DNA of 64,000 nt from Bacteroidetes bacterium GWB2_32_14. GTDB lineage: Bacteria; Bacteroidota; Bacteroidia; Bacteroidales; UBA12077. The position numbers were made by a program, and so were the translations under genes. Below, in pieces: positions 1 through 64,000 of the stretch (positions are counted from its first letter, which is position 1; every line of letters begins with the position of its first letter). The notes beneath the pieces were generated by a model. The model searched no databases, was not told where the DNA came from, and was given only the letters and a program-made list of their open reading frames with translations. The DNA is taken from positions 1 through 64,000 of the forward strand of contig MENK01000027.1 of NCBI GenBank assembly GCA_001768235.1, written 5' to 3'.

Positions 1-101
1 ATGGAAAAGAAAAAGATGGCTATGTTAACTACGTTAAAGGTGCAAACGTTGCTGGTTTCTTAAAAGTTGCCAATGCTATGGTTGATCAGGGAGTTATCTA
101 G
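1..101 (+). CDS. Glutamate dehydrogenase, C-terminal end only (gene starts before the window)
   Basis: The first 33 codons, read in the frame that ends at the TAG at 99-101, give DGYVNYVKGANVAGF and end in DQGVI. This aligns residue for residue with the C-terminus of the complete gdhA downstream ([15 protein letters not shown]). It is therefore the tail of a second, paralogous hexameric glutamate dehydrogenase. The DNA has diverged clearly, so this is not a recent duplication. A strong terminator follows 32 bases later. It is missing from the ORF track because the start lies outside the window. The identity is seen by direct comparison; its cofactor preference cannot be judged from this stub. 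Confidence 0.9.
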   Translation, partial: GKEKDGYVNYVKGANVAGFLKVANAMVDQGVI

Positions 102-110
102 TATCTTTAG

Positions 111-133
111 TTTTTAGTTTGTAATTTATGGTT
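111..133. repeat. Left arm of an inverted repeat flanking dprA
   Basis: This 23-base segment after the first glutamate dehydrogenase is, as its reverse complement (AACCATAAATTACAAAC plus TAAAAA), repeated at 1511-1540. There it is split by a 7-base duplication of ATTACAA type. The match is exact apart from that insertion. The sequence is AT-rich, so chance similarity is possible. Confidence 0.5.
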
Positions 134-167
134 AAAGAAGCAACTTTCGGGTTGCTTCTTTTTTTGT
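134..167 (+). terminator. Rho-independent terminator of the partial glutamate dehydrogenase gene
   Basis: An 11-bp perfect stem (AAAGAAGCAAC with GTTGCTTCTTT) with a six-base loop runs into a T-rich tract. It lies directly behind the stop of the truncated gene and separates it from dprA. Confidence 0.85.
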
Positions 168-229
168 TTTACTATTCAATAAAAATGAATAATTTTACTT
201 GGATACGTAACTGATTTTTATTTGAAATT

Positions 230-1354
230 GTGCAAAACAGTATTTTAAAATATCAAATCGCGCTTAGTTTAATCCCCAAGATTGGCCATATTACAGCTAA
301 AAAACTAATCGCTTATGTTGGTAATATTGAGGGGATTTTTACAGAATCTAAAAAAAACCTGACCAAAATTCCGGGAATAGGGCATATTCTTGCAGAGAGC
401 ATAATTAATTCAAATGTATTGCCAAAAGCCGAAGAAGAAATTGAATTTATAATTAAAAACAATATTTCTGTTTTTTTCTACACCGATAAAAACTACCCGG
501 AAAGGCTAAAACATTGTGACGATGCCCCTCTTCTTATCTATACAAAAGGCAATTCAAACATGAATAATCGAAAAGTGTTAAGTATAGTCGGAACCCGAAA
601 AGCTACACCCGAAGGAATTGCATTCTGCAATAAATTTATTAAAGATTTGGCTCAACGAGGCCACGATCCTGTCATTGTTAGTGGGCTGGCTTATGGTATT
701 GATGCTGCTGCACATAAAGCGGCTCTTGAAAATAACCTGAAAACATTTGCAGTTCTTGGTCATGGATTCGATATTATTTATCCTGCATCACATAAATCCC
801 TTGCACAGAAAATTACAGAACAGGGTTTACTTATTACTGACTTTACAAGTAAAACTATCCGTGATAAAAACAATTTCATTAAACGCAACAGAATTATTGC
901 AGGATTAAGTGATGCAACAATCGTTGTAGAATCTGGTATGGGAGGAGGATCATTAATCACTGCCGATCTTGCCAACTCCTATAATCGCGATGTTTTTGCT
1001 GTACCAGGAAGAATTTCCGATGAATATTCAAAAGGATGTAACTCTTTAATCAAATCAAATAAAGCTGCAATGCTTGAAAATATTGAAGACTTAGAATATT
1101 TTCTCGGATGGGATGTGGATAATTGTAAACTGCAAGATGTACAAAGAGACCTGTTTGTTAATTTAAATAACGAAGAAAAAATCATTGTAAATCTGTTAAA
1201 AGAAAGCGATGAGCTCCCAATAGACATGATCTGCCTGAAATCTGCAATGCCAACAAGCAGGGTATCACCTATTTTATTGAATCTTGAGTTCTTGGGTATT
1301 GTTAAAACCTTGCCAGGCAAAACATACAAGTTAATTTCCCCGATTTACCTATGA
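230..1354 (+). CDS. dprA: DNA-processing protein DprA
   Basis: DprA (Smf) loads RecA onto incoming single-stranded DNA during natural transformation. The 374-residue protein has the normal layout. An N-terminal helix-hairpin-helix region (KIPGIGHILAE) comes first. The Rossmann-like core follows, with SIVGTRKATPEG, GLAYGIDAAAH, VLGHGFDIIYP and the strongly conserved GMGGGSLITA-like segment ending in FAVPG. A small winged-helix-like C-terminal domain closes the protein. The start is a GTG at 230; no in-frame ATG lies close by. The gene stands alone between two glutamate dehydrogenase genes. Together with the ComF-type gene at 57.8 kb it suggests competence functions, although dprA is also common in species not known to transform. 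Confidence 0.95.
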   Translation: MQNSILKYQIALSLIPKIGHITAKKLIAYVGNIEGIFTESKKNLTKIPGIGHILAESIINSNVLPKAEEEIEFIIKNNISVFFYTDKNYPERLKHCDDAPLLIYTKGNSNMNNRKVLSIVGTRKATPEGIAFCNKFIKDLAQRGHDPVIVSGLAYGIDAAAHKAALENNLKTFAVLGHGFDIIYPASHKSLAQKITEQGLLITDFTSKTIRDKNNFIKRNRIIAGLSDATIVVESGMGGGSLITADLANSYNRDVFAVPGRISDEYSKGCNSLIKSNKAAMLENIEDLEYFLGWDVDNCKLQDVQRDLFVNLNNEEKIIVNLLKESDELPIDMICLKSAMPTSRVSPILLNLEFLGIVKTLPGKTYKLISPIYL

Positions 1355-1470
1355 CAAAAATCAGGTTGTGTTTAAAAACATAATCTTTTGCAATGCCCTT
1401 TCTGTGCAAAACACGTTAACATTCGACAGTATTTTCTTACAAACTCGTAAAAAAACAGCGAATTACATCA

Positions 1471-1500
1471 TTTCGCTTTAAAATTTTTTCTCTATGTTTG
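1471..1500 (+). promoter_or_regulatory. Candidate Bacteroidota promoter of gdhA
   Basis: TATGTTTG at 1493-1500 matches the Bacteroidota -7 box TAnnTTTG. TTTC at 1471-1474 stands 18 bases upstream in place of the -33 TTTG. It leaves a leader of about 45 bases before the ATG at 1552, and that leader contains the right arm of the inverted repeat. Pattern match only. Confidence 0.5.
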
Positions 1501-1510
1501 TTGGTACATA

Positions 1511-2892
<1,382 letters not shown>

Positions 2893-2913
2893 AAATTTAA
2901 ATAGTGTTTTTTC

Positions 2914-2941
2914 AGGGGACGAAAAAATCGTCCCCTTTTTT
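2914..2941 (+). terminator. Rho-independent terminator of gdhA
   Basis: A nine-bp perfect stem (AGGGGACGA with TCGTCCCCT), a five-base A loop and a T tract, 21 bases after the gdhA stop codon. Confidence 0.9.
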
Positions 2942-3042
2942 ATTTCATGCTTGCTCTGAATAGGGTATAATTGATTGAAATCATCATTAATTTATAATAT
3001 TAAATATAGTTTTTATAAGTTTGCACGGGGATTTATTATAAC

Positions 3043-3810
3043 ATGCAGCTAATCGATACACATACACATCTGTTTTTACCGGAGTTTGATTCAGACCGGG
3101 CACAGGTAATTGAAAATGCTTTACAAAAAGGTGTTTACAAAATGCTGTTACCAAATGTTGATAGCACAACGATTGAAAACCTTGTTCAACTGACAAAAAA
3201 TTACCCGGAGCATTTTTATCAAATGATTGGATTGCATCCGACTTCTGTAAATAAAGACTTTAAACACGAACTGGGAATAGTTGAGAATTGGTTACAAAAA
3301 GAAAAATTTATTGCTATAGGAGAAATAGGAATAGATTTATATTGGGATAAAACATATTTGGCTCAACAACAAGAAGCTTTTTTGCACCAAATAAACCTTG
3401 CAAAAAAACACGATTTACCAATCGCAATTCATGCGCGCGAATCATTTAACGAGATATTTGATATTCTTAAACAAGAAATCGACGGTAATTTAAAAGGTGT
3501 TTTTCATGCATTTACCGGAAATTTAAAACAAGCAAATCAAATAATTGAATGGGGGTTTAAAATCGGCATCGGGGGTATCGTTACCTTTAAAAACTCGGGG
3601 CTGGATGATATTGTAAAGAATATTGATATTAATCATATTGTATTAGAATCCGATTCGCCATATTTGCCACCTGTTCCATACAGGGGAAAAAGAAACGAAA
3701 GTGCTTATATTCTGAATATTGCAGAAAAAATTGCTCAAATAAAAAATTTATCTTTGGCTGATGTTGCCCAAATAACAAAAGAAAACGCGAAAGACCTTTT
3801 CAGGCTTTAA
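3043..3810 (+). CDS. tatD: TatD-family metal-dependent DNase/hydrolase
   Basis: TatD-family proteins are TIM-barrel metal-dependent hydrolases with nuclease activity. The 255 residues match the family length. The metal-binding motifs are in order: DTHTHL at the N-terminus, GEIGIDLYW near residue 92, an IAIHAR segment, a GVFHAFTG segment, and ESDSPYL towards the end. The ATG at 3043 places DTHTHL at the expected distance from the start. TAAGTTTG at 3016-3023 fits a -7 promoter box. Only three bases separate it from ansA, so the two genes are probably co-transcribed. The physiological substrate is not known for most family members. Confidence 0.93.
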   Translation: MQLIDTHTHLFLPEFDSDRAQVIENALQKGVYKMLLPNVDSTTIENLVQLTKNYPEHFYQMIGLHPTSVNKDFKHELGIVENWLQKEKFIAIGEIGIDLYWDKTYLAQQQEAFLHQINLAKKHDLPIAIHARESFNEIFDILKQEIDGNLKGVFHAFTGNLKQANQIIEWGFKIGIGGIVTFKNSGLDDIVKNIDINHIVLESDSPYLPPVPYRGKRNESAYILNIAEKIAQIKNLSLADVAQITKENAKDLFRL

Positions 3811-3813
3811 TTA

Positions 3814-4851
3814 ATGGAAGAAAATAAAACAAAGTCAATATTAATCATTTATACCGGAGGTACCATCGGGATGATAAAAAATCCCGAAACAGGTGTTCTC
3901 GCTCCATTCGATTTCAACCAGATAATGGAGGAAGTTCCTGAACTCAAACGTTTTGGATTTCATTTAAAAACCATTTCATTTTCCCCGGTTATCGACTCGT
4001 CAAATTTAAATCCCGAAGTATGGGTACAATTGGTTACTCTTATCAAAAAAAATTACACGGATTTTGACGGGTTTGTTATTCTTCACGGTACAGATACCAT
4101 GGCATACTCCGCTTCCGCATTAAGTTTCATGCTTGAAAACCTGGATAAACCGGTAATATTCACGGGATCACAACTACCAATTGGAACATTAAGAACCGAC
4201 GGGAAGGAAAACCTCATTTCCGCAATAGAAATTGCAGCAGCAGAGCAAAACGGGCAACCACTTGCACCTGAAGTCTGTATCTATTTTGAAAATAAATTAT
4301 TTCGAGGAAACAGAACAACAAAATACAATGCCGAGCATTTTAATGCATTTGAATCACCTAATTATCCTTACCTTGCACAAGCAGGAATTAATATTAAATT
4401 CAACTATGGAGCAATTCATTATCCTACATCAAAAAAAGAATTGATTATACATACAAATTTAGATACTCGTGTCGTTATTTTAAAAATCTTCCCCGGGATA
4501 AGCAGAAATACTTTACATACAATATTAAACCTTGAAGAATCCAGGGCAATTATTTTGGAAACGTATGGTGCAGGAAATGCTCCAACAGACAACTGGTTTT
4601 TGGAAGAAATAAAACAAATTATCCATAAAGGGAAAATAATTTTAAATGTAACCCAATGCATGGCCGGAAGCGTTGATATGAGTAAATACGAAACCGGGAT
4701 AGAATTATTAAAATGCGGCGTAATAAGTGGTTACGATATTACAACAGAAGCAGCAGTTGCTAAACTTATATATTTGTTAGGCAAGCAATTAAGTACAGAT
4801 GAAATTAAACTTAAATTAAATCAATCTATTAGTGGAGAAATAACTCTGTAA
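3814..4851 (+). CDS. ansA: Type I L-asparaginase
   Basis: The enzyme hydrolyses asparagine to aspartate and ammonia. No signal peptide is present, which fits the cytoplasmic type I form. The 345-residue protein carries the two conserved threonine motifs: IYTGGTIGM near residue 15 and LHGTDTMAYSASALSF near residue 90. The substrate-loop and C-terminal subdomain are both complete. It follows tatD by three bases. Its stop precedes tRNA-Ser by about 60 bases. Confidence 0.94.
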   Translation: MEENKTKSILIIYTGGTIGMIKNPETGVLAPFDFNQIMEEVPELKRFGFHLKTISFSPVIDSSNLNPEVWVQLVTLIKKNYTDFDGFVILHGTDTMAYSASALSFMLENLDKPVIFTGSQLPIGTLRTDGKENLISAIEIAAAEQNGQPLAPEVCIYFENKLFRGNRTTKYNAEHFNAFESPNYPYLAQAGINIKFNYGAIHYPTSKKELIIHTNLDTRVVILKIFPGISRNTLHTILNLEESRAIILETYGAGNAPTDNWFLEEIKQIIHKGKIILNVTQCMAGSVDMSKYETGIELLKCGVISGYDITTEAAVAKLIYLLGKQLSTDEIKLKLNQSISGEITL

Positions 4852-4856
4852 AATAG

Positions 4857-4885
4857 TTTGTATTAATTTATTTTTTTGTATTTTG
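4857..4885 (+). promoter_or_regulatory. Candidate promoter of tRNA-Ser
   Basis: TTTG at 4857-4860 and TATTTTG at 4879-4885, 18 bases apart, resemble the Bacteroidota -33 and -7 boxes. The tRNA begins 27 bases further on. Pattern match only. Confidence 0.4.
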
Positions 4886-4912
4886 TGCCCCGGATTTTGG
4901 GGTAAGGAAGAT

Positions 4913-5000
4913 GGAGAAATGGCCGAGTGGTCTAAGGCGCACGCCTGGAAAGTGTGTATGCCTCAAAAGGGTATCGAGGGTTCGAATCCCTCTTTCTCCG
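4913..5000 (+). tRNA. tRNA-Ser (anticodon GGA)
   Basis: The acceptor arms GGAGAAA and TTTCTCC pair fully, with G as discriminator. The anticodon loop CTGGAAA reads GGA. A long variable arm and the T-loop GTTCGAATC are typical of class II tRNA-Ser. The length is 88 bases and no CCA is encoded. The minus-strand ORF 4868-5080 in the track is only the shadow of this tRNA. Confidence 0.95.
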
Positions 5001-5078
5001 CAATAATTTTTTAATACTGAATTTTTTAATAATTTTACACACATAAAAATCGTTAATAATTTAAAAAGAAAACAAAAC

Positions 5079-5909
5079 ATGAAAAAGTTATTTGCATTTA
5101 TAGCAGTTTTTTCGATGCTTACTTTAGGAGCATCTTTCTATTCAGTTGCTCAGGAAGGAACAACTGGCGAGGCAACTGTTGAACAAACAACAGACGTTGC
5201 TCAAGATACAGCAGTAGCAGCAGTAACTGAAGAAGTTGCTCAGGAACCTGTTCAGGCAGAAGTTGAACAAGGAACTTCAATGCATAAAGCTATTAAACAA
5301 AAATTTATTGAAGGTGGTCCTGGTTTTATGGGCGTTATTCTTCTTTGTATGATTTTAGGTTTAGCTATTGCTATTGAAAGAATTATTTATTTGAACCTTG
5401 CTTCAACAAATACAAAAAAACTTTTAGTAAATATTGAATCAGCTCTTGAAAATGGTGGTGTTGATGCAGCTAAAGAAGTTTGCCGTAACACTAAAGGCCC
5501 TGTTGCAAGTATTTTCTACCAGGGTTTAGACAGAGTACACGAAGGTATCGATGTAGTTGAAAAATCAGTAGTATCTTATGGTAGTGTCCAAATGGGTTTA
5601 TTGGAAAAAGGAATTACCTGGATATCATTATTTATAGCCGTTGCTCCTATGTTAGGTTTCATGGGTACAGTTATTGGTATGATTGGTGCTTTTGATGCTA
5701 TCGAAGCTGCAGGTGATATTTCTCCAACATTGGTTGCCGGTGGTATTAAAATCGCGTTAATCACTACAGTATTTGGTCTTATCGTAGCTATGATACTTCA
5801 AGTGTTCTATAACTATATTGTATCAAAAATTGATGGCATTGTAAATGATATGGAAGATGCTTCAATTTCATTGATTGATATTTTAGTGAAACACAACCTT
5901 AAAAAATAA
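5079..5909 (+). CDS. exbB: ExbB/TolQ-family proton channel protein
   Basis: ExbB forms the inner-membrane proton-driven motor with ExbD that powers TonB- or Tol-dependent processes. The 276 residues start with a signal-like hydrophobic stretch (residues 3-24). A low-complexity Ala/Val/Glu-rich stretch (about residues 26-65) follows, then three membrane segments. The family hallmark is the pair of C-terminal helices with APMLGFMGTVIGMI and ALITTVFGLIVA. The extended N-terminal part is common in Bacteroidota ExbB. It leads a four-gene cluster (gap of six bases to the next gene). No TonB gene is present nearby. Confidence 0.93.
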   Translation: MKKLFAFIAVFSMLTLGASFYSVAQEGTTGEATVEQTTDVAQDTAVAAVTEEVAQEPVQAEVEQGTSMHKAIKQKFIEGGPGFMGVILLCMILGLAIAIERIIYLNLASTNTKKLLVNIESALENGGVDAAKEVCRNTKGPVASIFYQGLDRVHEGIDVVEKSVVSYGSVQMGLLEKGITWISLFIAVAPMLGFMGTVIGMIGAFDAIEAAGDISPTLVAGGIKIALITTVFGLIVAMILQVFYNYIVSKIDGIVNDMEDASISLIDILVKHNLKK

Positions 5910-5915
5910 TCTTAC

Positions 5916-6350
5916 ATGAATAAATTAGTTAGAATATTCTATATTCTGCTCCTCGTTATATCCGCTATTTTATGCGTACTTTTTTATACAGGAGGAACAG
6001 AAATTGACGGTACAACTCCAATATTTACCAACACATTTATATTGTATGCATATATTCTTACAGGTATAGCTGTTGTTGCATCTCTTATTTTCCCTGTTTT
6101 TCAAATGATAACAAATCCTAAGAATGCTAAAAAAAGTTTATTAGGTGTTCTTGCTCTTGTTGTTGTTGTTATTTTAGCATATGCATTTTCATCTGCTGAA
6201 ACTCTAAATTTTTCTGGAACAGACATGGAAAAATTTAATGTTCCAAGTTTGTTGAAAAAAGTAGATACAGGTATTATTACAACATATATTCTTGTTGCAG
6301 TTGCCATTATTGCTATGATTTACAGCGAAACATCAAAATTATTCAAATAG
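5916..6350 (+). CDS. Small four-helix membrane protein in the exbB-exbD cluster
   Basis: The 144 residues are mostly hydrophobic, with four predicted membrane segments (about residues 5-25, 40-63, 75-92 and 118-138). No known catalytic motif is visible. It lies six bases behind exbB and 60 bases ahead of the first exbD. That position suggests a helper or accessory subunit of the motor complex. I do not recognise a named family; the assignment to the complex is inference from position only. Confidence 0.75.
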   Translation: MNKLVRIFYILLLVISAILCVLFYTGGTEIDGTTPIFTNTFILYAYILTGIAVVASLIFPVFQMITNPKNAKKSLLGVLALVVVVILAYAFSSAETLNFSGTDMEKFNVPSLLKKVDTGIITTYILVAVAIIAMIYSETSKLFK

Positions 6351-6410
6351 TAGTTGTTTTTTTGTAACGTAGTTACTGTAATGATTTTTTAATTTTTAAA
6401 ACAAATAATT

Positions 6411-6992
6411 ATGCCAAGAAGACCTGGTGGTACATATAGCGCAGCATCAATGGCCGATATCGCTTTCTTGCTGTTAATCTTTTTCCTGGTTGCCACTACT
6501 ATGGACGTTGATAGCGGATTGTCGAGGAAACTTCCTCCCATGCCGCCTCCCGGACAGCAAGATGCACCAAATGAAATTAAAGAAAGAAATATTTTTGTTG
6601 TTTTAATCAATGCAAATGATCAACTGATGGTTGAAAATAAGCCAATGGATATTTATAGCCTTCGTGCTGAAGCAAAAGAATTTTTGGCTAATCCGTCGAA
6701 TAAAGAGAATTTGCCCGAAAAAATATTAAAAGATATTCCTTATTTTGGACAGATTGCTGTAAACAAAAATGCTGTTATCTCTCTTCAAAATGACAGGGGT
6801 ACAAGTTATGGAATGTATATTAAAGTACAGAACGAACTTGCAGCTGCAGTTAATGAACTTAGAAATGACCTTGCCCAACAAAAATTCGGAAAAAAGTATG
6901 ATGATTTAAAAAAGGAGCAAGCGGATGCTATTGCAGATATTTATCCTCAGATTATTTCTGAAGCCGAACCTAAAAATATTGGAGGGAAGTAA
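6411..6992 (+). CDS. exbD: ExbD/TolR-family protein, first copy
   Basis: ExbD is the single-span partner of ExbB and carries the proton-conducting aspartate. The 193 residues contain the hallmark SMADIAFLLLIFFLVATTM near residues 13-32, with that Asp in the membrane segment. A proline-rich periplasmic linker (PPMPPPG) and a periplasmic domain follow. It is longer than usual because of an extra insert and a Lys/Ala-rich C-terminus. It is separated from the second exbD by two bases. Confidence 0.93.
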   Translation: MPRRPGGTYSAASMADIAFLLLIFFLVATTMDVDSGLSRKLPPMPPPGQQDAPNEIKERNIFVVLINANDQLMVENKPMDIYSLRAEAKEFLANPSNKENLPEKILKDIPYFGQIAVNKNAVISLQNDRGTSYGMYIKVQNELAAAVNELRNDLAQQKFGKKYDDLKKEQADAIADIYPQIISEAEPKNIGGK

Positions 6993-6994
6993 AC

Positions 6995-7468
6995 ATGTCA
7001 AAATTCAAACGTAAAATAAAAGTTGGTTCACAGGAAATTTCAACAGCTTCTTTACCCGATATCGTGTTCATGTTGTTGTTTTTCTTTATGGTAACAACCG
7101 TAATGCGTGAAACGACTGTTAAAGTTGCTCAAAAAATGCCCGGTGCTACCGAAGTAAAAAAACTCGAGAAAAAATCTTTAGTGAGTTATATTTATATTGG
7201 TAAACCACGACAGACTTTTCAGTCAATGTATGGTACTGAACCCAGAATACAACTTAACGATGCTTTCGCTAAAGTAGAAGATATTCGTGATTATATCGTT
7301 TCAGAAAGAGAAAAAGTTGACGAAAACGAACGCCCTTTTATGACAACATCTTTAAAAGTGGATCAATACACGAAAATGGGTGTTGTTGTTGATGTTAAAC
7401 AAGAACTGCGTAAAGCAAGTGCTCTTAAAATCAACTATTCTACACGAAAAGTTACCGAACTAGAATAA
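6995..7468 (+). CDS. exbD: ExbD/TolR-family protein, second copy
   Basis: This is a second ExbD paralogue of 157 residues, with a positively charged N-terminus (KFKRKIK) and SLPDIVFMLLFFFMVTTVM carrying the key membrane Asp near residue 22. A periplasmic domain of about 110 residues follows. Tandem, unequal ExbD genes are common in Bacteroidota, where the two may form a mixed motor. It is the last gene of the cluster and is followed by a terminator. Confidence 0.93.
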   Translation: MSKFKRKIKVGSQEISTASLPDIVFMLLFFFMVTTVMRETTVKVAQKMPGATEVKKLEKKSLVSYIYIGKPRQTFQSMYGTEPRIQLNDAFAKVEDIRDYIVSEREKVDENERPFMTTSLKVDQYTKMGVVVDVKQELRKASALKINYSTRKVTELE

Positions 7469-7492
7469 ATTTTTAAGCATCCTATACTTAGT

Positions 7493-7523
7493 AAGGAGAT
7501 GAGTAATTCATCTCCTTTTTTAT
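7493..7523 (+). terminator. Rho-independent terminator of the exb cluster
   Basis: Ten-bp perfect stem (AAGGAGATGA with TCATCTCCTT), five-base loop and T tract, about 25 bases after the second exbD. Confidence 0.9.
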
Positions 7524-7593
7524 TATAAATAACTACTGGTATGTAATTTGTAATTTAAAGTCATTAAAAATTCATACATTATTGAATATAACT

Positions 7594-7642
7594 TATATTT
7601 GTATTAATAATCTTTAAATTTTAAAAGATTTTTGTATTAATA
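7594..7642 (+). promoter_or_regulatory. Promoter box and 12-bp direct repeat upstream of the small secreted protein
   Basis: TATATTTG at 7594-7601 fits the -7 box. TTTGTATTAATA occurs at 7598-7609 and again at 7631-7642, 33 bases apart. Between the copies lies an imperfect inverted repeat (ATCTTTAAA with TTTAAAAGAT). The arrangement could be a regulatory site or simply AT-rich sequence. Confidence 0.35.
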
Positions 7643-7654
7643 GCTTAAAAAACT

Positions 7655-8050
7655 ATGAAAAAACTGAATTATTTTCTTATTCTGCTAATTATATTCCTGC
7701 TGGCAAATAAAATTTCATATTCACAAAAAGAGATATTTATTAAAGAATTTCAGTTCGAGCTAAAAAAAATTAGCGATAATCAGTATGAAAACGAATATTT
7801 CTTAACAATTACCCTCAATAAAAATTCACTGTATAAATTTACTGTATTAAACCACATAGGCGATTTCCCGGGGAAAGCCAATATCCAGATACTTGACGGG
7901 AGCCAGGTAGTAGCTACAAATTCCGTTGGTGATAAGTACTATGAAAAATTCATGTTTAAGTGTACAAAAACAGGTTTTTACGATATTTTAATCAATTTCC
8001 AGGATAACAAAACAGGCTCATCACTCATAAAACTCTTCCTTGTACAATAA
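7655..8050 (+). CDS. Small secreted protein of unknown function
   Basis: The 131-residue protein starts with a clear signal peptide (MKKLNYFLILLIIFLLA, cut probably near SYSQ). What follows looks like one small beta-rich domain (for example YKFTVLNHIGDFPGKANIQIL). No catalytic motif or cysteine pair is visible, and I do not recognise the family. It stands alone between the exb cluster and the convergent tRNA-Arg, with its own promoter-like region. A periplasmic or outer-membrane-exposed location is inferred from the signal peptide only. Confidence 0.7.
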   Translation: MKKLNYFLILLIIFLLANKISYSQKEIFIKEFQFELKKISDNQYENEYFLTITLNKNSLYKFTVLNHIGDFPGKANIQILDGSQVVATNSVGDKYYEKFMFKCTKTGFYDILINFQDNKTGSSLIKLFLVQ

Positions 8051-8071
8051 AAAAAGCTGATTTACTCAGCT
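8047..8071 (-). terminator. Rho-independent terminator of tRNA-Arg
   Basis: On the minus strand the stem AGCTGA with TCAGCT and a five-base loop runs into seven T residues. It lies six bases beyond the tRNA 3' end and overlaps the stop of the convergent small gene. Confidence 0.75.
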
Positions 8072-8076
8072 CTGTG

Positions 8077-8149
8077 TGATCCAGGGAGGACTCGAACCCC
8101 CAACTCTCAGGGCCGAAACCTGATGTTCTATCCATTGAACTACTGGACC
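8077..8149 (-). tRNA. tRNA-Arg (anticodon TCG)
   Basis: On the minus strand GGTCCAG pairs with CTGGATC (one G-U pair), with discriminator A. The D-stem GTTC/GAAC, the anticodon stem TCAGG/CCTGA with loop TTTCGGC (anticodon TCG), and GGTTCGAGTC in the T arm are all regular. The length is 73 bases, without encoded CCA. Confidence 0.92.
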
Positions 8150-8331
8150 AATTGTGATGCAAATTTATAAAAATTATTGGCTTCCCGAAAAAAATAAGAA
8201 TTACTTTTATTTTAACACCTTACTTTTTCGATATTTTTTGCATTCCTAAATTTCATTTAATGAGCATTTATTGCTAAAGATTATTTAATTTCGCAATTTG
8301 AAAAAAACATCATATTCAAACACAAACCTTT

Positions 8332-11115
8332 ATGGAATACAATTTTAAGGATATCGAGAAAAAATGGCAGGAATACTGGTCTGTAAACAAGTCCTTTGAA
8401 ACAACAATCAACAAAGAAAAACCTAAGTACTATGTTCTCGATATGTTCCCCTATCCTTCAGGAGCCGGACTTCATGTTGGCCACCCACTGGGATATATTG
8501 CAACGGATATTTATTCACGCTTTAAACGATTGCAAGGATTTAACGTGCTCCACCCGATGGGATACGATGCCTTTGGCTTACCCGCAGAACAATATGCCAT
8601 TCAAACAGGGCAGCATCCGGCAATTACAACCGATATTAACATCAAACGATATAAAGAACAACTTAATAAAATTGGGTTTTCCTATGACTGGAGCAGAGAA
8701 TTCAGAACCTGCGACCCGGAATATTACAAATGGACACAGCGTGTTTTTATTGAACTCTTTGAACATTGGTACAATACCGATACAAAGAAAGCCGAACCCA
8801 TATCAAATCTTGTAAAAGAATTTGAAATAAACGGGAATAAACAAGTCCATGCTGCTTGTAACGAAACACGAATATTCACATCATCTGAATGGAATACTAA
8901 AACCGATGATGAGAAACAAACCATATTACTTAACTATCGATTAGCATATTTGGCAGACACTATGGTAAACTGGTGTCCCAAATTAGGTACAGTATTAGCC
9001 AACGATGAGGTAAAAGATGGATTTTCTGTTCGCGGGGGACATCCTGTTGAACAAAAAAAAATGAAACAATGGTCGTTGAGAATTTCTGCTTATGCTGAAA
9101 GATTACTGAATGGTTTGGATACTATTGATTGGTCAGAATCAATAAAAGAAGTTCAGAAAAACTGGATTGGCCGCTCCGAAGGTGCTGAAATGTTATTCCC
9201 TGTAAAAGGAAAAGATTTTTCAATCGAAATATTTACCACGCGTCCAGATACAACCTGGGGTGTTAGCTTTATGGTATTAGCTCCTGAAAACGAATTAGTA
9301 GATAAAATCACGACATCAGAATACAAAAAAGCTGTTAAAGATTATATCTCCGAAACAAAAAAACGCTCCGAAAGAGAACGCATGGCCGATGCAAAATCAG
9401 TAAGTGGCCAATTTACCGGTGCATATGCTGTAAATCCTCTTACAAACCAGGAAATTCCGGTTTATATTAGCGATTATGTTTTAATGGGATACGGAACAGG
9501 AGCTATTATGGCTGTTCCCGGGCACGATAGCCGTGATTTTAAATTCGCCCGCCATTTTAGCTTACCAATCATCCAGGTTGTTGTTAAAGAAGATGAGCAA
9601 GAAAGCAATCCTGCAACATGGAGTGATTCATACGACTCGAAAGAAGGAATAATGATTAATTCCGGTTTCATTAATGGCTTACTTGTTACTGATGCTATTG
9701 AAAAAACCATTCAATACATTGAAGAGAAAGGTATTGGTAACAGAAAAGTAAATTACAGGTTACGGGATGCCATTTTCAGCCGCCAGCGATATTGGGGAGA
9801 GCCATTCCCAATTTATTTTAAAAACGGGTTGCCTTACACGTTGCCTAAAGATAACCTGCCACTGGAATTGCCCGGTGTTGATGCCTTTTTACCAACAGAA
9901 AAAGGCGAGCCTCCTTTAGCCCGGGCTAAAAACTGGAAAACAGCGGATGGGTATCCGCTCGAATTAAGCACTATGCCTGGATTTGCAGGCTCATCAGCTT
10001 ACTATTTGAGATACATGGACCCTAAAAACCCCGATGAGCTCGTTTCAAAAGAATCGAATCAATATTGGAGAAATGTTGATTTATATATCGGGGGAACAGA
10101 ACATGCAACCGGACATTTAATTTATTCCCGTTTCTGGAACAAATTTTTATTTGACATAGGCTGGGTATGCGAAGAAGAACCATTTAAAAAACTCATTAAC
10201 CAGGGAATGATCCAGGGACGTTCAAATTTTGTTTACCGAATTAAAAACACCAATAAATTTGTATCATTAAATCTTAAAAGAGAATATGATACTACCCCTA
10301 TTCACGTTGATGTAAACATTGTTCATAATGATATTTTAGATATTGAAGCATTCAGAAACTGGAATCCCGAATATAAAAATGCAGAGTTTATATTGGAAGA
10401 CGGGAAATACATTTGCGGGCATGCCGTTGAAAAAATGTCAAAATCGTTATACAATGTTGTAAATCCCGACGATGTTATCGAGCAATATGGAGCCGATACA
10501 TTACGTATGTACGAAATGTTCCTGGGCCCTCTAGAAATGTCTAAACCCTGGGATACAAATGGTATTGATGGCGTTCATAAGTTCCTGAAGAAATTCTGGA
10601 AATTATTTCATGACGAATCATTTAATTTCAACATTTCAGAAGAAAAACCTGAAAAAGTAGAATTAAAAGTTTTACATAAAACGATTAAGAAAATACAGGA
10701 AGATATCGAGCGATTTTCATTCAACACATCCGTGAGCGCATTCATGATTTGTGTAAATGAACTAAACGAATTAAAATGCAATAAAAGAAGTATCCTTGAA
10801 AATCTTTTAGTAATACTATCCCCTTTCGCACCTCACATTACAGAAGAATTATGGGTTCTTTGTGGGCACAACGGAAGTATTATAAATGCAAAACTACCTG
10901 TTTTCGATGAATCCTATTTAAAGGAAACAAACTTTGAATATCCTGTTTCATTTAACGGTAAAATGAGATTTAAGCTTGAATTACCATTGGGAATACTCCC
11001 TAAAGATGCCGAAAATGCTGTTTTATCAAACGAAAACAGCCAGAAGTGGCTTGAAGGAAAACAACCTAAAAAAATAATTTTTGTTCCAAATAAAATTATA
11101 AATGTTGTAATTTAA
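8332..11115 (+). CDS. leuS: Leucyl-tRNA synthetase
   Basis: The enzyme charges tRNA-Leu. The 927-residue protein has the class I signature HVGH at residues 48-51 and the KMSKS loop near residue 702. Between them lies the CP1 editing domain ([18 protein letters not shown] and [10 protein letters not shown]). The anticodon-binding domain is at the C-terminus ([12 protein letters not shown]). A stretch before KMSKS (about residues 630-690, around [13 protein letters not shown]) is longer than in Escherichia coli LeuS and is typical of the Bacteroidota form. The ATG at 8332 gives the usual [12 protein letters not shown] start. The YitT-type gene follows after 11 bases. Confidence 0.97.
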
Positions 11116-11126
11116 TTTTTACTACC

Positions 11127-11984
11127 ATGGATGCAAAAGTTTTGAAAAACATTAAAGCTTACATCATAATAACTCTTGGCCTTTTTATAAATGCCTTAGG
11201 CTGGACAGCCTTTTTAATACCGGCAGAAATAACGGGCGGGGGAATTACAGGTGTTGCAACATTAATTTTTTATGCAACAAAATTCCCGATTGGAATATCC
11301 TATCTTGCCATAAATGCAGTCTTAATCCTATCAAGCATTAAAATGCTCGGGAAAGGATTTGGCATAAAAACAATTTTCGCTACAACTGTCTTATCTGTAT
11401 TTCTTTCTGTACTGCAGGGAATAATTAAAGAGCCTATTGTAACAGAAAATTTCATGTCGGCTGTAATTGGAGGTATCCTGGCCGGAGTTGGTGTAGGTAT
11501 CGTTTTTAGCCAGGGAGGAAGTACCGGAGGCACAGATATCATTGCCATGATGATTAATAAGTACAGGGAAATAAGTCCGGGCAGAGTTATTCTTTATGCC
11601 GATGTTATTATCATTTCATCATCATTTCTCATTTTCAAATCACTTGAAAAAATCGTTTATGGATACGTTGCCATGGCAATTACTGCTTATACAATTGATT
11701 TGGTTCTTACCGGGACAAAACGAACTGTACAAATGTTTATCTTTTCTAAAGAACATGAAAAAATTGCAGAACGGGTTGCTAATGATGTGAAACGGGGAAT
11801 TACCGTTCTCGATGGAAAAGGTTGGTACACGAAAGCCGATTCAAAAATACTTTTAATCCTGGTTAAAAAACAGGAATCGCACGATATCCTTAGAATAATT
11901 AAAGAAATTGACCCTAGCGCATTTGTTTCTGTAAACAATGTTATGGGTGTTTATGGGCGAGGTTTTGACAGGATAAAATCATAA
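11127..11984 (+). CDS. YitT-family membrane protein (DUF161 plus DUF2179)
   Basis: The 285-residue protein has five to six membrane segments in the first 190 residues with the family features FLIPAEITGGGITGVA and FSQGGSTGGTDIIAMMI. A soluble C-terminal DUF2179 domain (about residues 215-275, GITVLDGKGWYTK) resembles a ligand-binding regulatory fold. YitT proteins are inner-membrane proteins thought to be transporters, but the substrate is unknown. It lies 11 bases behind leuS and is probably read through from it. Confidence 0.9.
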   Translation: MDAKVLKNIKAYIIITLGLFINALGWTAFLIPAEITGGGITGVATLIFYATKFPIGISYLAINAVLILSSIKMLGKGFGIKTIFATTVLSVFLSVLQGIIKEPIVTENFMSAVIGGILAGVGVGIVFSQGGSTGGTDIIAMMINKYREISPGRVILYADVIIISSSFLIFKSLEKIVYGYVAMAITAYTIDLVLTGTKRTVQMFIFSKEHEKIAERVANDVKRGITVLDGKGWYTKADSKILLILVKKQESHDILRIIKEIDPSAFVSVNNVMGVYGRGFDRIKS

Positions 11985-12037
11985 GTTGTTGACTTTTATA
12001 ATTTTAATTTTTACTTTTGGTGCAAAATACTGGAAAC

Positions 12038-13291
12038 ATGAACATTAAAAAAATAATAATAACGGGCATTGTTCTACTAAGTATTATATTAATAAGTTTT
12101 ATTAAACCAAATACAAATAATTTAAATCCTAAAAACAGGGATATTTTTGCAACAGATATTGATGAAAATATTATATACAGCAATATCCAAAAAGAATTTG
12201 GAATAACCCTGGATTCTTTTTACGTAGTACAAAACCGGATAAAAAGAAATCAAAACCTGGCATTCATTCTCTCAGAAACAGGACTCAATGACTCGATCGT
12301 TAATATAGCCACGTTGAATTCAGCTTCTGTTTTTAATATTCGTAATATTCAGTTGGGAAATCAATACAACTTGTACTTCACGAGAGACAAAGACAGCACG
12401 TTAAAATATTTTGTGTATAAACACAGCCCCACGGAGTATTTAAAAATAGACCTTAATAAGAAACCTCAGGCTTGTAAGGGAGAAAAACAAATCATTACAA
12501 ACGTGAAAACAAGTACAGGAACAATATCGACATCATTATGGAATACCATGATTGAAAACAATATTGATCCCGTGATGGCTATAAGGCTTTCAGAGATTTA
12601 TGCATGGACAGTAGATTTTTTTGGACTCGACAGAGGCGACCACTTTAAAGTAATCTATGAAGAACAATTTGTTGACAGTATTCCTATAGGCATTGGAAGA
12701 ATATTTGCTGCAAATTTTACCCATAAGGGAGAAGAATTGTTTGCCTTCGAATACGAACAAAACGGGGTTTTAAGTTATTATGACGAAAATGGGAAAAGCC
12801 TGAGACGCCAGTTTTTAAAAGCACCCTTACGATTTTCTCATATAAGTTCAAAATTCTCAAAAAGCAGGATGCATCCTATATTAAAAATCAGGAGGCCTCA
12901 CTCGGGAGTTGATTATTCTGCACCAACAGGTACTCCTGTATATACTATTGGCGATGGAACAGTAATTGATAAAGGTTATACCAAATCGGCCGGGAATTAT
13001 ATTAAAATAAGGCATAACAGTGTTTACACATCGGGATACAACCACTTATCCAGGTATTCAAATGGTATTAAAATCGGACAAAGAGTAAACCAGGGACAAA
13101 TCATTGGTTATGTCGGAAGTACCGGATACGCTACAGGGCCTCATTTAGATTTTAGAGTATGGATGAATGGGCAGGCTATTGATCCATTAAAAATTAAGGC
13201 CCCACCAATTGAACCAATAAAAGAAGAAAATCTGCCAACCTACCAGGCATCTATAAATCAGGTTAAACAAGAACTCCGGGCATTAAATTAA
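12038..13291 (+). CDS. M23-family peptidase-like protein (LytM fold)
   Basis: LytM/M23 proteins cut peptidoglycan peptides or activate amidases in the periplasm. The ORF track starts at a TTG (12017); I prefer the ATG at 12038, which gives a clean membrane anchor (MNIKKIIITGIVLLSIILIS). A long N-terminal region of about 260 residues precedes the C-terminal M23 domain. That domain has the zinc motif HSGVD, the catalytic-type YNHLS and GPHLDF near the end. The second histidine of the usual HxH motif is Asp here, which may change or abolish metal binding. I cannot say whether it is an active enzyme or an activator. Confidence 0.88.
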   Translation: MNIKKIIITGIVLLSIILISFIKPNTNNLNPKNRDIFATDIDENIIYSNIQKEFGITLDSFYVVQNRIKRNQNLAFILSETGLNDSIVNIATLNSASVFNIRNIQLGNQYNLYFTRDKDSTLKYFVYKHSPTEYLKIDLNKKPQACKGEKQIITNVKTSTGTISTSLWNTMIENNIDPVMAIRLSEIYAWTVDFFGLDRGDHFKVIYEEQFVDSIPIGIGRIFAANFTHKGEELFAFEYEQNGVLSYYDENGKSLRRQFLKAPLRFSHISSKFSKSRMHPILKIRRPHSGVDYSAPTGTPVYTIGDGTVIDKGYTKSAGNYIKIRHNSVYTSGYNHLSRYSNGIKIGQRVNQGQIIGYVGSTGYATGPHLDFRVWMNGQAIDPLKIKAPPIEPIKEENLPTYQASINQVKQELRALN

Positions 13292-13320
13292 ATACATTTT
13301 AAAATATTGAATACATTTCT

Positions 13321-13362
13321 TAAAACATTCATTTTAAACACTTGTTTAAAATGAATGTTTTA
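13321..13362. promoter_or_regulatory. 42-bp perfect palindrome, likely operator of the adjacent TetR gene
   Basis: TAAAACATTCATTTTAAAC (13321-13339) and its exact reverse complement (13344-13362) flank a 4-base centre. The site ends 33 bases before the tetR ATG. A promoter-like pair CTTG (13341-13344) and TATCTTGC (13364-13371), 19 bases apart, overlaps its right half. That fits auto-repression by a dimeric TetR protein. A terminator of the upstream gene is the alternative, but the stem is AT-rich and no long T run follows. Confidence 0.65.
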
Positions 13363-13395
13363 TTTATCTTGCAATAAAATTTATTGTCAGGAAAC

Positions 13396-13989
13396 ATGAA
13401 TACCCAGGAAAAAATTATTGAATCTGCAACTGTTTTATTTCTTGAAAAAGGCTTCGACAGAACCAGTGTAAGGGAAATTGCATCAAAAGCCAATATAAAT
13501 ATTTCTTTAATGAATTATTACTTCCGAAGCAAAGAAATTTTATTTGAAACCATAATAGATTTATTAATAGGCAAAGCAGCAGCATCGTTAAAAGATATTT
13601 TAGATGCGGAAATTGATTTAAACGAAAAAATAAGCCAATATACAGGCAAATATATTGATATGCTTATAAGAAACCCTTTACTGGTATCATTTGTCCTGGC
13701 AGTATTAAACCGTAATCCGGAGAAACTCATAAAATTAAAAGTTACCGACAATTTATACACGACCAAAAAATTCTCACAACAACTTAATAACGAGTACTTA
13801 AAAGGGAATATAAAAAAAGTTGATCCTGAACAATTTTACCTGAACATGTTATCATTAATTTCATTTCCCTTCGCGATGAAACATTTAATTATCGAAAAAA
13901 ATCAATTTTCACAAGAAGAATTTGACAGGTTTATAACAGAACGCAAAGAAATTATATACAACACTTTAATTTCATATTTAAAACCTTAG
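13396..13989 (+). CDS. TetR-family transcriptional regulator
   Basis: The track begins at a TTG (13384). The ATG at 13396 gives MNTQEKIIESATVLFLEKGFDRTSVREIASKA, a textbook TetR start, so I use it (198 residues). The N-terminal helix-turn-helix (TSVREIASKANINISLMNYYFRSKE) binds DNA. The C-terminal part (about residues 60-190) is the variable ligand and dimer domain. A 42-bp perfect palindrome directly upstream is the probable operator. The lipoprotein gene 21 bases downstream is probably co-transcribed and regulated with it. The ligand is unknown. Confidence 0.92.
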   Translation: MNTQEKIIESATVLFLEKGFDRTSVREIASKANINISLMNYYFRSKEILFETIIDLLIGKAAASLKDILDAEIDLNEKISQYTGKYIDMLIRNPLLVSFVLAVLNRNPEKLIKLKVTDNLYTTKKFSQQLNNEYLKGNIKKVDPEQFYLNMLSLISFPFAMKHLIIEKNQFSQEEFDRFITERKEIIYNTLISYLKP

Positions 13990-14010
13990 TATTAACCAAA
14001 TACATTTGTT

Positions 14011-14736
14011 ATGAAACAAAAAATTTATCAAAAAAAGAATCTGAAATTATACGCCTTAATTATTATAATTTCAGCTACAGGATTAATGACATCTTGCTCA
14101 CCTGAATACATTCCGAATATGGTAAACACACCTGTTTTTAGCAATAAAGGAGAGTTTCAGGCAACAGTAGCTACCGGAACCAGCAACTTTGATGCTCAGC
14201 TTGGCTATGCTATAACCGATAATATTGCTATAATAGCTAATGGAAGCTTTGCCGATCAGACTAACGATACAACCGACGAATTTCACAAACATACAATTAT
14301 TGAAGGCGGAGTCGGCTATTACAAAAAACTTGCAAATTCAGGAAGAATCGAAGTCTTTGGAGGTTATGGAATGGGAAAAATAAAAACTTATGAAGAAAAT
14401 GACTTGTTTGATGATGATTATACAGATATAAGTTTTAATAGAATATTCATACAGCCTGGAGTTGGCGCTGTTACCGATATATTTGACGGAAGTTTTGCCA
14501 CAAGAGTCGCCTTTGTACAAATGATACCTTCATCAACGTCTAATTTTGAAGAATCGTGGCATATGTTTGTAGAACCTGTTATTACGGCAAAAATAGGATA
14601 CCGGTATGCCAAAGCTGTTATTCAGATTGGGTATTCTTTTCCTGTAAATGAAGAAAGTATTGATTATAACACCCAGGGCTTAATATTTAATTTCGGTTTA
14701 ACTATAAATATCGGAAGAGATTATTTAAATCTATAA
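14011..14736 (+). CDS. Outer-membrane lipoprotein, beta-rich, partner of the TetR gene
   Basis: The 241-residue protein has a lipoprotein signal ending in the lipobox LMTSC (Cys near residue 29). The mature part is rich in alternating hydrophobic strands with Gly and aromatic residues (GEFQATVATGTSNFDAQLGY, and AKAVIQIGYSFPVN). It ends in LTINIGRDYLNL. That pattern suggests a small beta barrel or a surface-facing beta-sandwich. I do not recognise a named family. It lies 21 bases behind the TetR gene and overlaps the convergent purN end by six bases. It may be the output gene of that regulator. Confidence 0.75.
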   Translation: MKQKIYQKKNLKLYALIIIISATGLMTSCSPEYIPNMVNTPVFSNKGEFQATVATGTSNFDAQLGYAITDNIAIIANGSFADQTNDTTDEFHKHTIIEGGVGYYKKLANSGRIEVFGGYGMGKIKTYEENDLFDDDYTDISFNRIFIQPGVGAVTDIFDGSFATRVAFVQMIPSSTSNFEESWHMFVEPVITAKIGYRYAKAVIQIGYSFPVNEESIDYNTQGLIFNFGLTINIGRDYLNL

Positions 14737-15300
14737 CGAACGAACAACTTTTTCAATAATCTCAGGAAAGTGCGCGTACTCCAGTTCGTGCACTTTTTTT
14801 GCTACATCATCAGGATTATCTGTATTCAGAACTGCGCATCTTGCCTGAAAAATAACCGATCCTTTGTCATATTCATTATTTACATAGTGAATAGTTATTC
14901 CCGATTCCTTTTCCCTATTCGCTACTACAGCCTCATGAACTTTTGAGCCATACATCCCCCTGCCCCCGTATTTTGGTAATAATGCCGGATGTATATTAAT
15001 TATTCTGTCAGGAAAAGCATTGATTAAATATTCGGGTATAAGCCATAAGAACCCTGCTAAAACAATAAGCTGAATGTCATTTTCAATAAGAATTTCCTTT
15101 ATCTTTTGTGTTTGATAAAAGTCCGTTCGTGAAAAAACATGATATTTAATATCATGATTTATTGCACGTTGTATAACATACGCATTTTTATTGTTCGAAA
15201 AAATTAGTGAAACTTCAATGTTTTTTTTCTTTTTAAAATGATTTATGATGTTTTCCGCATTGGTTCCAGAGCCTGAAGCAAATATAGCTAACTTTTTCAT
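14731..15300 (-). CDS. purN: Phosphoribosylglycinamide formyltransferase
   Basis: PurN transfers a formyl group from 10-formyltetrahydrofolate to GAR in de novo purine synthesis. The 189-residue protein carries the N-terminal nucleotide motif FASGSGTNAENI. The catalytic stretch NIHPALLPKYGGRGMYG holds the conserved Asn and His, and SGITIHYVNNEYDKG holds the catalytic Asp. The length and motifs are regular. It is convergent with the lipoprotein gene and divergent from acpP. Confidence 0.96.
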   Translation of the reverse strand: MKKLAIFASGSGTNAENIINHFKKKKNIEVSLIFSNNKNAYVIQRAINHDIKYHVFSRTDFYQTQKIKEILIENDIQLIVLAGFLWLIPEYLINAFPDRIINIHPALLPKYGGRGMYGSKVHEAVVANREKESGITIHYVNNEYDKGSVIFQARCAVLNTDNPDDVAKKVHELEYAHFPEIIEKVVRSL

Positions 15301-15424
15301 ATACTGATATTTAGTTGTATTTTAACCACCCGTTTTAAAGTGATGAAATGAAAATTTTATTACAAAAATGGTTCTTTAAATCCAAAAAAGATTATTTTTG
15401 CTTCGAAAAAAACAAAGAAATATT

Positions 15425-15456
15425 TTTGATTTATAAAAGTAAATTCTATTTCTTTG
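15425..15456 (+). promoter_or_regulatory. Candidate promoter of the acpP operon
   Basis: TTTG (15425-15428) and TTTCTTTG (15449-15456) are 20 bases apart and resemble the Bacteroidota -33/-7 pair. The leader to the acpP ATG is about 40 bases. Pattern match only. Confidence 0.45.
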
Positions 15457-15500
15457 CACAGTTAAAAAATAAATTTAATTATTAATTAAAACTTAAAGTT

Positions 15501-15737
15501 ATGTCTGATACTGCATCAAGAGTAAAAGCAATCATCGTTGATAAATTAGGAGTTGACGAAAATGAAGTTACACCAGAAGCAAGTTTTACTAATGACTTAG
15601 GTGCTGACTCTCTTGACACTGTTGAGTTAATCATGGAATTTGAAAAAGAATTCAATATCTCAATTCCGGATGATCAAGCTGAAAATATCGGCACGGTTGG
15701 TGATGCTATTAAATACATTGAAGAGCACGCTAAGTAA
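15501..15737 (+). CDS. acpP: Acyl carrier protein
   Basis: ACP carries growing acyl chains on a 4'-phosphopantetheine arm in fatty-acid synthesis. The 78-residue acidic protein has the attachment motif [10 protein letters not shown] with Ser37. It is followed 44 bases later by fabF and then rnc, a conserved order in Bacteroidota. Confidence 0.98.
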
Positions 15738-15781
15738 AACATCTTTAATAACCCCCAAATCTTGTTTTAAATTTATTAATT

Positions 15782-17035
15782 ATGGAATTCAAACGTGTAG
15801 TAATTACTGGCCTTGGAGCAATTACCCCAATCGGCAACAATGTTGAAGAATATTGGAATAATTTAATGAATGGAGTAAGTGGTTTAGACATGATTACTCA
15901 TTTTGATGCTTCAAAATTTAAAACAAGATTTGCTTGTGAGGTTAAAAACTTCGATCCAAATCAACATTTTGATCGAAAAGAAGTGAAGAAACTTGATTTG
16001 TTTGCACAATATGCTTTAGTTGCTGCTGAGCAAGCAATTCAAGATTCAAAACTTGATTTAAACACCATAGATCACGATAAAGCAGGTGTTATATGGGGAT
16101 CGGGAATCGGTGGAATACAAACATTCCTCGAAGAAGTAAGAAGTTATGTAACAGGTGACGGAACCCCACGGTTCAGCCCTTTCTTTATTCCCAAAATGAT
16201 TTCTGATATTGCTTCAGGACATATTTCAATGAAATACCATTTCCGCGGTCCAAATTTCACAACTGTTTCTGCTTGTGCATCATCAACAAACGCATTGATT
16301 GATGCATTTAATTATATCCGCTTAGGAAAAGCAAATATCTTTATCACTGGTGGATCCGAAGCTGCAGTAAATGAAGTAAGTATGGGAGGATTCAACTCCA
16401 TGCAAGCTTTATCAACAAACAACGATAATTATAAAACGGCATCACGTCCATTCTGTAATACCCGCGACGGTTTTGTTATGGGCGAAGGAGCTGCTGCTCT
16501 TATTTTTGAAGAATTAGAACACGCCAAAAAGCGTGGTGCTAAAATATATGCTGAAGTTGCCGGTGGCGGTATGTCTGCCGATGCTTATCACTTAACTGCT
16601 CCACACCCTGAAGGTTTAGGAGCAATGAATGTAATGAAAAATGCACTGGCAGATGCAAATATGAAACCAGAAAATATTGATTATATCAATGTTCATGGTA
16701 CTGCTACTCCACTTGGTGATGTTGCCGAACTAAAAGGAATTAAAGAAGTTTTTGGTGAACATACTTATAAAATGAATATCAGTTCAACAAAATCAATGAC
16801 AGGCCATTTACTTGGAGCCGCAGGCGCTATCGAAACATTAGCTGCCCTTTGTGCTGTTGTTAATGATGTTGTTCCCCCAACAATTAACTTACAGGAAGTT
16901 GATCCCAATATTGATTCTAAACTAAACTTAACACTTCATAAAGCTCAAAAACGTGTCGTTCGTGCTGCATTAAGTAATACTTTTGGTTTTGGCGGGCATA
17001 ATGCTTCTGTTATTGTTAAAAAATATACCGAATAG
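15782..17035 (+). CDS. fabF: 3-oxoacyl-ACP synthase II
   Basis: FabF elongates acyl-ACP with malonyl-ACP. The 417-residue thiolase-fold protein has the catalytic Cys165 in SACASSTNA and the two active-site histidines in NVHGTATPLGD and TKSMTGHLLGAAG. The glycine-rich C-terminal GFGGHNASV is also present. It sits 44 bases after acpP and 5 bases before rnc, so the three genes probably form one operon. Confidence 0.98.
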   Translation: MEFKRVVITGLGAITPIGNNVEEYWNNLMNGVSGLDMITHFDASKFKTRFACEVKNFDPNQHFDRKEVKKLDLFAQYALVAAEQAIQDSKLDLNTIDHDKAGVIWGSGIGGIQTFLEEVRSYVTGDGTPRFSPFFIPKMISDIASGHISMKYHFRGPNFTTVSACASSTNALIDAFNYIRLGKANIFITGGSEAAVNEVSMGGFNSMQALSTNNDNYKTASRPFCNTRDGFVMGEGAAALIFEELEHAKKRGAKIYAEVAGGGMSADAYHLTAPHPEGLGAMNVMKNALADANMKPENIDYINVHGTATPLGDVAELKGIKEVFGEHTYKMNISSTKSMTGHLLGAAGAIETLAALCAVVNDVVPPTINLQEVDPNIDSKLNLTLHKAQKRVVRAALSNTFGFGGHNASVIVKKYTE

Positions 17036-17040
17036 TTTTA

Positions 17041-17766
17041 GTGTTTAAGCATATACCTCCCGTTAAATATTATTTCTCAAGGAATAAAGAATTTCTTAGG
17101 CAGATTTATCGGTTAACGGGATTTTATCCGCGTAATATTTCGATATTTAAAATTGCATTTACACATAAATCCGCATCTATTCAGTTCGATAACGATAAAT
17201 ACATCAATAACGAACGGTTGGAATATTTAGGCGATGCAATACTTGCTGCAGTTATTGCAGATTACCTCTTTTCGTATTTCCCTTTTAAGAAAGAAGGATT
17301 TCTTACAAAAATGCGAGCCCGCATTGTTAGCAGGGAGCAACTCAATGAAATTGCCTTAAAACTTGGTTTCCAGCAATTGGTCGTTTCTCAAATGAAAATA
17401 AACGGCACAAAGAATATTTACGGGAATGCTTTTGAAGCCCTAATCGGAGCAATATATATTGATAAAGGCTATAAAAAAACAAAGAAATTTATTATTTCAA
17501 GAATCATCAAAAAGCACATCAATATTAATGATCTCATTCTTGTTGATTCCGATTATAAAAGCCAGCTAATCGAGTTTGCCCAGAAAAACAAGCTTGAGAT
17601 TCAATTTGATGATTCAGAAGCCGATATTACTGAACAAAACTCCCCAACCTTTATTTCGAAAGTCATTTTAAACGGGCAAATTTTAGGTACAGGAACCGGG
17701 ACATCTAAGAAAGAAGCTCAACAAAATGCTTCAAGAGAAGCATTAGGCAAAGTACTCGACATTTAA
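17041..17766 (+). CDS. rnc: Ribonuclease III
   Basis: RNase III cuts double-stranded RNA in rRNA and mRNA processing. The 241-residue protein has the signature NERLEYLGDAIL at about residues 60-71, with the second acidic cluster in NAFEALIGAIYIDKGY. A C-terminal double-stranded RNA-binding domain ends in TSKKEAQQNASREAL. The start is a GTG at 17041, five bases after the fabF stop. No in-frame ATG gives a full nuclease domain. Confidence 0.96.
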   Translation: MFKHIPPVKYYFSRNKEFLRQIYRLTGFYPRNISIFKIAFTHKSASIQFDNDKYINNERLEYLGDAILAAVIADYLFSYFPFKKEGFLTKMRARIVSREQLNEIALKLGFQQLVVSQMKINGTKNIYGNAFEALIGAIYIDKGYKKTKKFIISRIIKKHININDLILVDSDYKSQLIEFAQKNKLEIQFDDSEADITEQNSPTFISKVILNGQILGTGTGTSKKEAQQNASREALGKVLDI

Positions 17767-17828
17767 TCAAAAAAATCGCCTGTAAATCACATCCTTTTTT
17801 TATATTCGCATAACTAATTCTGACTGTT

Positions 17829-18254
17829 TTGAAAAAGAAAGTTCATAAATTAATTTTTGAACCGGAAACCGGTTTTAAGCTGATTGGAATTTCTTCGCAC
17901 GAAAATGATTATCGCTTAAGCTGGGCCCTGAATAAATATTTAGGTTATAATTTCAGCAAATCAGAGAATCTTCTTATTCAGAAACCAAAACACAATATTG
18001 AACAATCTTTTTCTGTATATATCTACAACGATGAAGAAACATTCCTTCAATATCAATTAATAGCCAACAATTCTGAAAATGGATTTCTAATCCCCGAATT
18101 AAAAAACATTGATTTTTTTCTAAAGATTTCGGGAGAATATTCCGATTCAATAATCAATAAAATTGTTACTAAACTTAAAAAAATAGAGATTATAAACACT
18201 GCTTTTAACCTCGAAAATTTATCGGAACGAAACAAAAAAGTTTTTACCTTCTGA
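17829..18254 (+). CDS. IPExxxVDY-family protein
   Basis: This is a small soluble protein of 141 residues with the signature LIPELKNIDFFLKI that defines the Bacteroidota IPExxxVDY family. Its function is not known. No signal peptide or membrane segment is present. The start appears to be a TTG at 17829 (MKKKVHKLIFEPETGF); no upstream ATG is in frame. It follows rnc by 62 bases. It is probably the last gene of the acpP-fabF-rnc transcript or has its own weak promoter. Confidence 0.85.
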   Translation: MKKKVHKLIFEPETGFKLIGISSHENDYRLSWALNKYLGYNFSKSENLLIQKPKHNIEQSFSVYIYNDEETFLQYQLIANNSENGFLIPELKNIDFFLKISGEYSDSIINKIVTKLKKIEIINTAFNLENLSERNKKVFTF

Positions 18255-18452
18255 TTATAAAAAGAGAAAGAGAGACTAAAAAATCTCTCTTACCCAAACC
18301 CTAAAACTTAAAAAACCCTAATTTGACAATTTCCCTTGCATTTTTATTGTCATTACAAAAGTATCATAAGCAATGGTTAAGTTAATTAAACCTATGTTAA
18401 ATATTGTTAAATAATTCATTTTGAACGGTTCTAGTAATATATTTGTAAAGCC

Positions 18453-20027
18453 ATGCAGAAAAAAATCATTTGGATAGTTACACTTATACTAACGATTACT
18501 TTAATCGGGTTGATTATTGTTCAGATTTACTGGATAAAATACGCTATTGAAATAAAAGAAGAACAATTCGCGCAAATTGTAAATAATGGAATCGGGAATA
18601 TTGTAAAAGAGCTGGAAAATCGTGAAATGGTTTACCAGGTTGCAAACGAAATTGACCCGTATAAGGAAATTTCATCATCGGGCAAACCCACCCTCAACTA
18701 TCAATACAACAAACTGAACCAAAGCTTATTTGGTATTTCAACAACCAATCTCGAGAAAGAAATATTTGTAATCAATACAAACGATTCTCTCGACATTACC
18801 ACGCAAATTAATCAATTTAGCAAAAATGGGATTTTATTAAACAACAAAACTGATTTTCTGACTGGGAAAAGCTCGCAACAAAAAATCCTGGGAAATTTAA
18901 ACCCTGATTCAAAATTTATTGAAAAATTGTCGGATCGTACCGTTTTTGTTGAAAATATTGTAAATAAACTCATTCAGATTGATGTAGCTATTGAAGACCG
19001 TATCAGTAAAGAAACTCTTGAAGAGATAATTCAAAAAAACATCAAGAATATTGGTGTTGATTTGCATTACGAATACTCTGTGATGCGAAATAAAAACAAG
19101 AAAATTTACGCATCAGAACATTTTAATCCTGAAACAAAGGCGAAACTATTTTCGAGCCAGCTCTTTCCTAATGATGTTTTTGCCAAAGAAAACTTTTTAA
19201 CAATCTATTTTCCCGAAGAACGAAATTATATATTGAAATCTACCGGATTTTTAGCCTTTTCATCATCTTTTCTCACTTTAATTATTCTTCTCGGGTTTAT
19301 AACTTCAATTCATATCATGTTTAAACAAAAGCGGATATCACAAATAAAAAACGATTTTGTAAACAACATGACACATGAACTGAAAACACCTATTTCTACT
19401 ATTTCCCTGGCATCCCAATTGCTTAAAGACAAAAGTATCCCTGTGGAAAATAAAAATGTTGATTACATTTCAAACATTATTGATGAAGAAAGCAAACGAC
19501 TTAGCTACCAGGTTGAAAAAGTTTTAAAAACGGCTCTTTTTGAACAAGGCCACATCAAATTAAAATTCAAAGAGCTCGATATTCATAAAATTATTGACAC
19601 GGTTATTAATAATTTCGAAATACAGGTAATTAATAAAAACGGGATTATTCAGAAACAACTTGAAGCACGGCATTCCATTGCAAATATTGATGAAGTGCAT
19701 TTTACAAATATTATTTTTAACTTGCTCGATAATGCTGTTAAATACAGCAAAGAAAATCCCGATATACTGGTTACTACCCGTGACAATAACACGGGGATAT
19801 ATATCCTGGTTACTGATAAAGGTATAGGAATTAAAAAACAGGATCAGAAAAAAGTTTTTGATCAGTTTTACCGGGTTTCGACAGGGAATTTACACGATGT
19901 AAAAGGATTTGGGCTTGGCCTGAATTATGTTAAGAAAATGGTTGAAGAACATGGAGGCCAAATAAGCCTTGAGTCGGAATATAAAAAAGGATCAACATTT
20001 AAATTATTTATTCCAAATACGAAATAA
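18453..20027 (+). CDS. Two-component sensor histidine kinase
   Basis: The 524-residue protein has a membrane segment near residues 6-25 and a periplasmic sensing region of about 240 residues. A second membrane segment near 265-290 leads to the kinase core. The phospho-acceptor is His308 in NNMTHELKTPIST. The ATP-binding domain has NLLDNAVKYS, DKGIGIKKQD and GFGLGLNYVKKM. The response regulator starts two bases after its stop, so they form a cognate pair. The intergenic region upstream contains two copies of AACCCTAA 16 bases apart. The signal is unknown. Confidence 0.95.
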   Translation: MQKKIIWIVTLILTITLIGLIIVQIYWIKYAIEIKEEQFAQIVNNGIGNIVKELENREMVYQVANEIDPYKEISSSGKPTLNYQYNKLNQSLFGISTTNLEKEIFVINTNDSLDITTQINQFSKNGILLNNKTDFLTGKSSQQKILGNLNPDSKFIEKLSDRTVFVENIVNKLIQIDVAIEDRISKETLEEIIQKNIKNIGVDLHYEYSVMRNKNKKIYASEHFNPETKAKLFSSQLFPNDVFAKENFLTIYFPEERNYILKSTGFLAFSSSFLTLIILLGFITSIHIMFKQKRISQIKNDFVNNMTHELKTPISTISLASQLLKDKSIPVENKNVDYISNIIDEESKRLSYQVEKVLKTALFEQGHIKLKFKELDIHKIIDTVINNFEIQVINKNGIIQKQLEARHSIANIDEVHFTNIIFNLLDNAVKYSKENPDILVTTRDNNTGIYILVTDKGIGIKKQDQKKVFDQFYRVSTGNLHDVKGFGLGLNYVKKMVEEHGGQISLESEYKKGSTFKLFIPNTK

Positions 20028-20029
20028 AA

Positions 20030-20719
20030 ATGGAAGAGAACATTAAAGTATTACTTGCCGAAGACGACGAGAATCTCGGGGCTCTTTTACGCGAATACCT
20101 TATTGCTAAGGGATTTAAAACCGATTTATACATAAATGGCGAGCTGGCATTAAGCGGGTTTAAAAAAAATAAATACGATTTATGCATTCTTGATGTGATG
20201 ATGCCTAAAATGGATGGATTTACACTTGCCCGGGAAATTAAGAAGATAAATAATTCCGTTCCCTATATCTTTTTAACCGCTAAATCATTAAAAGAAGATG
20301 TTATCGAAGGATTCTCTCTCGGTGCCGACGATTATATTACCAAGCCTTTCAGCATGGAAGAGCTTATGTTTCGGATCAAAGCAATTATTCGGAGAGTAAG
20401 CACAAATCATGCATCAGAAACAAACGAAACCTATACAATTGGTGAATATATCTTTGATTCGCAAAAACAAATTTTAGAACACGCGAACAAACAGGTAAAA
20501 CTTACAACCAAAGAATCAGACCTGCTAAAACTCTTGTGCAACAATAAAAACAACGTGCTCGAACGAAATTTTGCATTAAAAACCATCTGGCAGGAAGATA
20601 GTTATTTTAATGCCCGAAGCATGGATGTTTATATAACCAAACTCCGTAAATATTTGAAAGATGATTCTGCTATCCAGATTTTAAATATTCATGGCAAAGG
20701 ATATAAACTTATAGTTTAA
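20030..20719 (+). CDS. OmpR-family response regulator
   Basis: The 229-residue protein has a receiver domain with phospho-acceptor Asp55 in CILDVMMPKMDG, the conserved acidic pair EDD near the start, and the Lys in ITKPFSM. A winged-helix DNA-binding domain follows (LTTKESDLLKLL, RSMDVYITKLRKYL). It is translated with the histidine kinase upstream (two-base gap). Its regulon cannot be told from this window. Confidence 0.96.
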   Translation: MEENIKVLLAEDDENLGALLREYLIAKGFKTDLYINGELALSGFKKNKYDLCILDVMMPKMDGFTLAREIKKINNSVPYIFLTAKSLKEDVIEGFSLGADDYITKPFSMEELMFRIKAIIRRVSTNHASETNETYTIGEYIFDSQKQILEHANKQVKLTTKESDLLKLLCNNKNNVLERNFALKTIWQEDSYFNARSMDVYITKLRKYLKDDSAIQILNIHGKGYKLIV

Positions 20720-20736
20720 ACAAAAATTCATTGAAA

Positions 20737-21276
20737 ATGATTTCTCAACAGAAAAAGGATATTCGCCTACAAATCAGGGAGCTTAAAAAAAACTATTCTT
20801 TAGAAGAAAAGAAAAGAAAATCAATAGCGATTTTTAAACAAATTGAAATACTTGAAACCTTCCAAAAATCAAAAAGAATAATGGCTTATTGGTCAATGGA
20901 TGATGAAGTATTTACACATGATTTTATTTTAAAATGGTTTCCCGAAAAACAATTTATTCTTCCTTCTGTAAAAGGCGACGAACTTGAACTACGTGTTTTT
21001 TCAGGCATGGAAAATATGACTGAAGGAACGGCATTTGGAATAAAAGAACCCAATGAGTTGTTTAAAGATAGTATTGAAACGATTGATTTAATCCTGGTTC
21101 CCGGCATTGCATTCGACAAACAGAATAACCGACTGGGCAGGGGAAAAGCATATTACGACAAGTTTTTGAAAAATACCCATGTTTATAAAATTGGTATTTG
21201 TTTCGATTTTCAATTACTTGAGTCAGTTCCTGCTGATGAGTTTGATATTAAAATGGACAGGATTATTTTTGATTAA
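20737..21276 (+). CDS. 5-formyltetrahydrofolate cyclo-ligase
   Basis: The enzyme converts 5-formyltetrahydrofolate to methenyltetrahydrofolate using ATP. The track starts at a TTG (20731); the ATG two codons later is preferred (MISQQKKDIRLQIRELKK, 179 residues). Conserved features are the basic N-terminal helix, the segment LVPGIAFDKQNNRLGRGKAYYDKFL and a hydrophobic C-terminal strand. It lies 17 bases after the response regulator and 8 bases before the SpoU-type gene. Read-through from the two-component operon is plausible. Confidence 0.92.
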   Translation: MISQQKKDIRLQIRELKKNYSLEEKKRKSIAIFKQIEILETFQKSKRIMAYWSMDDEVFTHDFILKWFPEKQFILPSVKGDELELRVFSGMENMTEGTAFGIKEPNELFKDSIETIDLILVPGIAFDKQNNRLGRGKAYYDKFLKNTHVYKIGICFDFQLLESVPADEFDIKMDRIIFD

Positions 21277-21284
21277 CAAAATAA

Positions 21285-21803
21285 ATGCAAAAACGAACAA
21301 CACATTCCAAAATTCTTTTTAAAGACAACTCATTCTCCCAAAGTATATCTCCTCCTATTGTTGTTGCATACAACATAAAAACTCCTGAAAATATTGGCAA
21401 TATAATCCGGTTAGCCGATAATTTTGGTTGCGCAGAAGTTATTATTGTAACCAATGATGGCAATATACGTAAATCGAAAATTAAAAAAACAGCCGTTTCG
21501 AGTATCGATTCTATAAAATGGAGTATATGCCATCCGTCGGAACTCATTTCAAAAATCCCTGCTGGTTATAAGTTGGTAGCCGTTGAAACATCGAGCGATT
21601 CACAAAATATTTTTAATGCCCGATTACCCGAAAAATCTGTATTTATTGTCGGGAACGAAATTGAAGGTATTCAACATGATTTATTAAACCAGTCAGATAT
21701 CATTATTCATATTCCGCTTTATGGAAAAAATACATCCATGAATGTATCTCACGCCTTAGCCGTGGTATTATTTGAATGGCAAAAACAAAGGCACACGATT
21801 TAA
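21285..21803 (+). CDS. SpoU-family RNA 2'-O-methyltransferase (SPOUT fold)
   Basis: The 172-residue protein has the three SPOUT motifs: KTPENIGNIIRLADNFG (motif 1), VFIVGNEIEGIQ (motif 2) and IPLYGKNTSMNVSHALAVVLFEW (motif 3). These form the knotted SAM site that methylates ribose in tRNA or rRNA. There is no N-terminal substrate-binding extension, so it is a small TrmH-like enzyme. The target nucleotide is unknown. It follows the cyclo-ligase by eight bases. Confidence 0.9.
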   Translation: MQKRTTHSKILFKDNSFSQSISPPIVVAYNIKTPENIGNIIRLADNFGCAEVIIVTNDGNIRKSKIKKTAVSSIDSIKWSICHPSELISKIPAGYKLVAVETSSDSQNIFNARLPEKSVFIVGNEIEGIQHDLLNQSDIIIHIPLYGKNTSMNVSHALAVVLFEWQKQRHTI

Positions 21804-21916
21804 CAATTCATAACGGATAAAGGGTTATAACTTGTTGTTTTTTAATGATTTCCTCTTGAAAGTTGTTTAAAATTTTATATCTTTAAACAAATTTCGTTTA
21901 ACTAAAAAATCAAACA

Positions 21917-22258
21917 ATGAAACTTTACTACCCTTATTTCAATCTTTTTTATAAAGCCGGGACATCCGATTATCGATTGGATGCGTTAGTAAAAGTACCC
22001 GGGAATTGTATTCTGGATGCTATTGATCAGGCTTTTGTTATTGATTACTGGGAAGTACGCATCAAGCTTAAAGAAAATACTTCTTTACCCGGAAGTATTA
22101 CGGAACAGACTATGGAATTTGCAATCCCCTTAACACCCGCTGATGTTAATCAGCTCGAAAAAATAAAAATTATTGTAAAAAACTACGATAATTTATTAAA
22201 AAATGGAACTCCCGACGGCGAAGGAGACACAGGAAAAGATAAAGGAGAACTTGAATAA
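21917..22258 (+). CDS. Small protein of unknown function next to a TPR sensor kinase
   Basis: The 113-residue soluble protein has no signal peptide or known motif. It contains a mixed alpha/beta pattern (YWEVRIKLKEN, LTPADVNQLEKIKIIVKNYD) and ends in a very acidic, glycine-rich tail (DGEGDTGKDKGELE). I do not recognise it. It ends 12 bases before the TPR histidine kinase and is likely co-transcribed with it. A functional link is inferred from position only. Confidence 0.7.
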   Translation: MKLYYPYFNLFYKAGTSDYRLDALVKVPGNCILDAIDQAFVIDYWEVRIKLKENTSLPGSITEQTMEFAIPLTPADVNQLEKIKIIVKNYDNLLKNGTPDGEGDTGKDKGELE

Positions 22259-22270
22259 ATATTATTTTTT

Positions 22271-24364
22271 TTGAAAAACACGATTGTATTCATATTATGC
22301 TTACTTTTTCTATTTATAAAAGTAGAAAAGAAAGCATTTTGTCAAAATCAAGAGATCGATAGTATTCGTATTTCACTAACTCAAATGCCTGATGATACAA
22401 TAAAGGCTCTAAAGCTATCAAATTTATCATACCAATATTTAAAATATCAAATTGATACTGCTCTTGTTTATGGAAGAAGAGCAGTATTGTTATCTCAAAA
22501 GCTGAATTATAAATTTGGCCTGGCCTCTTCATTAAATCAAATGGGATTAATTCACAAATATTTATCCGACTTCGATTCTTCCCTTATTTATTATAAAAAA
22601 TCCTATTATTTATTCGACAGTTTAAAATTTGATCTGGAAAAAGCCAGCGTTCTTAACAGGATGGGTAATATTTATAAACGATATGGCGAATTTAATAAAT
22701 CAATAGACTGCTTCTTAAACAGCCTGAGGATATATCAAAATTTGAATGATTCAATCCACATGTCAGATGTAATGAACAATTTAGGAGTTCTTTACGATGA
22801 TATGAGATATTTTGATAAATCTCTTGAATATTATTTTTTAACCTTAGAAATGAGGAAGAAGATTAACCTGACAAATAATATTCATATAATTTACATGAAT
22901 ATCGCTAATGCTTACGATCAAAAGGATGATCATGTTAAAGCTGCAGAATATTATAAGCAGGCACTATATCTTTTAAAAGACCCTGACAACAAGTATGATC
23001 GTCTTTCTCTTCTTCATAATATCGGGAGTAATTATGAAGAAACAGGTAATTTTAAAGATGCTAAAAGTTACTATTTAAAAGCAATCTCTTTGGGAAAAGA
23101 AATAGGCAAAAAAGAAATACTTGTTCTTTCGCTTCAAGGCTTGGGAAATACCTTAATAAAACAGGGGGATAGGAAAGCAGGATTAAAATATCTCGAAGAA
23201 AGCTATCATCTTGCCAGCCAAATAGATGATGTTATAAAACAACACATGCTATCAAAAAACCTTTATTTGGCACATGAAAAAAATGGAAACTATGAAAAAG
23301 CCTTTTCTTATTTAAAGGAGTTTGTAGTATTTGAAGATAGTATCTTTAGCCTTGAAAAAAAGAAACAAATTATCGAATTAGAAAAGAAATATGAATCCGA
23401 GAAACGTCAGCAACAGATTTCTATACTCGAAAAAGAAAAAGAAATACAACAACTAAACCTTGCAAGAGCAGAACTAGATTCAAAACAAAAAAAGTTCCAG
23501 CGTAATATTTTATTTTTAACAATTCTTCTTACCCTTGCCTTTTTATTATTCATGATTTTAGAAAACCGAAAAAGGAAAAAACTAATCAAAATTCTAAAGA
23601 AACAAAACAATCAAATAGTTCATCAGCAGGCACAAATTGTAAAACAAAACAACGACCTGGTTGAGGCAAACAGAACAAAAGATAAATTATTCCAGATTAT
23701 TGCTCACGACCTGAGAAGCCCGCTGGTTTCTATCGACAGCCTTGCTCAACTAATCCCTTTTTGGATTAATGAGCAAGATTTCAAATCGTTGAATAAGCTG
23801 TCCAAAACACTTGAAATATCTGCTAAAAATTTATTATCACTCATCGACAACCTGCTAAATTGGGCATTAAGCCAGCAGGGAGAATTCCCGTTTAAACCCG
23901 AAAAGATGAACCTGGCTAAGTTGGGAAAAGAAATCCTTGAGATTTACAAACCGATTGCAGAACTAAAGAAAATACAAATTCTATGCGAAATGTGCAATAA
24001 CACACATGTTTATGCAGATCGCAACATGGTGTCGGCAATAATCCGGAATTTATTAAACAACGCTATTAAATATACTTCTGAAAATGGTACAATAATAATT
24101 GGCTCAAGTATCGAAAATGAAATTGCTCATGTATGGGTCAAAGACAATGGTGTTGGTTTTGCTCCTGAAAACCAGGAAAAAGTATTTAAAATTGTACATG
24201 GAACATCTAATGGCACCCGCGGAGAAACAGGGAAAGGACTGGGATTGTTTTTTTGCAAGGAATTTGTAACAATGAATAAGGGCGATATATTTATCGACAG
24301 CCAGCTAAACAAGGGAACAAAAATCACATTCACACTTCCAAGCAGAGAAATTTCACAAAATTAA
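22271..24364 (+). CDS. TPR-repeat sensor histidine kinase
   Basis: The start is a TTG at 22271, which gives a signal peptide (KNTIVFILCLLFLFI). About 320 residues of tetratricopeptide repeats follow in the periplasm (for example ALVYGRRAVLLSQKL, SLIYYKKSYYLF, AAEYYKQALYLL). Next come a coiled coil (about 360-405), one membrane segment (about 413-431) and a kinase core. The phospho-acceptor is His479 in IIAHDLRSPLVSI. The ATPase domain has NLLNNAIKYTS, DNGVGFAPENQ and GKGLGLFFCKEF. It has no receiver domain, and no response regulator is adjacent, so it is an orphan kinase here. Proteins of this layout are abundant in Bacteroidota. Confidence 0.92.
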   Translation: MKNTIVFILCLLFLFIKVEKKAFCQNQEIDSIRISLTQMPDDTIKALKLSNLSYQYLKYQIDTALVYGRRAVLLSQKLNYKFGLASSLNQMGLIHKYLSDFDSSLIYYKKSYYLFDSLKFDLEKASVLNRMGNIYKRYGEFNKSIDCFLNSLRIYQNLNDSIHMSDVMNNLGVLYDDMRYFDKSLEYYFLTLEMRKKINLTNNIHIIYMNIANAYDQKDDHVKAAEYYKQALYLLKDPDNKYDRLSLLHNIGSNYEETGNFKDAKSYYLKAISLGKEIGKKEILVLSLQGLGNTLIKQGDRKAGLKYLEESYHLASQIDDVIKQHMLSKNLYLAHEKNGNYEKAFSYLKEFVVFEDSIFSLEKKKQIIELEKKYESEKRQQQISILEKEKEIQQLNLARAELDSKQKKFQRNILFLTILLTLAFLLFMILENRKRKKLIKILKKQNNQIVHQQAQIVKQNNDLVEANRTKDKLFQIIAHDLRSPLVSIDSLAQLIPFWINEQDFKSLNKLSKTLEISAKNLLSLIDNLLNWALSQQGEFPFKPEKMNLAKLGKEILEIYKPIAELKKIQILCEMCNNTHVYADRNMVSAIIRNLLNNAIKYTSENGTIIIGSSIENEIAHVWVKDNGVGFAPENQEKVFKIVHGTSNGTRGETGKGLGLFFCKEFVTMNKGDIFIDSQLNKGTKITFTLPSREISQN

Positions 24365-24444
24365 AATCCCTTCTAATTTATTTTCAAGTGTATTTTGTAT
24401 ATTTAGCTTCCAAAAATATCATTACAAATAAAAATTAAACGACT

Positions 24445-24918
24445 ATGGCAAAGCGAGATAATGCGATAAAAGATATTATCGAGTTGGATGAACTGGAAGC
24501 AATTATAAAAAAATGCAATATATGCAGGGTTGGAATGGTTGATGTTGACACACCATACGTTCTAGCAATGAACTTTGGATACGAAGATCAAACCATTTGG
24601 CTGCATTGTGCCAAAGAAGGTAAAAAGGTTGACATCCTGAAACACAACAATAAAGTATGTATCGAGTTCGATACCGATCATAAACTATTTGCAAGGCACG
24701 AGCATGTTGCCTGTTCGTGGCGATTTGCTTACAGAAGTGTCCTGGTTCATGGCCACGCACTCTTTGTCGATGATTATGAAGAAAAATTAAAAGGGTTGGG
24801 CGTTTTTATGAGAAACTATTCCGAAAAAGAATTTGAATACTCAAAACCATCGGTTGATAATGTTTTGATTATAAAAATCCCTATAGAATCGATTACAGGA
24901 AGATCGTTCGAATATTAA
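24445..24918 (+). CDS. Pyridoxamine 5'-phosphate oxidase-like flavoprotein (Nim-type)
   Basis: The 157-residue protein has the split-barrel flavin-binding fold. IIKKCNICRVGMVDVDTPYVLAMNFGY begins the barrel, and IEFDTDH, ACSWRFAYRSVLVHGHA and a C-terminal ITGRSFEY follow. The motif set matches the Nim/5-nitroimidazole-reductase-like group, which is widespread and mostly without drug-resistance function. It is 14 bases ahead of the thioesterase, suggesting one transcript. The substrate is unknown. Confidence 0.88.
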   Translation: MAKRDNAIKDIIELDELEAIIKKCNICRVGMVDVDTPYVLAMNFGYEDQTIWLHCAKEGKKVDILKHNNKVCIEFDTDHKLFARHEHVACSWRFAYRSVLVHGHALFVDDYEEKLKGLGVFMRNYSEKEFEYSKPSVDNVLIIKIPIESITGRSFEY

Positions 24919-24932
24919 TCTTTTTATACTAT

Positions 24933-25412
24933 ATGAAAAAAATTAATAATCCATTCACACATATTCCTGGGTATAATTGTTTTGGATGTTCTCCTGACAA
25001 TCAGCTGGGATTGCAAATGCATTTTTTTGAAGAAGGCGAATGGATTATTTCTCCCTGGAAACCCAGGCCACATCTTACGGGATATGGAAATATCTTACAC
25101 GGCGGAATACAAACAACACTTATGGATGAAATTGCAAGCTGGTTGTTGTATATTAAGCTTGAGACAGCTGGAGTTACTTCAGGTATAAATGTAAAATTTA
25201 AGAAAGCCGTTGAAACCGACAAAGGTATAATTACAATTCGGGCCAAACTGGTTGATCATAACCGTAAACTGGCAACAATTTATACCGAACTGCTAAACAC
25301 AAAAGGAGAACTTTGCACCGAAGCAGAAATCAAATATTTTATTTTCTCACAGGATGTTGCACGCGAGAAATTCTATTACCCCGGGAAAGAAGCATTTTTT
25401 AGAAACAAATAA
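24933..25412 (+). CDS. PaaI-type hotdog thioesterase
   Basis: The 159-residue protein has the hotdog signature GYGNILHGGIQTTLMDEIASWLLY, with the Asp/Glu of the central helix, and a second half VKFKKAVETDKGIITIRAKLVD. The family hydrolyses acyl-CoA thioesters. A GYNCFGCSPDNQLGLQM segment before the fold holds a Cys pair often seen in this subgroup. It follows the Nim-like gene by 14 bases. Confidence 0.9.
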   Translation: MKKINNPFTHIPGYNCFGCSPDNQLGLQMHFFEEGEWIISPWKPRPHLTGYGNILHGGIQTTLMDEIASWLLYIKLETAGVTSGINVKFKKAVETDKGIITIRAKLVDHNRKLATIYTELLNTKGELCTEAEIKYFIFSQDVAREKFYYPGKEAFFRNK

Positions 25413-25541
25413 CCCGCCCTTTTATTATTCTTTCTTTCTCATATAAAGATTTTCTCACTGATTTAAATAATTCAATTTTTATTTAATCCTATTCGTTTTT
25501 ACATAGTCAAATAATCTAAACATCACGAAAAATTTATACCG

Positions 25542-26927
25542 ATGAAATATTTTGTAATTCTTTTTGCTTTCCTTTCAATTACAGTTTCCTGTACCAATCA
25601 AAAATCAATCGATAAATTACCTGATTCGGAAGTTCTTGGGCTGATTTACTCCGAAGCAGAAAAAAGCAGCGAATCGTATGAAAACCTAAGGTATTTAACT
25701 ACAAATTATACAAAAAGACTAGCCTGTTACCCGCAAAGTATTGAAGCCGCAAGGTGGGCAAAATCGGTTATAGATAAAATGTACCTTGACCAGGTTTTCT
25801 TGCAGGAAGCCCTGGTTATGAACTGGAAAAGAGGCTCACAGGAAACAGCTTATATTCAGGTAAATGAAAAAACAATACCTGTTAATGTTTGTGCCCTGGG
25901 ACGCGGGATAGCAACTCCTGAAAAAGGTATTGAAGCCGGGGTAATTGAAGTAAACGGGTTAGATGAACTTTCTCTGCTTCCAAAAAGCAAAGTTGAAGGA
26001 AAAATTATTTTTCTCAATCAGGCGATGAACCCGAATCTTGAGAATCCCTTTCAGGCATATGGTGAAGCAGCAGGCCAGCGATTTATGGGCCCAATTATGG
26101 CAGCAGAACGTGGAGCTGTTGGTACGGTAATTCGCTCATTAACCACAGCTATTGATGAATTTCCTCATACAGGCGTTACCCGAAAGCCCGACAATGAACT
26201 TACCGTTCCGGCAGTTTGTATTGCAACCAAACATGCCAATTTGTTGAGTGATATGTTAAAACAGAACCCTGATTTAAAATTTAATTTTAAAACGGATTGT
26301 AAAAACTTACCCGATACAACTACATATAATACAATTGGAGAAATTACAGGAACAGAATTTCCAAACGAGTATATTGTTATTGGCGGGCATCTTGATGCCT
26401 GGGATAACAGCCCCGGTGCACACGACGATGGTGGTGGCTGTATGCAGGCTATTGAAGTCCTTAGAATATTTAAAGAGCTTGGAATCAAACCTAAACGCTC
26501 GATTCGTGCAGTTATGTACATGGACGAAGAAATTTCACAAGGCGGAGGGCGTACTTATGCCGAACAGGCTAAACAAAGAGGAGAAATTCATCTAGCTGCC
26601 ATTGAAAGCGACAGGGGTGTAGCACAACCTTTAGGTTTTTCAATTGATGCATCCCCTGAAAAAATTGAGGAAATTGCATCTTGGGGTGAACTTTTTAAAC
26701 CTTACAACATTAATGTCTTTATTGCAGGTGGCGGAGGAGTTGATATTGCCCCGCTGAAAGATCAGGGTACTGTACTTATGGGATTGTTAACCGACCCGGA
26801 GCATTATTTTGATTATCATCATTCTGCTAACGACACCTTCGATAAAATTAACCGATCCGAAATGCAAAAAGGAGCAGCAACAATGGCTGCGTTGGTATAT
26901 TTAATTGATAAGTACGGGTTAAAATAA
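25542..26927 (+). CDS. M28-family metallopeptidase, lipoprotein
   Basis: The 461-residue protein starts with a lipoprotein signal (LSITVSCTNQ, Cys near residue 17). A protease-associated domain of about 100 residues is inserted before the catalytic domain. The two-zinc peptidase motifs are GGHLDAWDNSPGAHDDGGGC, YMDEEISQGG with the catalytic Glu pair, ESDRGV, and HYFDYHHSANDTFD with the last His. The family includes aminopeptidases and carboxypeptidases. The location is probably the periplasm or the outer membrane surface. It stands alone. Confidence 0.93.
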   Translation: MKYFVILFAFLSITVSCTNQKSIDKLPDSEVLGLIYSEAEKSSESYENLRYLTTNYTKRLACYPQSIEAARWAKSVIDKMYLDQVFLQEALVMNWKRGSQETAYIQVNEKTIPVNVCALGRGIATPEKGIEAGVIEVNGLDELSLLPKSKVEGKIIFLNQAMNPNLENPFQAYGEAAGQRFMGPIMAAERGAVGTVIRSLTTAIDEFPHTGVTRKPDNELTVPAVCIATKHANLLSDMLKQNPDLKFNFKTDCKNLPDTTTYNTIGEITGTEFPNEYIVIGGHLDAWDNSPGAHDDGGGCMQAIEVLRIFKELGIKPKRSIRAVMYMDEEISQGGGRTYAEQAKQRGEIHLAAIESDRGVAQPLGFSIDASPEKIEEIASWGELFKPYNINVFIAGGGGVDIAPLKDQGTVLMGLLTDPEHYFDYHHSANDTFDKINRSEMQKGAATMAALVYLIDKYGLK

Positions 26928-27110
26928 AAATAAGTGAATCATTCCTTATCGTTTGCTATGTTCAAATAAAAAACAAATTTTTTATAGAATCTAAAAAACA
27001 ACTCCTTCCCAATCTGGCAAATTACATCGTATTGATTTTTATATCCCCCGAAAATCAGTAAATTCGGTTTGAAATTTGCTGTGGTGTTTATTTGTAAATA
27101 CAAATATTAA

Positions 27111-30100
27111 ATGAAAAAACTTCTTAAAATATTTTCTTACGTTATAATTATTGTCATTGTTTTAGCTATTACCCTGACCGTTGTTGCAAAATTATCGGAA
27201 GACAAAATAACCGATATGGTTTTGAAAAAGTTAAGCGAAAGCATTGAAGCTCCATTAGTTGTTGATGGCGTTTCGTTTAATCTGATACGTAAATTCCCTC
27301 TGGCAACGATTGAACTGGAAAATGTTTTACTGGGTGTACATTATAGTTCAAATGGCTCAGATTCAGTTTCAAATAAATTAGATACTATTATCAGCATAAG
27401 TAAAGTTTATATCTCGGTTAAATCAAAACCACTATTGAAAGGGTTTTTTGAAATAAAAAAAGTTGAAATAAATGGTGCTTTGATCAATTATATGGTGGAT
27501 ACAAGCGGAACTACGAATATCGATTTCCTGATAAAAAGCAGCAAAACTTCAGAAACTGATTCGTTGCCGAAAAAACCTTTAAATTTAACATTAACAGATC
27601 TTTCAATTAAGAATTTAATCTGCAATTTTAATGACAGCCTGCATAAAGCAAAAGCACATGTTGTAATCCCGAAATTAAAAATTGATGCGGATATTCAATC
27701 TGAAAATATTTTAGCATCAGCAAAAGGTGAAATAAACTTAACCAACTGTAGTCTTGATAATACAAATTTGTATTTAATGAATAAAACCTTCATAAATTTC
27801 GATGTAAACTACGAAACCGATTCGATAAATATAAAACAACTGATTGTTAATACGGATGGTGCAAATTTGGATATACTGGGGTCTGTTTGTTTTTATAGGG
27901 ATATTAAAACGAATATCACATTCGAAGGAACAGATTTTATTTTGAGCGAACTGGTTAAATACACTCCTGAAGAAATATTAAAGAAGGTTGGACTAAGAAA
28001 AATTTCCGGAAAAATGAACCTGGAAGGGGAGATTAATGGAACGTATTCTGATACTGAACTGCCAAAAATAGATTTATCCTTAGATTTTCAAAAAGGAGAT
28101 ATTGTTACTTCCGGTTATCCCGAGTTGAAAAATATTTCGTTTAAAGGAAAAGTTACAAATGGAATTCTTCGAAACAACAAATCAACACAAATTGATTTGA
28201 ATTCATTTCATTTTGAAACTGCTCTGAGCAAATTTGATGTAGCTTTTTCTGTTTTAGATATCGATCATCCAAAATACAATATCAATGCAGACATAGTTGT
28301 TAATACAGATGAATTCAATAAATATATTGCAGACTCGTTAATTCAAAATGTTAACGGGATTATTAAAGCAAAACTTTCAACAAAAGGGGAGCTCCCCGAT
28401 TCAATCGGGAATGATTTTGCAGATTATATCATGGCAAATACCCTTGCAAATATTGAGTTAGATAGCCTTACTATTGATGTGGACTCGTCCTTATCTGTAG
28501 AAAATTTTTCAACTAAAATTGATTACACGCCGAATAATCTTAAAATAAGTGATTTAACTGTTTCAATCCCGGCTTATAAAGCAACCCTGAAAAACACATC
28601 TTTTGATGCTTATTTTCAGGGAAGTATCAATAACAAATCCAATATAACGCTGGACTTAAAATCATTTCATATCGAAACTGGAAGTTCAGAATTTACCGGG
28701 TTTGCAACGATTAAAAATTTTGAAAAACCAACTTATTCGTTAACAAGCAATATCAAATTAAACCTGGATGAAGCAAAAACGATGTTCCCCGATTCATTGA
28801 TAACAAACTTATCAGGAAAGATGTTTGCTGATATTGAATCATTTGGGACACTCAACCTGGACTCAGTCGCTGATCAGGCTATGAATATTGTATTTAAAAC
28901 CAGTTCTTTCAAGTTTATTTTTGAAGATGTTTCTATAGAAACACCTTATTTCAATCAATATAAAATTGAAAATTTCAGTGGTTTGGTTAATATGAACCCC
29001 GATGCAATTACAATTAATAAAACGAGAGGAATTGCAGGGAAAATTGAGTTCGAAATCGATTCCACCACAATTAAAAATTTATACAACACCGTTATTAAAA
29101 ACCAGGCAGAACAACTTTCTGTTGATACCCGAATAAATTTTGGGAATTTAGATTACACCATGCTTACGCCATTTATGGTTAACGATTCGGTTTTAGAGAA
29201 AGCTAACCCCGGCAATACAGCAAAGGTAAAAGAACCTCATCATTTTACAATACTTATAAAGGGGGCTGCAAAGGTTGAAAGCTTAACGTACAATAAAGTA
29301 TTTGTAAAAGATATATCAGCCTTATTTAATATTAAAGATAGTGTATATACTCTTGATAAGTTTAAATTTACGGCATTTGATGGAAATATAAACTCATCGG
29401 TAAAATATGCCATCAGGGCAGGGAATATGTCAATCATCGAGATGCACAATATCATTGAAAAAATAGATATTAAAAAGCTATTGGTTGATTTCGATAATTT
29501 TAAGGATTTCTACAAGCCAGGTATTACTCATGAAAATATAAGCGGGTTATTATCAACAAACCTGAACAGCAAATTTGTTCTGATTGGGGATTCGCTAATT
29601 CAAAATGATATGCGTGTAAAAGGTGATTTAAAGATTGAAAATGGAGGGGTTTATGATTTTGAACCAGCCATGGAATTATCAAAATTCACGGGAATTAAAG
29701 AGTTAGACAACATTCAATTTAAGACACTCGAGTGTAATATTTTCATGTTTAAAAATAAATTGTATGTTCCAAAAACAAATATTGTAAGCACAGCCCTTGA
29801 TATTACTGCCTATGGTATGCAGAGTCTGGGAGAAGATTATGAATATCATTTCCAATTGCATTTGGGTGATGTTTTAAAAGGCAAATCAAAAAGGTTGCTA
29901 AAAGAACAATCCCAAAGTGGAGATGAAATTAAAGATGAAGATATTGATCGATCTACTGTAGATTTAGTTCATTCAAAAATCAAAGGCAAAACCAAAACAG
30001 GATTTGACAATAAAAATCTGCAAAAAACAATGGAAACAAAAATAAGAGTACAGGAAAAAATGTTAAATTTAATCTTTCGTCCAGAGTGGTTTAACTTTGA

Positions 30101-30128
30101 CACGAAAGTATATTCAATTAAACAATAA
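27111..30128 (+). CDS. Giant AsmA-family protein
   Basis: The 1005-residue protein has one N-terminal membrane segment (about residues 5-28). A long repetitive beta-rich body follows, with recurring phrases such as FHFETALSKFDVAFSVLDI and FHIETGSSEFTGFATI. The C-terminal AsmA-type region has ENGGVYDFEPAMELSKFTGIKELDNIQFKTLE. The AsmA/TamB/YhdP superfamily is thought to span the periplasm and move lipids to the outer membrane. The exact role of Bacteroidota AsmA proteins is not settled. It is followed after 14 bases by a small cysteine-rich lipoprotein, probably co-transcribed. Confidence 0.88.
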   Translation: MKKLLKIFSYVIIIVIVLAITLTVVAKLSEDKITDMVLKKLSESIEAPLVVDGVSFNLIRKFPLATIELENVLLGVHYSSNGSDSVSNKLDTIISISKVYISVKSKPLLKGFFEIKKVEINGALINYMVDTSGTTNIDFLIKSSKTSETDSLPKKPLNLTLTDLSIKNLICNFNDSLHKAKAHVVIPKLKIDADIQSENILASAKGEINLTNCSLDNTNLYLMNKTFINFDVNYETDSINIKQLIVNTDGANLDILGSVCFYRDIKTNITFEGTDFILSELVKYTPEEILKKVGLRKISGKMNLEGEINGTYSDTELPKIDLSLDFQKGDIVTSGYPELKNISFKGKVTNGILRNNKSTQIDLNSFHFETALSKFDVAFSVLDIDHPKYNINADIVVNTDEFNKYIADSLIQNVNGIIKAKLSTKGELPDSIGNDFADYIMANTLANIELDSLTIDVDSSLSVENFSTKIDYTPNNLKISDLTVSIPAYKATLKNTSFDAYFQGSINNKSNITLDLKSFHIETGSSEFTGFATIKNFEKPTYSLTSNIKLNLDEAKTMFPDSLITNLSGKMFADIESFGTLNLDSVADQAMNIVFKTSSFKFIFEDVSIETPYFNQYKIENFSGLVNMNPDAITINKTRGIAGKIEFEIDSTTIKNLYNTVIKNQAEQLSVDTRINFGNLDYTMLTPFMVNDSVLEKANPGNTAKVKEPHHFTILIKGAAKVESLTYNKVFVKDISALFNIKDSVYTLDKFKFTAFDGNINSSVKYAIRAGNMSIIEMHNIIEKIDIKKLLVDFDNFKDFYKPGITHENISGLLSTNLNSKFVLIGDSLIQNDMRVKGDLKIENGGVYDFEPAMELSKFTGIKELDNIQFKTLECNIFMFKNKLYVPKTNIVSTALDITAYGMQSLGEDYEYHFQLHLGDVLKGKSKRLLKEQSQSGDEIKDEDIDRSTVDLVHSKIKGKTKTGFDNKNLQKTMETKIRVQEKMLNLIFRPEWFNFDTKVYSIKQ

Positions 30129-30142
30129 TTAATTATAATATT

Positions 30143-30478
30143 ATGAAAAAGAGAGTCTTTATTTTATCATTATTATTGACGGGAGCAATTGTCGCTTTTC
30201 ACACAGCTTGTGAAAAAGACCCGGTTGAAGCCTGTGAGCAAGATTTATTTTGTGACGGGACAATGGAAGTTACTGCATGTTGTACTGATGGTACTGACTG
30301 CTATTATACGTATAATGGGCAAGAATACCCTGATACCGAGCAAGGATTAGCAGACCTGGTTGAAGCATTGGATTGTGGTACTACAAAATCCATTTCAATT
30401 GATGGAGAAAATGATTCCATGTTTGTAATACTTCAATCTTTGTTAGAAAAGGCCAGGGAATTAAGCAACCGGCAATAA
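30143..30478 (+). CDS. Small cysteine-rich lipoprotein of unknown function
   Basis: The 111-residue protein has a lipoprotein signal (lipobox near AFHTAC) and seven cysteines including the lipidated one. Among them is a CC pair (EVTACCTDGTDC). The mature part is short and acidic (GENDSMFVIL) with no known enzyme motif. The cysteines suggest disulfide bonds or metal binding. I do not recognise it. It lies 14 bases after the AsmA-like gene and is followed by a bidirectional-looking terminator. Confidence 0.7.
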   Translation: MKKRVFILSLLLTGAIVAFHTACEKDPVEACEQDLFCDGTMEVTACCTDGTDCYYTYNGQEYPDTEQGLADLVEALDCGTTKSISIDGENDSMFVILQSLLEKARELSNRQ

Positions 30479-30518
30479 TAATAAAGCTGCCAGATTTGAA
30501 TCTGGCGGCTTTATTATT
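30476..30518 (+). terminator. Terminator after the small lipoprotein gene
   Basis: A long stem (AATAATAAAGC ... GCTTTATTATT, inner GCCAGATT with AATCTGGC) closed by a one-base loop region and ending in a T-rich tail. It is nearly symmetrical and may work on both strands. Confidence 0.8.
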
Positions 30519-30563
30519 GAAATCACTATTGTCCGGTAAAACTTTTAACAAGTATTTACTGTC

Positions 30564-30700
30564 GTGCTTACAGCACTTTTGATTTTTGTAAGCTGCTGAT
30601 TATTACCATACTTTTGCCCCGATGGGGCTTTTGTTGAGCTCCAAAGGAACGAAAGTATTGTAAAACAATACCAACCAAAAAGGAAAGCCCTGTAAGGGTG
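30564..30700. repeat. REP-like intergenic block of three short hairpins
   Basis: GTGCTTACAGCAC (30564-30576), GCCCCGATGGGGC (30616-30628) and GCCCTGTAAGGGT (30687-30699) are three small hairpins. Each has a three-base loop, and they lie within 140 bases. Outer sequences ATACTTTTG and CGAAAGTAT are imperfectly complementary. No open frame of note is present. The region between 30518 and 30792 holds nothing else I can name. Palindromic modules of this look recur between genes in Bacteroidota; copy number cannot be checked here. Confidence 0.5.
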
Positions 30701-30791
30701 AAAGAAACATGGATGTCTTATTGTTTCAATATATCATTATATATCTATATTTTTTATCGGATAACAGTGTATTGAAATTTATTATTTCCTG

Positions 30792-31325
30792 TTAATCTTT
30801 TGAAGAAAAAACAGACCTTTTCTTTAGCTGTTTTTTAAGTAGCGATTCCAGTTCCGGGCCTCGAACGTTAATGCCAATTATAATTCCATTACCATCAATT
30901 AAAAATCCTGCCGGAATACTTTTTACATTATACGTTTGTGCTACTGCATTTTTCCATCCATTTATTTCGCCTAAATGATAGTGCCATTCCAGCTGATCCG
31001 CTTCTATGGCTTTTTCGCACATATCCTGCTTAAAATCCAATGAAACACTTAATACGGTAAATCCATCACCGGTTTTAAAACTGGCATCCTTGTATTTTTT
31101 GTAAATACTTACTATTTGCGGGTTCTCCTTTCTGCATGGTTTACACCATGAAGCCCAAAAATCAATCAATACCATTTTCCCCCTTAAATCCGATAACCTG
31201 AACTCTTCGCCTGTAATTAATTTTTGAGTAATTTCAGGTGCTTTATCTCCAACTGTTAATTCCTGACCAAACAGATTTAAAGACATTAAAATCAAATAAA
31301 AAAGGACTGTCAGCTTATACTTCAT
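30792..31325 (-). CDS. TlpA-like thioredoxin-fold protein, secreted
   Basis: The 177-residue protein has a signal peptide (YKLTVLFYLILMSLNLFGQ). The AhpC/TSA-type thioredoxin core has DFWASWCKPCRKENP with the redox CxxC at residues 61-64 and the cis-proline in SIPAGFLIDG. These proteins reduce or isomerise disulfides in the periplasm, for example in cytochrome c maturation or stress response. The C-terminus is lysine-rich (LLKKQLKKRS). It stands alone, with its end against the REP-like block. Confidence 0.9.
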   Translation of the reverse strand: MKYKLTVLFYLILMSLNLFGQELTVGDKAPEITQKLITGEEFRLSDLRGKMVLIDFWASWCKPCRKENPQIVSIYKKYKDASFKTGDGFTVLSVSLDFKQDMCEKAIEADQLEWHYHLGEINGWKNAVAQTYNVKSIPAGFLIDGNGIIIGINVRGPELESLLKKQLKKRSVFSSKD

Positions 31326-31469
31326 GAATTTTACTCTTAATGTTCATTCGATATGCTAAGATAAGTATTATTACTTAACACGTTGTATCAAAAAATGTTT
31401 TTAATTTAATGAATATAAATTACCTGAATAAAGATACATTTATTTATATTTCAGGAAAACATCGTGCAC

Positions 31470-31487
31470 AGTGTGGTTTTTTAACCA
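31470..31487. repeat. Small hairpin in the region between the TlpA-like and M49 genes
   Basis: TGTGGTT and AACCACA flank a four-base T loop. The following AACCACAAAGCACACC resembles the left part of the repeat at 55467-55567 (TTAACCACGGTACACAAAGG). The rest of the 203-base gap shows nothing I can name. Confidence 0.35.
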
Positions 31488-31528
31488 CAAAGCACACCAT
31501 GTTTTTCACAATGTACACTTTTGTTGAT

Positions 31529-33577
31529 TTAGTTATTTACAGGTAAATACGAGTATTTTTCTCCGTAATAAATCATTTGTTTTGTATAATCATCGGGGTA
31601 CTCAACTTTAACGTCGATTATCTCGTCATTTTCAATTACGGGAACTAAATCGGGGTTCATAAATCCGCCAAAAACAGCACGGTTTAATTTAGCATAACGT
31701 TCGAGTAATTCTTTGTGCAGTTGTTGGTCTATTTTAACACCATAATTTTCAACCATTGCTTCGCCCGCTTTATAATCACCTTCCGATTTTATTCGTTGAA
31801 TTTCGGCCAGTAATTCCCCAAAAAGAACACGGAGTTTTTCATAATCATTAATGCGGATATACGTTTTTCCATCCTTTTGATACATTTCGATTACATTTTC
31901 ATTTTTGCCTTTTTCATATACCCATTTTGAAATCATCTGACGGCCTCGCATGTGAGCTTGTTCAATATTCTTACCTAACTGAATTCTTGCCAGCTGACTC
32001 ATTAATCCATTTAATGTGTATGAATCATACTGTGCTTTATATGCTTCAGTATCAGGCAAAAGTCCTAATTCGATGAGTTTTGCATCGGGCAAATAATATA
32101 AGCCAAACAAATCAGCACGCGATTCTTCCAGTGGAGTCTGGTAGCTTTTTAAAGCTCCCGGATCAGTTCCAGGCAATAATTGCCCGCTGCCATGGCCAAC
32201 CACCTCGTGCAAATCGGTATGAAGCATTCCTGTTACATCGCTGTATTTTTTAACTCTCTCGCGTACTTCTTCGTTTTCGATGAACTCTTCTAAATATCCT
32301 GATTTGCCAACCTGATCGTAAGCATAACCAATATTTTTAAGGGTAACTGATTTCGAACCATGATCTTTTCGAATCCAATCGGCATTAGGAAGGTTTATCC
32401 CGAGTGGTGACGCAGGATAACAACCCCCGCCTAATTGAGCAACATCAATAACTTTTGCTGAAACACCTTTTACTTTTTCTTTTTTGAATTTTTTGTCAAC
32501 AGGAGAATTATCTTCGAACCATTGTGCCTGCTGTCCAATAATTTGTGTCAGCTCAGTAGCCTTTTCATTTTTCACATTTACAACCGATTCCCAGGTTGCT
32601 TTCATAGCTAAAGGATCATCATAAACCTCAATAAACCCGTTGACATAATCTATTTTTACATCGGTATTTCCAGCCCATAGCACATTGTATTCGTCCCATA
32701 TCTCAAGGTTTCCGGTTTTATAGTATTCAATAAGCAGTTCAAACTCTTTAGCCTGAATTTCGTTTTCGGCTACAGTTTTGGCTTTATCTAACCAGTAAAT
32801 TATTTTTGAAATAGCCTGGCCATACATTCCATCTGCTTTCCATGATATTTCTTTTACAATCCCGTAGTCTTTTACAACCTTGGTATTTAAACCATAACTT
32901 ACAGGAGTAGAATCATTGCTGTCGATTTGTTTTTCGTAATAGGTATTTACTTCATCCATTGTAACTCCTTCGTAGAAATTGCTTGCTGATGCTGAAATAA
33001 TATCAGTTCCTTTTTCTGATGCAACTTTCTTGGCATATAAATTCGGATCAAACAGTATTGGAGTAACCAGAGTTAATAATTGCTCAACAGTTTGATTCGT
33101 ATTTAAAGGTAGTTTTGATGAATCTGAATTTAAAACCAATTGTGAAAAATATTCGGAACTAAATCCGGGAATAAACTTATCAGTTGAATAGTGGTGATGA
33201 ATTCCATTTGCAAACCATACTTTTTTTGTATAATTCATGAATTTTTCGAATTCTCCCGTTGTCCTGTCGCCGGTATAAGTCGAAACAATGGCATCCAGTG
33301 TTTTTCGAACCATTAAATTGTATTTAAAGTTCTGATCAAATGTAATATCGCGGCCACATTTAGCAGCCTCACCAAGATAATACAAGAGTTTTTTCTGGCG
33401 TATGTCTAAAGATTCAAAATCAGGAATCTGGTAACGCAAGATCTGAAATTCTTCAAATCGATCAACCTGAAATTTAAATTCGGTTTCGGTTACAGCTGGT
33501 TTTTCTGTACAGCTCGATAATAGTAGGGTTATCATGAATAAATAGGTTAGAGAAACAGGTTTAAAGTATTTTTTCAT
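31529..33577 (-). CDS. Dipeptidyl-peptidase III (M49 family), lipoprotein
   Basis: M49 enzymes remove dipeptides from the N-terminus of short peptides. The 682-residue protein has the family zinc motif HEVVGH (in TDLHEVVGHGSGQL) and the second zinc-ligand segment EESRADLFGLYYL. The length is right for bacterial DPP III. A lipoprotein signal (MITLLLSSCTEK) places it outside the inner membrane, so a role in peptide uptake is likely. Automated tools often mislabel relatives as dihydrofolate reductase, which the motifs do not support. Confidence 0.92.
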   Translation of the reverse strand: MKKYFKPVSLTYLFMITLLLSSCTEKPAVTETEFKFQVDRFEEFQILRYQIPDFESLDIRQKKLLYYLGEAAKCGRDITFDQNFKYNLMVRKTLDAIVSTYTGDRTTGEFEKFMNYTKKVWFANGIHHHYSTDKFIPGFSSEYFSQLVLNSDSSKLPLNTNQTVEQLLTLVTPILFDPNLYAKKVASEKGTDIISASASNFYEGVTMDEVNTYYEKQIDSNDSTPVSYGLNTKVVKDYGIVKEISWKADGMYGQAISKIIYWLDKAKTVAENEIQAKEFELLIEYYKTGNLEIWDEYNVLWAGNTDVKIDYVNGFIEVYDDPLAMKATWESVVNVKNEKATELTQIIGQQAQWFEDNSPVDKKFKKEKVKGVSAKVIDVAQLGGGCYPASPLGINLPNADWIRKDHGSKSVTLKNIGYAYDQVGKSGYLEEFIENEEVRERVKKYSDVTGMLHTDLHEVVGHGSGQLLPGTDPGALKSYQTPLEESRADLFGLYYLPDAKLIELGLLPDTEAYKAQYDSYTLNGLMSQLARIQLGKNIEQAHMRGRQMISKWVYEKGKNENVIEMYQKDGKTYIRINDYEKLRVLFGELLAEIQRIKSEGDYKAGEAMVENYGVKIDQQLHKELLERYAKLNRAVFGGFMNPDLVPVIENDEIIDVKVEYPDDYTKQMIYYGEKYSYLPVNN

Positions 33578-33729
33578 CGTTTAAATAAATATTTTGGAAA
33601 TTAATAACTGCAAATTTGACAAAATCTTGCCATTTTAGTTTAATCTGCAAAAAAACTTTATGCGTTTTCGTTGATTTTTTTAGAAATTCATATGTATAGA
33701 AAAAATTTTATCTTTATTCAAAAAAAATC

Positions 33730-35889
33730 ATGAAATCCTTGTTATTAAAAATCCCGTTTATACTATTGCTTTTCTTTAACTATGGCTGTTTTTCCCAATA
33801 TCTGCTTCCTTTTCAGAACCCGGATACAGACATCGAAATAAGGATAAATGATTTACTTGGCTTGTTAACACTGGAGGAAAAAGCTTCGATGATGCTGCAT
33901 AATAACCCTGCTATTGAACGACTTAATATACCTGCTTATAATTGGTGGAACGAAAGTTTGCATGGTATTGCCCGGGCAGGTAAAGCAACTGTTTTTCCAC
34001 AAGCTATAGGTTTGGCTGCAACATTTGACGAAGAACTAATTTTCAGGATTGCCGATGCAATCTCTGATGAAGCCAGGGCAAAACACAATGCAGCTGTTTC
34101 TAAAAATAATTTTCAGCAATACACGGGTTTAACATTCTGGTCACCCAATATAAATATTTTCAGGGACCCCCGATGGGGACGCGGACAGGAAACTTATGGC
34201 GAAGACCCTTTTTTAACTTCCAAAATAGGAGTTGCATTTGTAAAAGGATTGCAGGGAAATGATCCAAAATATTTAAAAACAGCTGCTTGTGCAAAGCATT
34301 TCGTGGTTCATAGCGGGCCCGAAGAAACCCGGCATAATTTTAACGCCTTGCCTAACGAAACTGATTTTTATGAAACCTACCTGCCCGCATTTAAAGCATT
34401 GGTTGATGAAGATGTCGAAAGTATTATGTGTGCTTATAATCAGCTATACAACGAACCTTGTTGTGGAAACAAATCATTACTTCTGGATTTGTTACGTAAC
34501 AAGTGGAATTTTAAAGGACATATAGTAACCGATTGTTGGGCTATTAATGATTTTATTACACATCAAAAAATTGTTGATAATGGAACCGATGCTGCAGTAA
34601 TTGCTTTAAACGCCGGGGTTAACCTGAATTGTGGAGTTAACTACAAATATATTCCTGATGCGGTAAAACAGGGAAAAATTACTGAAGAAAAAATAGATTC
34701 TCTTCTAAAGCCTTTATTAAGAACCCGATTTAAGCTGGGGTTATTGGATTATAAAGATATTTCTCCATATAAAGACATTCAGCCGGAAGTAGTAAATTGT
34801 CCTGAACACAGGCAGTTAGCTTACGAAGCGGCTCTTAAATCCATTGTTTTATTAAAAAATGATAAGCAAACCCTTCCGTTAAAATTGGAATCACTGCACA
34901 AAATATTTGTTACCGGCCCAACAATGGCCGATAATACCATATTACTTGGAAATTACAATGGATTTTCAGGTAACCTTGTTACATTTCTTGAAGGAATTAT
35001 CAATAAAACGGATGCGGGAACAGTGGTGGATTATAATATTGGAACACTCTTAAATACAGATAACGTTTTCAGCGGGTTATATCTTGCCCCGGATGCTGAT
35101 GTTATAATTGCTGCCATAGGAAACTCAATGATGCTGGAAGGGGAAAATGGCGATGCCATTCTCTCAACAAGTGGTGGTGACCGGAATGATATTAAGTTGC
35201 CCGGAAATCAAATTGAATTAATCAGGCAGTTGAGAGAAAAAGCTCCTGAAAAACCATTGATTGTTATTGTTACAGGTGGTAGCGCCATAGATCTCAAGGA
35301 AATTTCAACATTGGCCGATGCTTTGCTTTTTGCCTGGTATCCCGGAGAACAAGGAGGAAATGCGATGGCCAACATTATCTTTGGGGCAGAGAACCCATCA
35401 GGCCGGTTACCTGTTACTTTCTATGCGGGAATTGATGATCTCCCTGCATTTGATAATTACAGTATGGAAAACAGAACATACAGGTATTTTAAAGGAACGC
35501 CTTTGTATCCGTTTGGTTTCGGATTAAGTTACTCTACTTTTGAATATGCCGGTTTTAAAATAAATAAACCGGAATCTAATGCAAATGAAATAGCCATTTC
35601 GGTAACTGTTAAAAATACAAGTACCCATGATGGAGAAGAAGTAGCTCAGTTGTATGTAAAAAAGCCTGTTTTACACGAAAACAATCCAATAAAATCGCTT
35701 TGTGGATTTAAACGGGTTTCTTTAAAGGCAGGTGAATCAAGGCAAATTACGTTCGCGGTAAAATTAAAAGATATTACTGCCTGGGATACACTTAATAAAA
35801 ACTATATACTAACAAGTGGAGATTATACATTCGAGGTCGGAGCATCAGCAGCAGATATAAAATTATCTGCAGAAATTAAACTGGAATAA
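33730..35889 (+). CDS. GH3 glycoside hydrolase (beta-xylosidase/beta-glucosidase type)
   Basis: The 719-residue protein has a signal peptide, a GH3 TIM-like domain (TLEEKASMM, YNWWNESLHGIARAG, GRGQETYGEDPF, AACAKHFVVHSGPE) and the nucleophile Asp in HIVTDCWAI. The second GH3 domain has a LEGENGDAI segment that may hold the acid/base residue. A fibronectin III-like C-terminus closes the protein. The WWNESLHG and GRGQETYGEDP motifs are those of the xylosidase/arabinosidase branch, but the exact sugar cannot be told. The fucosidase gene follows after 24 bases. Confidence 0.93.
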   Translation: MKSLLLKIPFILLLFFNYGCFSQYLLPFQNPDTDIEIRINDLLGLLTLEEKASMMLHNNPAIERLNIPAYNWWNESLHGIARAGKATVFPQAIGLAATFDEELIFRIADAISDEARAKHNAAVSKNNFQQYTGLTFWSPNINIFRDPRWGRGQETYGEDPFLTSKIGVAFVKGLQGNDPKYLKTAACAKHFVVHSGPEETRHNFNALPNETDFYETYLPAFKALVDEDVESIMCAYNQLYNEPCCGNKSLLLDLLRNKWNFKGHIVTDCWAINDFITHQKIVDNGTDAAVIALNAGVNLNCGVNYKYIPDAVKQGKITEEKIDSLLKPLLRTRFKLGLLDYKDISPYKDIQPEVVNCPEHRQLAYEAALKSIVLLKNDKQTLPLKLESLHKIFVTGPTMADNTILLGNYNGFSGNLVTFLEGIINKTDAGTVVDYNIGTLLNTDNVFSGLYLAPDADVIIAAIGNSMMLEGENGDAILSTSGGDRNDIKLPGNQIELIRQLREKAPEKPLIVIVTGGSAIDLKEISTLADALLFAWYPGEQGGNAMANIIFGAENPSGRLPVTFYAGIDDLPAFDNYSMENRTYRYFKGTPLYPFGFGLSYSTFEYAGFKINKPESNANEIAISVTVKNTSTHDGEEVAQLYVKKPVLHENNPIKSLCGFKRVSLKAGESRQITFAVKLKDITAWDTLNKNYILTSGDYTFEVGASAADIKLSAEIKLE

Positions 35890-35913
35890 ATCACAATATT
35901 ATTTTGATATAAA

Positions 35914-37386
35914 ATGAAAAAACAACTTTTGCTTATCATCTTACTGAAAATTTGTTTGGTTTCAGTTTCACAGGAAGAATATGAAAAATACGTTCCTGAA
36001 TCAAACCCACTGGTTTTGAAAAAAATAGAACAATGGCAGTCGCTCAAATTTGGATTACTCATGCATTGGGGATCATACAGCCAGTGGGGTATTGTTGAGT
36101 CGTGGTCGTTGTGCCCCGAAGAATATAGCTGGTGTGAGCGAACACAAGGTTCCAATCCGGAAAATTATTTTACCTATAAAAATGAATACGAGGAATTGAA
36201 AAAAACATTCAATCCAATACAATTTAATCCCGAAAAATGGGCACAGGCTGCAAAAAATGCAGGAATGAAATACGTGGTATTTACAACCAAACATCACGAT
36301 GGTTTTTGTATGTTCGACTCAAAATTTACCGATTATAAAATAACAGATACCGGATGCCCATTTTCTATAAATCCACGCAAGAACATAACAAAGGAGATTT
36401 TTGATGCTTTCAGGGCACAAGGGCTTTGGGCGGGAGCTTATTTTTCAAAACCCGACTGGCATTCACCATATTACTGGGATCCAAAATACCCGCCAAGAGA
36501 CAGGAATGTAAATTATGAGCCGGAATCTAATCCTGAAAAATGGAATCAATTTATTGATTTTACACACAACCAAATACTGGAATTGTTAACGGGTTATGGC
36601 AAAATAGATATCTTATGGCTCGATGGCGGCTGGGTTTGTAAAGAATCAAAAGAAGATATTATAAACTGGTATAACAAAAAATCCAATGAAAAAGAAAATG
36701 GATATGTCCCCAACAGGATTATTAACCAGGATATAAAAATGGACGAGCTTGTAATTAAGGCCAGGGAAAAACAACCCGGGCTGATAGTTGTTGATCGTGC
36801 TGTATATGGGAAGAACCAGAACTATCTTACTCCTGAAAACAGGGTTCCTGAAAAAGCTCTTCCATATCCATGGGAATCTTGTATTATTTCCGGGGGTGGC
36901 TGGTCTCATACCCGTGACGCAAAGTACATGAGTGGTAAAGAAGGAGTTCAAATGCTTGTAGATATTGTTGCAAAAGGAGGAAATCTATTGTTGAACATTG
37001 CCCCTACTCCTGAAGGCGAATGGCAACAAGGTGCATACGATCTGCTAAAAGAGTTTGGCGATTGGATAAAAGTAAATGGTGAAGGGATTTATAACAGTAA
37101 GGTACTCGAACCATTTAAAGAAAATAATATTTGCATGACCCAACAAGATAATGGAAATGCTTATTTCTTTTACTTATGCAACGAAAACGAAACAATGATA
37201 CCGGGAGAAATCATTATAAAATCGCACCAACCTTCACCTGATGCTACAGTTACCCTTTTAGGTATAAACAAACCTTTAAAGTGGGAATTGCTTGCCGATG
37301 GATTTAAAGTAATTATTCCTGATGAAATAAGAAAAGATCCACCCTGTAAATACGCCTGGACAATTAAAGTTTCATCAATAAAATAA
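35914..37386 (+). CDS. GH29 alpha-L-fucosidase
   Basis: The 490-residue protein has a signal peptide and the GH29 features KFGLLMHWGSYSQWG and TTKHHDGFCMFDSKFTDYKI. The nucleophile Asp is in ILWLDGGWV, and FSKPDWHSPYYW lies between. A beta-sandwich-like C-terminal segment follows (about residues 385-490). Enzymes of this family release fucose from glycans. It is downstream of the GH3 gene (24 bases) in one likely transcript. No SusC/SusD pair or regulator is close by. Confidence 0.92.
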   Translation: MKKQLLLIILLKICLVSVSQEEYEKYVPESNPLVLKKIEQWQSLKFGLLMHWGSYSQWGIVESWSLCPEEYSWCERTQGSNPENYFTYKNEYEELKKTFNPIQFNPEKWAQAAKNAGMKYVVFTTKHHDGFCMFDSKFTDYKITDTGCPFSINPRKNITKEIFDAFRAQGLWAGAYFSKPDWHSPYYWDPKYPPRDRNVNYEPESNPEKWNQFIDFTHNQILELLTGYGKIDILWLDGGWVCKESKEDIINWYNKKSNEKENGYVPNRIINQDIKMDELVIKAREKQPGLIVVDRAVYGKNQNYLTPENRVPEKALPYPWESCIISGGGWSHTRDAKYMSGKEGVQMLVDIVAKGGNLLLNIAPTPEGEWQQGAYDLLKEFGDWIKVNGEGIYNSKVLEPFKENNICMTQQDNGNAYFFYLCNENETMIPGEIIIKSHQPSPDATVTLLGINKPLKWELLADGFKVIIPDEIRKDPPCKYAWTIKVSSIK

Positions 37387-37400
37387 TATATTTAAAGCCA

Positions 37401-37448
37401 CACAAGGGAAATACCACTTAAAATTCACCAGGTGCTATTTCTCTTGTG
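37401..37448. terminator. Hairpin between convergent fucosidase and NTF2-like genes
   Basis: A 17-base imperfect inverted repeat (CACAAGGGAAATACCAC with GTGCTATTTCTCTTGTG, two mismatches) has a 14-base loop. It overlaps the end of the minus-strand gene. There is no clear T tract, so terminator activity is uncertain. Confidence 0.4.
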
Positions 37449-37920
37449 CAAACGAGAAGTGTTGTTGAACGGTTTGCCAACGGCCATCTCTTTTTTCCAA
37501 AACACCAGTCCATCTTGTATTTTCCCAGTTTGCAGGCTGTCCGTCCCACTCGTTTATATCATTGAGCATGCAATAAAACCAGGCAACTGTTCCGTCTTGC
37601 GACAACGAGATTTGCAAATCCCATATCTCGCATTTAACAGCTTTAAACCGGGGATCGAGCCAGAATTTCTCTGCTTTCTTAAACTCTGTTACTCCTTTTA
37701 CAACTCTATTGTTGGGATGAACTTCGAGAAAATTTTCATCGTTGGCTATAATGCCATAAAGTAAGCTTGTGTCTTTTTCAACCGCCCATGTAATTGAGCT
37801 CCTTATAGTTTTTTCAACAATTGCTTTTTCAGCATTAATGTCGATTGCAGGACTTTCCTTTTTTAATTGGCAGGAACATAAACCGAGAATAAGAAAAAGC
37901 ATGATAACGTTTGTTTTCAT
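37435..37920 (-). CDS. NTF2/SnoaL-like domain lipoprotein
   Basis: The 161-residue protein has a lipoprotein signal (FLILGLCSCQ). A single domain resembles the SnoaL/NTF2-like fold: INAEKAIVEKTIRSSITWAVEKDTSLLYGII, then DENFLEVHPN, VVKGVTEFKKA and a C-terminal RWTGVLEKRDGRWQTVQQHFSFA. The fold is used by both enzymes and binding proteins, so no function is assigned. It is convergent with the GH29 gene. Confidence 0.85.
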   Translation of the reverse strand: MKTNVIMLFLILGLCSCQLKKESPAIDINAEKAIVEKTIRSSITWAVEKDTSLLYGIIANDENFLEVHPNNRVVKGVTEFKKAEKFWLDPRFKAVKCEIWDLQISLSQDGTVAWFYCMLNDINEWDGQPANWENTRWTGVLEKRDGRWQTVQQHFSFAQEK

Positions 37921-38224
37921 AAAGTCTGATTTTTAAATTTAAATCTGTTTGATACAACTGATAGTATAAAACAAAAGTAAAATTAATAAAGGATTGGCAT
38001 ATCTGCCAGTTCTTTCAAAAATGTTTTGGGAAACTCCTGCCGAACACAGGAGTAGGTTATATAAAATAGTATAAACACATTGCGCGATCGCAAGCTTAAA
38101 ATGCAGACTTTATGCATTTTGTCAGATTAGTACACCTGTGGCTATTTATTTCCACGAACCTGCCTGTCTTACAAAAACCGGAATACCTGACGCAAACACT
38201 CTTATTAAAAATTAGCTATCCGGT
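37921..38224. other. Intergenic region without a recognisable gene
   Basis: About 300 bases between two minus-strand genes. The only structure seen is an 8-bp perfect inverted repeat AAAATGCA / TGCATTTT (38098-38105 and 38113-38120, seven-base loop) and a short GC-rich palindrome TTGCG-CGAT-CGCAA just before it. No T tract marks a terminator. Confidence 0.4.
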
Positions 38225-38836
38225 CTAGAAAAAAAGATTAATCCCTAATGCTAATGACAAAATATCGTCTCCCCAGTATTCCCAAGCAATAATATTATAA
38301 AACAGGTAATCGGCAAGAGTATTTACTTCAACAAAAGGCTCAACCCGGCTGAAAAATCTTTTTTTATCTAATTCAAATTTTGATTTCATTCCTAAATTAA
38401 GCACAGCATAAATACTATTTGTATAATAATAACCTTCAGGATATTTCCCGGGAACTCTTAAATAAGAATTGTACCCTGGTTCGAGGCTTACCGAGAAACC
38501 TAAAACAGGGCTAATATTATATTTTTGTTTTATCCTGAATTGATATAATCTAAATGTATTCTTTATTGTAAAAGTATGTATTGTTGTTTCACCCTCATGC
38601 GTCGGAACATATCCGTATAACATGTCTGTTTGTATAACTTCGTTCCACCAAGTATAACCAAATCCAACTGAAATAAAACCAATATTCCCGGCATGTTGAA
38701 TCTTTATGCAATCAGGGATGTACCATTTGTTTCTATTTTCCCCATCAATTATTTCACAATATTCTTGAGTAATACTACTCCCGGAAAAGGAAAAAAGAAA
38801 ACAAAAAATAAATAATATATGTTTTTGATTTCTCAC
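38225..38836 (-). CDS. Outer-membrane-like protein of unknown function
   Basis: The 203-residue protein starts with a hydrophobic signal sequence (KHILFIFCFLFSFSGSS). It has many alternating aromatic and glycine strands (IGFISVGFGYTWWNEV, ILSLALGINLFF) that suggest a small beta barrel. No known family is recognised. It lies four bases behind the metallophosphoesterase gene in the same operon, with which it may act. Confidence 0.7.
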   Translation of the reverse strand: MRNQKHILFIFCFLFSFSGSSITQEYCEIIDGENRNKWYIPDCIKIQHAGNIGFISVGFGYTWWNEVIQTDMLYGYVPTHEGETTIHTFTIKNTFRLYQFRIKQKYNISPVLGFSVSLEPGYNSYLRVPGKYPEGYYYTNSIYAVLNLGMKSKFELDKKRFFSRVEPFVEVNTLADYLFYNIIAWEYWGDDILSLALGINLFF

Positions 38837-38840
38837 TAAA

Positions 38841-39659
38841 TTAATATTTTATTTGCTCAATTATGATACTATCTTCTATAACCGTAATAATTACATACTC
38901 TTTATCCATTATGGATTCAACAGTTAAATACTGAACTCCATCATTATAATATTCTTCATGCTGAAATTTATGAATATGTCCATGAATTGAGATACCTACA
39001 TTATTTTCCCTCATTATTGTTATATATTTTTCTTCAATATCATCAGTAAATTGTTCACCATACGGGGGAATGTGGCAAATCACAAAAATCTTATTGTATT
39101 GTTCTGTGTATAACAATTTCTTTTCTAACCAATCGGTATCCGGGGTTTTATTGCTTTCCCAAAAAACATCATCAAACAAAATGAATAAATTATTATTATA
39201 TGAAAAACTTTTGTTGGTATTACCAAATATTTGTTTATATATCTTATGTCCATTTGATCTGTAATCATGATTACCAATTACAGTAAGATATGGCATATCT
39301 AATGATTTCATTTGTTTACAGAACAGCTCATACTCCTTTAAATATCCATGATCTGCTATATCTCCATTTGCAATAACAAAATCAATATCACCGCGATTGT
39401 TAATATTTGCCACAGCTTCATTTAACTCACGGTAATTATAATGTGAATCAGCAATTACTGCAAATTTGATTTCATCCTTTGCTGTATCTGCCAGAATTAG
39501 ATTATTTATATTTTCTTTATGAATATTTTTATATGAATCTTTTATATTTGCAGCATAGGGACTATATTCAAAATAATCTTCACAGCCTGCAACAAAAACT
39601 AAAATAAGAGATCCTAAACAAGTAATTATTAATCTAATGTTTAAACTGCTTCTTTTCAT
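38841..39659 (-). CDS. Metallophosphoesterase lipoprotein
   Basis: The 272-residue protein has a lipoprotein signal (LILVFVAGCEDY) and the full calcineurin-like metal set. The motifs are FAVIADSHYN, VIANGDIADHG, TVIGNHDYRSNG, FVICHIPPYG and SIHGHIHKFQ. The fold hydrolyses phosphate esters or nucleotides; the substrate is not evident. It is the first gene of a two-gene operon with the outer-membrane-like protein. Confidence 0.9.
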   Translation of the reverse strand: MKRSSLNIRLIITCLGSLILVFVAGCEDYFEYSPYAANIKDSYKNIHKENINNLILADTAKDEIKFAVIADSHYNYRELNEAVANINNRGDIDFVIANGDIADHGYLKEYELFCKQMKSLDMPYLTVIGNHDYRSNGHKIYKQIFGNTNKSFSYNNNLFILFDDVFWESNKTPDTDWLEKKLLYTEQYNKIFVICHIPPYGEQFTDDIEEKYITIMRENNVGISIHGHIHKFQHEEYYNDGVQYLTVESIMDKEYVIITVIEDSIIIEQIKY

Positions 39660-39977
39660 AATAACTTAGAATTCAAAAATTAACTTATTCCCAATTTTCC
39701 AATATTAGAATGGATTTTGTTCAGACTTTTTACAACAAGCAGATTAAAAATCCAGTAAGGAACATTGATGTTAGGGGTTAAATTTATAGTAGCTTTAAAA
39801 TTTTTTAATGCAGAAATTATAGCTGTTCAATATATACTTTAATCCTGTTTGTATTTTTCCTTAACTTCTAATTATTACGATCTAACCAATACCCATTTAA
39901 ACTTGAACCTATTTCCGATCTTTTAAATACTATCAGGAATAACAGAACTACTGATGTACTAAAAAAGAACTTAGTCA
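39660..39977. other. Intergenic region without a recognisable gene
   Basis: 318 AT-rich bases between the metallophosphoesterase gene and the end of the lipid-system block. An eight-base inverted repeat TGGATTTT / AAAATCCA (near 39712-39755) with a long loop is the only structure seen; it looks too weak for a terminator. No ORF or repeat of note. Confidence 0.4.
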
Positions 39978-41357
39978 TCAAAAACTATATTTCAGTTTAA
40001 ACATCATCATATTATACTCCCCTAAATTTGCAAATACGTTTTCTCCTTTCCCGTCAAATATAGCCGCTGACAATATTATTTCAGCATTATCTGTTGCCAT
40101 GTATGAGGCTTCTGGGATATAAATCAGGGCATAATTATTTCCAACATCATTCCAATCTGAAACAATAAAACCTCCTGCCAATGGTGCTATTTTTAATTTA
40201 TCGTCAAAAAAATTTCTCTCTAACTGGACAAAGAAATAGTCGTTTAAATTATCTGTACCTCTTTCATTTATAAAACCGTGTAAGTATTGTATATTAAGAT
40301 AAGTTCCATTAGCAAAATTGTAATCGGCACCCAAAACAAACTTTACATATGCTTCTTTATCTAATACTGTTGTATCCTGAGTTACAGGAACAGGCGACAT
40401 TGGATACATTGCAGACAAATCATTTGTCATAACAACTTTGCTTTCCGGCAAAAAAGCTGCCGCTTCTGCCCAAACGCCAATACCACCAATACTCCCAGCC
40501 AAATCAGCTCCAAAAATATGTGTACGATAAAACGAAAGTTGAGAATTTATATTTATTGCACCGAGTGTATCAGCAGGTGAAAATGTATTGTATGTTGCAA
40601 CAGGCATTCCATCTATGCCCCAAACATAGCTTAACGAGAAATCAAACCCGGCTGCAAAACCTTTAAATTTTAATCCTGTAGTTGTGCTTTCGCTTAAATT
40701 GTATTCAGGCATTTTTGTTTGGTCAGTAAACCCGTTTAAAGTCATTCCTTGTGGTAATTCCAGCGTAGGATTCAGGGCGTTGGCAAAAATTCCAACGGGC
40801 ATAGTTGCCGGTTGAAAAAAAGGAATATAAGCCCCTTGCAGAGAGAATTCGGAATTAAAATAGTAGTCAAAACTTATAGCATCAGAACCTCTGTGGCGGC
40901 CAAAATCCAGAACATCTTCTAAATCATAAGGATTTAGATTATCTGTCGGATTTAGTTTATCGCCAGTACCCCAGGTAATTCTTTGGCGGCCAACTTTTAT
41001 ATCCAGATTATCTGTTAAAAATCCCAATAGTTGAACGTAAGCTTCTCTAACTTCCAGGTTATAAGGATCAACTATACTTTTATTGTATAAATCGGCAGAT
41101 GAACTAATATTTGGAAGTCCCATGTTTCTTAACCATATTTCACTGTAAAATCTAGAATTCCCAGTTATTTTTTTATCAAGATTCAGGGTTAAACGATTTT
41201 CATTCCACGCCCAATCATTTTGTTCCTGAAGCAATAAGCGTTGGTCGGTAAATAATTCTCCTGATAATTTTAAATTAGTAATTTCTTGTGCTTTTGTAAT
41301 ATTTATGCTAATTAAAAGCATTGTCATCATTATAAAAATTAAATTTATTCGTTTCAT
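39978..41357 (-). CDS. DUF1302-like outer-membrane beta-barrel protein
   Basis: The 459-residue protein has a signal peptide (LLISINITKA) and the run VGRQRITWGTGDKLNPTDNLNPYDLED, which is the hallmark of the DUF1302-type outer-membrane proteins. The rest is beta-rich, ending in a typical outer-membrane C-terminus (MMMFKLKYSF). In other bacteria this family is often encoded beside an MMPL-type RND pump and a LolA-like protein, as here. It is the last gene of the operon, five bases behind the GT2 gene. It may form the outer-membrane part of a lipid transport route. Confidence 0.85.
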   Translation of the reverse strand: MKRINLIFIMMTMLLISINITKAQEITNLKLSGELFTDQRLLLQEQNDWAWNENRLTLNLDKKITGNSRFYSEIWLRNMGLPNISSSADLYNKSIVDPYNLEVREAYVQLLGFLTDNLDIKVGRQRITWGTGDKLNPTDNLNPYDLEDVLDFGRHRGSDAISFDYYFNSEFSLQGAYIPFFQPATMPVGIFANALNPTLELPQGMTLNGFTDQTKMPEYNLSESTTTGLKFKGFAAGFDFSLSYVWGIDGMPVATYNTFSPADTLGAININSQLSFYRTHIFGADLAGSIGGIGVWAEAAAFLPESKVVMTNDLSAMYPMSPVPVTQDTTVLDKEAYVKFVLGADYNFANGTYLNIQYLHGFINERGTDNLNDYFFVQLERNFFDDKLKIAPLAGGFIVSDWNDVGNNYALIYIPEASYMATDNAEIILSAAIFDGKGENVFANLGEYNMMMFKLKYSF

Positions 41358-41361
41358 GATT

Positions 41362-42045
41362 TTATAATATTTGAAATTGATTTTTTATTGTTTTTGTTAC
41401 TAAATCGTAATTTTTGAATACTGTCTGGGCTATTTGATGCCCTTCTTTCATAAACTCCATTATTGCCTGGGAAGAATTTGTTTTATCAAACTTCGTGGGA
41501 TGTATTAACCCGTTTAACATTACATACTTAATTTTTTTGCCTTCGGATTGATAATAAAGATTGATGAGTGTTTCTACACCAAACCTTGAATGTTTCATTT
41601 TATCAATGATTGGCAGGATATCTTTCTTTAAAAGAACTCTTTCACCAGTAAATGATTTAAACGGATTATACTTATAATTTATCAGGGTTTCTGTTGCCTG
41701 GCCTAATACCATATCTGCTTCATTTTCAATAACAGGAATTAATAGCTGCCAAAAATGTTCATCTTTTAAATTTGATAAGTCAGCATCTATAAACACGATT
41801 ATTTCACTGTTGGCATTCTCAATTCCGGTTGCCATCGCAAATCCTTTTCCTTTGTTTTCAGGTAAAGCAATGTATTTGAAGTTATAAAACCTGCTTATTT
41901 CATTTAATATTTCATCTGTTTTATCAGACGAACCATCGTTTACGATGATAACCTCATCAAAAAAATAATCTAAAATAGTTGTTACTACATTCTTGATTGT
42001 ATCCTGTTCGTTAAATGCACATATTATTGCTGTTGTTCTCATCAT
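41362..42045 (-). CDS. Family 2 glycosyltransferase
   Basis: The 227-residue GT-A type protein has the nucleotide-sugar motifs AIICAFNEQDTI, VIIVNDGSSDKTDE and the metal-binding IVFIDADLSN. No membrane segment is visible, so it resembles the soluble dolichol-phosphate-sugar and glucosyl-glycerate synthase types. Its start overlaps the patatin stop by four bases (ATGA-type overlap). Together with the acyltransferase and SDR genes it suggests a glycosylated lipid, but the sugar and acceptor are unknown. Confidence 0.88.
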   Translation of the reverse strand: MMRTTAIICAFNEQDTIKNVVTTILDYFFDEVIIVNDGSSDKTDEILNEISRFYNFKYIALPENKGKGFAMATGIENANSEIIVFIDADLSNLKDEHFWQLLIPVIENEADMVLGQATETLINYKYNPFKSFTGERVLLKKDILPIIDKMKHSRFGVETLINLYYQSEGKKIKYVMLNGLIHPTKFDKTNSSQAIMEFMKEGHQIAQTVFKNYDLVTKTIKNQFQIL

Positions 42046-42920
42046 GCGACAGTTTTAAATTTTTTAATTGCTTCAATTGTTGCTCTTCTTCCTTCTTCAA
42101 TTAATTTCTCTGATTTATAGAAATCATAAGTTCCAAAAGAATCTTTTGAAATATTTATTAAAATATCAGGTTGATATTTTTCTAATGTCATTAAGGATAT
42201 TTGGTTGAGCATTAAACCCGTTGTTTTATTTAATAAATTAAAATATCCGATTTTATCTGAGTCATTTTGGGGAATAAAATAATCGAGTTTATTTATGACA
42301 GAATTTATATACTTAGAATATTTTTTTTCTTCTTGATTATTATCCTCCGGTATTTGATTGGTAATATTTGGAATACGTGAGTTTACATCAACTACCACTA
42401 AAATATCGCCGTCGAACCTTTCCGCCCTGTTAATTGGAATAGGATTTATAACACCTCCATCTACTATATAGTAACCATCTTTAATTAAGGGTGTAAATAC
42501 CGTTGGTATTGATATGGATGCCCTTATAGCATAATATAAACTACCCCTGTTAAAAACAAGTTCTTTATCATTACTTATATCGGTAGCAACAGCAACAAAA
42601 GGGACAGGTAAATCTTCAATATTTCTATCAGGAATCATTTTTTTCATTTCTCTTAATATTTTATCTCCTTTTATAATGCCATTCCTGCTAAATGTAAAAT
42701 CAATGAGATTAAAAACATCCATTTTATCCAAAGAACACATCCATTCTTTATAAACATCAAGTTTCCCGGTTGCATATATTCCTCCAACTAAAGCGCCCAT
42801 GGATGTTCCCGCAATTGATTTAATCTCGAAACCTTGTTTTTCAAGTTCCTCAATAACTCCAATATGTGCAACACCTCGTGCGCCACCACTTGACAATACT
42901 AATGAAATTTGTTTTTTCAT
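42042..42920 (-). CDS. Patatin-like phospholipase
   Basis: Patatin enzymes are serine acyl hydrolases acting on lipids. The track starts at 42998, but the ATG at 42920 (MKKQISLVLSSGGARGVAHIG) gives the normal start with the oxyanion loop SGGARG close to the N-terminus. The catalytic Ser is near residue 40 (AGTSMG) and the Asp lies in VDGGVINPIPI. The length is then 292 residues. It overlaps the GT2 start by four bases, so the two are translationally coupled. The preferred lipid is unknown. Confidence 0.9.
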   Translation of the reverse strand: MKKQISLVLSSGGARGVAHIGVIEELEKQGFEIKSIAGTSMGALVGGIYATGKLDVYKEWMCSLDKMDVFNLIDFTFSRNGIIKGDKILREMKKMIPDRNIEDLPVPFVAVATDISNDKELVFNRGSLYYAIRASISIPTVFTPLIKDGYYIVDGGVINPIPINRAERFDGDILVVVDVNSRIPNITNQIPEDNNQEEKKYSKYINSVINKLDYFIPQNDSDKIGYFNLLNKTTGLMLNQISLMTLEKYQPDILINISKDSFGTYDFYKSEKLIEEGRRATIEAIKKFKTVA

Positions 42921-43008
42921 ATTCGTTAAGATTAAAGCTTGGGGAGAAATTGATTTTAGATTACCCGGAAAAACAAAATCGATCAGTATACTCCCCAAAG
43001 CTTACTTT

Positions 43009-43746
43009 TTACTGTTTTAATTTTCTAACAGTAAATTCTTCATCCGCTAACCCGGTATCGTATTTAACATCATTCATAATCATTTTGGTTTTATGATTCT
43101 TTTTTAAATCAGTCATTTCAATTTCTGAAGGGTTCCAGTAATTACCGATTTTATTAAAAGTATATTTTGCAACCTTAACTTTATTATTAGCCTTGTTATA
43201 ATACTCTAATAATTCAGGATAAAAATTTGTTTTATGAACCTTCATTATAATTTTTGAATAATCTGATTTTAGAGATAAGGGAATTAATTCTAAAACATAT
43301 ACGTTTCCTTCTGTATTCAGCAGTTTTGGAGTATATTTTTCCGAATATGGTTTTGATTCCATATCATCATAAGAAAAATCGGTACCGGCAAAATTTTGGT
43401 TTTTAGCGCTTGATGCAATCCTTCTTTCTTTTCCAAATGCAGGTAAATACAAATACATAACATCTTCGGGCAAAGATAAAACTGCTATGCCTGCCTGAGA
43501 CGATGGCGAGGTAAAACGAAACATTCGTTTATCTATTCCCTTTTGTTGTGTTGTTGCTTCCCGAATTTCTTCATTCCCCGATTTATCAATTAAAATCATT
43601 TTATTATTTCCAGACATATCTTTGGCTGAAAACAGGACATTGTCCACATTCTTTAAAATGGTGTTTGCATCTTGTGCATTTGCTGAAAGTAACCCTGCAA
43701 ATATGAATAATGCACTCATGATTGTTTGAATTTCTAATTTTCTCAT
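43009..43746 (-). CDS. LolA-like outer-membrane lipoprotein-sorting protein
   Basis: The 245-residue periplasmic protein has a signal peptide (SALFIFAGLLSANA) and the LolA-like fold. Key segments are DANTILKNVDNVLFSAKDMSG, MFRFTSPSSQAGIAVLSLPEDVMYLYLP and a mid-domain FAGTDFSYDDME. Members are often found next to MMPL pumps, where they are thought to carry a hydrophobic cargo across the periplasm rather than act on lipoproteins. It lies 19 bases behind the RND permease gene. Cargo and direction are inferred from context. Confidence 0.88.
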   Translation of the reverse strand: MRKLEIQTIMSALFIFAGLLSANAQDANTILKNVDNVLFSAKDMSGNNKMILIDKSGNEEIREATTQQKGIDKRMFRFTSPSSQAGIAVLSLPEDVMYLYLPAFGKERRIASSAKNQNFAGTDFSYDDMESKPYSEKYTPKLLNTEGNVYVLELIPLSLKSDYSKIIMKVHKTNFYPELLEYYNKANNKVKVAKYTFNKIGNYWNPSEIEMTDLKKNHKTKMIMNDVKYDTGLADEEFTVRKLKQ

Positions 43747-43765
43747 AGTTTTACTTTTTTAATAA

Positions 43766-46027
43766 TTAATTTGTTAATGACTTTATTTTAATTCTCCTGC
43801 TTATTAAATTTATTACAACAGGCATAAGAGTTAGAGTTGCTATGCCAGAACTTATCATGGTAACAGCAATTAACAACCCGAATCTTTGTAGTGGAACCAA
43901 GTTTGAAAATAATAATACCAAAAACCCTAATGAAACAGATAAAACATTAATAACTATTGCCCTGCCACTAATTTTAATACTTTCTTCCAGTGCCGACTGA
44001 ACATTATTTGTTTTTTTATAATCTTCTTCAAAATGAGTTATCAGGTGTATTGCATAATCAATTCCTATTCCTACCGAAATACTTCCTACTAAAACTGTTG
44101 CAATATCAAGAGGTATTCCCGTAAAGCCCATAAATCCAAACAGGAGAATTAAAGTGGCGCTAATAGGAACTATTGCAAAAAATCCTTTAAGAGGTGATTT
44201 AAGCAATCCGGCAACGATAATAAAAACAAGAATAATTGACAGAATAAGACTATACATCTGGCTTTTTACAATACTTTGATTTAAACGTTCGTATAAAGAA
44301 GGTATTCCTGTAACTTCCATTTTGCATTCGTCGCTTTGATTTTCATTGATAAATTGTTCCAAATCATTTGAAAATTTCGATAGAGCTTCGTTATCTGTAG
44401 TAGATATATTCCCCTGAATTAGTCCTTCATCAAGGTCAGAGCTAACAAGTTGCTCCATAATATCCTGCCCATCTAACAAAAACCATAATTGTTGAATTTT
44501 TTCTTCTGATTCGGGAATCGTTTTTCCTTCTCCCATTATATTATTCATTTCCTTTATTAAATCAGCAACTGATTGAGTTTGCTTCATATATTCATTTTGT
44601 TCCATGAAAATTTGCACTTTATTCATGGTATTTAATACCTCCGGGCTTTGAACATTGCCTTTAACTGTAACATATACAGGTAAGCTGCCGGAAAATTTGT
44701 CTTGTAATAGCTTTTCGGTTTTTCGTATTGTACTTTCTTCTTTAAAATAATCAATCATATCAACTCTTCGTTCAACCTTAAATATTCCAATTACACAAAT
44801 AATTAAAATAATGGACCATATTGTAAAGGAGTATTTGGGATGCTTAAAAATGATTATTGATAGTTGTTTAAGAAAATTATTAAGTATTGTTGATTTATCA
44901 GATCGCGCCTTATCCATATTTGTATTACTTTTTGATTGGGACATAGCAATTAAAGCTGGAACAAATGTTACAGACAACACTAATGAGAAAAACACACCAA
45001 GCGCCGTGAATACTCCAAAGTCACGAATCAGGGTCAGGTACGAGCCAAAAATAAAGGATAGAAATCCAACCATTGTGGTTATTGATGCTAGAAAAACCGG
45101 AATAATAATATAAGCAACTGCTTTAAGCAATGCTTTTTTAGTATCCTGATCTTTTTCTTCATTAATTCTATTAATTACATGAATGGTATAAGCACTTCCA
45201 ACAGCTAACAATATGACAGGAATAATACTTGTAATAAGGGTTATCTCGAATTTTAATATACTCATAATTCCAATTGTCCATATTGAAGCAATTATGACTG
45301 TTGATAATGGCAGAATGACCCCTCTTGTTGTTTTAAAACTTAATAGTAAAATAAAAGCTATTAAAATAAAAGCCGATAGGCCCAACCAGATCATATCATG
45401 ACTTATTATATTCCCAATTTCAAATATCATAAAAGGAATTCCTCCATAATATATTTTTTCGGGCATATTTATTTCTGTAACCATTTCTTTTATTTGATTG
45501 GTAATGGTCGATTTATCGCTTACAGCACTATTAATTTTTGCAATAATTAAGGTTGTTGTGGCATCTTCAGAAATTAAAGACCCTCTGTACATTTCCTTAG
45601 AAAGAATGTATTGCTTGAGACTATCAAGTTCTTCATTTGTTTCAGGTAAATCGTATGCATCAATTAATTTCCCAATTTCAATTCCCCAATCACTGCCTTT
45701 AATATCTATTACATCAATTAAGCTTGTCACTGTCCCAACACCTTCAAGCGTTTTTATCGAATCGGTTAATTGCTTAATATGTTCTAATACATCTTTTTGA
45801 AAAATATTATCGGATTGAATTGCAATTAATGCCATATCGTTCCCTCCATATTTCTTTCCAACATTATTGAAAAGGACTGCTACATTATCATCTTCAGGGA
45901 GGTAACTCATTATATCAGAATTAAACTTGATATCTTTTATAAAATACCCTAGAACTAACGTTATCAACAAAGTGATGATAACTATTAGTATTCTAAATTT
46001 AACTATTGCTTCTGCTAATTTTTTCAT
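43766..46027 (-). CDS. MMPL/RND-superfamily transporter
   Basis: The 753-residue protein is an RND-type permease of two homologous halves. Each half has one N-terminal membrane helix, a periplasmic domain of about 180 residues and five more helices. Typical segments are ILLAVGSAYTIHVINRINEE in the first half and VGSISVGIGIDYAIHLITHFEE in the second. This is the smaller predicted-exporter type related to MmpL and HpnN rather than to AcrB. It sits between the acyltransferase and the LolA-like gene. A lipid or lipid-like substrate is inferred from the gene set. Confidence 0.9.
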   Translation of the reverse strand: MKKLAEAIVKFRILIVIITLLITLVLGYFIKDIKFNSDIMSYLPEDDNVAVLFNNVGKKYGGNDMALIAIQSDNIFQKDVLEHIKQLTDSIKTLEGVGTVTSLIDVIDIKGSDWGIEIGKLIDAYDLPETNEELDSLKQYILSKEMYRGSLISEDATTTLIIAKINSAVSDKSTITNQIKEMVTEINMPEKIYYGGIPFMIFEIGNIISHDMIWLGLSAFILIAFILLLSFKTTRGVILPLSTVIIASIWTIGIMSILKFEITLITSIIPVILLAVGSAYTIHVINRINEEKDQDTKKALLKAVAYIIIPVFLASITTMVGFLSFIFGSYLTLIRDFGVFTALGVFFSLVLSVTFVPALIAMSQSKSNTNMDKARSDKSTILNNFLKQLSIIIFKHPKYSFTIWSIILIICVIGIFKVERRVDMIDYFKEESTIRKTEKLLQDKFSGSLPVYVTVKGNVQSPEVLNTMNKVQIFMEQNEYMKQTQSVADLIKEMNNIMGEGKTIPESEEKIQQLWFLLDGQDIMEQLVSSDLDEGLIQGNISTTDNEALSKFSNDLEQFINENQSDECKMEVTGIPSLYERLNQSIVKSQMYSLILSIILVFIIVAGLLKSPLKGFFAIVPISATLILLFGFMGFTGIPLDIATVLVGSISVGIGIDYAIHLITHFEEDYKKTNNVQSALEESIKISGRAIVINVLSVSLGFLVLLFSNLVPLQRFGLLIAVTMISSGIATLTLMPVVINLISRRIKIKSLTN

Positions 46028-46085
46028 AATTCATTTTGTTTTTTTAGACTGTTTTTGTTTTTTGGTCATACAAGGATAAAATTTT

Positions 46086-46691
46086 TTAATTAAACCTTTT
46101 ATCTGTGGCAAAATTCTCCGGATATTTTGCATTTACATTTTTGTACATTTTATTTATTTCTGTCATTGTTGTTAGTATATTATTTGTTTCAGTAATTACA
46201 CCCTTGATACCCAATTCTTTCTTCTTATAGTCAATATAACCAATTACAATCGGGACATTTGCTTTCTCAGCCATATAATAAAATCCTTTTTTCCAATGAG
46301 TAGTTTTTGCCAATTGACCTTCGGGGGATAATACAATATGTATTTCTTTGCTATTATTAAATAATTCAGCAACCTGATTAATATATTCCTTGTTTTTATA
46401 CACCGGCATAGAACCAAAAGCTTTAAAAAAGTATTTCATAGGAAATTTAAAGAATTCCTTTTTTGATAAAAATTTATAATTAATTCCTGTATTCATTAGA
46501 TAAAGCTTACCATATAAACCATCCCAATAACTTGTATGTGGGGCAAAAATAACAATGCTCTTTTTTACATCAGGAAATTCACCTTTAATTTCCCAACCAA
46601 GCAGGTCTAATAAATATTCAGATAATCCTTTCATTCCTGTTTTATTTATTTTTTTATCAAAAAAGGGAACCCGGTTCTTTAGAAATTTCAT
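46086..46691 (-). CDS. Lysophospholipid acyltransferase (PlsC type)
   Basis: The 201-residue protein has the acyltransferase motifs HTSYWD (HxxxxD) and SPEGQLAK (EGT-like), with FFKAFGSMPVYKN between them. The first ATG (46691) overlaps the SDR stop by 35 bases. The later ATG at 46634 (MKGLSEYLLDLLGWEIKGEFPD) avoids that overlap and also gives a normal start, so either is possible. The enzyme would add an acyl chain to a glycerol or related acceptor. It is in one operon with the SDR and RND genes. Confidence 0.9.
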   Translation of the reverse strand: MKFLKNRVPFFDKKINKTGMKGLSEYLLDLLGWEIKGEFPDVKKSIVIFAPHTSYWDGLYGKLYLMNTGINYKFLSKKEFFKFPMKYFFKAFGSMPVYKNKEYINQVAELFNNSKEIHIVLSPEGQLAKTTHWKKGFYYMAEKANVPIVIGYIDYKKKELGIKGVITETNNILTTMTEINKMYKNVNAKYPENFATDKRFN

Positions 46692-47580
46692 ATAAAATAA
46701 TCCTGTCTGTAATTCCGGGGAAATTTTTATGTAACCATACTACAAGTTTTCCTTGTTGAGTTAAAATTAAATCGCGTTCTCTTTTTAAAGTTGCTTTGGC
46801 AATAATTTGAGCTACCCTTTCAGCGGTCATCATTCCTTCTTCATTTCTTGGTGATTCTTTTTGCGGCATCCCCAGTTTGTTTAATGCTACATTCCTAATA
46901 TTTGATGAGGTAAATCCAGGATGTACCACCAATACATTCAGTCCCTTTTTTATATTTTCTAATCGTAAAGTATTTAAAAAACCAACCATTGCATGTTTTG
47001 ATGCACTGTATCCTGTTCTTCCGGGCAAGGGTGTTAGTCCTGAAATTGATGAAATACCAATTACAGTTCCTTTTTGTTTTAACAAAAAAGGCAATGCAAA
47101 TTTTGTACAGTAAACGGCACCGTAAAAATTTGTATCCATTAGTTCTTTTATTACAGATAAATCTAAATCTTCGAAAATAGCTCTCATTGATATGCCTGCA
47201 TTATTAATTAAAACATCTATTTTCCTATGTTTTTCTATTGTTTTATAAATCAGGTTTTTACAATCTCCAATATTCTTAACATCGGTTTTCACAGAAAAGG
47301 CTTCTCCTCCTTGCATTTTGATTTCATTTTCGATTTTATTTAGTTCATTAATTCTACGAGCAGCAAGAACAACTTTAGCTCCGTTAGCAGCAAATTCAAA
47401 TGCACATGCTTTACCTATGCCTGATGATGCCCCTGTTATAATAATAACCTTATCAACGAATTTATTTGTTTTCGTAATTATAGTTTCACGTTTTCTTATT
47501 TTAGGCATCGGGATATTGTATTTCTTTAATAAATCTTTATTAATATTTGTATTATTAAAAAGTTCTTTGAATTTATTCAT
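46657..47580 (-). CDS. Short-chain dehydrogenase/reductase
   Basis: The protein has the classical SDR motifs IITGASSGIGKA, NNAGIS and YSASK, with the catalytic Ser in GISSISG. It is an NAD(P)-dependent oxidoreductase. The track starts at 47628, which would overlap the upstream gene by 56 bases. The ATG at 47580 overlaps its stop by eight bases and is preferred (about 307 residues, longer than the usual 250 because of N- and C-terminal extensions). A role in reducing a keto-lipid is possible but unproven. Confidence 0.9.
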   Translation of the reverse strand: MNKFKELFNNTNINKDLLKKYNIPMPKIRKRETIITKTNKFVDKVIIITGASSGIGKACAFEFAANGAKVVLAARRINELNKIENEIKMQGGEAFSVKTDVKNIGDCKNLIYKTIEKHRKIDVLINNAGISMRAIFEDLDLSVIKELMDTNFYGAVYCTKFALPFLLKQKGTVIGISSISGLTPLPGRTGYSASKHAMVGFLNTLRLENIKKGLNVLVVHPGFTSSNIRNVALNKLGMPQKESPRNEEGMMTAERVAQIIAKATLKRERDLILTQQGKLVVWLHKNFPGITDRIILYEISKEPGSLF

Positions 47581-48700
47581 TGCAGTATTTTTTATAACAT
47601 CGTACTCTTTTATTCTGTCTGTATTCAAACTTATTCCAAAGATTTTTTACCTTATTATTATTTTCCAGTTCACGGGTTGATTCAAGATTCGTAATTCCAT
47701 TTTTAATAAACGCACTCATGATTTCGTTAAAAATTAACCCATTAACACCTTTGTTCTGATACTCTTTTTGAATAGCTATAAGTAATGTATCAACGGTATC
47801 ATTTTTCCGCAAAGCATACATAATACGTAAAATACCAAAAGGGAATAATTCTCCCTTTATTTTTTGTTTTGCTTTCGAAAGAGACGGGATTGTTATTCCA
47901 AAACCAACTACTTTGTTAGTTGAATTTAAAACGATTGATACAAATTCGGGTTTTAGAATTGCTATAAATTGTTTCTTGAGTTGTTCAATTTGTTCCTTTG
48001 TTAATTCAGAAAAAGCATAAATATCAGCATATTCAATATTTAAAAGTTTAAATATATCGTCTGCATATTTTAGTAAATCCTCTTTCTTCTTCAGAATAGC
48101 ACTATGTAATTTATATCGTTTTTTAATTGAATCTGCTCCTTGTATAAATTTCTCAGGTACAGATTTTGGAACCTTAACATTATATTCAACCCAATCAATC
48201 TCTTTTTTATATCCCAGCTTTTCAATTAATGTTGAATAATAAGGGAAATTGTAGTGAGCAAAAGATGTAGGCATTTCGTTAAAACCTTCTATTAAAATTC
48301 CCGAAGGATCGAAAGATGAAAATCCCAATGGGCCATGTATATATTCCATCTGTTCATTTATTGCCCACTTTTCGACTGTTTGCAGTAATATTTTTAATAC
48401 TTCTTCATCATCAATAAAATCAAGCCACCCAAATCGTGCATATTTAATATTATTTTTTTTATTATACTTGTTATTAATGATTCCTGCCACTCGTCCAACA
48501 ATTACTCCATTCTTGGTTGCTAACCAATATCTAGCTCTACAAAATTCAAAAGCAGGGTTTTTGTCAAAAGATAACGTTTGTAATTCATTGGTATGAATGG
48601 CCGGAATGTAATAATTGTTTCCTAAATACAATTTGTCAGGAAATTTTATAAATTCTATAATTTCTTTTTTAGATGATATTTCTTTAATTACCAAACTCAT
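47573..48700 (-). CDS. GNAT-fold N-acetyltransferase-like protein
   Basis: The 375-residue protein has an N-terminal part with YLGNNYYIPAIHTNELQTL and a GPLGFSSFDPSGILIEGF segment. A C-terminal GNAT-like half has the acetyl-CoA loop-like KEYQNKGVNGLIFNEIM, and ends in RELENNNKVKNLWNKFEYR. The family is widespread but without a defined reaction. It is the first gene after the TetR regulator and overlaps the SDR start by eight bases, so it belongs to the same operon. Confidence 0.8.
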   Translation of the reverse strand: MSLVIKEISSKKEIIEFIKFPDKLYLGNNYYIPAIHTNELQTLSFDKNPAFEFCRARYWLATKNGVIVGRVAGIINNKYNKKNNIKYARFGWLDFIDDEEVLKILLQTVEKWAINEQMEYIHGPLGFSSFDPSGILIEGFNEMPTSFAHYNFPYYSTLIEKLGYKKEIDWVEYNVKVPKSVPEKFIQGADSIKKRYKLHSAILKKKEDLLKYADDIFKLLNIEYADIYAFSELTKEQIEQLKKQFIAILKPEFVSIVLNSTNKVVGFGITIPSLSKAKQKIKGELFPFGILRIMYALRKNDTVDTLLIAIQKEYQNKGVNGLIFNEIMSAFIKNGITNLESTRELENNNKVKNLWNKFEYRQNKRVRCYKKYCNE

Positions 48701-48844
48701 AACATCATATTAATTAATCTATTATTCTTTTTATAAAAAAATTGTTTTTGATTATCTGTTGATGAAGATAATGTGAAATTGAATTCATGCATATGTTCGT
48801 TTTATACTATTTATGTTTTTCCGTCTATATCAGGCAAAAAAAAA

Positions 48845-49426
48845 TTATTTTGATAATCCTTTTGTTAGAATTTCTGATAAATTATCAAAATAAGGTGAAT
48901 ATTTCTTGTATTTATTCTGTAGAAAAAATGGTATTTCAAGTCCTTTTAATACCATAATAACTACATCAATTAAAATATCAATATCTTCAATGGCTTTAAA
49001 ATCCCCTCTTTCAATACCTTGATTAACTATTTTTCTAATATTATTTTTTTCCCATATATCTAAACCTGTTCGCAAATCGTCAATAAAATCAAAATGTTCA
49101 AAAAAATCTGCTTTAATTGTTTCGTGGTAGTTTGCGGCACTATGTAAAATTTCCATTCTTTTAATAAAATATTTTTTTATTTTTTCGGTTGCTTTTAATT
49201 TATCATCATTAACAATAATTGATAAATTACTTTGGAGATTATATATTTCCCTTGAAACTACTTCTTTAAACAACTCTTCTTTACTCGTAAAATGATAATA
49301 TAATGAACCTTTTGCTTTTCTGGCTATTTTAGCAATTTCATCCATAGAAGTTTTATGAAATCCAAATTGGCTGAATAATTTTTCAGCTACTGTTAAAATC
49401 TTATCTTTTGTATCATCTATTCCCAT
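48845..49426 (-). CDS. TetR-family regulator of the lipid-system block
   Basis: The track starts at 49462, but the ATG at 49426 (MGIDDTKDKILTVAEKLFSQFGFHKTSMDEIA) gives the usual TetR start and leaves room for the -7 box at 49460-49467. The helix-turn-helix is TSMDEIAKIARKAKGSLYYHFTSKEEL. The C-terminal part (about residues 60-193) is the ligand domain. It stands 144 bases ahead of the nine-gene operon on the same strand and is likely its repressor. TetR proteins near such operons often sense acyl-CoA or fatty acids, but no ligand can be read from this sequence. Confidence 0.92.
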   Translation of the reverse strand: MGIDDTKDKILTVAEKLFSQFGFHKTSMDEIAKIARKAKGSLYYHFTSKEELFKEVVSREIYNLQSNLSIIVNDDKLKATEKIKKYFIKRMEILHSAANYHETIKADFFEHFDFIDDLRTGLDIWEKNNIRKIVNQGIERGDFKAIEDIDILIDVVIMVLKGLEIPFFLQNKYKKYSPYFDNLSEILTKGLSK

Positions 49427-49459
49427 AATAACAAAACTGACTAAAATCGTTTCAGAGTA

Positions 49460-49467
49460 CAAATATA
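49460..49467 (-). promoter_or_regulatory. -7 box of the TetR gene
   Basis: TATATTTG on the minus strand matches TAnnTTTG exactly. Downstream, ACTGA and TCAG sit around CTAAAATCGT as a partial inverted repeat that might be an operator. No good -33 box is visible at the usual spacing. Confidence 0.4.
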
Positions 49468-49598
49468 ATATTAATTTATAAAAAGCATCATATTTTTTAA
49501 AATAAATTTCGATATTTAATTAATTCCCTTATACGCTTAAACCCCGAAACAACACTATTTGTTGGTTTACAGAACATTATTTTCGCAATAGATATGGC

Positions 49599-49637
49599 AA
49601 AAAAAGAACCCTTACAGATATTTAGTCTGCAAGGGTT
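49599..49637 (-). terminator. Rho-independent terminator of the CAT-anticodon tRNA
   Basis: On the minus strand AACCCTTGCAGA pairs with TCTGTAAGGGTT (one G-U pair) around a seven-base loop, then runs into C and seven T residues. It starts 15 bases after the tRNA 3' end. Confidence 0.85.
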
Positions 49638-49651
49638 TGCTTTTGTGCCTG

Positions 49652-49725
49652 TGGGCCCACCTGGGCTCGAACCAGGGACCCTCTGATTATGAGTCAGATG
49701 CTCTAACCAGCTGAGCTATGGGCCC
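49652..49725 (-). tRNA. tRNA with anticodon CAT (Met or Ile2)
   Basis: On the minus strand GGGCCCA pairs with TGGGCCC, discriminator A. The D arm AGCTCAGCTGGTTAGAGC, the anticodon stem TCTGA/TCAGA with loop CTCATAA, and GGTTCGAGCC in the T arm are regular. The length is 74 bases with no encoded CCA. Whether it is elongator Met or the lysidine-modified Ile2 cannot be settled by eye. A terminator follows it. Confidence 0.9.
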
Positions 49726-49862
49726 GAATTTTTCCGTTTGCTGAGCCCTGCCTGCCGGCATATGGACCCTATCTTTATCTCTCGATAAAATTCGGATTGC
49801 AATATTAATTATTTGTTGTCAATTACGCAATAATTTTAAAGATAATTGTTTCGAAAATTAAA

Positions 49863-50618
49863 TTATTTTGCTTCTAGCTTTTGTAATGTCCTTAAAATAA
49901 GCTCAATTACATGATGAACGTTTTGCTCAAATATTTCAATTATCTCCTCCCAGGTAACCGGTTCTTCATCCGTTTTCCAGCAATCATAATCGGTACTCAT
50001 AGCAATGGCAGCATACGGAATTCCTATCTCGTTTGCCAGAATGGCTTCAGGTGCAGTTGACATATTAATTACATCGGCACCCCACGAACGAAACATATTC
50101 GATTCTGCCCGGGTCGAAAAACGTGGCCCCTCAATTGTAACCACTGTTCCCTGTTTATGAAATTTTAAATTCAGTTCGGTTGCCGAGAGGATTAAAAAAT
50201 TCCTGAGTTGTTTGTTAAATGGATCGGCTACAACTGTATGTTTCATATCTCCATTTTCAAACTCTTCGAAAAAACTCACTTTTCGATGCCGGGTAAAATC
50301 GATAAACTGATCGGGTATTACCAAATCGCCACGGTTAATCTCCTGGCGAAGGCTGCCACAAGCAGTAGTTGCAAGAATATATTCACATCCCTGTTCCTTC
50401 AGTGCCCAAATATTGGCCCTGTTATTTACCTGTGTTGGAGGAATTGTATGTTTTTTCCCATGACGCGATAATATAACCACATCCATATTTCCTATTTTAC
50501 CTGTTGTTAGTTCCGATGAGGGTTCTCCAAAAGGAGTTTTCACTTTTATTATTTGGGGTAATTTTAATATGTCAGGATTTTCAAGGCCCGAACCACCAAT
50601 AATTGCTACTTTAGTCAT
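49863..50618 (-). CDS. mtnP: S-methyl-5'-thioadenosine phosphorylase (or related purine nucleoside phosphorylase)
   Basis: The 251-residue protein is of the PNP/MTAP superfamily: IIGGSGLEN at the start, SRHGKKHTIPPTQVNNRANIWAL, ATTACGSLRQEINRGDLVIPDQFIDFT, VVTIEGPRFSTRAESNMFR and INMSTAPEA. The Asp in STDYDCW is in the base-binding position. It cleaves methylthioadenosine to adenine plus methylthioribose-1-phosphate. The start is two bases behind the aldolase-family gene, and mtnA is in the same operon, which supports MtnP over a general purine phosphorylase. Confidence 0.9.
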   Translation of the reverse strand: MTKVAIIGGSGLENPDILKLPQIIKVKTPFGEPSSELTTGKIGNMDVVILSRHGKKHTIPPTQVNNRANIWALKEQGCEYILATTACGSLRQEINRGDLVIPDQFIDFTRHRKVSFFEEFENGDMKHTVVADPFNKQLRNFLILSATELNLKFHKQGTVVTIEGPRFSTRAESNMFRSWGADVINMSTAPEAILANEIGIPYAAIAMSTDYDCWKTDEEPVTWEEIIEIFEQNVHHVIELILRTLQKLEAK

Positions 50619-50620
50619 AT

Positions 50621-51205
50621 TTAAAAATATTTATGTAATTCGTTGTATGCATCGTTCAGCGTTATTCCATACGAAATAATTCCTTCAGGATGTCCTCCCA
50701 TAATGATTACTCCATGTGATTTACCTGCGTACCTTGATATTTCAGAAGCCATCCCGGGAGTTCCAAATTCTGCATCTTTATTTGTTGTTGGGAGTTTATG
50801 AATATATCGTTTCCACATTTCTTGGTTGTGAACATGTATAACTCCATTCACATTCAGATTGATTTTATATATTGCAGCATGGCTCAACGATTCTGATGAT
50901 GCTTTGGTTAACCCGACACAATGAACCCTGTTTTCTTTAATATTGAATGCTTCAACTAAAGCATAATGCTCTTTTGAAAGATTTTTTAAATTCCCGGTTT
51001 CAGAACCGGAAATAATAAAATTGTGTTTATCGTAACGCATACTTATATTTCCAAAACCAATACCATCGGGATATGCACCAATTAATCCCGATTCAAAAAG
51101 TTCCTGGCGATAAAAATTAAGAGCTGAAAAATCAGTGTCATTGAAATCAAAAGATTTTTTCTCCCAATTCAGGTTAAACTTTATATATCCTTCATCAACT
51201 CTCAT
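50621..51205 (-). CDS. Class II aldolase-family protein in the methylthioadenosine operon
   Basis: The 194-residue protein has the class II aldolase/adducin metal site IHVHN, a third His in IMGGHPEGI and the catalytic-type Glu in SSESLSHAAIY, plus GFGNIS and ISGSETG for phosphate binding. Its place between mtnA and mtnP points to methylthioribulose-1-phosphate as substrate. It could be MtnB (dehydratase, classic salvage) or an Ald2-type aldolase that gives dihydroxyacetone phosphate and methylthioacetaldehyde. No mtnC or mtnD gene is adjacent, which favours the second. It overlaps the mtnA stop by four bases. Confidence 0.8.
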   Translation of the reverse strand: MRVDEGYIKFNLNWEKKSFDFNDTDFSALNFYRQELFESGLIGAYPDGIGFGNISMRYDKHNFIISGSETGNLKNLSKEHYALVEAFNIKENRVHCVGLTKASSESLSHAAIYKINLNVNGVIHVHNQEMWKRYIHKLPTTNKDAEFGTPGMASEISRYAGKSHGVIIMGGHPEGIISYGITLNDAYNELHKYF

Positions 51206-52293
51206 TTTCTAAACTTTTCTAAATCTTGTCTATTGGCTTTGCAAATTCCCTTTTCTGTAATTAAAGCACTCACATATTTTGCAGGAGTAATATCGAAACC
51301 ATAATTTGAAACGGGGCTGTTTTCAGGCATTATTCTAATTTTTACAATTCTACTTCCATCCCACCCTTCAACATATTTTACTTCGTTCTCATCGCGTTGT
51401 TCAATAGGTATTTCTTTAATTCCATCATTTATTTCCCAGTCTATTGTAGAAATCGGGAGAGCAACATAAAAAGGGATATTATTATCGTAAGCAGCAAGGG
51501 CTTTCAGGTATGTACCTATTTTGTTTGCCACATCACCAGTTGCACTTGTACGATCACTGCCAACAATTACCACATCAACCAACCCTTTTTGCATTAGCAA
51601 ACCACCTGTATTATCGGCAATAACTGTATGTGAAATACCTTCCTGCCCAAGTTCAAAAGCTGTTAATCGTGCTCCCTGGTTACGAGGGCGGGTTTCATCA
51701 ACCCAGACATGAATTTTTATTCCTTTTTTATGAGCCAGGTAAATTGGCGCTGTTGCTGTTCCGTAATCAACACATGCCAGCCAGCCAGCATTACAATGTG
51801 TTAGAATATTTACTACATCTCCGGCTTTCGACTTGCTTATTTTTTCAATCAAAGAAAATCCAAACTCTCCAATTCTAAGGCAATTATCAATTTCTTTTTC
51901 TTTAAGCCGGTTGGCTGTTTCGAAAGCTATTTGAATTTTTTTGTCGATTGATTTTTCATTTTTAATCTGATTAATTACTAAATCGACTGCAAACTGAAGG
52001 TTTACTGCCGTTGGGCGCGATGATTTTAAGTATGAAGCTAAGCTTTCAATTTCACAATTATCTTCCGATTTAATCTGCAATAAACCTAGGTACATTCCAT
52101 AAGCCGCGGCAACTCCAATCAACGGGGCACCACGAAGCCACATTTCCTTAATGGCCAGGTAAACATCTTCGGGTGTTTTTAAATCAACAATCTTAAATTC
52201 AAAAGGCAAAAATCGCTGATCAATAATTTGAATGGTTCCCGGCTCGTTTTCTTTAACCCAGATAGTATGATAATTTTTCCCGTTTATTCGCAT
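51202..52293 (-). CDS. mtnA: Methylthioribose-1-phosphate isomerase
   Basis: MtnA isomerises methylthioribose-1-phosphate to methylthioribulose-1-phosphate. The 363-residue protein has RGAPLIGVAAAYGM near the start, the catalytic Cys in ILTHCNAGWLA and the catalytic Asp in VIVGSDRTSATGDVANKIGTY. ETRPRNQGARLTAFEL is also present. It is the first gene of a three-gene operon (mtnA, aldolase, mtnP) with overlaps or gaps of only two to four bases, and is divergent from the HAD gene. Confidence 0.95.
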   Translation of the reverse strand: MRINGKNYHTIWVKENEPGTIQIIDQRFLPFEFKIVDLKTPEDVYLAIKEMWLRGAPLIGVAAAYGMYLGLLQIKSEDNCEIESLASYLKSSRPTAVNLQFAVDLVINQIKNEKSIDKKIQIAFETANRLKEKEIDNCLRIGEFGFSLIEKISKSKAGDVVNILTHCNAGWLACVDYGTATAPIYLAHKKGIKIHVWVDETRPRNQGARLTAFELGQEGISHTVIADNTGGLLMQKGLVDVVIVGSDRTSATGDVANKIGTYLKALAAYDNNIPFYVALPISTIDWEINDGIKEIPIEQRDENEVKYVEGWDGSRIVKIRIMPENSPVSNYGFDITPAKYVSALITEKGICKANRQDLEKFRK

Positions 52294-52364
52294 ATTTTGA
52301 TTTTTGATAAAATTATAAAAAGATCGGCTATTCTGTAAATGTTTTCTATTTTTGCTTCCAAAAT

Positions 52365-53024
52365 ATGAAAAAACAGATGCAAACCAATAAAATAAAAAAT
52401 ATCATTTTTGATTTAGGCGGTGTTATTATAAATCTTGATACACAAAAAACTGCTACGGAAATGAAAAAGCTTGGGTTTGCTGATCCGGCATCTCCGGCAG
52501 GCGGGTTCGAAAAAAGCTATACACTCACTAATCAAACAAATTTATTCGACTTGCTTGAAAAGGGTTTAATTTCTCCCGTCCAATTCCGGGCAGAAATTAG
52601 AAAATACATAAGCAATCCGGTTAGCGACGAAATGATTGATTCGGTCTGGAACGCCATGTTACTTGATTTTCCAAAGGACAGGATTGAATTAATCGGGAAA
52701 ACCAGAAAAAATTACAGGGTCTTTCTTTTGAGTAACACCAATAAAATCCACTTCGATAAATACAGTTCAGATTTTAAAACAGGTTATGGTTTTAACTTCA
52801 ACAGCTTGTTCGAACAAGCATATTATTCATTCGAAATAGGGTATCGAAAACCAGATTTGGAAATTTTCAGATATGTACTCAAACACAGCAACATGATTCC
52901 TGAAGAAACCTTATTTATTGATGATTCGGAGATAAACATAAAGGCTGCACAATCGGCAGGATTACAAACGCTGCATATCAACTTGTCTGAAAATGAAGAT
53001 ATTGTAACACATCTTGTTTTATAA
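52365..53024 (+). CDS. HAD-superfamily phosphatase
   Basis: The 219-residue protein has the HAD motifs FDLGGVIINLD (I), LLSNTNKIH (II), a conserved Lys in GYRKPDLEIF (III) and LFIDDSEINI (IV). The order and small cap between motifs I and II match the HAD-IA type resembling YihX. It is not MtnC: it lacks that family's pattern and is divergent from the mtn operon. The TATTTTTG box at 52347-52354 may be its -7 element. The substrate is unknown. Confidence 0.88.
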   Translation: MKKQMQTNKIKNIIFDLGGVIINLDTQKTATEMKKLGFADPASPAGGFEKSYTLTNQTNLFDLLEKGLISPVQFRAEIRKYISNPVSDEMIDSVWNAMLLDFPKDRIELIGKTRKNYRVFLLSNTNKIHFDKYSSDFKTGYGFNFNSLFEQAYYSFEIGYRKPDLEIFRYVLKHSNMIPEETLFIDDSEINIKAAQSAGLQTLHINLSENEDIVTHLVL

Positions 53025-53127
53025 CAATATCCTGCTATTTTAAAGTTTGGTTTTTAACTATAAAAGTTTAATTTAGTGATCGAATGTGAAATATTTGAAA
53101 CCCTTTTTTACCTAAAATTTAAATCTC

Positions 53128-54042
53128 ATGATAAAAAAAATCTTAACTATTGTACTTGTACTTAACTTATCAATATCGGTTTTTGCTCAAAAACGTTTCG
53201 ATATTTTTTCGGCTTCAGGCAACTATAATTTCATAGAAACAGAAAGCGGGAACCATAGTAAAAACTATGAAGCAGCTTTTATGTCGAACCTGAATTTACC
53301 CATCGTACTTAAAGATTCATCAATATGGTATTCAAGTTTAGACTACCAGTATTTTGCAGTTAATAACACTTTTTCTTCTGCTTACCCTGATTTCGAAAGC
53401 TTCAGGTTACATGGGTTTATTTTTAAAACCGGCTTGATATATCGTTTTAATTCCAAAGAATTTCTTCAGATATTGTTTTCTCCCCGTTACATGAGCGATT
53501 TTAATGCATCTTTTTCAAAATCAGTTCAGTTGGGTGGTTTGATTATGTACGAACGAGTAAAAAATGAAAATTTTACTTATCGATTAGGGGTAATGTATAA
53601 CCAGGAATTTTTCGGAACATACATTGTACCCGTATTTTATCTCGACTGGAACTTGGGAAGAAATATTAAAATTAACGGTTTAATCCCGATTTACGGAAAA
53701 GTCTTTTATCAGCCTTCTCAGAATTTCTCTACAGGGCTTCATTTTATAGGGCTAACAACTACATACAGGATAAACGAAGAAAATTACAAAAATTATTATA
53801 TTGACCGCAGAAGCATAGATTTGTCGTGGTTCTCAAATGTACATGTATGGGACAACTTCTTCCTCGAAGGGCGCTTAGGATATTCTCTTTCTAAAGATTA
53901 TGGATTATTCGAAGAAGATGATAAAATTACTCTGGGATTACCACTGGTAAATATTGGAGATGACCGTACACGACAAAACAGTGAGTTCGAACCCAGCATG
54001 TTTGTTCATTTAAAACTGGTTTACAGTTTGCCCGTTAAATAA
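53128..54042 (+). CDS. Outer-membrane beta-barrel protein (DUF6268-like)
   Basis: The 304-residue protein has a signal peptide (VLVLNLSISVFAQ). It then shows alternating hydrophobic and aromatic strands, for example FRLHGFIFKTGLIYRF and FLEGRLGYSLSKDYGLF. The C-terminal strand ends in KLVYSLPVK. The pattern is that of a small outer-membrane barrel close to DUF6268. The function is not known. A terminator follows within 30 bases. Confidence 0.75.
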   Translation: MIKKILTIVLVLNLSISVFAQKRFDIFSASGNYNFIETESGNHSKNYEAAFMSNLNLPIVLKDSSIWYSSLDYQYFAVNNTFSSAYPDFESFRLHGFIFKTGLIYRFNSKEFLQILFSPRYMSDFNASFSKSVQLGGLIMYERVKNENFTYRLGVMYNQEFFGTYIVPVFYLDWNLGRNIKINGLIPIYGKVFYQPSQNFSTGLHFIGLTTTYRINEENYKNYYIDRRSIDLSWFSNVHVWDNFFLEGRLGYSLSKDYGLFEEDDKITLGLPLVNIGDDRTRQNSEFEPSMFVHLKLVYSLPVK

Positions 54043-54065
54043 AACCCGTGAATTATACTTTATAA

Positions 54066-54107
54066 AAATGACATCCGGTAAAAATAAAAATCGGATGTTA
54101 TTTTTTT
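54066..54107 (+). terminator. Terminator after the beta-barrel gene, containing a false start for the next ORF
   Basis: TGACATCCG pairs with CGGATGTTA (one G-T pair) around a 14-base A-rich loop, followed by seven T residues. The ATG used by the track for the next ORF (54068) lies inside this hairpin. Confidence 0.75.
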
Positions 54108-54157
54108 ATACTACTAATTCTATTTTATTATTTTTACCACTTATAAATTTCAAAATA

Positions 54158-55450
54158 ATGATACAGGATTTTAAAGCCACAGAATATATTCTTGAATCGG
54201 TAAAAACCGGGAAACAATTCGAAGATCAGGGTTGGACACTTGATGCACCCGGAGAAACCGAACCAACGTTAGTACGAGCCATTTACAAGAACAAACAATT
54301 AAATGTTAAAGACAATTCGTTTGGTATTTATAAGTTTGCTGACTGGCTTCCTGTTAAAAAAATTTTAAAAGGCTCATCGGCACCTGTTACATATAAAAGC
54401 GAAGGATTGGCAAAATATATTGGATTGGAAAATCTTTACATTACTTTTAGTGGTTATTGGCCTGAGAAAGGTGCTGATTTCAGGACTTGTTCATTTAAAG
54501 AAACAGAGGCATATTCTGTTTGTGCCCGCATGGATTCCGAAATGAAAAAGACCCTTGTCGTTGCATCTGCAGGAAATACAGCACGAGCTTTTGCCCGCGT
54601 TTGTTCCGATAACAGTATTCCATTATTGCTCTGTGTTCCTGAAGATAACCTGAATGCACTCTGGTTCGACGAGCCAATAAAAGATTGTGTCAAGCTGATT
54701 TCAACACGCTCGGGTAGTGATTATTTCGATGCAATTCATCTTTCAAACCTTGCCTGTCAGATTGAAGGATTTATAGCCGAAGGCGGGGCAAAAAATGTAG
54801 CCCGCCGCGATGGGATGGGAACAACCGTTCTTTCGGCAGTAACTCAAATTGGGCGAATCCCCGATTATTATTTCCAGGCAGTTGGCAGCGGAACCGGTGC
54901 CATTGCAGCATGGGAGGCAAATCTCAGGTTTATTGAAGACGGACGGTTTGGTAAAAATAAAATGAAATTAATGGTTTCGCAGAATCACCCGTTTATTCCC
55001 ATACATGATGCATGGAAAGCAGATTCCCGCCCAATGCTCCCGTACGATGATAGCGAGGCCCGCAAACATGTTGAAGAAATTGCTGCAAAAGTTCTTTCGA
55101 ACAGGAAACCACCATATCCAATTGCAGGAGGACTTTACGATGCAATGAAAGATGCCGGGGGTGATGTTTTACTGGCAACAAACAAAGAATTGCACGAGGC
55201 CGCAGGAATTTTTAAACAAACCGAAAGAAACGATATTCATTGTGCTGCCGCCGTGGCTGTTGCAACTTTAATAAATGCATTTAAAACAGGGAAAATAGAG
55301 AAAGATGCTTTGGTAATGCTTAATATTACGGGTGGTGGCGAAGAATGCTTTAAAAAAGAGCATAATCTCTATTATTTAAAACCTGCACATGTTTTTGAAA
55401 TAAATCCTGAATTGGAAAAAGTAAAAGAAGTTCTCGATAAATTATTTTAA
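54158..55450 (+). CDS. Cysteate synthase homologue
   Basis: The protein is a PLP-dependent fold-type II enzyme of the threonine-synthase-like cysteate synthase group, which makes cysteate from phosphoserine and sulfite. Features are the PLP lysine segment CSFKETEAYS, ASAGNTARAFARVCSD, the glycine-rich phosphate loop GSGTGAIAAWEAN and a C-terminal NITGGGEEC. The track start at 54068 is rejected (it lies in a terminator hairpin and adds a hydrophobic tail not seen in this family). The ATG at 54158 (MIQDFKATEYILE) gives 430 residues. In Bacteroidota cysteate feeds sulfonolipid (capnine) synthesis. Confidence 0.85.
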   Translation: MIQDFKATEYILESVKTGKQFEDQGWTLDAPGETEPTLVRAIYKNKQLNVKDNSFGIYKFADWLPVKKILKGSSAPVTYKSEGLAKYIGLENLYITFSGYWPEKGADFRTCSFKETEAYSVCARMDSEMKKTLVVASAGNTARAFARVCSDNSIPLLLCVPEDNLNALWFDEPIKDCVKLISTRSGSDYFDAIHLSNLACQIEGFIAEGGAKNVARRDGMGTTVLSAVTQIGRIPDYYFQAVGSGTGAIAAWEANLRFIEDGRFGKNKMKLMVSQNHPFIPIHDAWKADSRPMLPYDDSEARKHVEEIAAKVLSNRKPPYPIAGGLYDAMKDAGGDVLLATNKELHEAAGIFKQTERNDIHCAAAVAVATLINAFKTGKIEKDALVMLNITGGGEECFKKEHNLYYLKPAHVFEINPELEKVKEVLDKLF

Positions 55451-55466
55451 GGATTATCCATAAAAA

Positions 55467-55567
55467 TTTAACCACGGTACACAAAGGATATCACAACGGT
55501 TCACAAAGATTAAATTATTGCTTCGTGCTCTTCGTGATTTTTCTCCTTCGGGTTCTTCGTGGTTAAA
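55467..55567. repeat. Intergenic repeat with TTTAACCACG ends
   Basis: A 101-base block bounded by TTTAACCACG and its reverse complement CGTGGTTAAA (perfect 10-bp ends). Inside it has CACAAAG twice and TTCGTG-type words three times. It looks like the widely scattered AACCAC/GTGGTT intergenic family, and a shortened relative may sit at 31470-31500. It lies between convergent genes and may also act as a terminator. Confidence 0.5.
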
Positions 55568-55580
55568 AAATATCGTCAAA

Positions 55581-56462
55581 TTAGAATTTATACGTTAGCC
55601 CTACCCCAAAAACTTCTTTAAACTGCACCCGGGCCCCGCCTGCAACGCCCTTATCATCAATATAAGCAATATCATCATCATAAATCAGGTGAGTATTCAG
55701 GTTAGCAGAAAGAACGTCGTTAATTTTCATATTAATGAAAACTTTCCAGTCCACATCCACGTTTTGAGCATTTTCGAGATAATTAGAAAACAAGCCCAAA
55801 GTAGTATTAAAATTTACATTTTTCATAATGTCTTTTTTGAAACCAATACTTGCAGCACCCCCAAGTTCTAACCTGGTTTTTTCACCTGCTTCAACTCCAA
55901 ATGCTCCTTTTGCCGATAAAGTATCATCCATTACCAGGGTTAATTTACCTGCTACAGGCGACAATACAGCATAAAAAACTTCACTTGGTTTATATTCCAT
56001 ACCTAAAGCTCCCTGTAAATAAGCAGGGGCCATAAATTTTGATATCACATAACTGGTATCAGCATCATATTTTAAACCCTCGGTAAACTGGGTTTTAAAA
56101 TTGAGCATGGCACTTATAAAAAACGATTTAGAAACCTTACGGCCATATTTCGATAAAAAGTCTATTTGGTCGTCGGTTTTGCGAACATCTTGCTCTCCTT
56201 GTTTTTGCAAACCGTAACCCAGATTCAGGGTATTTAGCCAGTCGTTTTTATCTTTCGAATAATTCAACGAAAGATTTATTAACCCGTTGAGAGCATACGA
56301 ATTTTCACCACCGGCAGCCCAATTGGTTAAAGATACCTGAGTAAAATTTAAAGCTGTAGTACCATTAAATTTCCAGTATTGTAAAGAATCTGCTGGTTCT
56401 TGTGCGTAAAGCAACAACCCGACAAATACAAACGCTATTAAAAAGGTAATTTTTCTAATCAT
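55581..56462 (-). CDS. DUF3078-type outer-membrane protein
   Basis: The track starts at 56486; the ATG at 56462 (MIRKITFLIAFVFVGLLLYAQ) gives a clean signal peptide and is preferred (293 residues). The body has the DUF3078 features: LQYWKFNGTTALNFTQVSLTNWAAGGENSYALNG, LNTLNLGYGLQKQG, and a C-terminal KEVFGVGLTYKF. The family is a Bacteroidota outer-membrane protein of unknown function. It stands alone and faces away from the next gene. Confidence 0.85.
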   Translation of the reverse strand: MIRKITFLIAFVFVGLLLYAQEPADSLQYWKFNGTTALNFTQVSLTNWAAGGENSYALNGLINLSLNYSKDKNDWLNTLNLGYGLQKQGEQDVRKTDDQIDFLSKYGRKVSKSFFISAMLNFKTQFTEGLKYDADTSYVISKFMAPAYLQGALGMEYKPSEVFYAVLSPVAGKLTLVMDDTLSAKGAFGVEAGEKTRLELGGAASIGFKKDIMKNVNFNTTLGLFSNYLENAQNVDVDWKVFINMKINDVLSANLNTHLIYDDDIAYIDDKGVAGGARVQFKEVFGVGLTYKF

Positions 56463-56676
56463 TTTATTCGGTTTTAAGTTTAACAAGTCAATAATACAGG
56501 TTGGAGAATCTGTTTGTTCAAGCTAATTTACAAAAATTATTTCAGATTACTTTAACAATCATTTCAACAAAACAACTTAAATTAAATGACCCCGCGCATT
56601 TGTCGGTTAGTATTTATATGATTTGTTGCATAATATCGTTAAATTTGGTCTGATAATTACACTAAGCAGTTAAATT

Positions 56677-57531
56677 ATGAATTATAAACCAACACTATAC
56701 GCTTCGTTCGATGGAATGAAACTTTCCGGGTATCTTTGGGAACCTAAAGAAAAAGCTAAAGCAGTTATTAATCTTGTTCATGGCTTTGGTGAATACAGCG
56801 AGCGTTATGATCATTGGGCAATGCGTTTTACCGAAAAAAGATTTATTGTTCATGCTATTGATTATCGTGGACACGGAAAATCAGATGGCCGTAGGGGGCA
56901 TATTCGGGAATTCGAAGATTTTCTTAAAGATGTTGATGTTTTAATCAATGAATCAAAGAAGCTTTATCCCGGGTTACCCCAGTTTATTTATGGACATAGC
57001 CTGGGAGGGAATATTGTTACCAACTATATTTTAAAACGGGAGAATACATTTAATGGAGCAATTATTTCATCTCCCTGGTTTAGTCTTTCTTTCGATCCAT
57101 CGGCATTAATGCTTGTTCTGGCAAGGGTTATGAACAGAGTGTATCCCAGGTTTACACAGAATTCAAATTTAGAAGTCAAAGCTCTTTCTCATGATAAAGA
57201 AATAGTTGATGCTTATATTGCAGACCCGTTGGTTCATGAAAAGATATCTGCCAGAATGTTTTTTGAAATTTTTAACGCGGGCCGTTGGGTTTTGGGAAAT
57301 ACAGAAAAAATCAATATTCCGGCATTAATTCAGCATGGAAATGATGATAACATTACCTCATTTAAAGCCAGTAAAGAGTTTGCCGAAAAGGCGAAAAAAC
57401 TGAATAAGGATGTTACTTATAAAGAATGGCCCGGACTTTACCACGAACTGCATAACGAACTTGAGAAAGATGTAATTTTTGAATTTGTAGTTAATTGGAT
57501 TGAGAAAAAGCTTTCAGCTTCTGGCTATTAG
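56677..57531 (+). CDS. Alpha/beta hydrolase (monoacylglycerol lipase type)
   Basis: The 284-residue soluble protein has the nucleophile elbow GHSLGG (Ser near residue 111). LVHGFGEYSERYDHWA forms the oxyanion region, DYRGHGKSDGRRGHIREFEDF follows, and the catalytic Asp and His lie in QHGNDDNITS and GLYHELHNE. This motif set matches the monoglyceride lipase/lysophospholipase group. A broken four-helix-bundle gene begins right behind it. Confidence 0.9.
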   Translation: MNYKPTLYASFDGMKLSGYLWEPKEKAKAVINLVHGFGEYSERYDHWAMRFTEKRFIVHAIDYRGHGKSDGRRGHIREFEDFLKDVDVLINESKKLYPGLPQFIYGHSLGGNIVTNYILKRENTFNGAIISSPWFSLSFDPSALMLVLARVMNRVYPRFTQNSNLEVKALSHDKEIVDAYIADPLVHEKISARMFFEIFNAGRWVLGNTEKINIPALIQHGNDDNITSFKASKEFAEKAKKLNKDVTYKEWPGLYHELHNELEKDVIFEFVVNWIEKKLSASGY

Positions 57532-57532
57532 C

Positions 57533-57817
57533 TTAAATAAATTAAAAATCTGGGAAAAAGGAATTCAAATAGTAAATGAAGTATATAAAATAGTTCAAAA
57601 ATTACCTGAAAAGGGAAAATATGGTCTTTATTCTCAAATCACAAGGGGCCGCAGTTTCAATCCCTTCAAATATTGCTGAAGGGAGCTCTAGAAAAAGTGA
57701 AAAAGATTATTACGGTTTCTTGAAATTGCACTTGGATCCGTTTTTGAAGTAGAAACTCAAATAATAATTATTGAAACTCTTAAATTACAGTCCCCTGAGC
57801 GGTTTATTCCGATTTAA
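57533..57817 (+). pseudogene. Broken four-helix-bundle gene (23S rRNA intervening-sequence family)
   Basis: The plus strand reads LKIWEKGIQIVNEVYKIVQ and YGLYSQIT, then shifts frame near 57646 (an extra G in AAGGGGCC) to AAVSIPSNIAEGSSRKSEKDYY. It shifts back near 57712 (a missing base in TACGG) to RFLEIALGSVFEVETQIIIIETL. The pieces together match a four-helix-bundle protein of about 90 to 120 residues. No credible start codon survives inside the gap. The stop at 57815-57817 overlaps the end of the minus-strand ComF-type gene. The two indels compensate each other, so a sequencing error is possible but less likely than decay. Confidence 0.8.
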
Positions 57818-58506
57818 GCAACAGCCAGTGCAGCAATACTTACTTTGGTATTTTTTATTTCGAGTATAATATTTGCACATGCTTCGAGAGTAGAGCCGGT
57901 AGTTACAACATCATCAACCAATAATATATGTTTGCCTTCCAGCAATTCAGGACTTGTGATTTTAAAAATATTTTCCACGTTTTTCCATCGTTCGAAGCGT
58001 GATTTGCGGGTTTGTGTTTCAGTAGCAATAGCCCGAACTAATGACTTTGTATCAACTGTTTTTGCTAACGATTCGGCTAACCCTCTGGCCAGCCACTCGC
58101 TCTGATTATACCCGCGTTTTTTCAATTTTTTAGGATGTAAAGGAACAGGAATAATAATATCAACCTGGTTAAACATGCTTTCTTTAAGCTGTGCTCCAAA
58201 TGATTTACCTAATATGAACCCGATTTCTTTTAACCCGCTGTATTTGAATTTATGCATCATATCCTGAAACATGCTCCCCTTGTGAAAAAAATAATAGGCT
58301 GTGGCAAATTCAATTTTTGTACGGCCCCAGAAAAGCTGGGATACAGGATTATCAATTTCTTTGTGATAATTTGTTTTTGGCAGGTTGTACAGGCACTTTG
58401 TGCATATGAGTTCTTCCTGGTTTAAAAGATGAGAATTACAGGCAATACATAAATTGGGGTAAAACAATTCATAAAAACCAAGAATATAGTTTTTTAAACG
58501 AATCAT
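57814..58506 (-). CDS. comF: ComF-family protein (phosphoribosyltransferase fold)
   Basis: The 230-residue protein has the N-terminal zinc-binding cysteines LCIACNSH and ICTKCLYNL. A phosphoribosyltransferase-type domain with PVPLHPKKLKKRGYNQSEWLA and the PRPP loop ILLVDDVVTTGSTL follows. ComF proteins are needed for DNA uptake in some transformable bacteria; their biochemical role is unclear. Other members are called amidophosphoribosyltransferase-like. Its neighbour is the HD hydrolase gene, 33 bases upstream. Confidence 0.9.
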   Translation of the reverse strand: MIRLKNYILGFYELFYPNLCIACNSHLLNQEELICTKCLYNLPKTNYHKEIDNPVSQLFWGRTKIEFATAYYFFHKGSMFQDMMHKFKYSGLKEIGFILGKSFGAQLKESMFNQVDIIIPVPLHPKKLKKRGYNQSEWLARGLAESLAKTVDTKSLVRAIATETQTRKSRFERWKNVENIFKITSPELLEGKHILLVDDVVTTGSTLEACANIILEIKNTKVSIAALAVA

Positions 58507-58539
58507 AGAAATAAATTGTAACCCGAATTTAATAAAAAA

Positions 58540-59190
58540 TTAGCAGACTCCTTCCCATTCTTTAAAAAACCGGTTTAAAAAAAGTTCCATAAAAGTATGC
58601 CTGTTTTCTGCTATTTTCTTCGCGGTATTCGTGTTCATAAGTTCTTTAAGTAAAAGCAGCTTTTCATAAAAATGATTTATTGTTGTCCCGTTTGATTTTT
58701 TGTATTGGTCGAAAGTCATTTTTGAAACAGGTTTTATCGCGGGATTGTACATTTCATTTCCTTTCCAGCCACCAAATGCAAAAGTACGGGCAATACCTGT
58801 TGCTCCAATTGCATCGAGCCTGTCGGCATCCTGAACAATTTGCCCTTCGAGCAAATTCATTTTATCTTGCTCTCCTTCGCCTTTAAACGAAATATGTTCA
58901 ATAATGTAAATTACTTTTTGACTTATTTCAGGAGTTACTTCCTGGCTTTTAAGCCAGCCGGAAACAATTGATAATCCTGATTTTTCGGTTTGATTAAATT
59001 TCCAGTCGGCAATATCGTGAAGCAATGCAGCTAATTCAATAACAAACAAATCGCCACCTTCAATCCTCTGAATTTTTCGTGACATATTCCACACCCTGTA
59101 AATGTGCCACCAGTCGTGCCCCGAACTATCACCTGTTAATTTTGACTTTACAAACTCTGTTGTATGTGCAATTATTTTCTGAGTATCCAT
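58540..59190 (-). CDS. HD-domain phosphohydrolase
   Basis: The 216-residue protein has the HD metal motifs SGHDWWHIYRVWNMS, ALLHDIADWKF and IVQDADRLDAIGATGIARTF. It belongs to the YedJ-like HD group, whose substrates are poorly known (nucleotides or metabolite phosphates). It is in line with the ComF-type gene, 33 bases away, and probably shares its transcript. Confidence 0.88.
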   Translation of the reverse strand: MDTQKIIAHTTEFVKSKLTGDSSGHDWWHIYRVWNMSRKIQRIEGGDLFVIELAALLHDIADWKFNQTEKSGLSIVSGWLKSQEVTPEISQKVIYIIEHISFKGEGEQDKMNLLEGQIVQDADRLDAIGATGIARTFAFGGWKGNEMYNPAIKPVSKMTFDQYKKSNGTTINHFYEKLLLLKELMNTNTAKKIAENRHTFMELFLNRFFKEWEGVC

Positions 59191-59198
59191 AATTGAAA

Positions 59199-59221
59199 TA
59201 AAAAAACCCGCAAAAGCGGGT
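59199..59221 (-). terminator. Terminator of the DUF2147 gene
   Basis: On the minus strand ACCCGC and GCGGGT flank a four-T loop and are followed by seven T residues, just before the HD hydrolase start. Confidence 0.8.
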
Positions 59222-59246
59222 ATAATAAGTATATCTTACTCGTTTT

Positions 59247-59714
59247 TTATTCTCTTAATTTTTCTTCTTTTTGCCAAACCACTTCTCTTCCTAACAGTGA
59301 AAATCCAATAAAACCTTTAACCAATAAGGTTTTTTCGTCTCCTTCTTTAAAACGGATGAAACATTTGTATGTTTTTCCATTTTTAGGATCGTAAATGGTT
59401 CCATTAACCCATTCCTTATCTTTAGCATTGTACTCAAATGATTTTAGAATCTGTAAACCAAGAACGGGTCTTTTTTTCAATTTTTCATCTGAATTGTTTT
59501 TGTCCAATTTTGCTGTACCATCAGGTTCGTTAGGTGTTTTTAACCATTTAATATCACCATAATATTTTCCGTCTTTTGCTTTAAAAATCTTAACCTGCGA
59601 ATCGCCATCCTGGGTTAGCCAATATCCAAGAAATTTATCAGCATCCTGGGCAAACAAATCAGGCGAAATAAAAAATGTAACCAGAAGTAAAAGAGACAAG
59701 AGTTTTGTTTTCAT
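59247..59714 (-). CDS. DUF2147 secreted protein
   Basis: The 155-residue protein has a signal peptide (LLSLLLLVTFFISPDLFAQ). It has the DUF2147 pattern FLGYWLTQDGDSQVKIFKAKDGKYYGDIKWLK, PVLGLQILKSF, and WVNGTIYDPKNGKTYKCFIRF with GFIGFSLLGREVVWQ. The domain is a lipocalin-like beta barrel of unknown function, common in Bacteroidota. It ends with its own terminator. Confidence 0.92.
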   Translation of the reverse strand: MKTKLLSLLLLVTFFISPDLFAQDADKFLGYWLTQDGDSQVKIFKAKDGKYYGDIKWLKTPNEPDGTAKLDKNNSDEKLKKRPVLGLQILKSFEYNAKDKEWVNGTIYDPKNGKTYKCFIRFKEGDEKTLLVKGFIGFSLLGREVVWQKEEKLRE

Positions 59715-59815
59715 AAATGATTCTATTTAGTTTTTAATGATGAGCAATATAATTCTTTTTTAATGTTTTTCAAAAATCGGCTAAAATTTATATCGCTAAC
59801 CGAAATAAATATCCT

Positions 59816-60664
59816 TTAATCAAAAACATGTCCAAAAACTTTTTGAATGATTGAGCTGGCCCATTTAAATGGGTTTTTACGGATATTTTTTTCTTCTTTC
59901 CCGACTCTGAAAAACAACTCATCTAAAGCAACGCGGGTTGAGAATTCTCCCAGGTTTGCAGCTATTGCTGATGGCAGCCCGAGTTGTTCGTCTAAACTGC
60001 TTGTTAAAAAATTGCTATTTATAAGATCAAGCAAATCATTATAATTTGTTGTAAACGAACCCCATATTTCGTTAGCCGAAGTATTCAAAACAAGGTCTTT
60101 ATCAAGTGATGTATTAATTTGGGGTGCATACAAAGCAACAAGGTTGTCGAATGTTTTTAATTTTAAATACTGGGTAGCAGCTGTTGAATCAAACCCGGCA
60201 TACGTTGATTTTTTACCATCATCCGTTGGAACTATTCCTTGCAGGATGTCTAATCCCTGGCTGATTGATAAATCGAAAATAGCATCCTTAAAAATAGGAG
60301 CTACATCTTTAGCTGCATCTTCGGCAGCACGGTTAACTGCTAAAATCACATCATCGAACTTATCATCAAGCCCAACCTGTTCGCTTAATAACTTAACTGT
60401 TGAGTTGCTGTTTATGGCTGTCCGAATCATTTCAACTTCATCGGGTAATTGAATTAATGCAAGCAGGGGGCTTCCTTTATAATACCCGTCGCTTGCCGAC
60501 ATTTCTGTTGATGCGGTATCGGTTCCGATTTCGAGAGCTGTTTTTAAGCCTTCTACAATTTCCGAACTGGTTAACCCGCTTTCTTCATCACCCAGGATAT
60601 CTTCCAGAAGATCGCAACTGCTTAGTATAAGCAGTGACAACAGGATTAAAAAATATTTTCTCAT
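59816..60664 (-). CDS. DUF4197 lipoprotein
   Basis: The 282-residue protein has a lipoprotein signal (LLILSSCDLL). It is mostly helical with the DUF4197 features LTSSEIVEGLKTALEIGTDTA, NRAAEDAAKDVAPIFKDAI, and ATQYLKLKTFDNLVALYAPQI. The function is unknown. It lies 101 bases upstream of the DUF2147 gene on the same strand. Confidence 0.9.
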   Translation of the reverse strand: MRKYFLILLSLLILSSCDLLEDILGDEESGLTSSEIVEGLKTALEIGTDTASTEMSASDGYYKGSPLLALIQLPDEVEMIRTAINSNSTVKLLSEQVGLDDKFDDVILAVNRAAEDAAKDVAPIFKDAIFDLSISQGLDILQGIVPTDDGKKSTYAGFDSTAATQYLKLKTFDNLVALYAPQINTSLDKDLVLNTSANEIWGSFTTNYNDLLDLINSNFLTSSLDEQLGLPSAIAANLGEFSTRVALDELFFRVGKEEKNIRKNPFKWASSIIQKVFGHVFD

Positions 60665-60990
60665 GATTATATATATTTAGTTATAAATACAATTTAATTT
60701 CAAATTTGTTGTGATAGCTTAGCGAAACATTTTACGATATCTTTTAACTATTTGTTTGTTTAATTCATTTATTTCTCTCGCAACTTTTGAACCATTTTAT
60801 ACATCTTAGCAAAACAAGGTACAAAATATTCAGAAAAATGAACGATAACAGGTAAAAAACAAATGGGTTGTTAAAAAACCCTAAAATTAATGAACTAAAG
60901 ATTAAAACAATTGTTTTTTAAGCTTAAACTTATTAACTTCGTTATTCTATCCCGAAACTTTATTTACTAACATAACTAAATTTAAAAATT
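60665..60990. other. Divergent intergenic region without a recognisable gene
   Basis: 326 AT-rich bases between the divergent DUF4197 and lipoprotein genes, presumably holding both promoters. No TTTG/TAnnTTTG pair with good spacing, ORF or repeat was seen. Confidence 0.5.
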
Positions 60991-61866
60991 ATGAAAACAA
61001 TTAAATTATTTTTTATTGGACTTGCAGTATTATCTGTAGGATTTTTCACATCGTGCGAAGATGATGAGGCAACTACCGGACCAACCATTGAGTTTATTGG
61101 TGGTACTTATGTTGATACTGATGCAACAGTAACTGAAGACTCAACATTTACATTTAAATGGATTGTAACCAAAGGAAGTGCAGACTTGGAATCATTTACT
61201 ATAAGATTAACAAACAATGATATAACAGGATACCCGGTTACAGATATCGATCCTGATTTATATCAAGGTCAACAAGCAATTACTCCGGCCGGAACAGGAG
61301 TTTATGAATATACATTTATTGCAACCGACGAAGATGGAATGACAGATTCAAAAACAATAACTGTAACTGTCGTTTCTGGTGCTGGCGCAATTATTACATA
61401 TACAGATAAAATAATTGGCTCTTACGATGCTTCAGAAGGAAGTTCATTTGCATCTGTAAACGGTCTAATATACAATTCTGCTGATGCAGCAACAAATTCA
61501 GATAAAATTGATTTTGTTTATTACTGGGGTGCATCAACTGATGCTACTATAGCTGCTCCAAGCAATGCTGCTGCACAAACAGTTTTTCCAGGAATAACAA
61601 GTTGGGCAACAAAAAATGCTACTGTTTTTGGAACTACTTCAATTACAGGAACAGATTTTGATGGAATGACTGATGACAGTGAAATAGTAACAGCTGCTAC
61701 AGGTTTAACTGCATCAAATGCAACAACCTTGGCTGTTGGTAATGTAATTGCTTTTGAAACAGCTTCTACTTCTGCCAATGCATCGAAAAAAGGATTAATT
61801 AAAGTTGTTGCTATAACTGGTACAACTGCTGGTACAATTGAAATTGAAGTAAAAGTTCAGGAATAA
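60991..61866 (+). CDS. Secreted lipoprotein with Ig-like beta domain
   Basis: The 291-residue protein has a lipoprotein signal (FFTSCEDDE). An N-terminal beta-sandwich-like domain with TVTEDSTFTFKWIVTKGSADLESFTIRL and YEYTFIATDEDGMTDSKTITVTV follows, the pattern of a PKD- or Ig-like fold. The second half, from about residue 137, is Ala/Thr/Ser-rich and has SDKIDFVYYWGAS and a C-terminal GTIEIEVKVQE. No enzyme motif is visible. A surface or adhesion role is only suggested. It stands alone with a terminator. Confidence 0.8.
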   Translation: MKTIKLFFIGLAVLSVGFFTSCEDDEATTGPTIEFIGGTYVDTDATVTEDSTFTFKWIVTKGSADLESFTIRLTNNDITGYPVTDIDPDLYQGQQAITPAGTGVYEYTFIATDEDGMTDSKTITVTVVSGAGAIITYTDKIIGSYDASEGSSFASVNGLIYNSADAATNSDKIDFVYYWGASTDATIAAPSNAAAQTVFPGITSWATKNATVFGTTSITGTDFDGMTDDSEIVTAATGLTASNATTLAVGNVIAFETASTSANASKKGLIKVVAITGTTAGTIEIEVKVQE

Positions 61867-61899
61867 TCTATTTCTTCAATAAAGAACTTTTAATAAGAC

Positions 61900-61932
61900 A
61901 AAATCCGGGAGTGTAAAACTGCCGGATTTTTT
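61900..61932 (+). terminator. Rho-independent terminator of the Ig-like lipoprotein gene
   Basis: AAAATCCGG pairs with CCGGATTTT around a 13-base loop and runs into T residues. Confidence 0.8.
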
Positions 61933-61995
61933 ATAAGTATTATGCCATTATTCGAAATTTTTTTACAACCCCGTTTATTACCTTCTGCTTAATTC

Positions 61996-62301
61996 CTATT
62001 CGTAAAAGTAATCGTCGATTGTCCATGAGCAGGCTGTAACCAGCTCGTTTTCGTTAAATGCTTTTTCGTTAAACTCCCGTATTCTTTTCATTATTTCTAT
62101 TGCCTGCTCATCGTTGCTGAATTGCATTAGTACTGCTGAATTATACCCGGGCCAAACAGCGGTATCAAAACGAGGATCGCCTTTAACACTTTTTGCAATA
62201 ACCTGCTCAATCACCTGGTAATCTTTAATATCGTTTAGCTCGAGCATTTTTAGTAAGGGCTCGCGAACACTAACGTTGCATGTTACATATATCATTTTCA
62301 T
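61996..62301 (-). CDS. PG0541-family transporter-associated protein
   Basis: The 101-residue soluble protein (MKMIYVTCNVSVREPLLKMLEL, VKGDPRFDTAVWPGYNSAVLMQF, CSWTIDDYFYE) matches the small PG0541 family, normally encoded right behind an RND efflux permease in Bacteroidota. It may regulate or assist the pump. Here it is separated from the permease by a four-helix-bundle gene, whose stop overlaps its start by four bases. Confidence 0.85.
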   Translation of the reverse strand: MKMIYVTCNVSVREPLLKMLELNDIKDYQVIEQVIAKSVKGDPRFDTAVWPGYNSAVLMQFSNDEQAIEIMKRIREFNEKAFNENELVTACSWTIDDYFYE

Positions 62302-62667
62302 AGTAAATATAAATTATGGTTTTTCCTGGTAGTTATTATTGAGCTACGAAGCATTTTTAAAATCTCAGTTGCTTCAGAATGAATTCCTTTAAAGTCTTCA
62401 TCATTTATATATTCTGACTGATTCAACAGTTCAAGCCAATACATAGTTTCATTACATTCTTTTTGAGAAATAGAAAGTTTATGCATGAAATCAGCTTTAC
62501 TTTGTGCATTTTGAGCTTCTCTAATATTTGTACCAACAGACGTTCCAGAGCGCAATAATTGTTTACTCAAAACATATTCTTTTTTTTTCATCAATTAATT
62601 TCTTAATAAATTTAATTATTAGCAGAGCAAATTTGAATGACTTCTCTTTTATTTCTTTTTCATTCAT
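62298..62667 (-). pseudogene. Four-helix-bundle protein gene with an A9 tract frameshift
   Basis: The track shows an ORF of 98 codons (62298-62594) starting MMKKKEYVLSKQLLRSGTSVG. The family (four-helix-bundle, 23S rRNA intervening-sequence type) needs an N-terminal helix, and it is present upstream in another frame: MNEKEIKEKSFKFALLIIKFIKKLIDEKK, starting at 62667. The two frames meet in a run of nine A residues (62580-62588 as T on the plus strand); eight would join them exactly. It is either a frameshift mutation, a slippage site or a sequencing error. It sits between an RND permease and its PG0541 partner. Confidence 0.8.
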
Positions 62668-62683
62668 AACTTATAATTAATTG

Positions 62684-64000
62684 TTACGCTTCTTTCCCGT
62701 GAAATACCGAATAAATTGTAGGAACAAGAATCAAAGTAACAACAGTTGAAATAAATAATCCACCAATAATAGTTACACCAAGCGGAGAATACATTTCGTG
62801 CCCCATGCCTTTACTCATTGCCATGGGTAACATACCTAACATTGTTGTAAAAGTTGTCATAAGTACCGGGCGTAAACGTGAACGGCCTGCTTCCTGAACG
62901 GCTTCTGATAATGAATACCCTCGTTTTCTTAACATATTCGTGTAATCAACAAGAATAATTCCGTTGTTTACAACTATTCCCATGAGCATGATTACACCAA
63001 TAAACGTGGTAACACTTAATGTCAGGCCGGTTATATAGAAAGCCAGTATAATACCTACAAATGTAAAAGGAATGGAAAACATAATTATAAACGGGTCTTT
63101 CAATGATTCGAACTGTGCAGCCATTACCATATATACCAGTATAATCCCGATAAATAAAATCAGGAACAAATCAGTAAAAGATTCTCCCTGGCTGGATAAT
63201 TGCCCCGCGAGTTTTACCTCAACTCCTGAAGGGAAATCCGTGTTATCTACAATTTCTTGAACCTGTTCAGATGCATGGCCTAAAGATATTCCCATGAGAT
63301 TTGCCATAATTTTAACAACTCTTTGCTGGGAGATATGATTTATTTGTAATGGCCCTGAGCCTATTGATATTTGAGCAAATGCAGAAACCGGGATTTGTTC
63401 CCCGCGGAGATTCGTTACCTCGATACTCGAAATATTTTCAAGCCTGTTTCTATATTCAGGTAAATAACGAATGACAATCTGGTAATCATTCCCTTTTTCT
63501 GTAAAATTACCTGCTTCGGCACCAAAAACAGATTGCCTTATTTGCAAAGCAATCATTGTTGTATTTAATGCCAGATCAGAAGCTTTATCTTTATCAATAT
63601 TGATATGAATTTCAGACTTTCCTTCATCTATTGTCGATTGAATATCTGTCAGGCCGTTTATTCCCCTTAATTTTTCAAAAAGAATATTTGCAACAGTATT
63701 CATTTCCTGGAAGTCATTACCCGAGATTTCGATTTCAACAGGTTTAATATTGCCGGTAACAGCATCAGAAATAAGGCTTCCTGCAGTAACATGGTACTTT
63801 TCGATTTCGGGAATTTCGGAAAGCTTATATCGTAGCATTTCCCCTATTTCCTTAGCCGAGCGCTCTCGTTTATCCGGTAAAACAAGGTGTGCAAGCACGG
63901 TACTTACATTTTTCCCTTCTTTAAACCCTACCGATGACATTGTTCCATCAGCAGTTTGACCTGAAATTGCAGATAACGATCCCGGAACCATTTCGGGGAT
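62684..64000 (-). CDS. RND efflux permease (HAE1/AcrB class), C-terminal part; continues beyond the window
   Basis: About 439 residues of a roughly 1000-residue AcrB-like permease are present; the N-terminus lies beyond base 64000. Seen are part of the periplasmic docking domain (EISGNDFQEMNTVANILFEKLRG, INHISQQRVVKIMANL) and the last membrane block. The latter has VYMVMAAQFESLKDPFIIMFSIPFTFVGII, GIVVNNGIILVDYTNMLR and MTTFTTMLGMLPMAM. It exports small molecules or metal ions with a membrane fusion protein and TolC-like partner, which are not in view. The PG0541 gene belongs behind it. The track start at 63991 is an internal Met. Confidence 0.92.
   Translation of the reverse strand: MPEMVPGSLSAISGQTADGTMSSVGFKEGKNVSTVLAHLVLPDKRERSAKEIGEMLRYKLSEIPEIEKYHVTAGSLISDAVTGNIKPVEIEISGNDFQEMNTVANILFEKLRGINGLTDIQSTIDEGKSEIHINIDKDKASDLALNTTMIALQIRQSVFGAEAGNFTEKGNDYQIVIRYLPEYRNRLENISSIEVTNLRGEQIPVSAFAQISIGSGPLQINHISQQRVVKIMANLMGISLGHASEQVQEIVDNTDFPSGVEVKLAGQLSSQGESFTDLFLILFIGIILVYMVMAAQFESLKDPFIIMFSIPFTFVGIILAFYITGLTLSVTTFIGVIMLMGIVVNNGIILVDYTNMLRKRGYSLSEAVQEAGRSRLRPVLMTTFTTMLGMLPMAMSKGMGHEMYSPLGVTIIGGLFISTVVTLILVPTIYSVFHGKEA

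Follow-up and report, generated by a model that had tools for sequence, protein, structure and literature searches.

PsrA of Pseudomonas is a fatty-acid responsive autorepressor of the TetR family whose own promoter holds the box C/GAAAC(N2-4)GTTTG/C (PMC13104628), and in Stenotrophomonas the promoter of the orthologue Smlt2053 contains two such repeats (PMC10304680). Cooperative occupation of operators by more than one dimer has been described for FadR of Sulfolobus acidocaldarius, a TetR family member that binds semi-palindromic sites as a cooperative dimer-of-dimers and has no more than four sites in the genome, one of them at its own gene (PMC6449355), and for NanR of the GntR family, three dimers of which bind cooperatively to the three tandem repeats of the (GGTATA)3 operator (PMC8012715). 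Here we analyzed a stretch of 64,000 nucleotides (the window) from Bacteroidetes bacterium GWB2_32_14 (contig MENK01000027.1, positions 1 to 64,000) that contains a 42-bp perfect palindrome in front of a tetR gene. We propose, with a probability of about 0.8, that the adjacent tetR gene is autoregulated through this palindrome as its operator, and that the palindrome consists of an array of three 12-bp AAACAnnTGTTT dimer sites that would serve cooperative repression.

The palindrome (13321-13362, no strand) has 20-bp arms at 13321-13340 and 13343-13362 that are 100% complementary and are separated by the 2-nt centre CT. A sequence-only reading of the same DNA had described 19-bp arms around a four-base centre; its 42-bp perfect palindrome stands, while its arm count was one pair short. 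It had also called the palindrome far beyond chance, in agreement with an expectation of 1.3e-5 perfect 20-bp arms per 64 kb at the local composition (8e-4 per genome), and no further perfect palindrome with arms of at least 12 (loop of up to 8) was found in the window. The palindrome begins 29 bp past the stop codon of a codirectional M23 peptidase gene (12038-13291, + strand) and ends 33 bp ahead of the ATG of tetR (13396-13989, + strand; 197 aa), for which an in-frame TTG at 13384 is also a possible start. The tetR product matches Pfam TetR_N at 1.8e-13, which places it in the TetR family. Its AlphaFold model (pLDDT 89) is all helical with TetR proteins as its PDB matches, and a fold search returned generic TetR members (RutR, PfmR, FadR) in a ranking too flat to name a ligand.

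A candidate -33 element, TTG (13342-13344, + strand), proposed from the sequence and from a geometry that is kept in orthologues, lies within the palindrome, 20 nt upstream of a candidate -7 element, TATCTTGC (13365-13372, + strand), which starts 2 nt past the palindrome. The latter is of the TAnnTTTG type, the Bacteroidota -7 box, and its distance from TTG at the tetR promoter fits the Bacteroidota -33/-7 spacing. The placement of the -33 box inside the palindrome, as the earlier reading had it, was thus confirmed, and at this locus a conserved palindrome overlaps the promoter of the regulator gene itself, as expected of TetR autorepressors.

Comparison with relatives resolved the palindrome into units with the 12-bp consensus AAACAnnTGTTT at a period of 13 bp, and the window array can be read as AAACATTCATTT T AAACACTTGTTT A AAATGAATGTTT. 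The centre unit (unit 2, 13336-13347) has all 10 consensus letters, and the outer units (unit 1, 13323-13334; unit 3, 13349-13360; none of the three with a strand) have only 8 of 10 each, a weakness that counts against an array. The two outer units are mirror images about the centre unit, which gives the array the appearance of one continuous 42-bp palindrome; what had been taken for a single long palindromic site is instead three units in a layout common to the wider family. TetR orthologues in five congeneric genomes are 75-77% identical, and alignment of the upstream regions showed that the array is kept in 6/6 congeneric genomes, with arms that drift and three units that are still readable. 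The three-unit array was found in the six genomes of the genus with the gene, and also in G008. The centre unit is the best conserved, with 9 or 10 of 10 letters in all six congeneric orthologues. All three units have 10/10 letters at locus L072, and the array at L071 reads AAACATTTGTTT T AAACGTTTGTTT A AAACAAATGTTT.

The same stretch could in principle be an intrinsic terminator of the M23 gene, forming a long RNA hairpin followed by a U-rich stretch, since it lies so close behind the M23 stop codon, was flagged by a terminator scan and folds as RNA at -20.1 kcal/mol (z = -8.45). However, the stem has only 3 G-C pairs, the poor U tract contains the -7 box, and the hairpin energies at the six congeneric loci run from -20.1 through -18.4, -14.5, -9.3 and -7.1 to -4.6 kcal/mol, with the units conserved instead. 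At L073, for example, pair symmetry is down to 15/20 and the hairpin to -4.6 kcal/mol, yet the units score 9, 10 and 10. Since the units are conserved while hairpin energy and pair symmetry drift, it is the DNA units and not an RNA stem that selection maintains. The combination of a conserved, stable, GC-rich stem with a U tract was not found at these loci, and an Rfam search returned only chance-level miRNA matches, far below the cut-offs. Dual use in this species only, with the TetR operator doubling as a partial terminator that insulates tetR from M23 read-through, would account for a strong hairpin that only the window and L071 have, and such read-through would bypass autorepression; with a weak U tract and a hairpin strength that is not conserved, we regard this as improbable.

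Homologues in Bacteroidales at ~50% identity carry GTTTWAAAC-N3-GTTTAAAAC ahead of the TAnnTTTG box, with the end of the pattern mostly 11-12 nt upstream of it; a recognizable site was absent at some of these orthologues (L092, L107, L109, L111 and L114). The outgroup site is shorter (21 bp) and has a 12-bp rather than a 13-bp spacing (lag 12, z = 6.6); the differing spacing and the orthologues lacking a site both count against the operator model. At more than 20 outgroup loci the site persists next to a divergent upstream gene, lnt (apolipoprotein N-acyltransferase; confirmed by Pfam at L074 and L098), and because of this orientation there is nothing to terminate at those loci. On the hairpin energies across relatives and the gene orientation, we rejected termination as the main function and consider it very improbable; a terminator for M23 is what the sequence-only reading had named as evidence against an operator, and these data disfavor it while leaving room for a side role. 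In many Bacteroidales the operator lies between the divergent tetR orthologue and lnt (L074:1283-2986 and many of L075-L108), where it might affect the lnt promoter too.

A genome scan with the strict pattern gave exactly one place in 17 of 24 genomes, in all 17 cases at the tetR promoter, and zero matches with the reversed pattern as a control; with two mismatches allowed, there were still only 1-3 places per genome. In a further alternative, a regulator other than the adjacent TetR would bind the array. This is highly improbable: the site and tetR stay together while the genes around them differ, each genome has the site essentially only at the tetR promoter, and each TetR class has its own half-site letter (described below). 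The genome search for the half-site that the earlier reading had suggested gave no second strong operator copy in the window's own genome. Of the near matches, the best with two units, G000:C6:10442, was rejected as a second target because the surrounding stretch reads as coding, and a pair of loose matches on C1 offset by 13 bp was rejected because it gives no clear array.

The self-similarity of upstream regions was scored at lags 6-30. At lag 13 it reached z = 10.5 within the genus, z = 10.9 among ~30%-identical paralogues and z = 10.5 among Cytophagales-type homologues. The period was then put to the test in an independent, newly retrieved set of 69 homologues from across the phylum, which gave z = 16.4 (best lag 13 in 38/69). 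Members within each group are related, so that these z values overstate independence, although half-site letters and gene context vary from group to group. The 52 upstream regions of the window served as a control and gave a flat lag profile, the single region above threshold being the tetR site. The conservation of the centre unit above the others and the shorter outgroup site would fit one long site bound by just one TetR dimer, with the outer symmetry as incidental flank. This is unlikely, given period-13 repeats of 2-5 units in three separate homologue groups and the recurrence of symmetric 42-46-bp triplets (L120, L126, L133, L178 and L218). In the part of the literature that was covered, 13-bp TetR arrays were not found described for Bacteroidota.

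The half-site letters of these arrays follow the recognition helix of the regulator. The best unit per promoter takes the form AANCANNTGNTT, and the variable place is G in 123/128 half-sites of the K..H class (N-K-x-x-x-H in the recognition helix) vs 4/86 in the other classes. The I/V..N proteins, the class of the window TetR (recognition helix N-I-S-L-M-N-Y-Y-F), have T at this place (TGTTT in 10/10), and the S...N proteins have A in 8/8. On a tree built without the recognition-helix letters for the association test, there are ~3 changes for K..H vs others and 2 for S vs I/V, with one independent pair on well-supported branches, and an independent-contrast test of the residue-letter code, with too few changes, gave no significance. 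Because the states change only ~2-3 times on the tree, independence from descent cannot be shown statistically; the association is consistent with a recognition code.

The gene downstream of tetR (14011-14736, + strand) is the probable second gene of an operon and encodes a predicted 10-strand outer-membrane beta-barrel behind a lipoprotein-like signal, bearing out the earlier description of the partner as a beta-rich lipoprotein of unknown kind; Foldseek gave only weak matches to generic barrels and no specific function. A TetR and envelope-protein operon is likewise upheld by the 21-bp gap between the two genes and by a gene order that is conserved in congeneric relatives, as far as contigs reach (leuS, membrane protein, M23, tetR, barrel, purN-like). 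The barrel lipoprotein gene is tandemly duplicated behind tetR in L072 (3615-5209) and L073 (3619-5320). Near the tetR operon of the window are the purN-like gene (14731-15300) and genes that probably encode an acyl carrier protein and FabF (15500-17035); a fatty-acid link drawn from the latter is tempting but unsupported.

Efflux control is probably the usual role of the phylum-wide TetR family, and Pfam analysis of the genes downstream of ten phylum homologues identified OEP/TolC in eight, an aminotransferase at L172 and a short ORF without a match at L174. Directly downstream of the window tetR there is no OEP/TolC gene and the barrel lipoprotein is found instead. A second family homologue in the window's genome, L063 (G000:C22:87212-87811), belongs to the K..H class, has the unit AACCAAATAGTT in its own promoter and is likely an efflux-type regulator. 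In G011, a four-unit period-13 array with the same half-site (L242:2040-2090; G011:C1:155439-155489) precedes a gene for a lipocalin-like lipoprotein (Lipocalin_4, 6e-5). In G008, a lipocalin-like gene with 56% identity to it has four units (L248; G008:C346:193-243) at the same distances of -128, -115, -102 and -89. The four-unit array is not present at more distant paralogues of this gene, and the gene itself is not in the window genome. The lipocalin-like gene is likely a second target of the regulator in these two congeneric species, so that a small regulon of envelope genes is suggested for some species. On balance, we lean towards a Bacteroidota-wide class of TetR regulators with autoregulatory arrays of 2-5 dimer sites at a fixed 13-bp period, often as a symmetric triplet that forms a 42-bp palindrome. 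Residues 36 and 40 of the recognition helix would determine which letter stands third in the half-site TGxTT, and in the window lineage the system would have moved from TolC efflux to envelope lipoproteins.

In the autoregulatory model that we prefer for the window, TetR dimers would occupy the 12-bp units, one on each of three units with centres 13 bp apart and probably cooperatively, and would cover the promoter from the -33 element through the spacer as far as the -7 box. RNA polymerase would be blocked at the covered promoter, so that tetR and, on a presumed joint operon transcript, the downstream barrel lipoprotein would be repressed rather than activated, the barrel being the putative regulated partner. 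Binding of a ligand, perhaps a lipophilic or acyl compound to judge by the kinship of the HTH and the fold, would release TetR from the operator. The auto-repressed promoter of the earlier reading, with an operator over the -33 box, agrees with the conservation of the array at the tetR promoter, repression itself being the presumed outcome.

At the level of the single locus, the biology would be ordinary autorepression. What is added is the array architecture, and the reading of the site as an autoregulatory operator appears well supported by the comparative evidence. With a multi-dimer array of fixed 13-bp period and a one-letter code, the regulons of many uncharacterized Bacteroidota TetR regulators could be predicted from sequence, and orthogonal repressor-operator pairs would become available. 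The data also point to a regulator that has passed from efflux control to the control of barrel and lipocalin-like lipoproteins.

Of the known systems, PsrA resembles the window in half-site and geometry (AAAC-ACTT-GTTT in the window): the AAAC-N4-GTTT core of its box is present, while the outer letters differ (TAAAC...GTTTA vs C/G). The locus had been called new ground, which holds for the uncharacterized barrel lipoprotein partner and signal but not for this half-site, whose AAAC-N4-GTTT core is already that of PsrA. The likeness extends to the HTH, for which the best PDB sequence match is 2fbq (residues 3-73) and which the NCBIfam PsrA model covers over residues 2-71, but there is no similarity outside the HTH, and the score of 50.6 bits falls far below the equivalog cut-off of 300. 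The window also differs from PsrA in its three tandem units at 13 bp, its Bacteroidota promoter and its outer-membrane barrel partner. The best full-length profile match is RefZ (YttP) of Bacillus subtilis (window TetR residues 5-183), yet its 70.4 bits are far below the equivalog cut-off of 180, and RefZ acts on septum placement through five motifs around the origin, in contrast to the one motif at the promoter of tetR itself in the window. The TetR-TolC efflux operons of Bacteroidota share a homologous TetR and period-13 operator arrays, with OEP/TolC next in most of those tested, whereas the window lineage has the barrel lipoprotein and no adjacent efflux genes. NanR belongs to an unrelated protein family and offers a functional analogy only, and FadR places two dimers on each site, in contrast to the three tandem units of the window.
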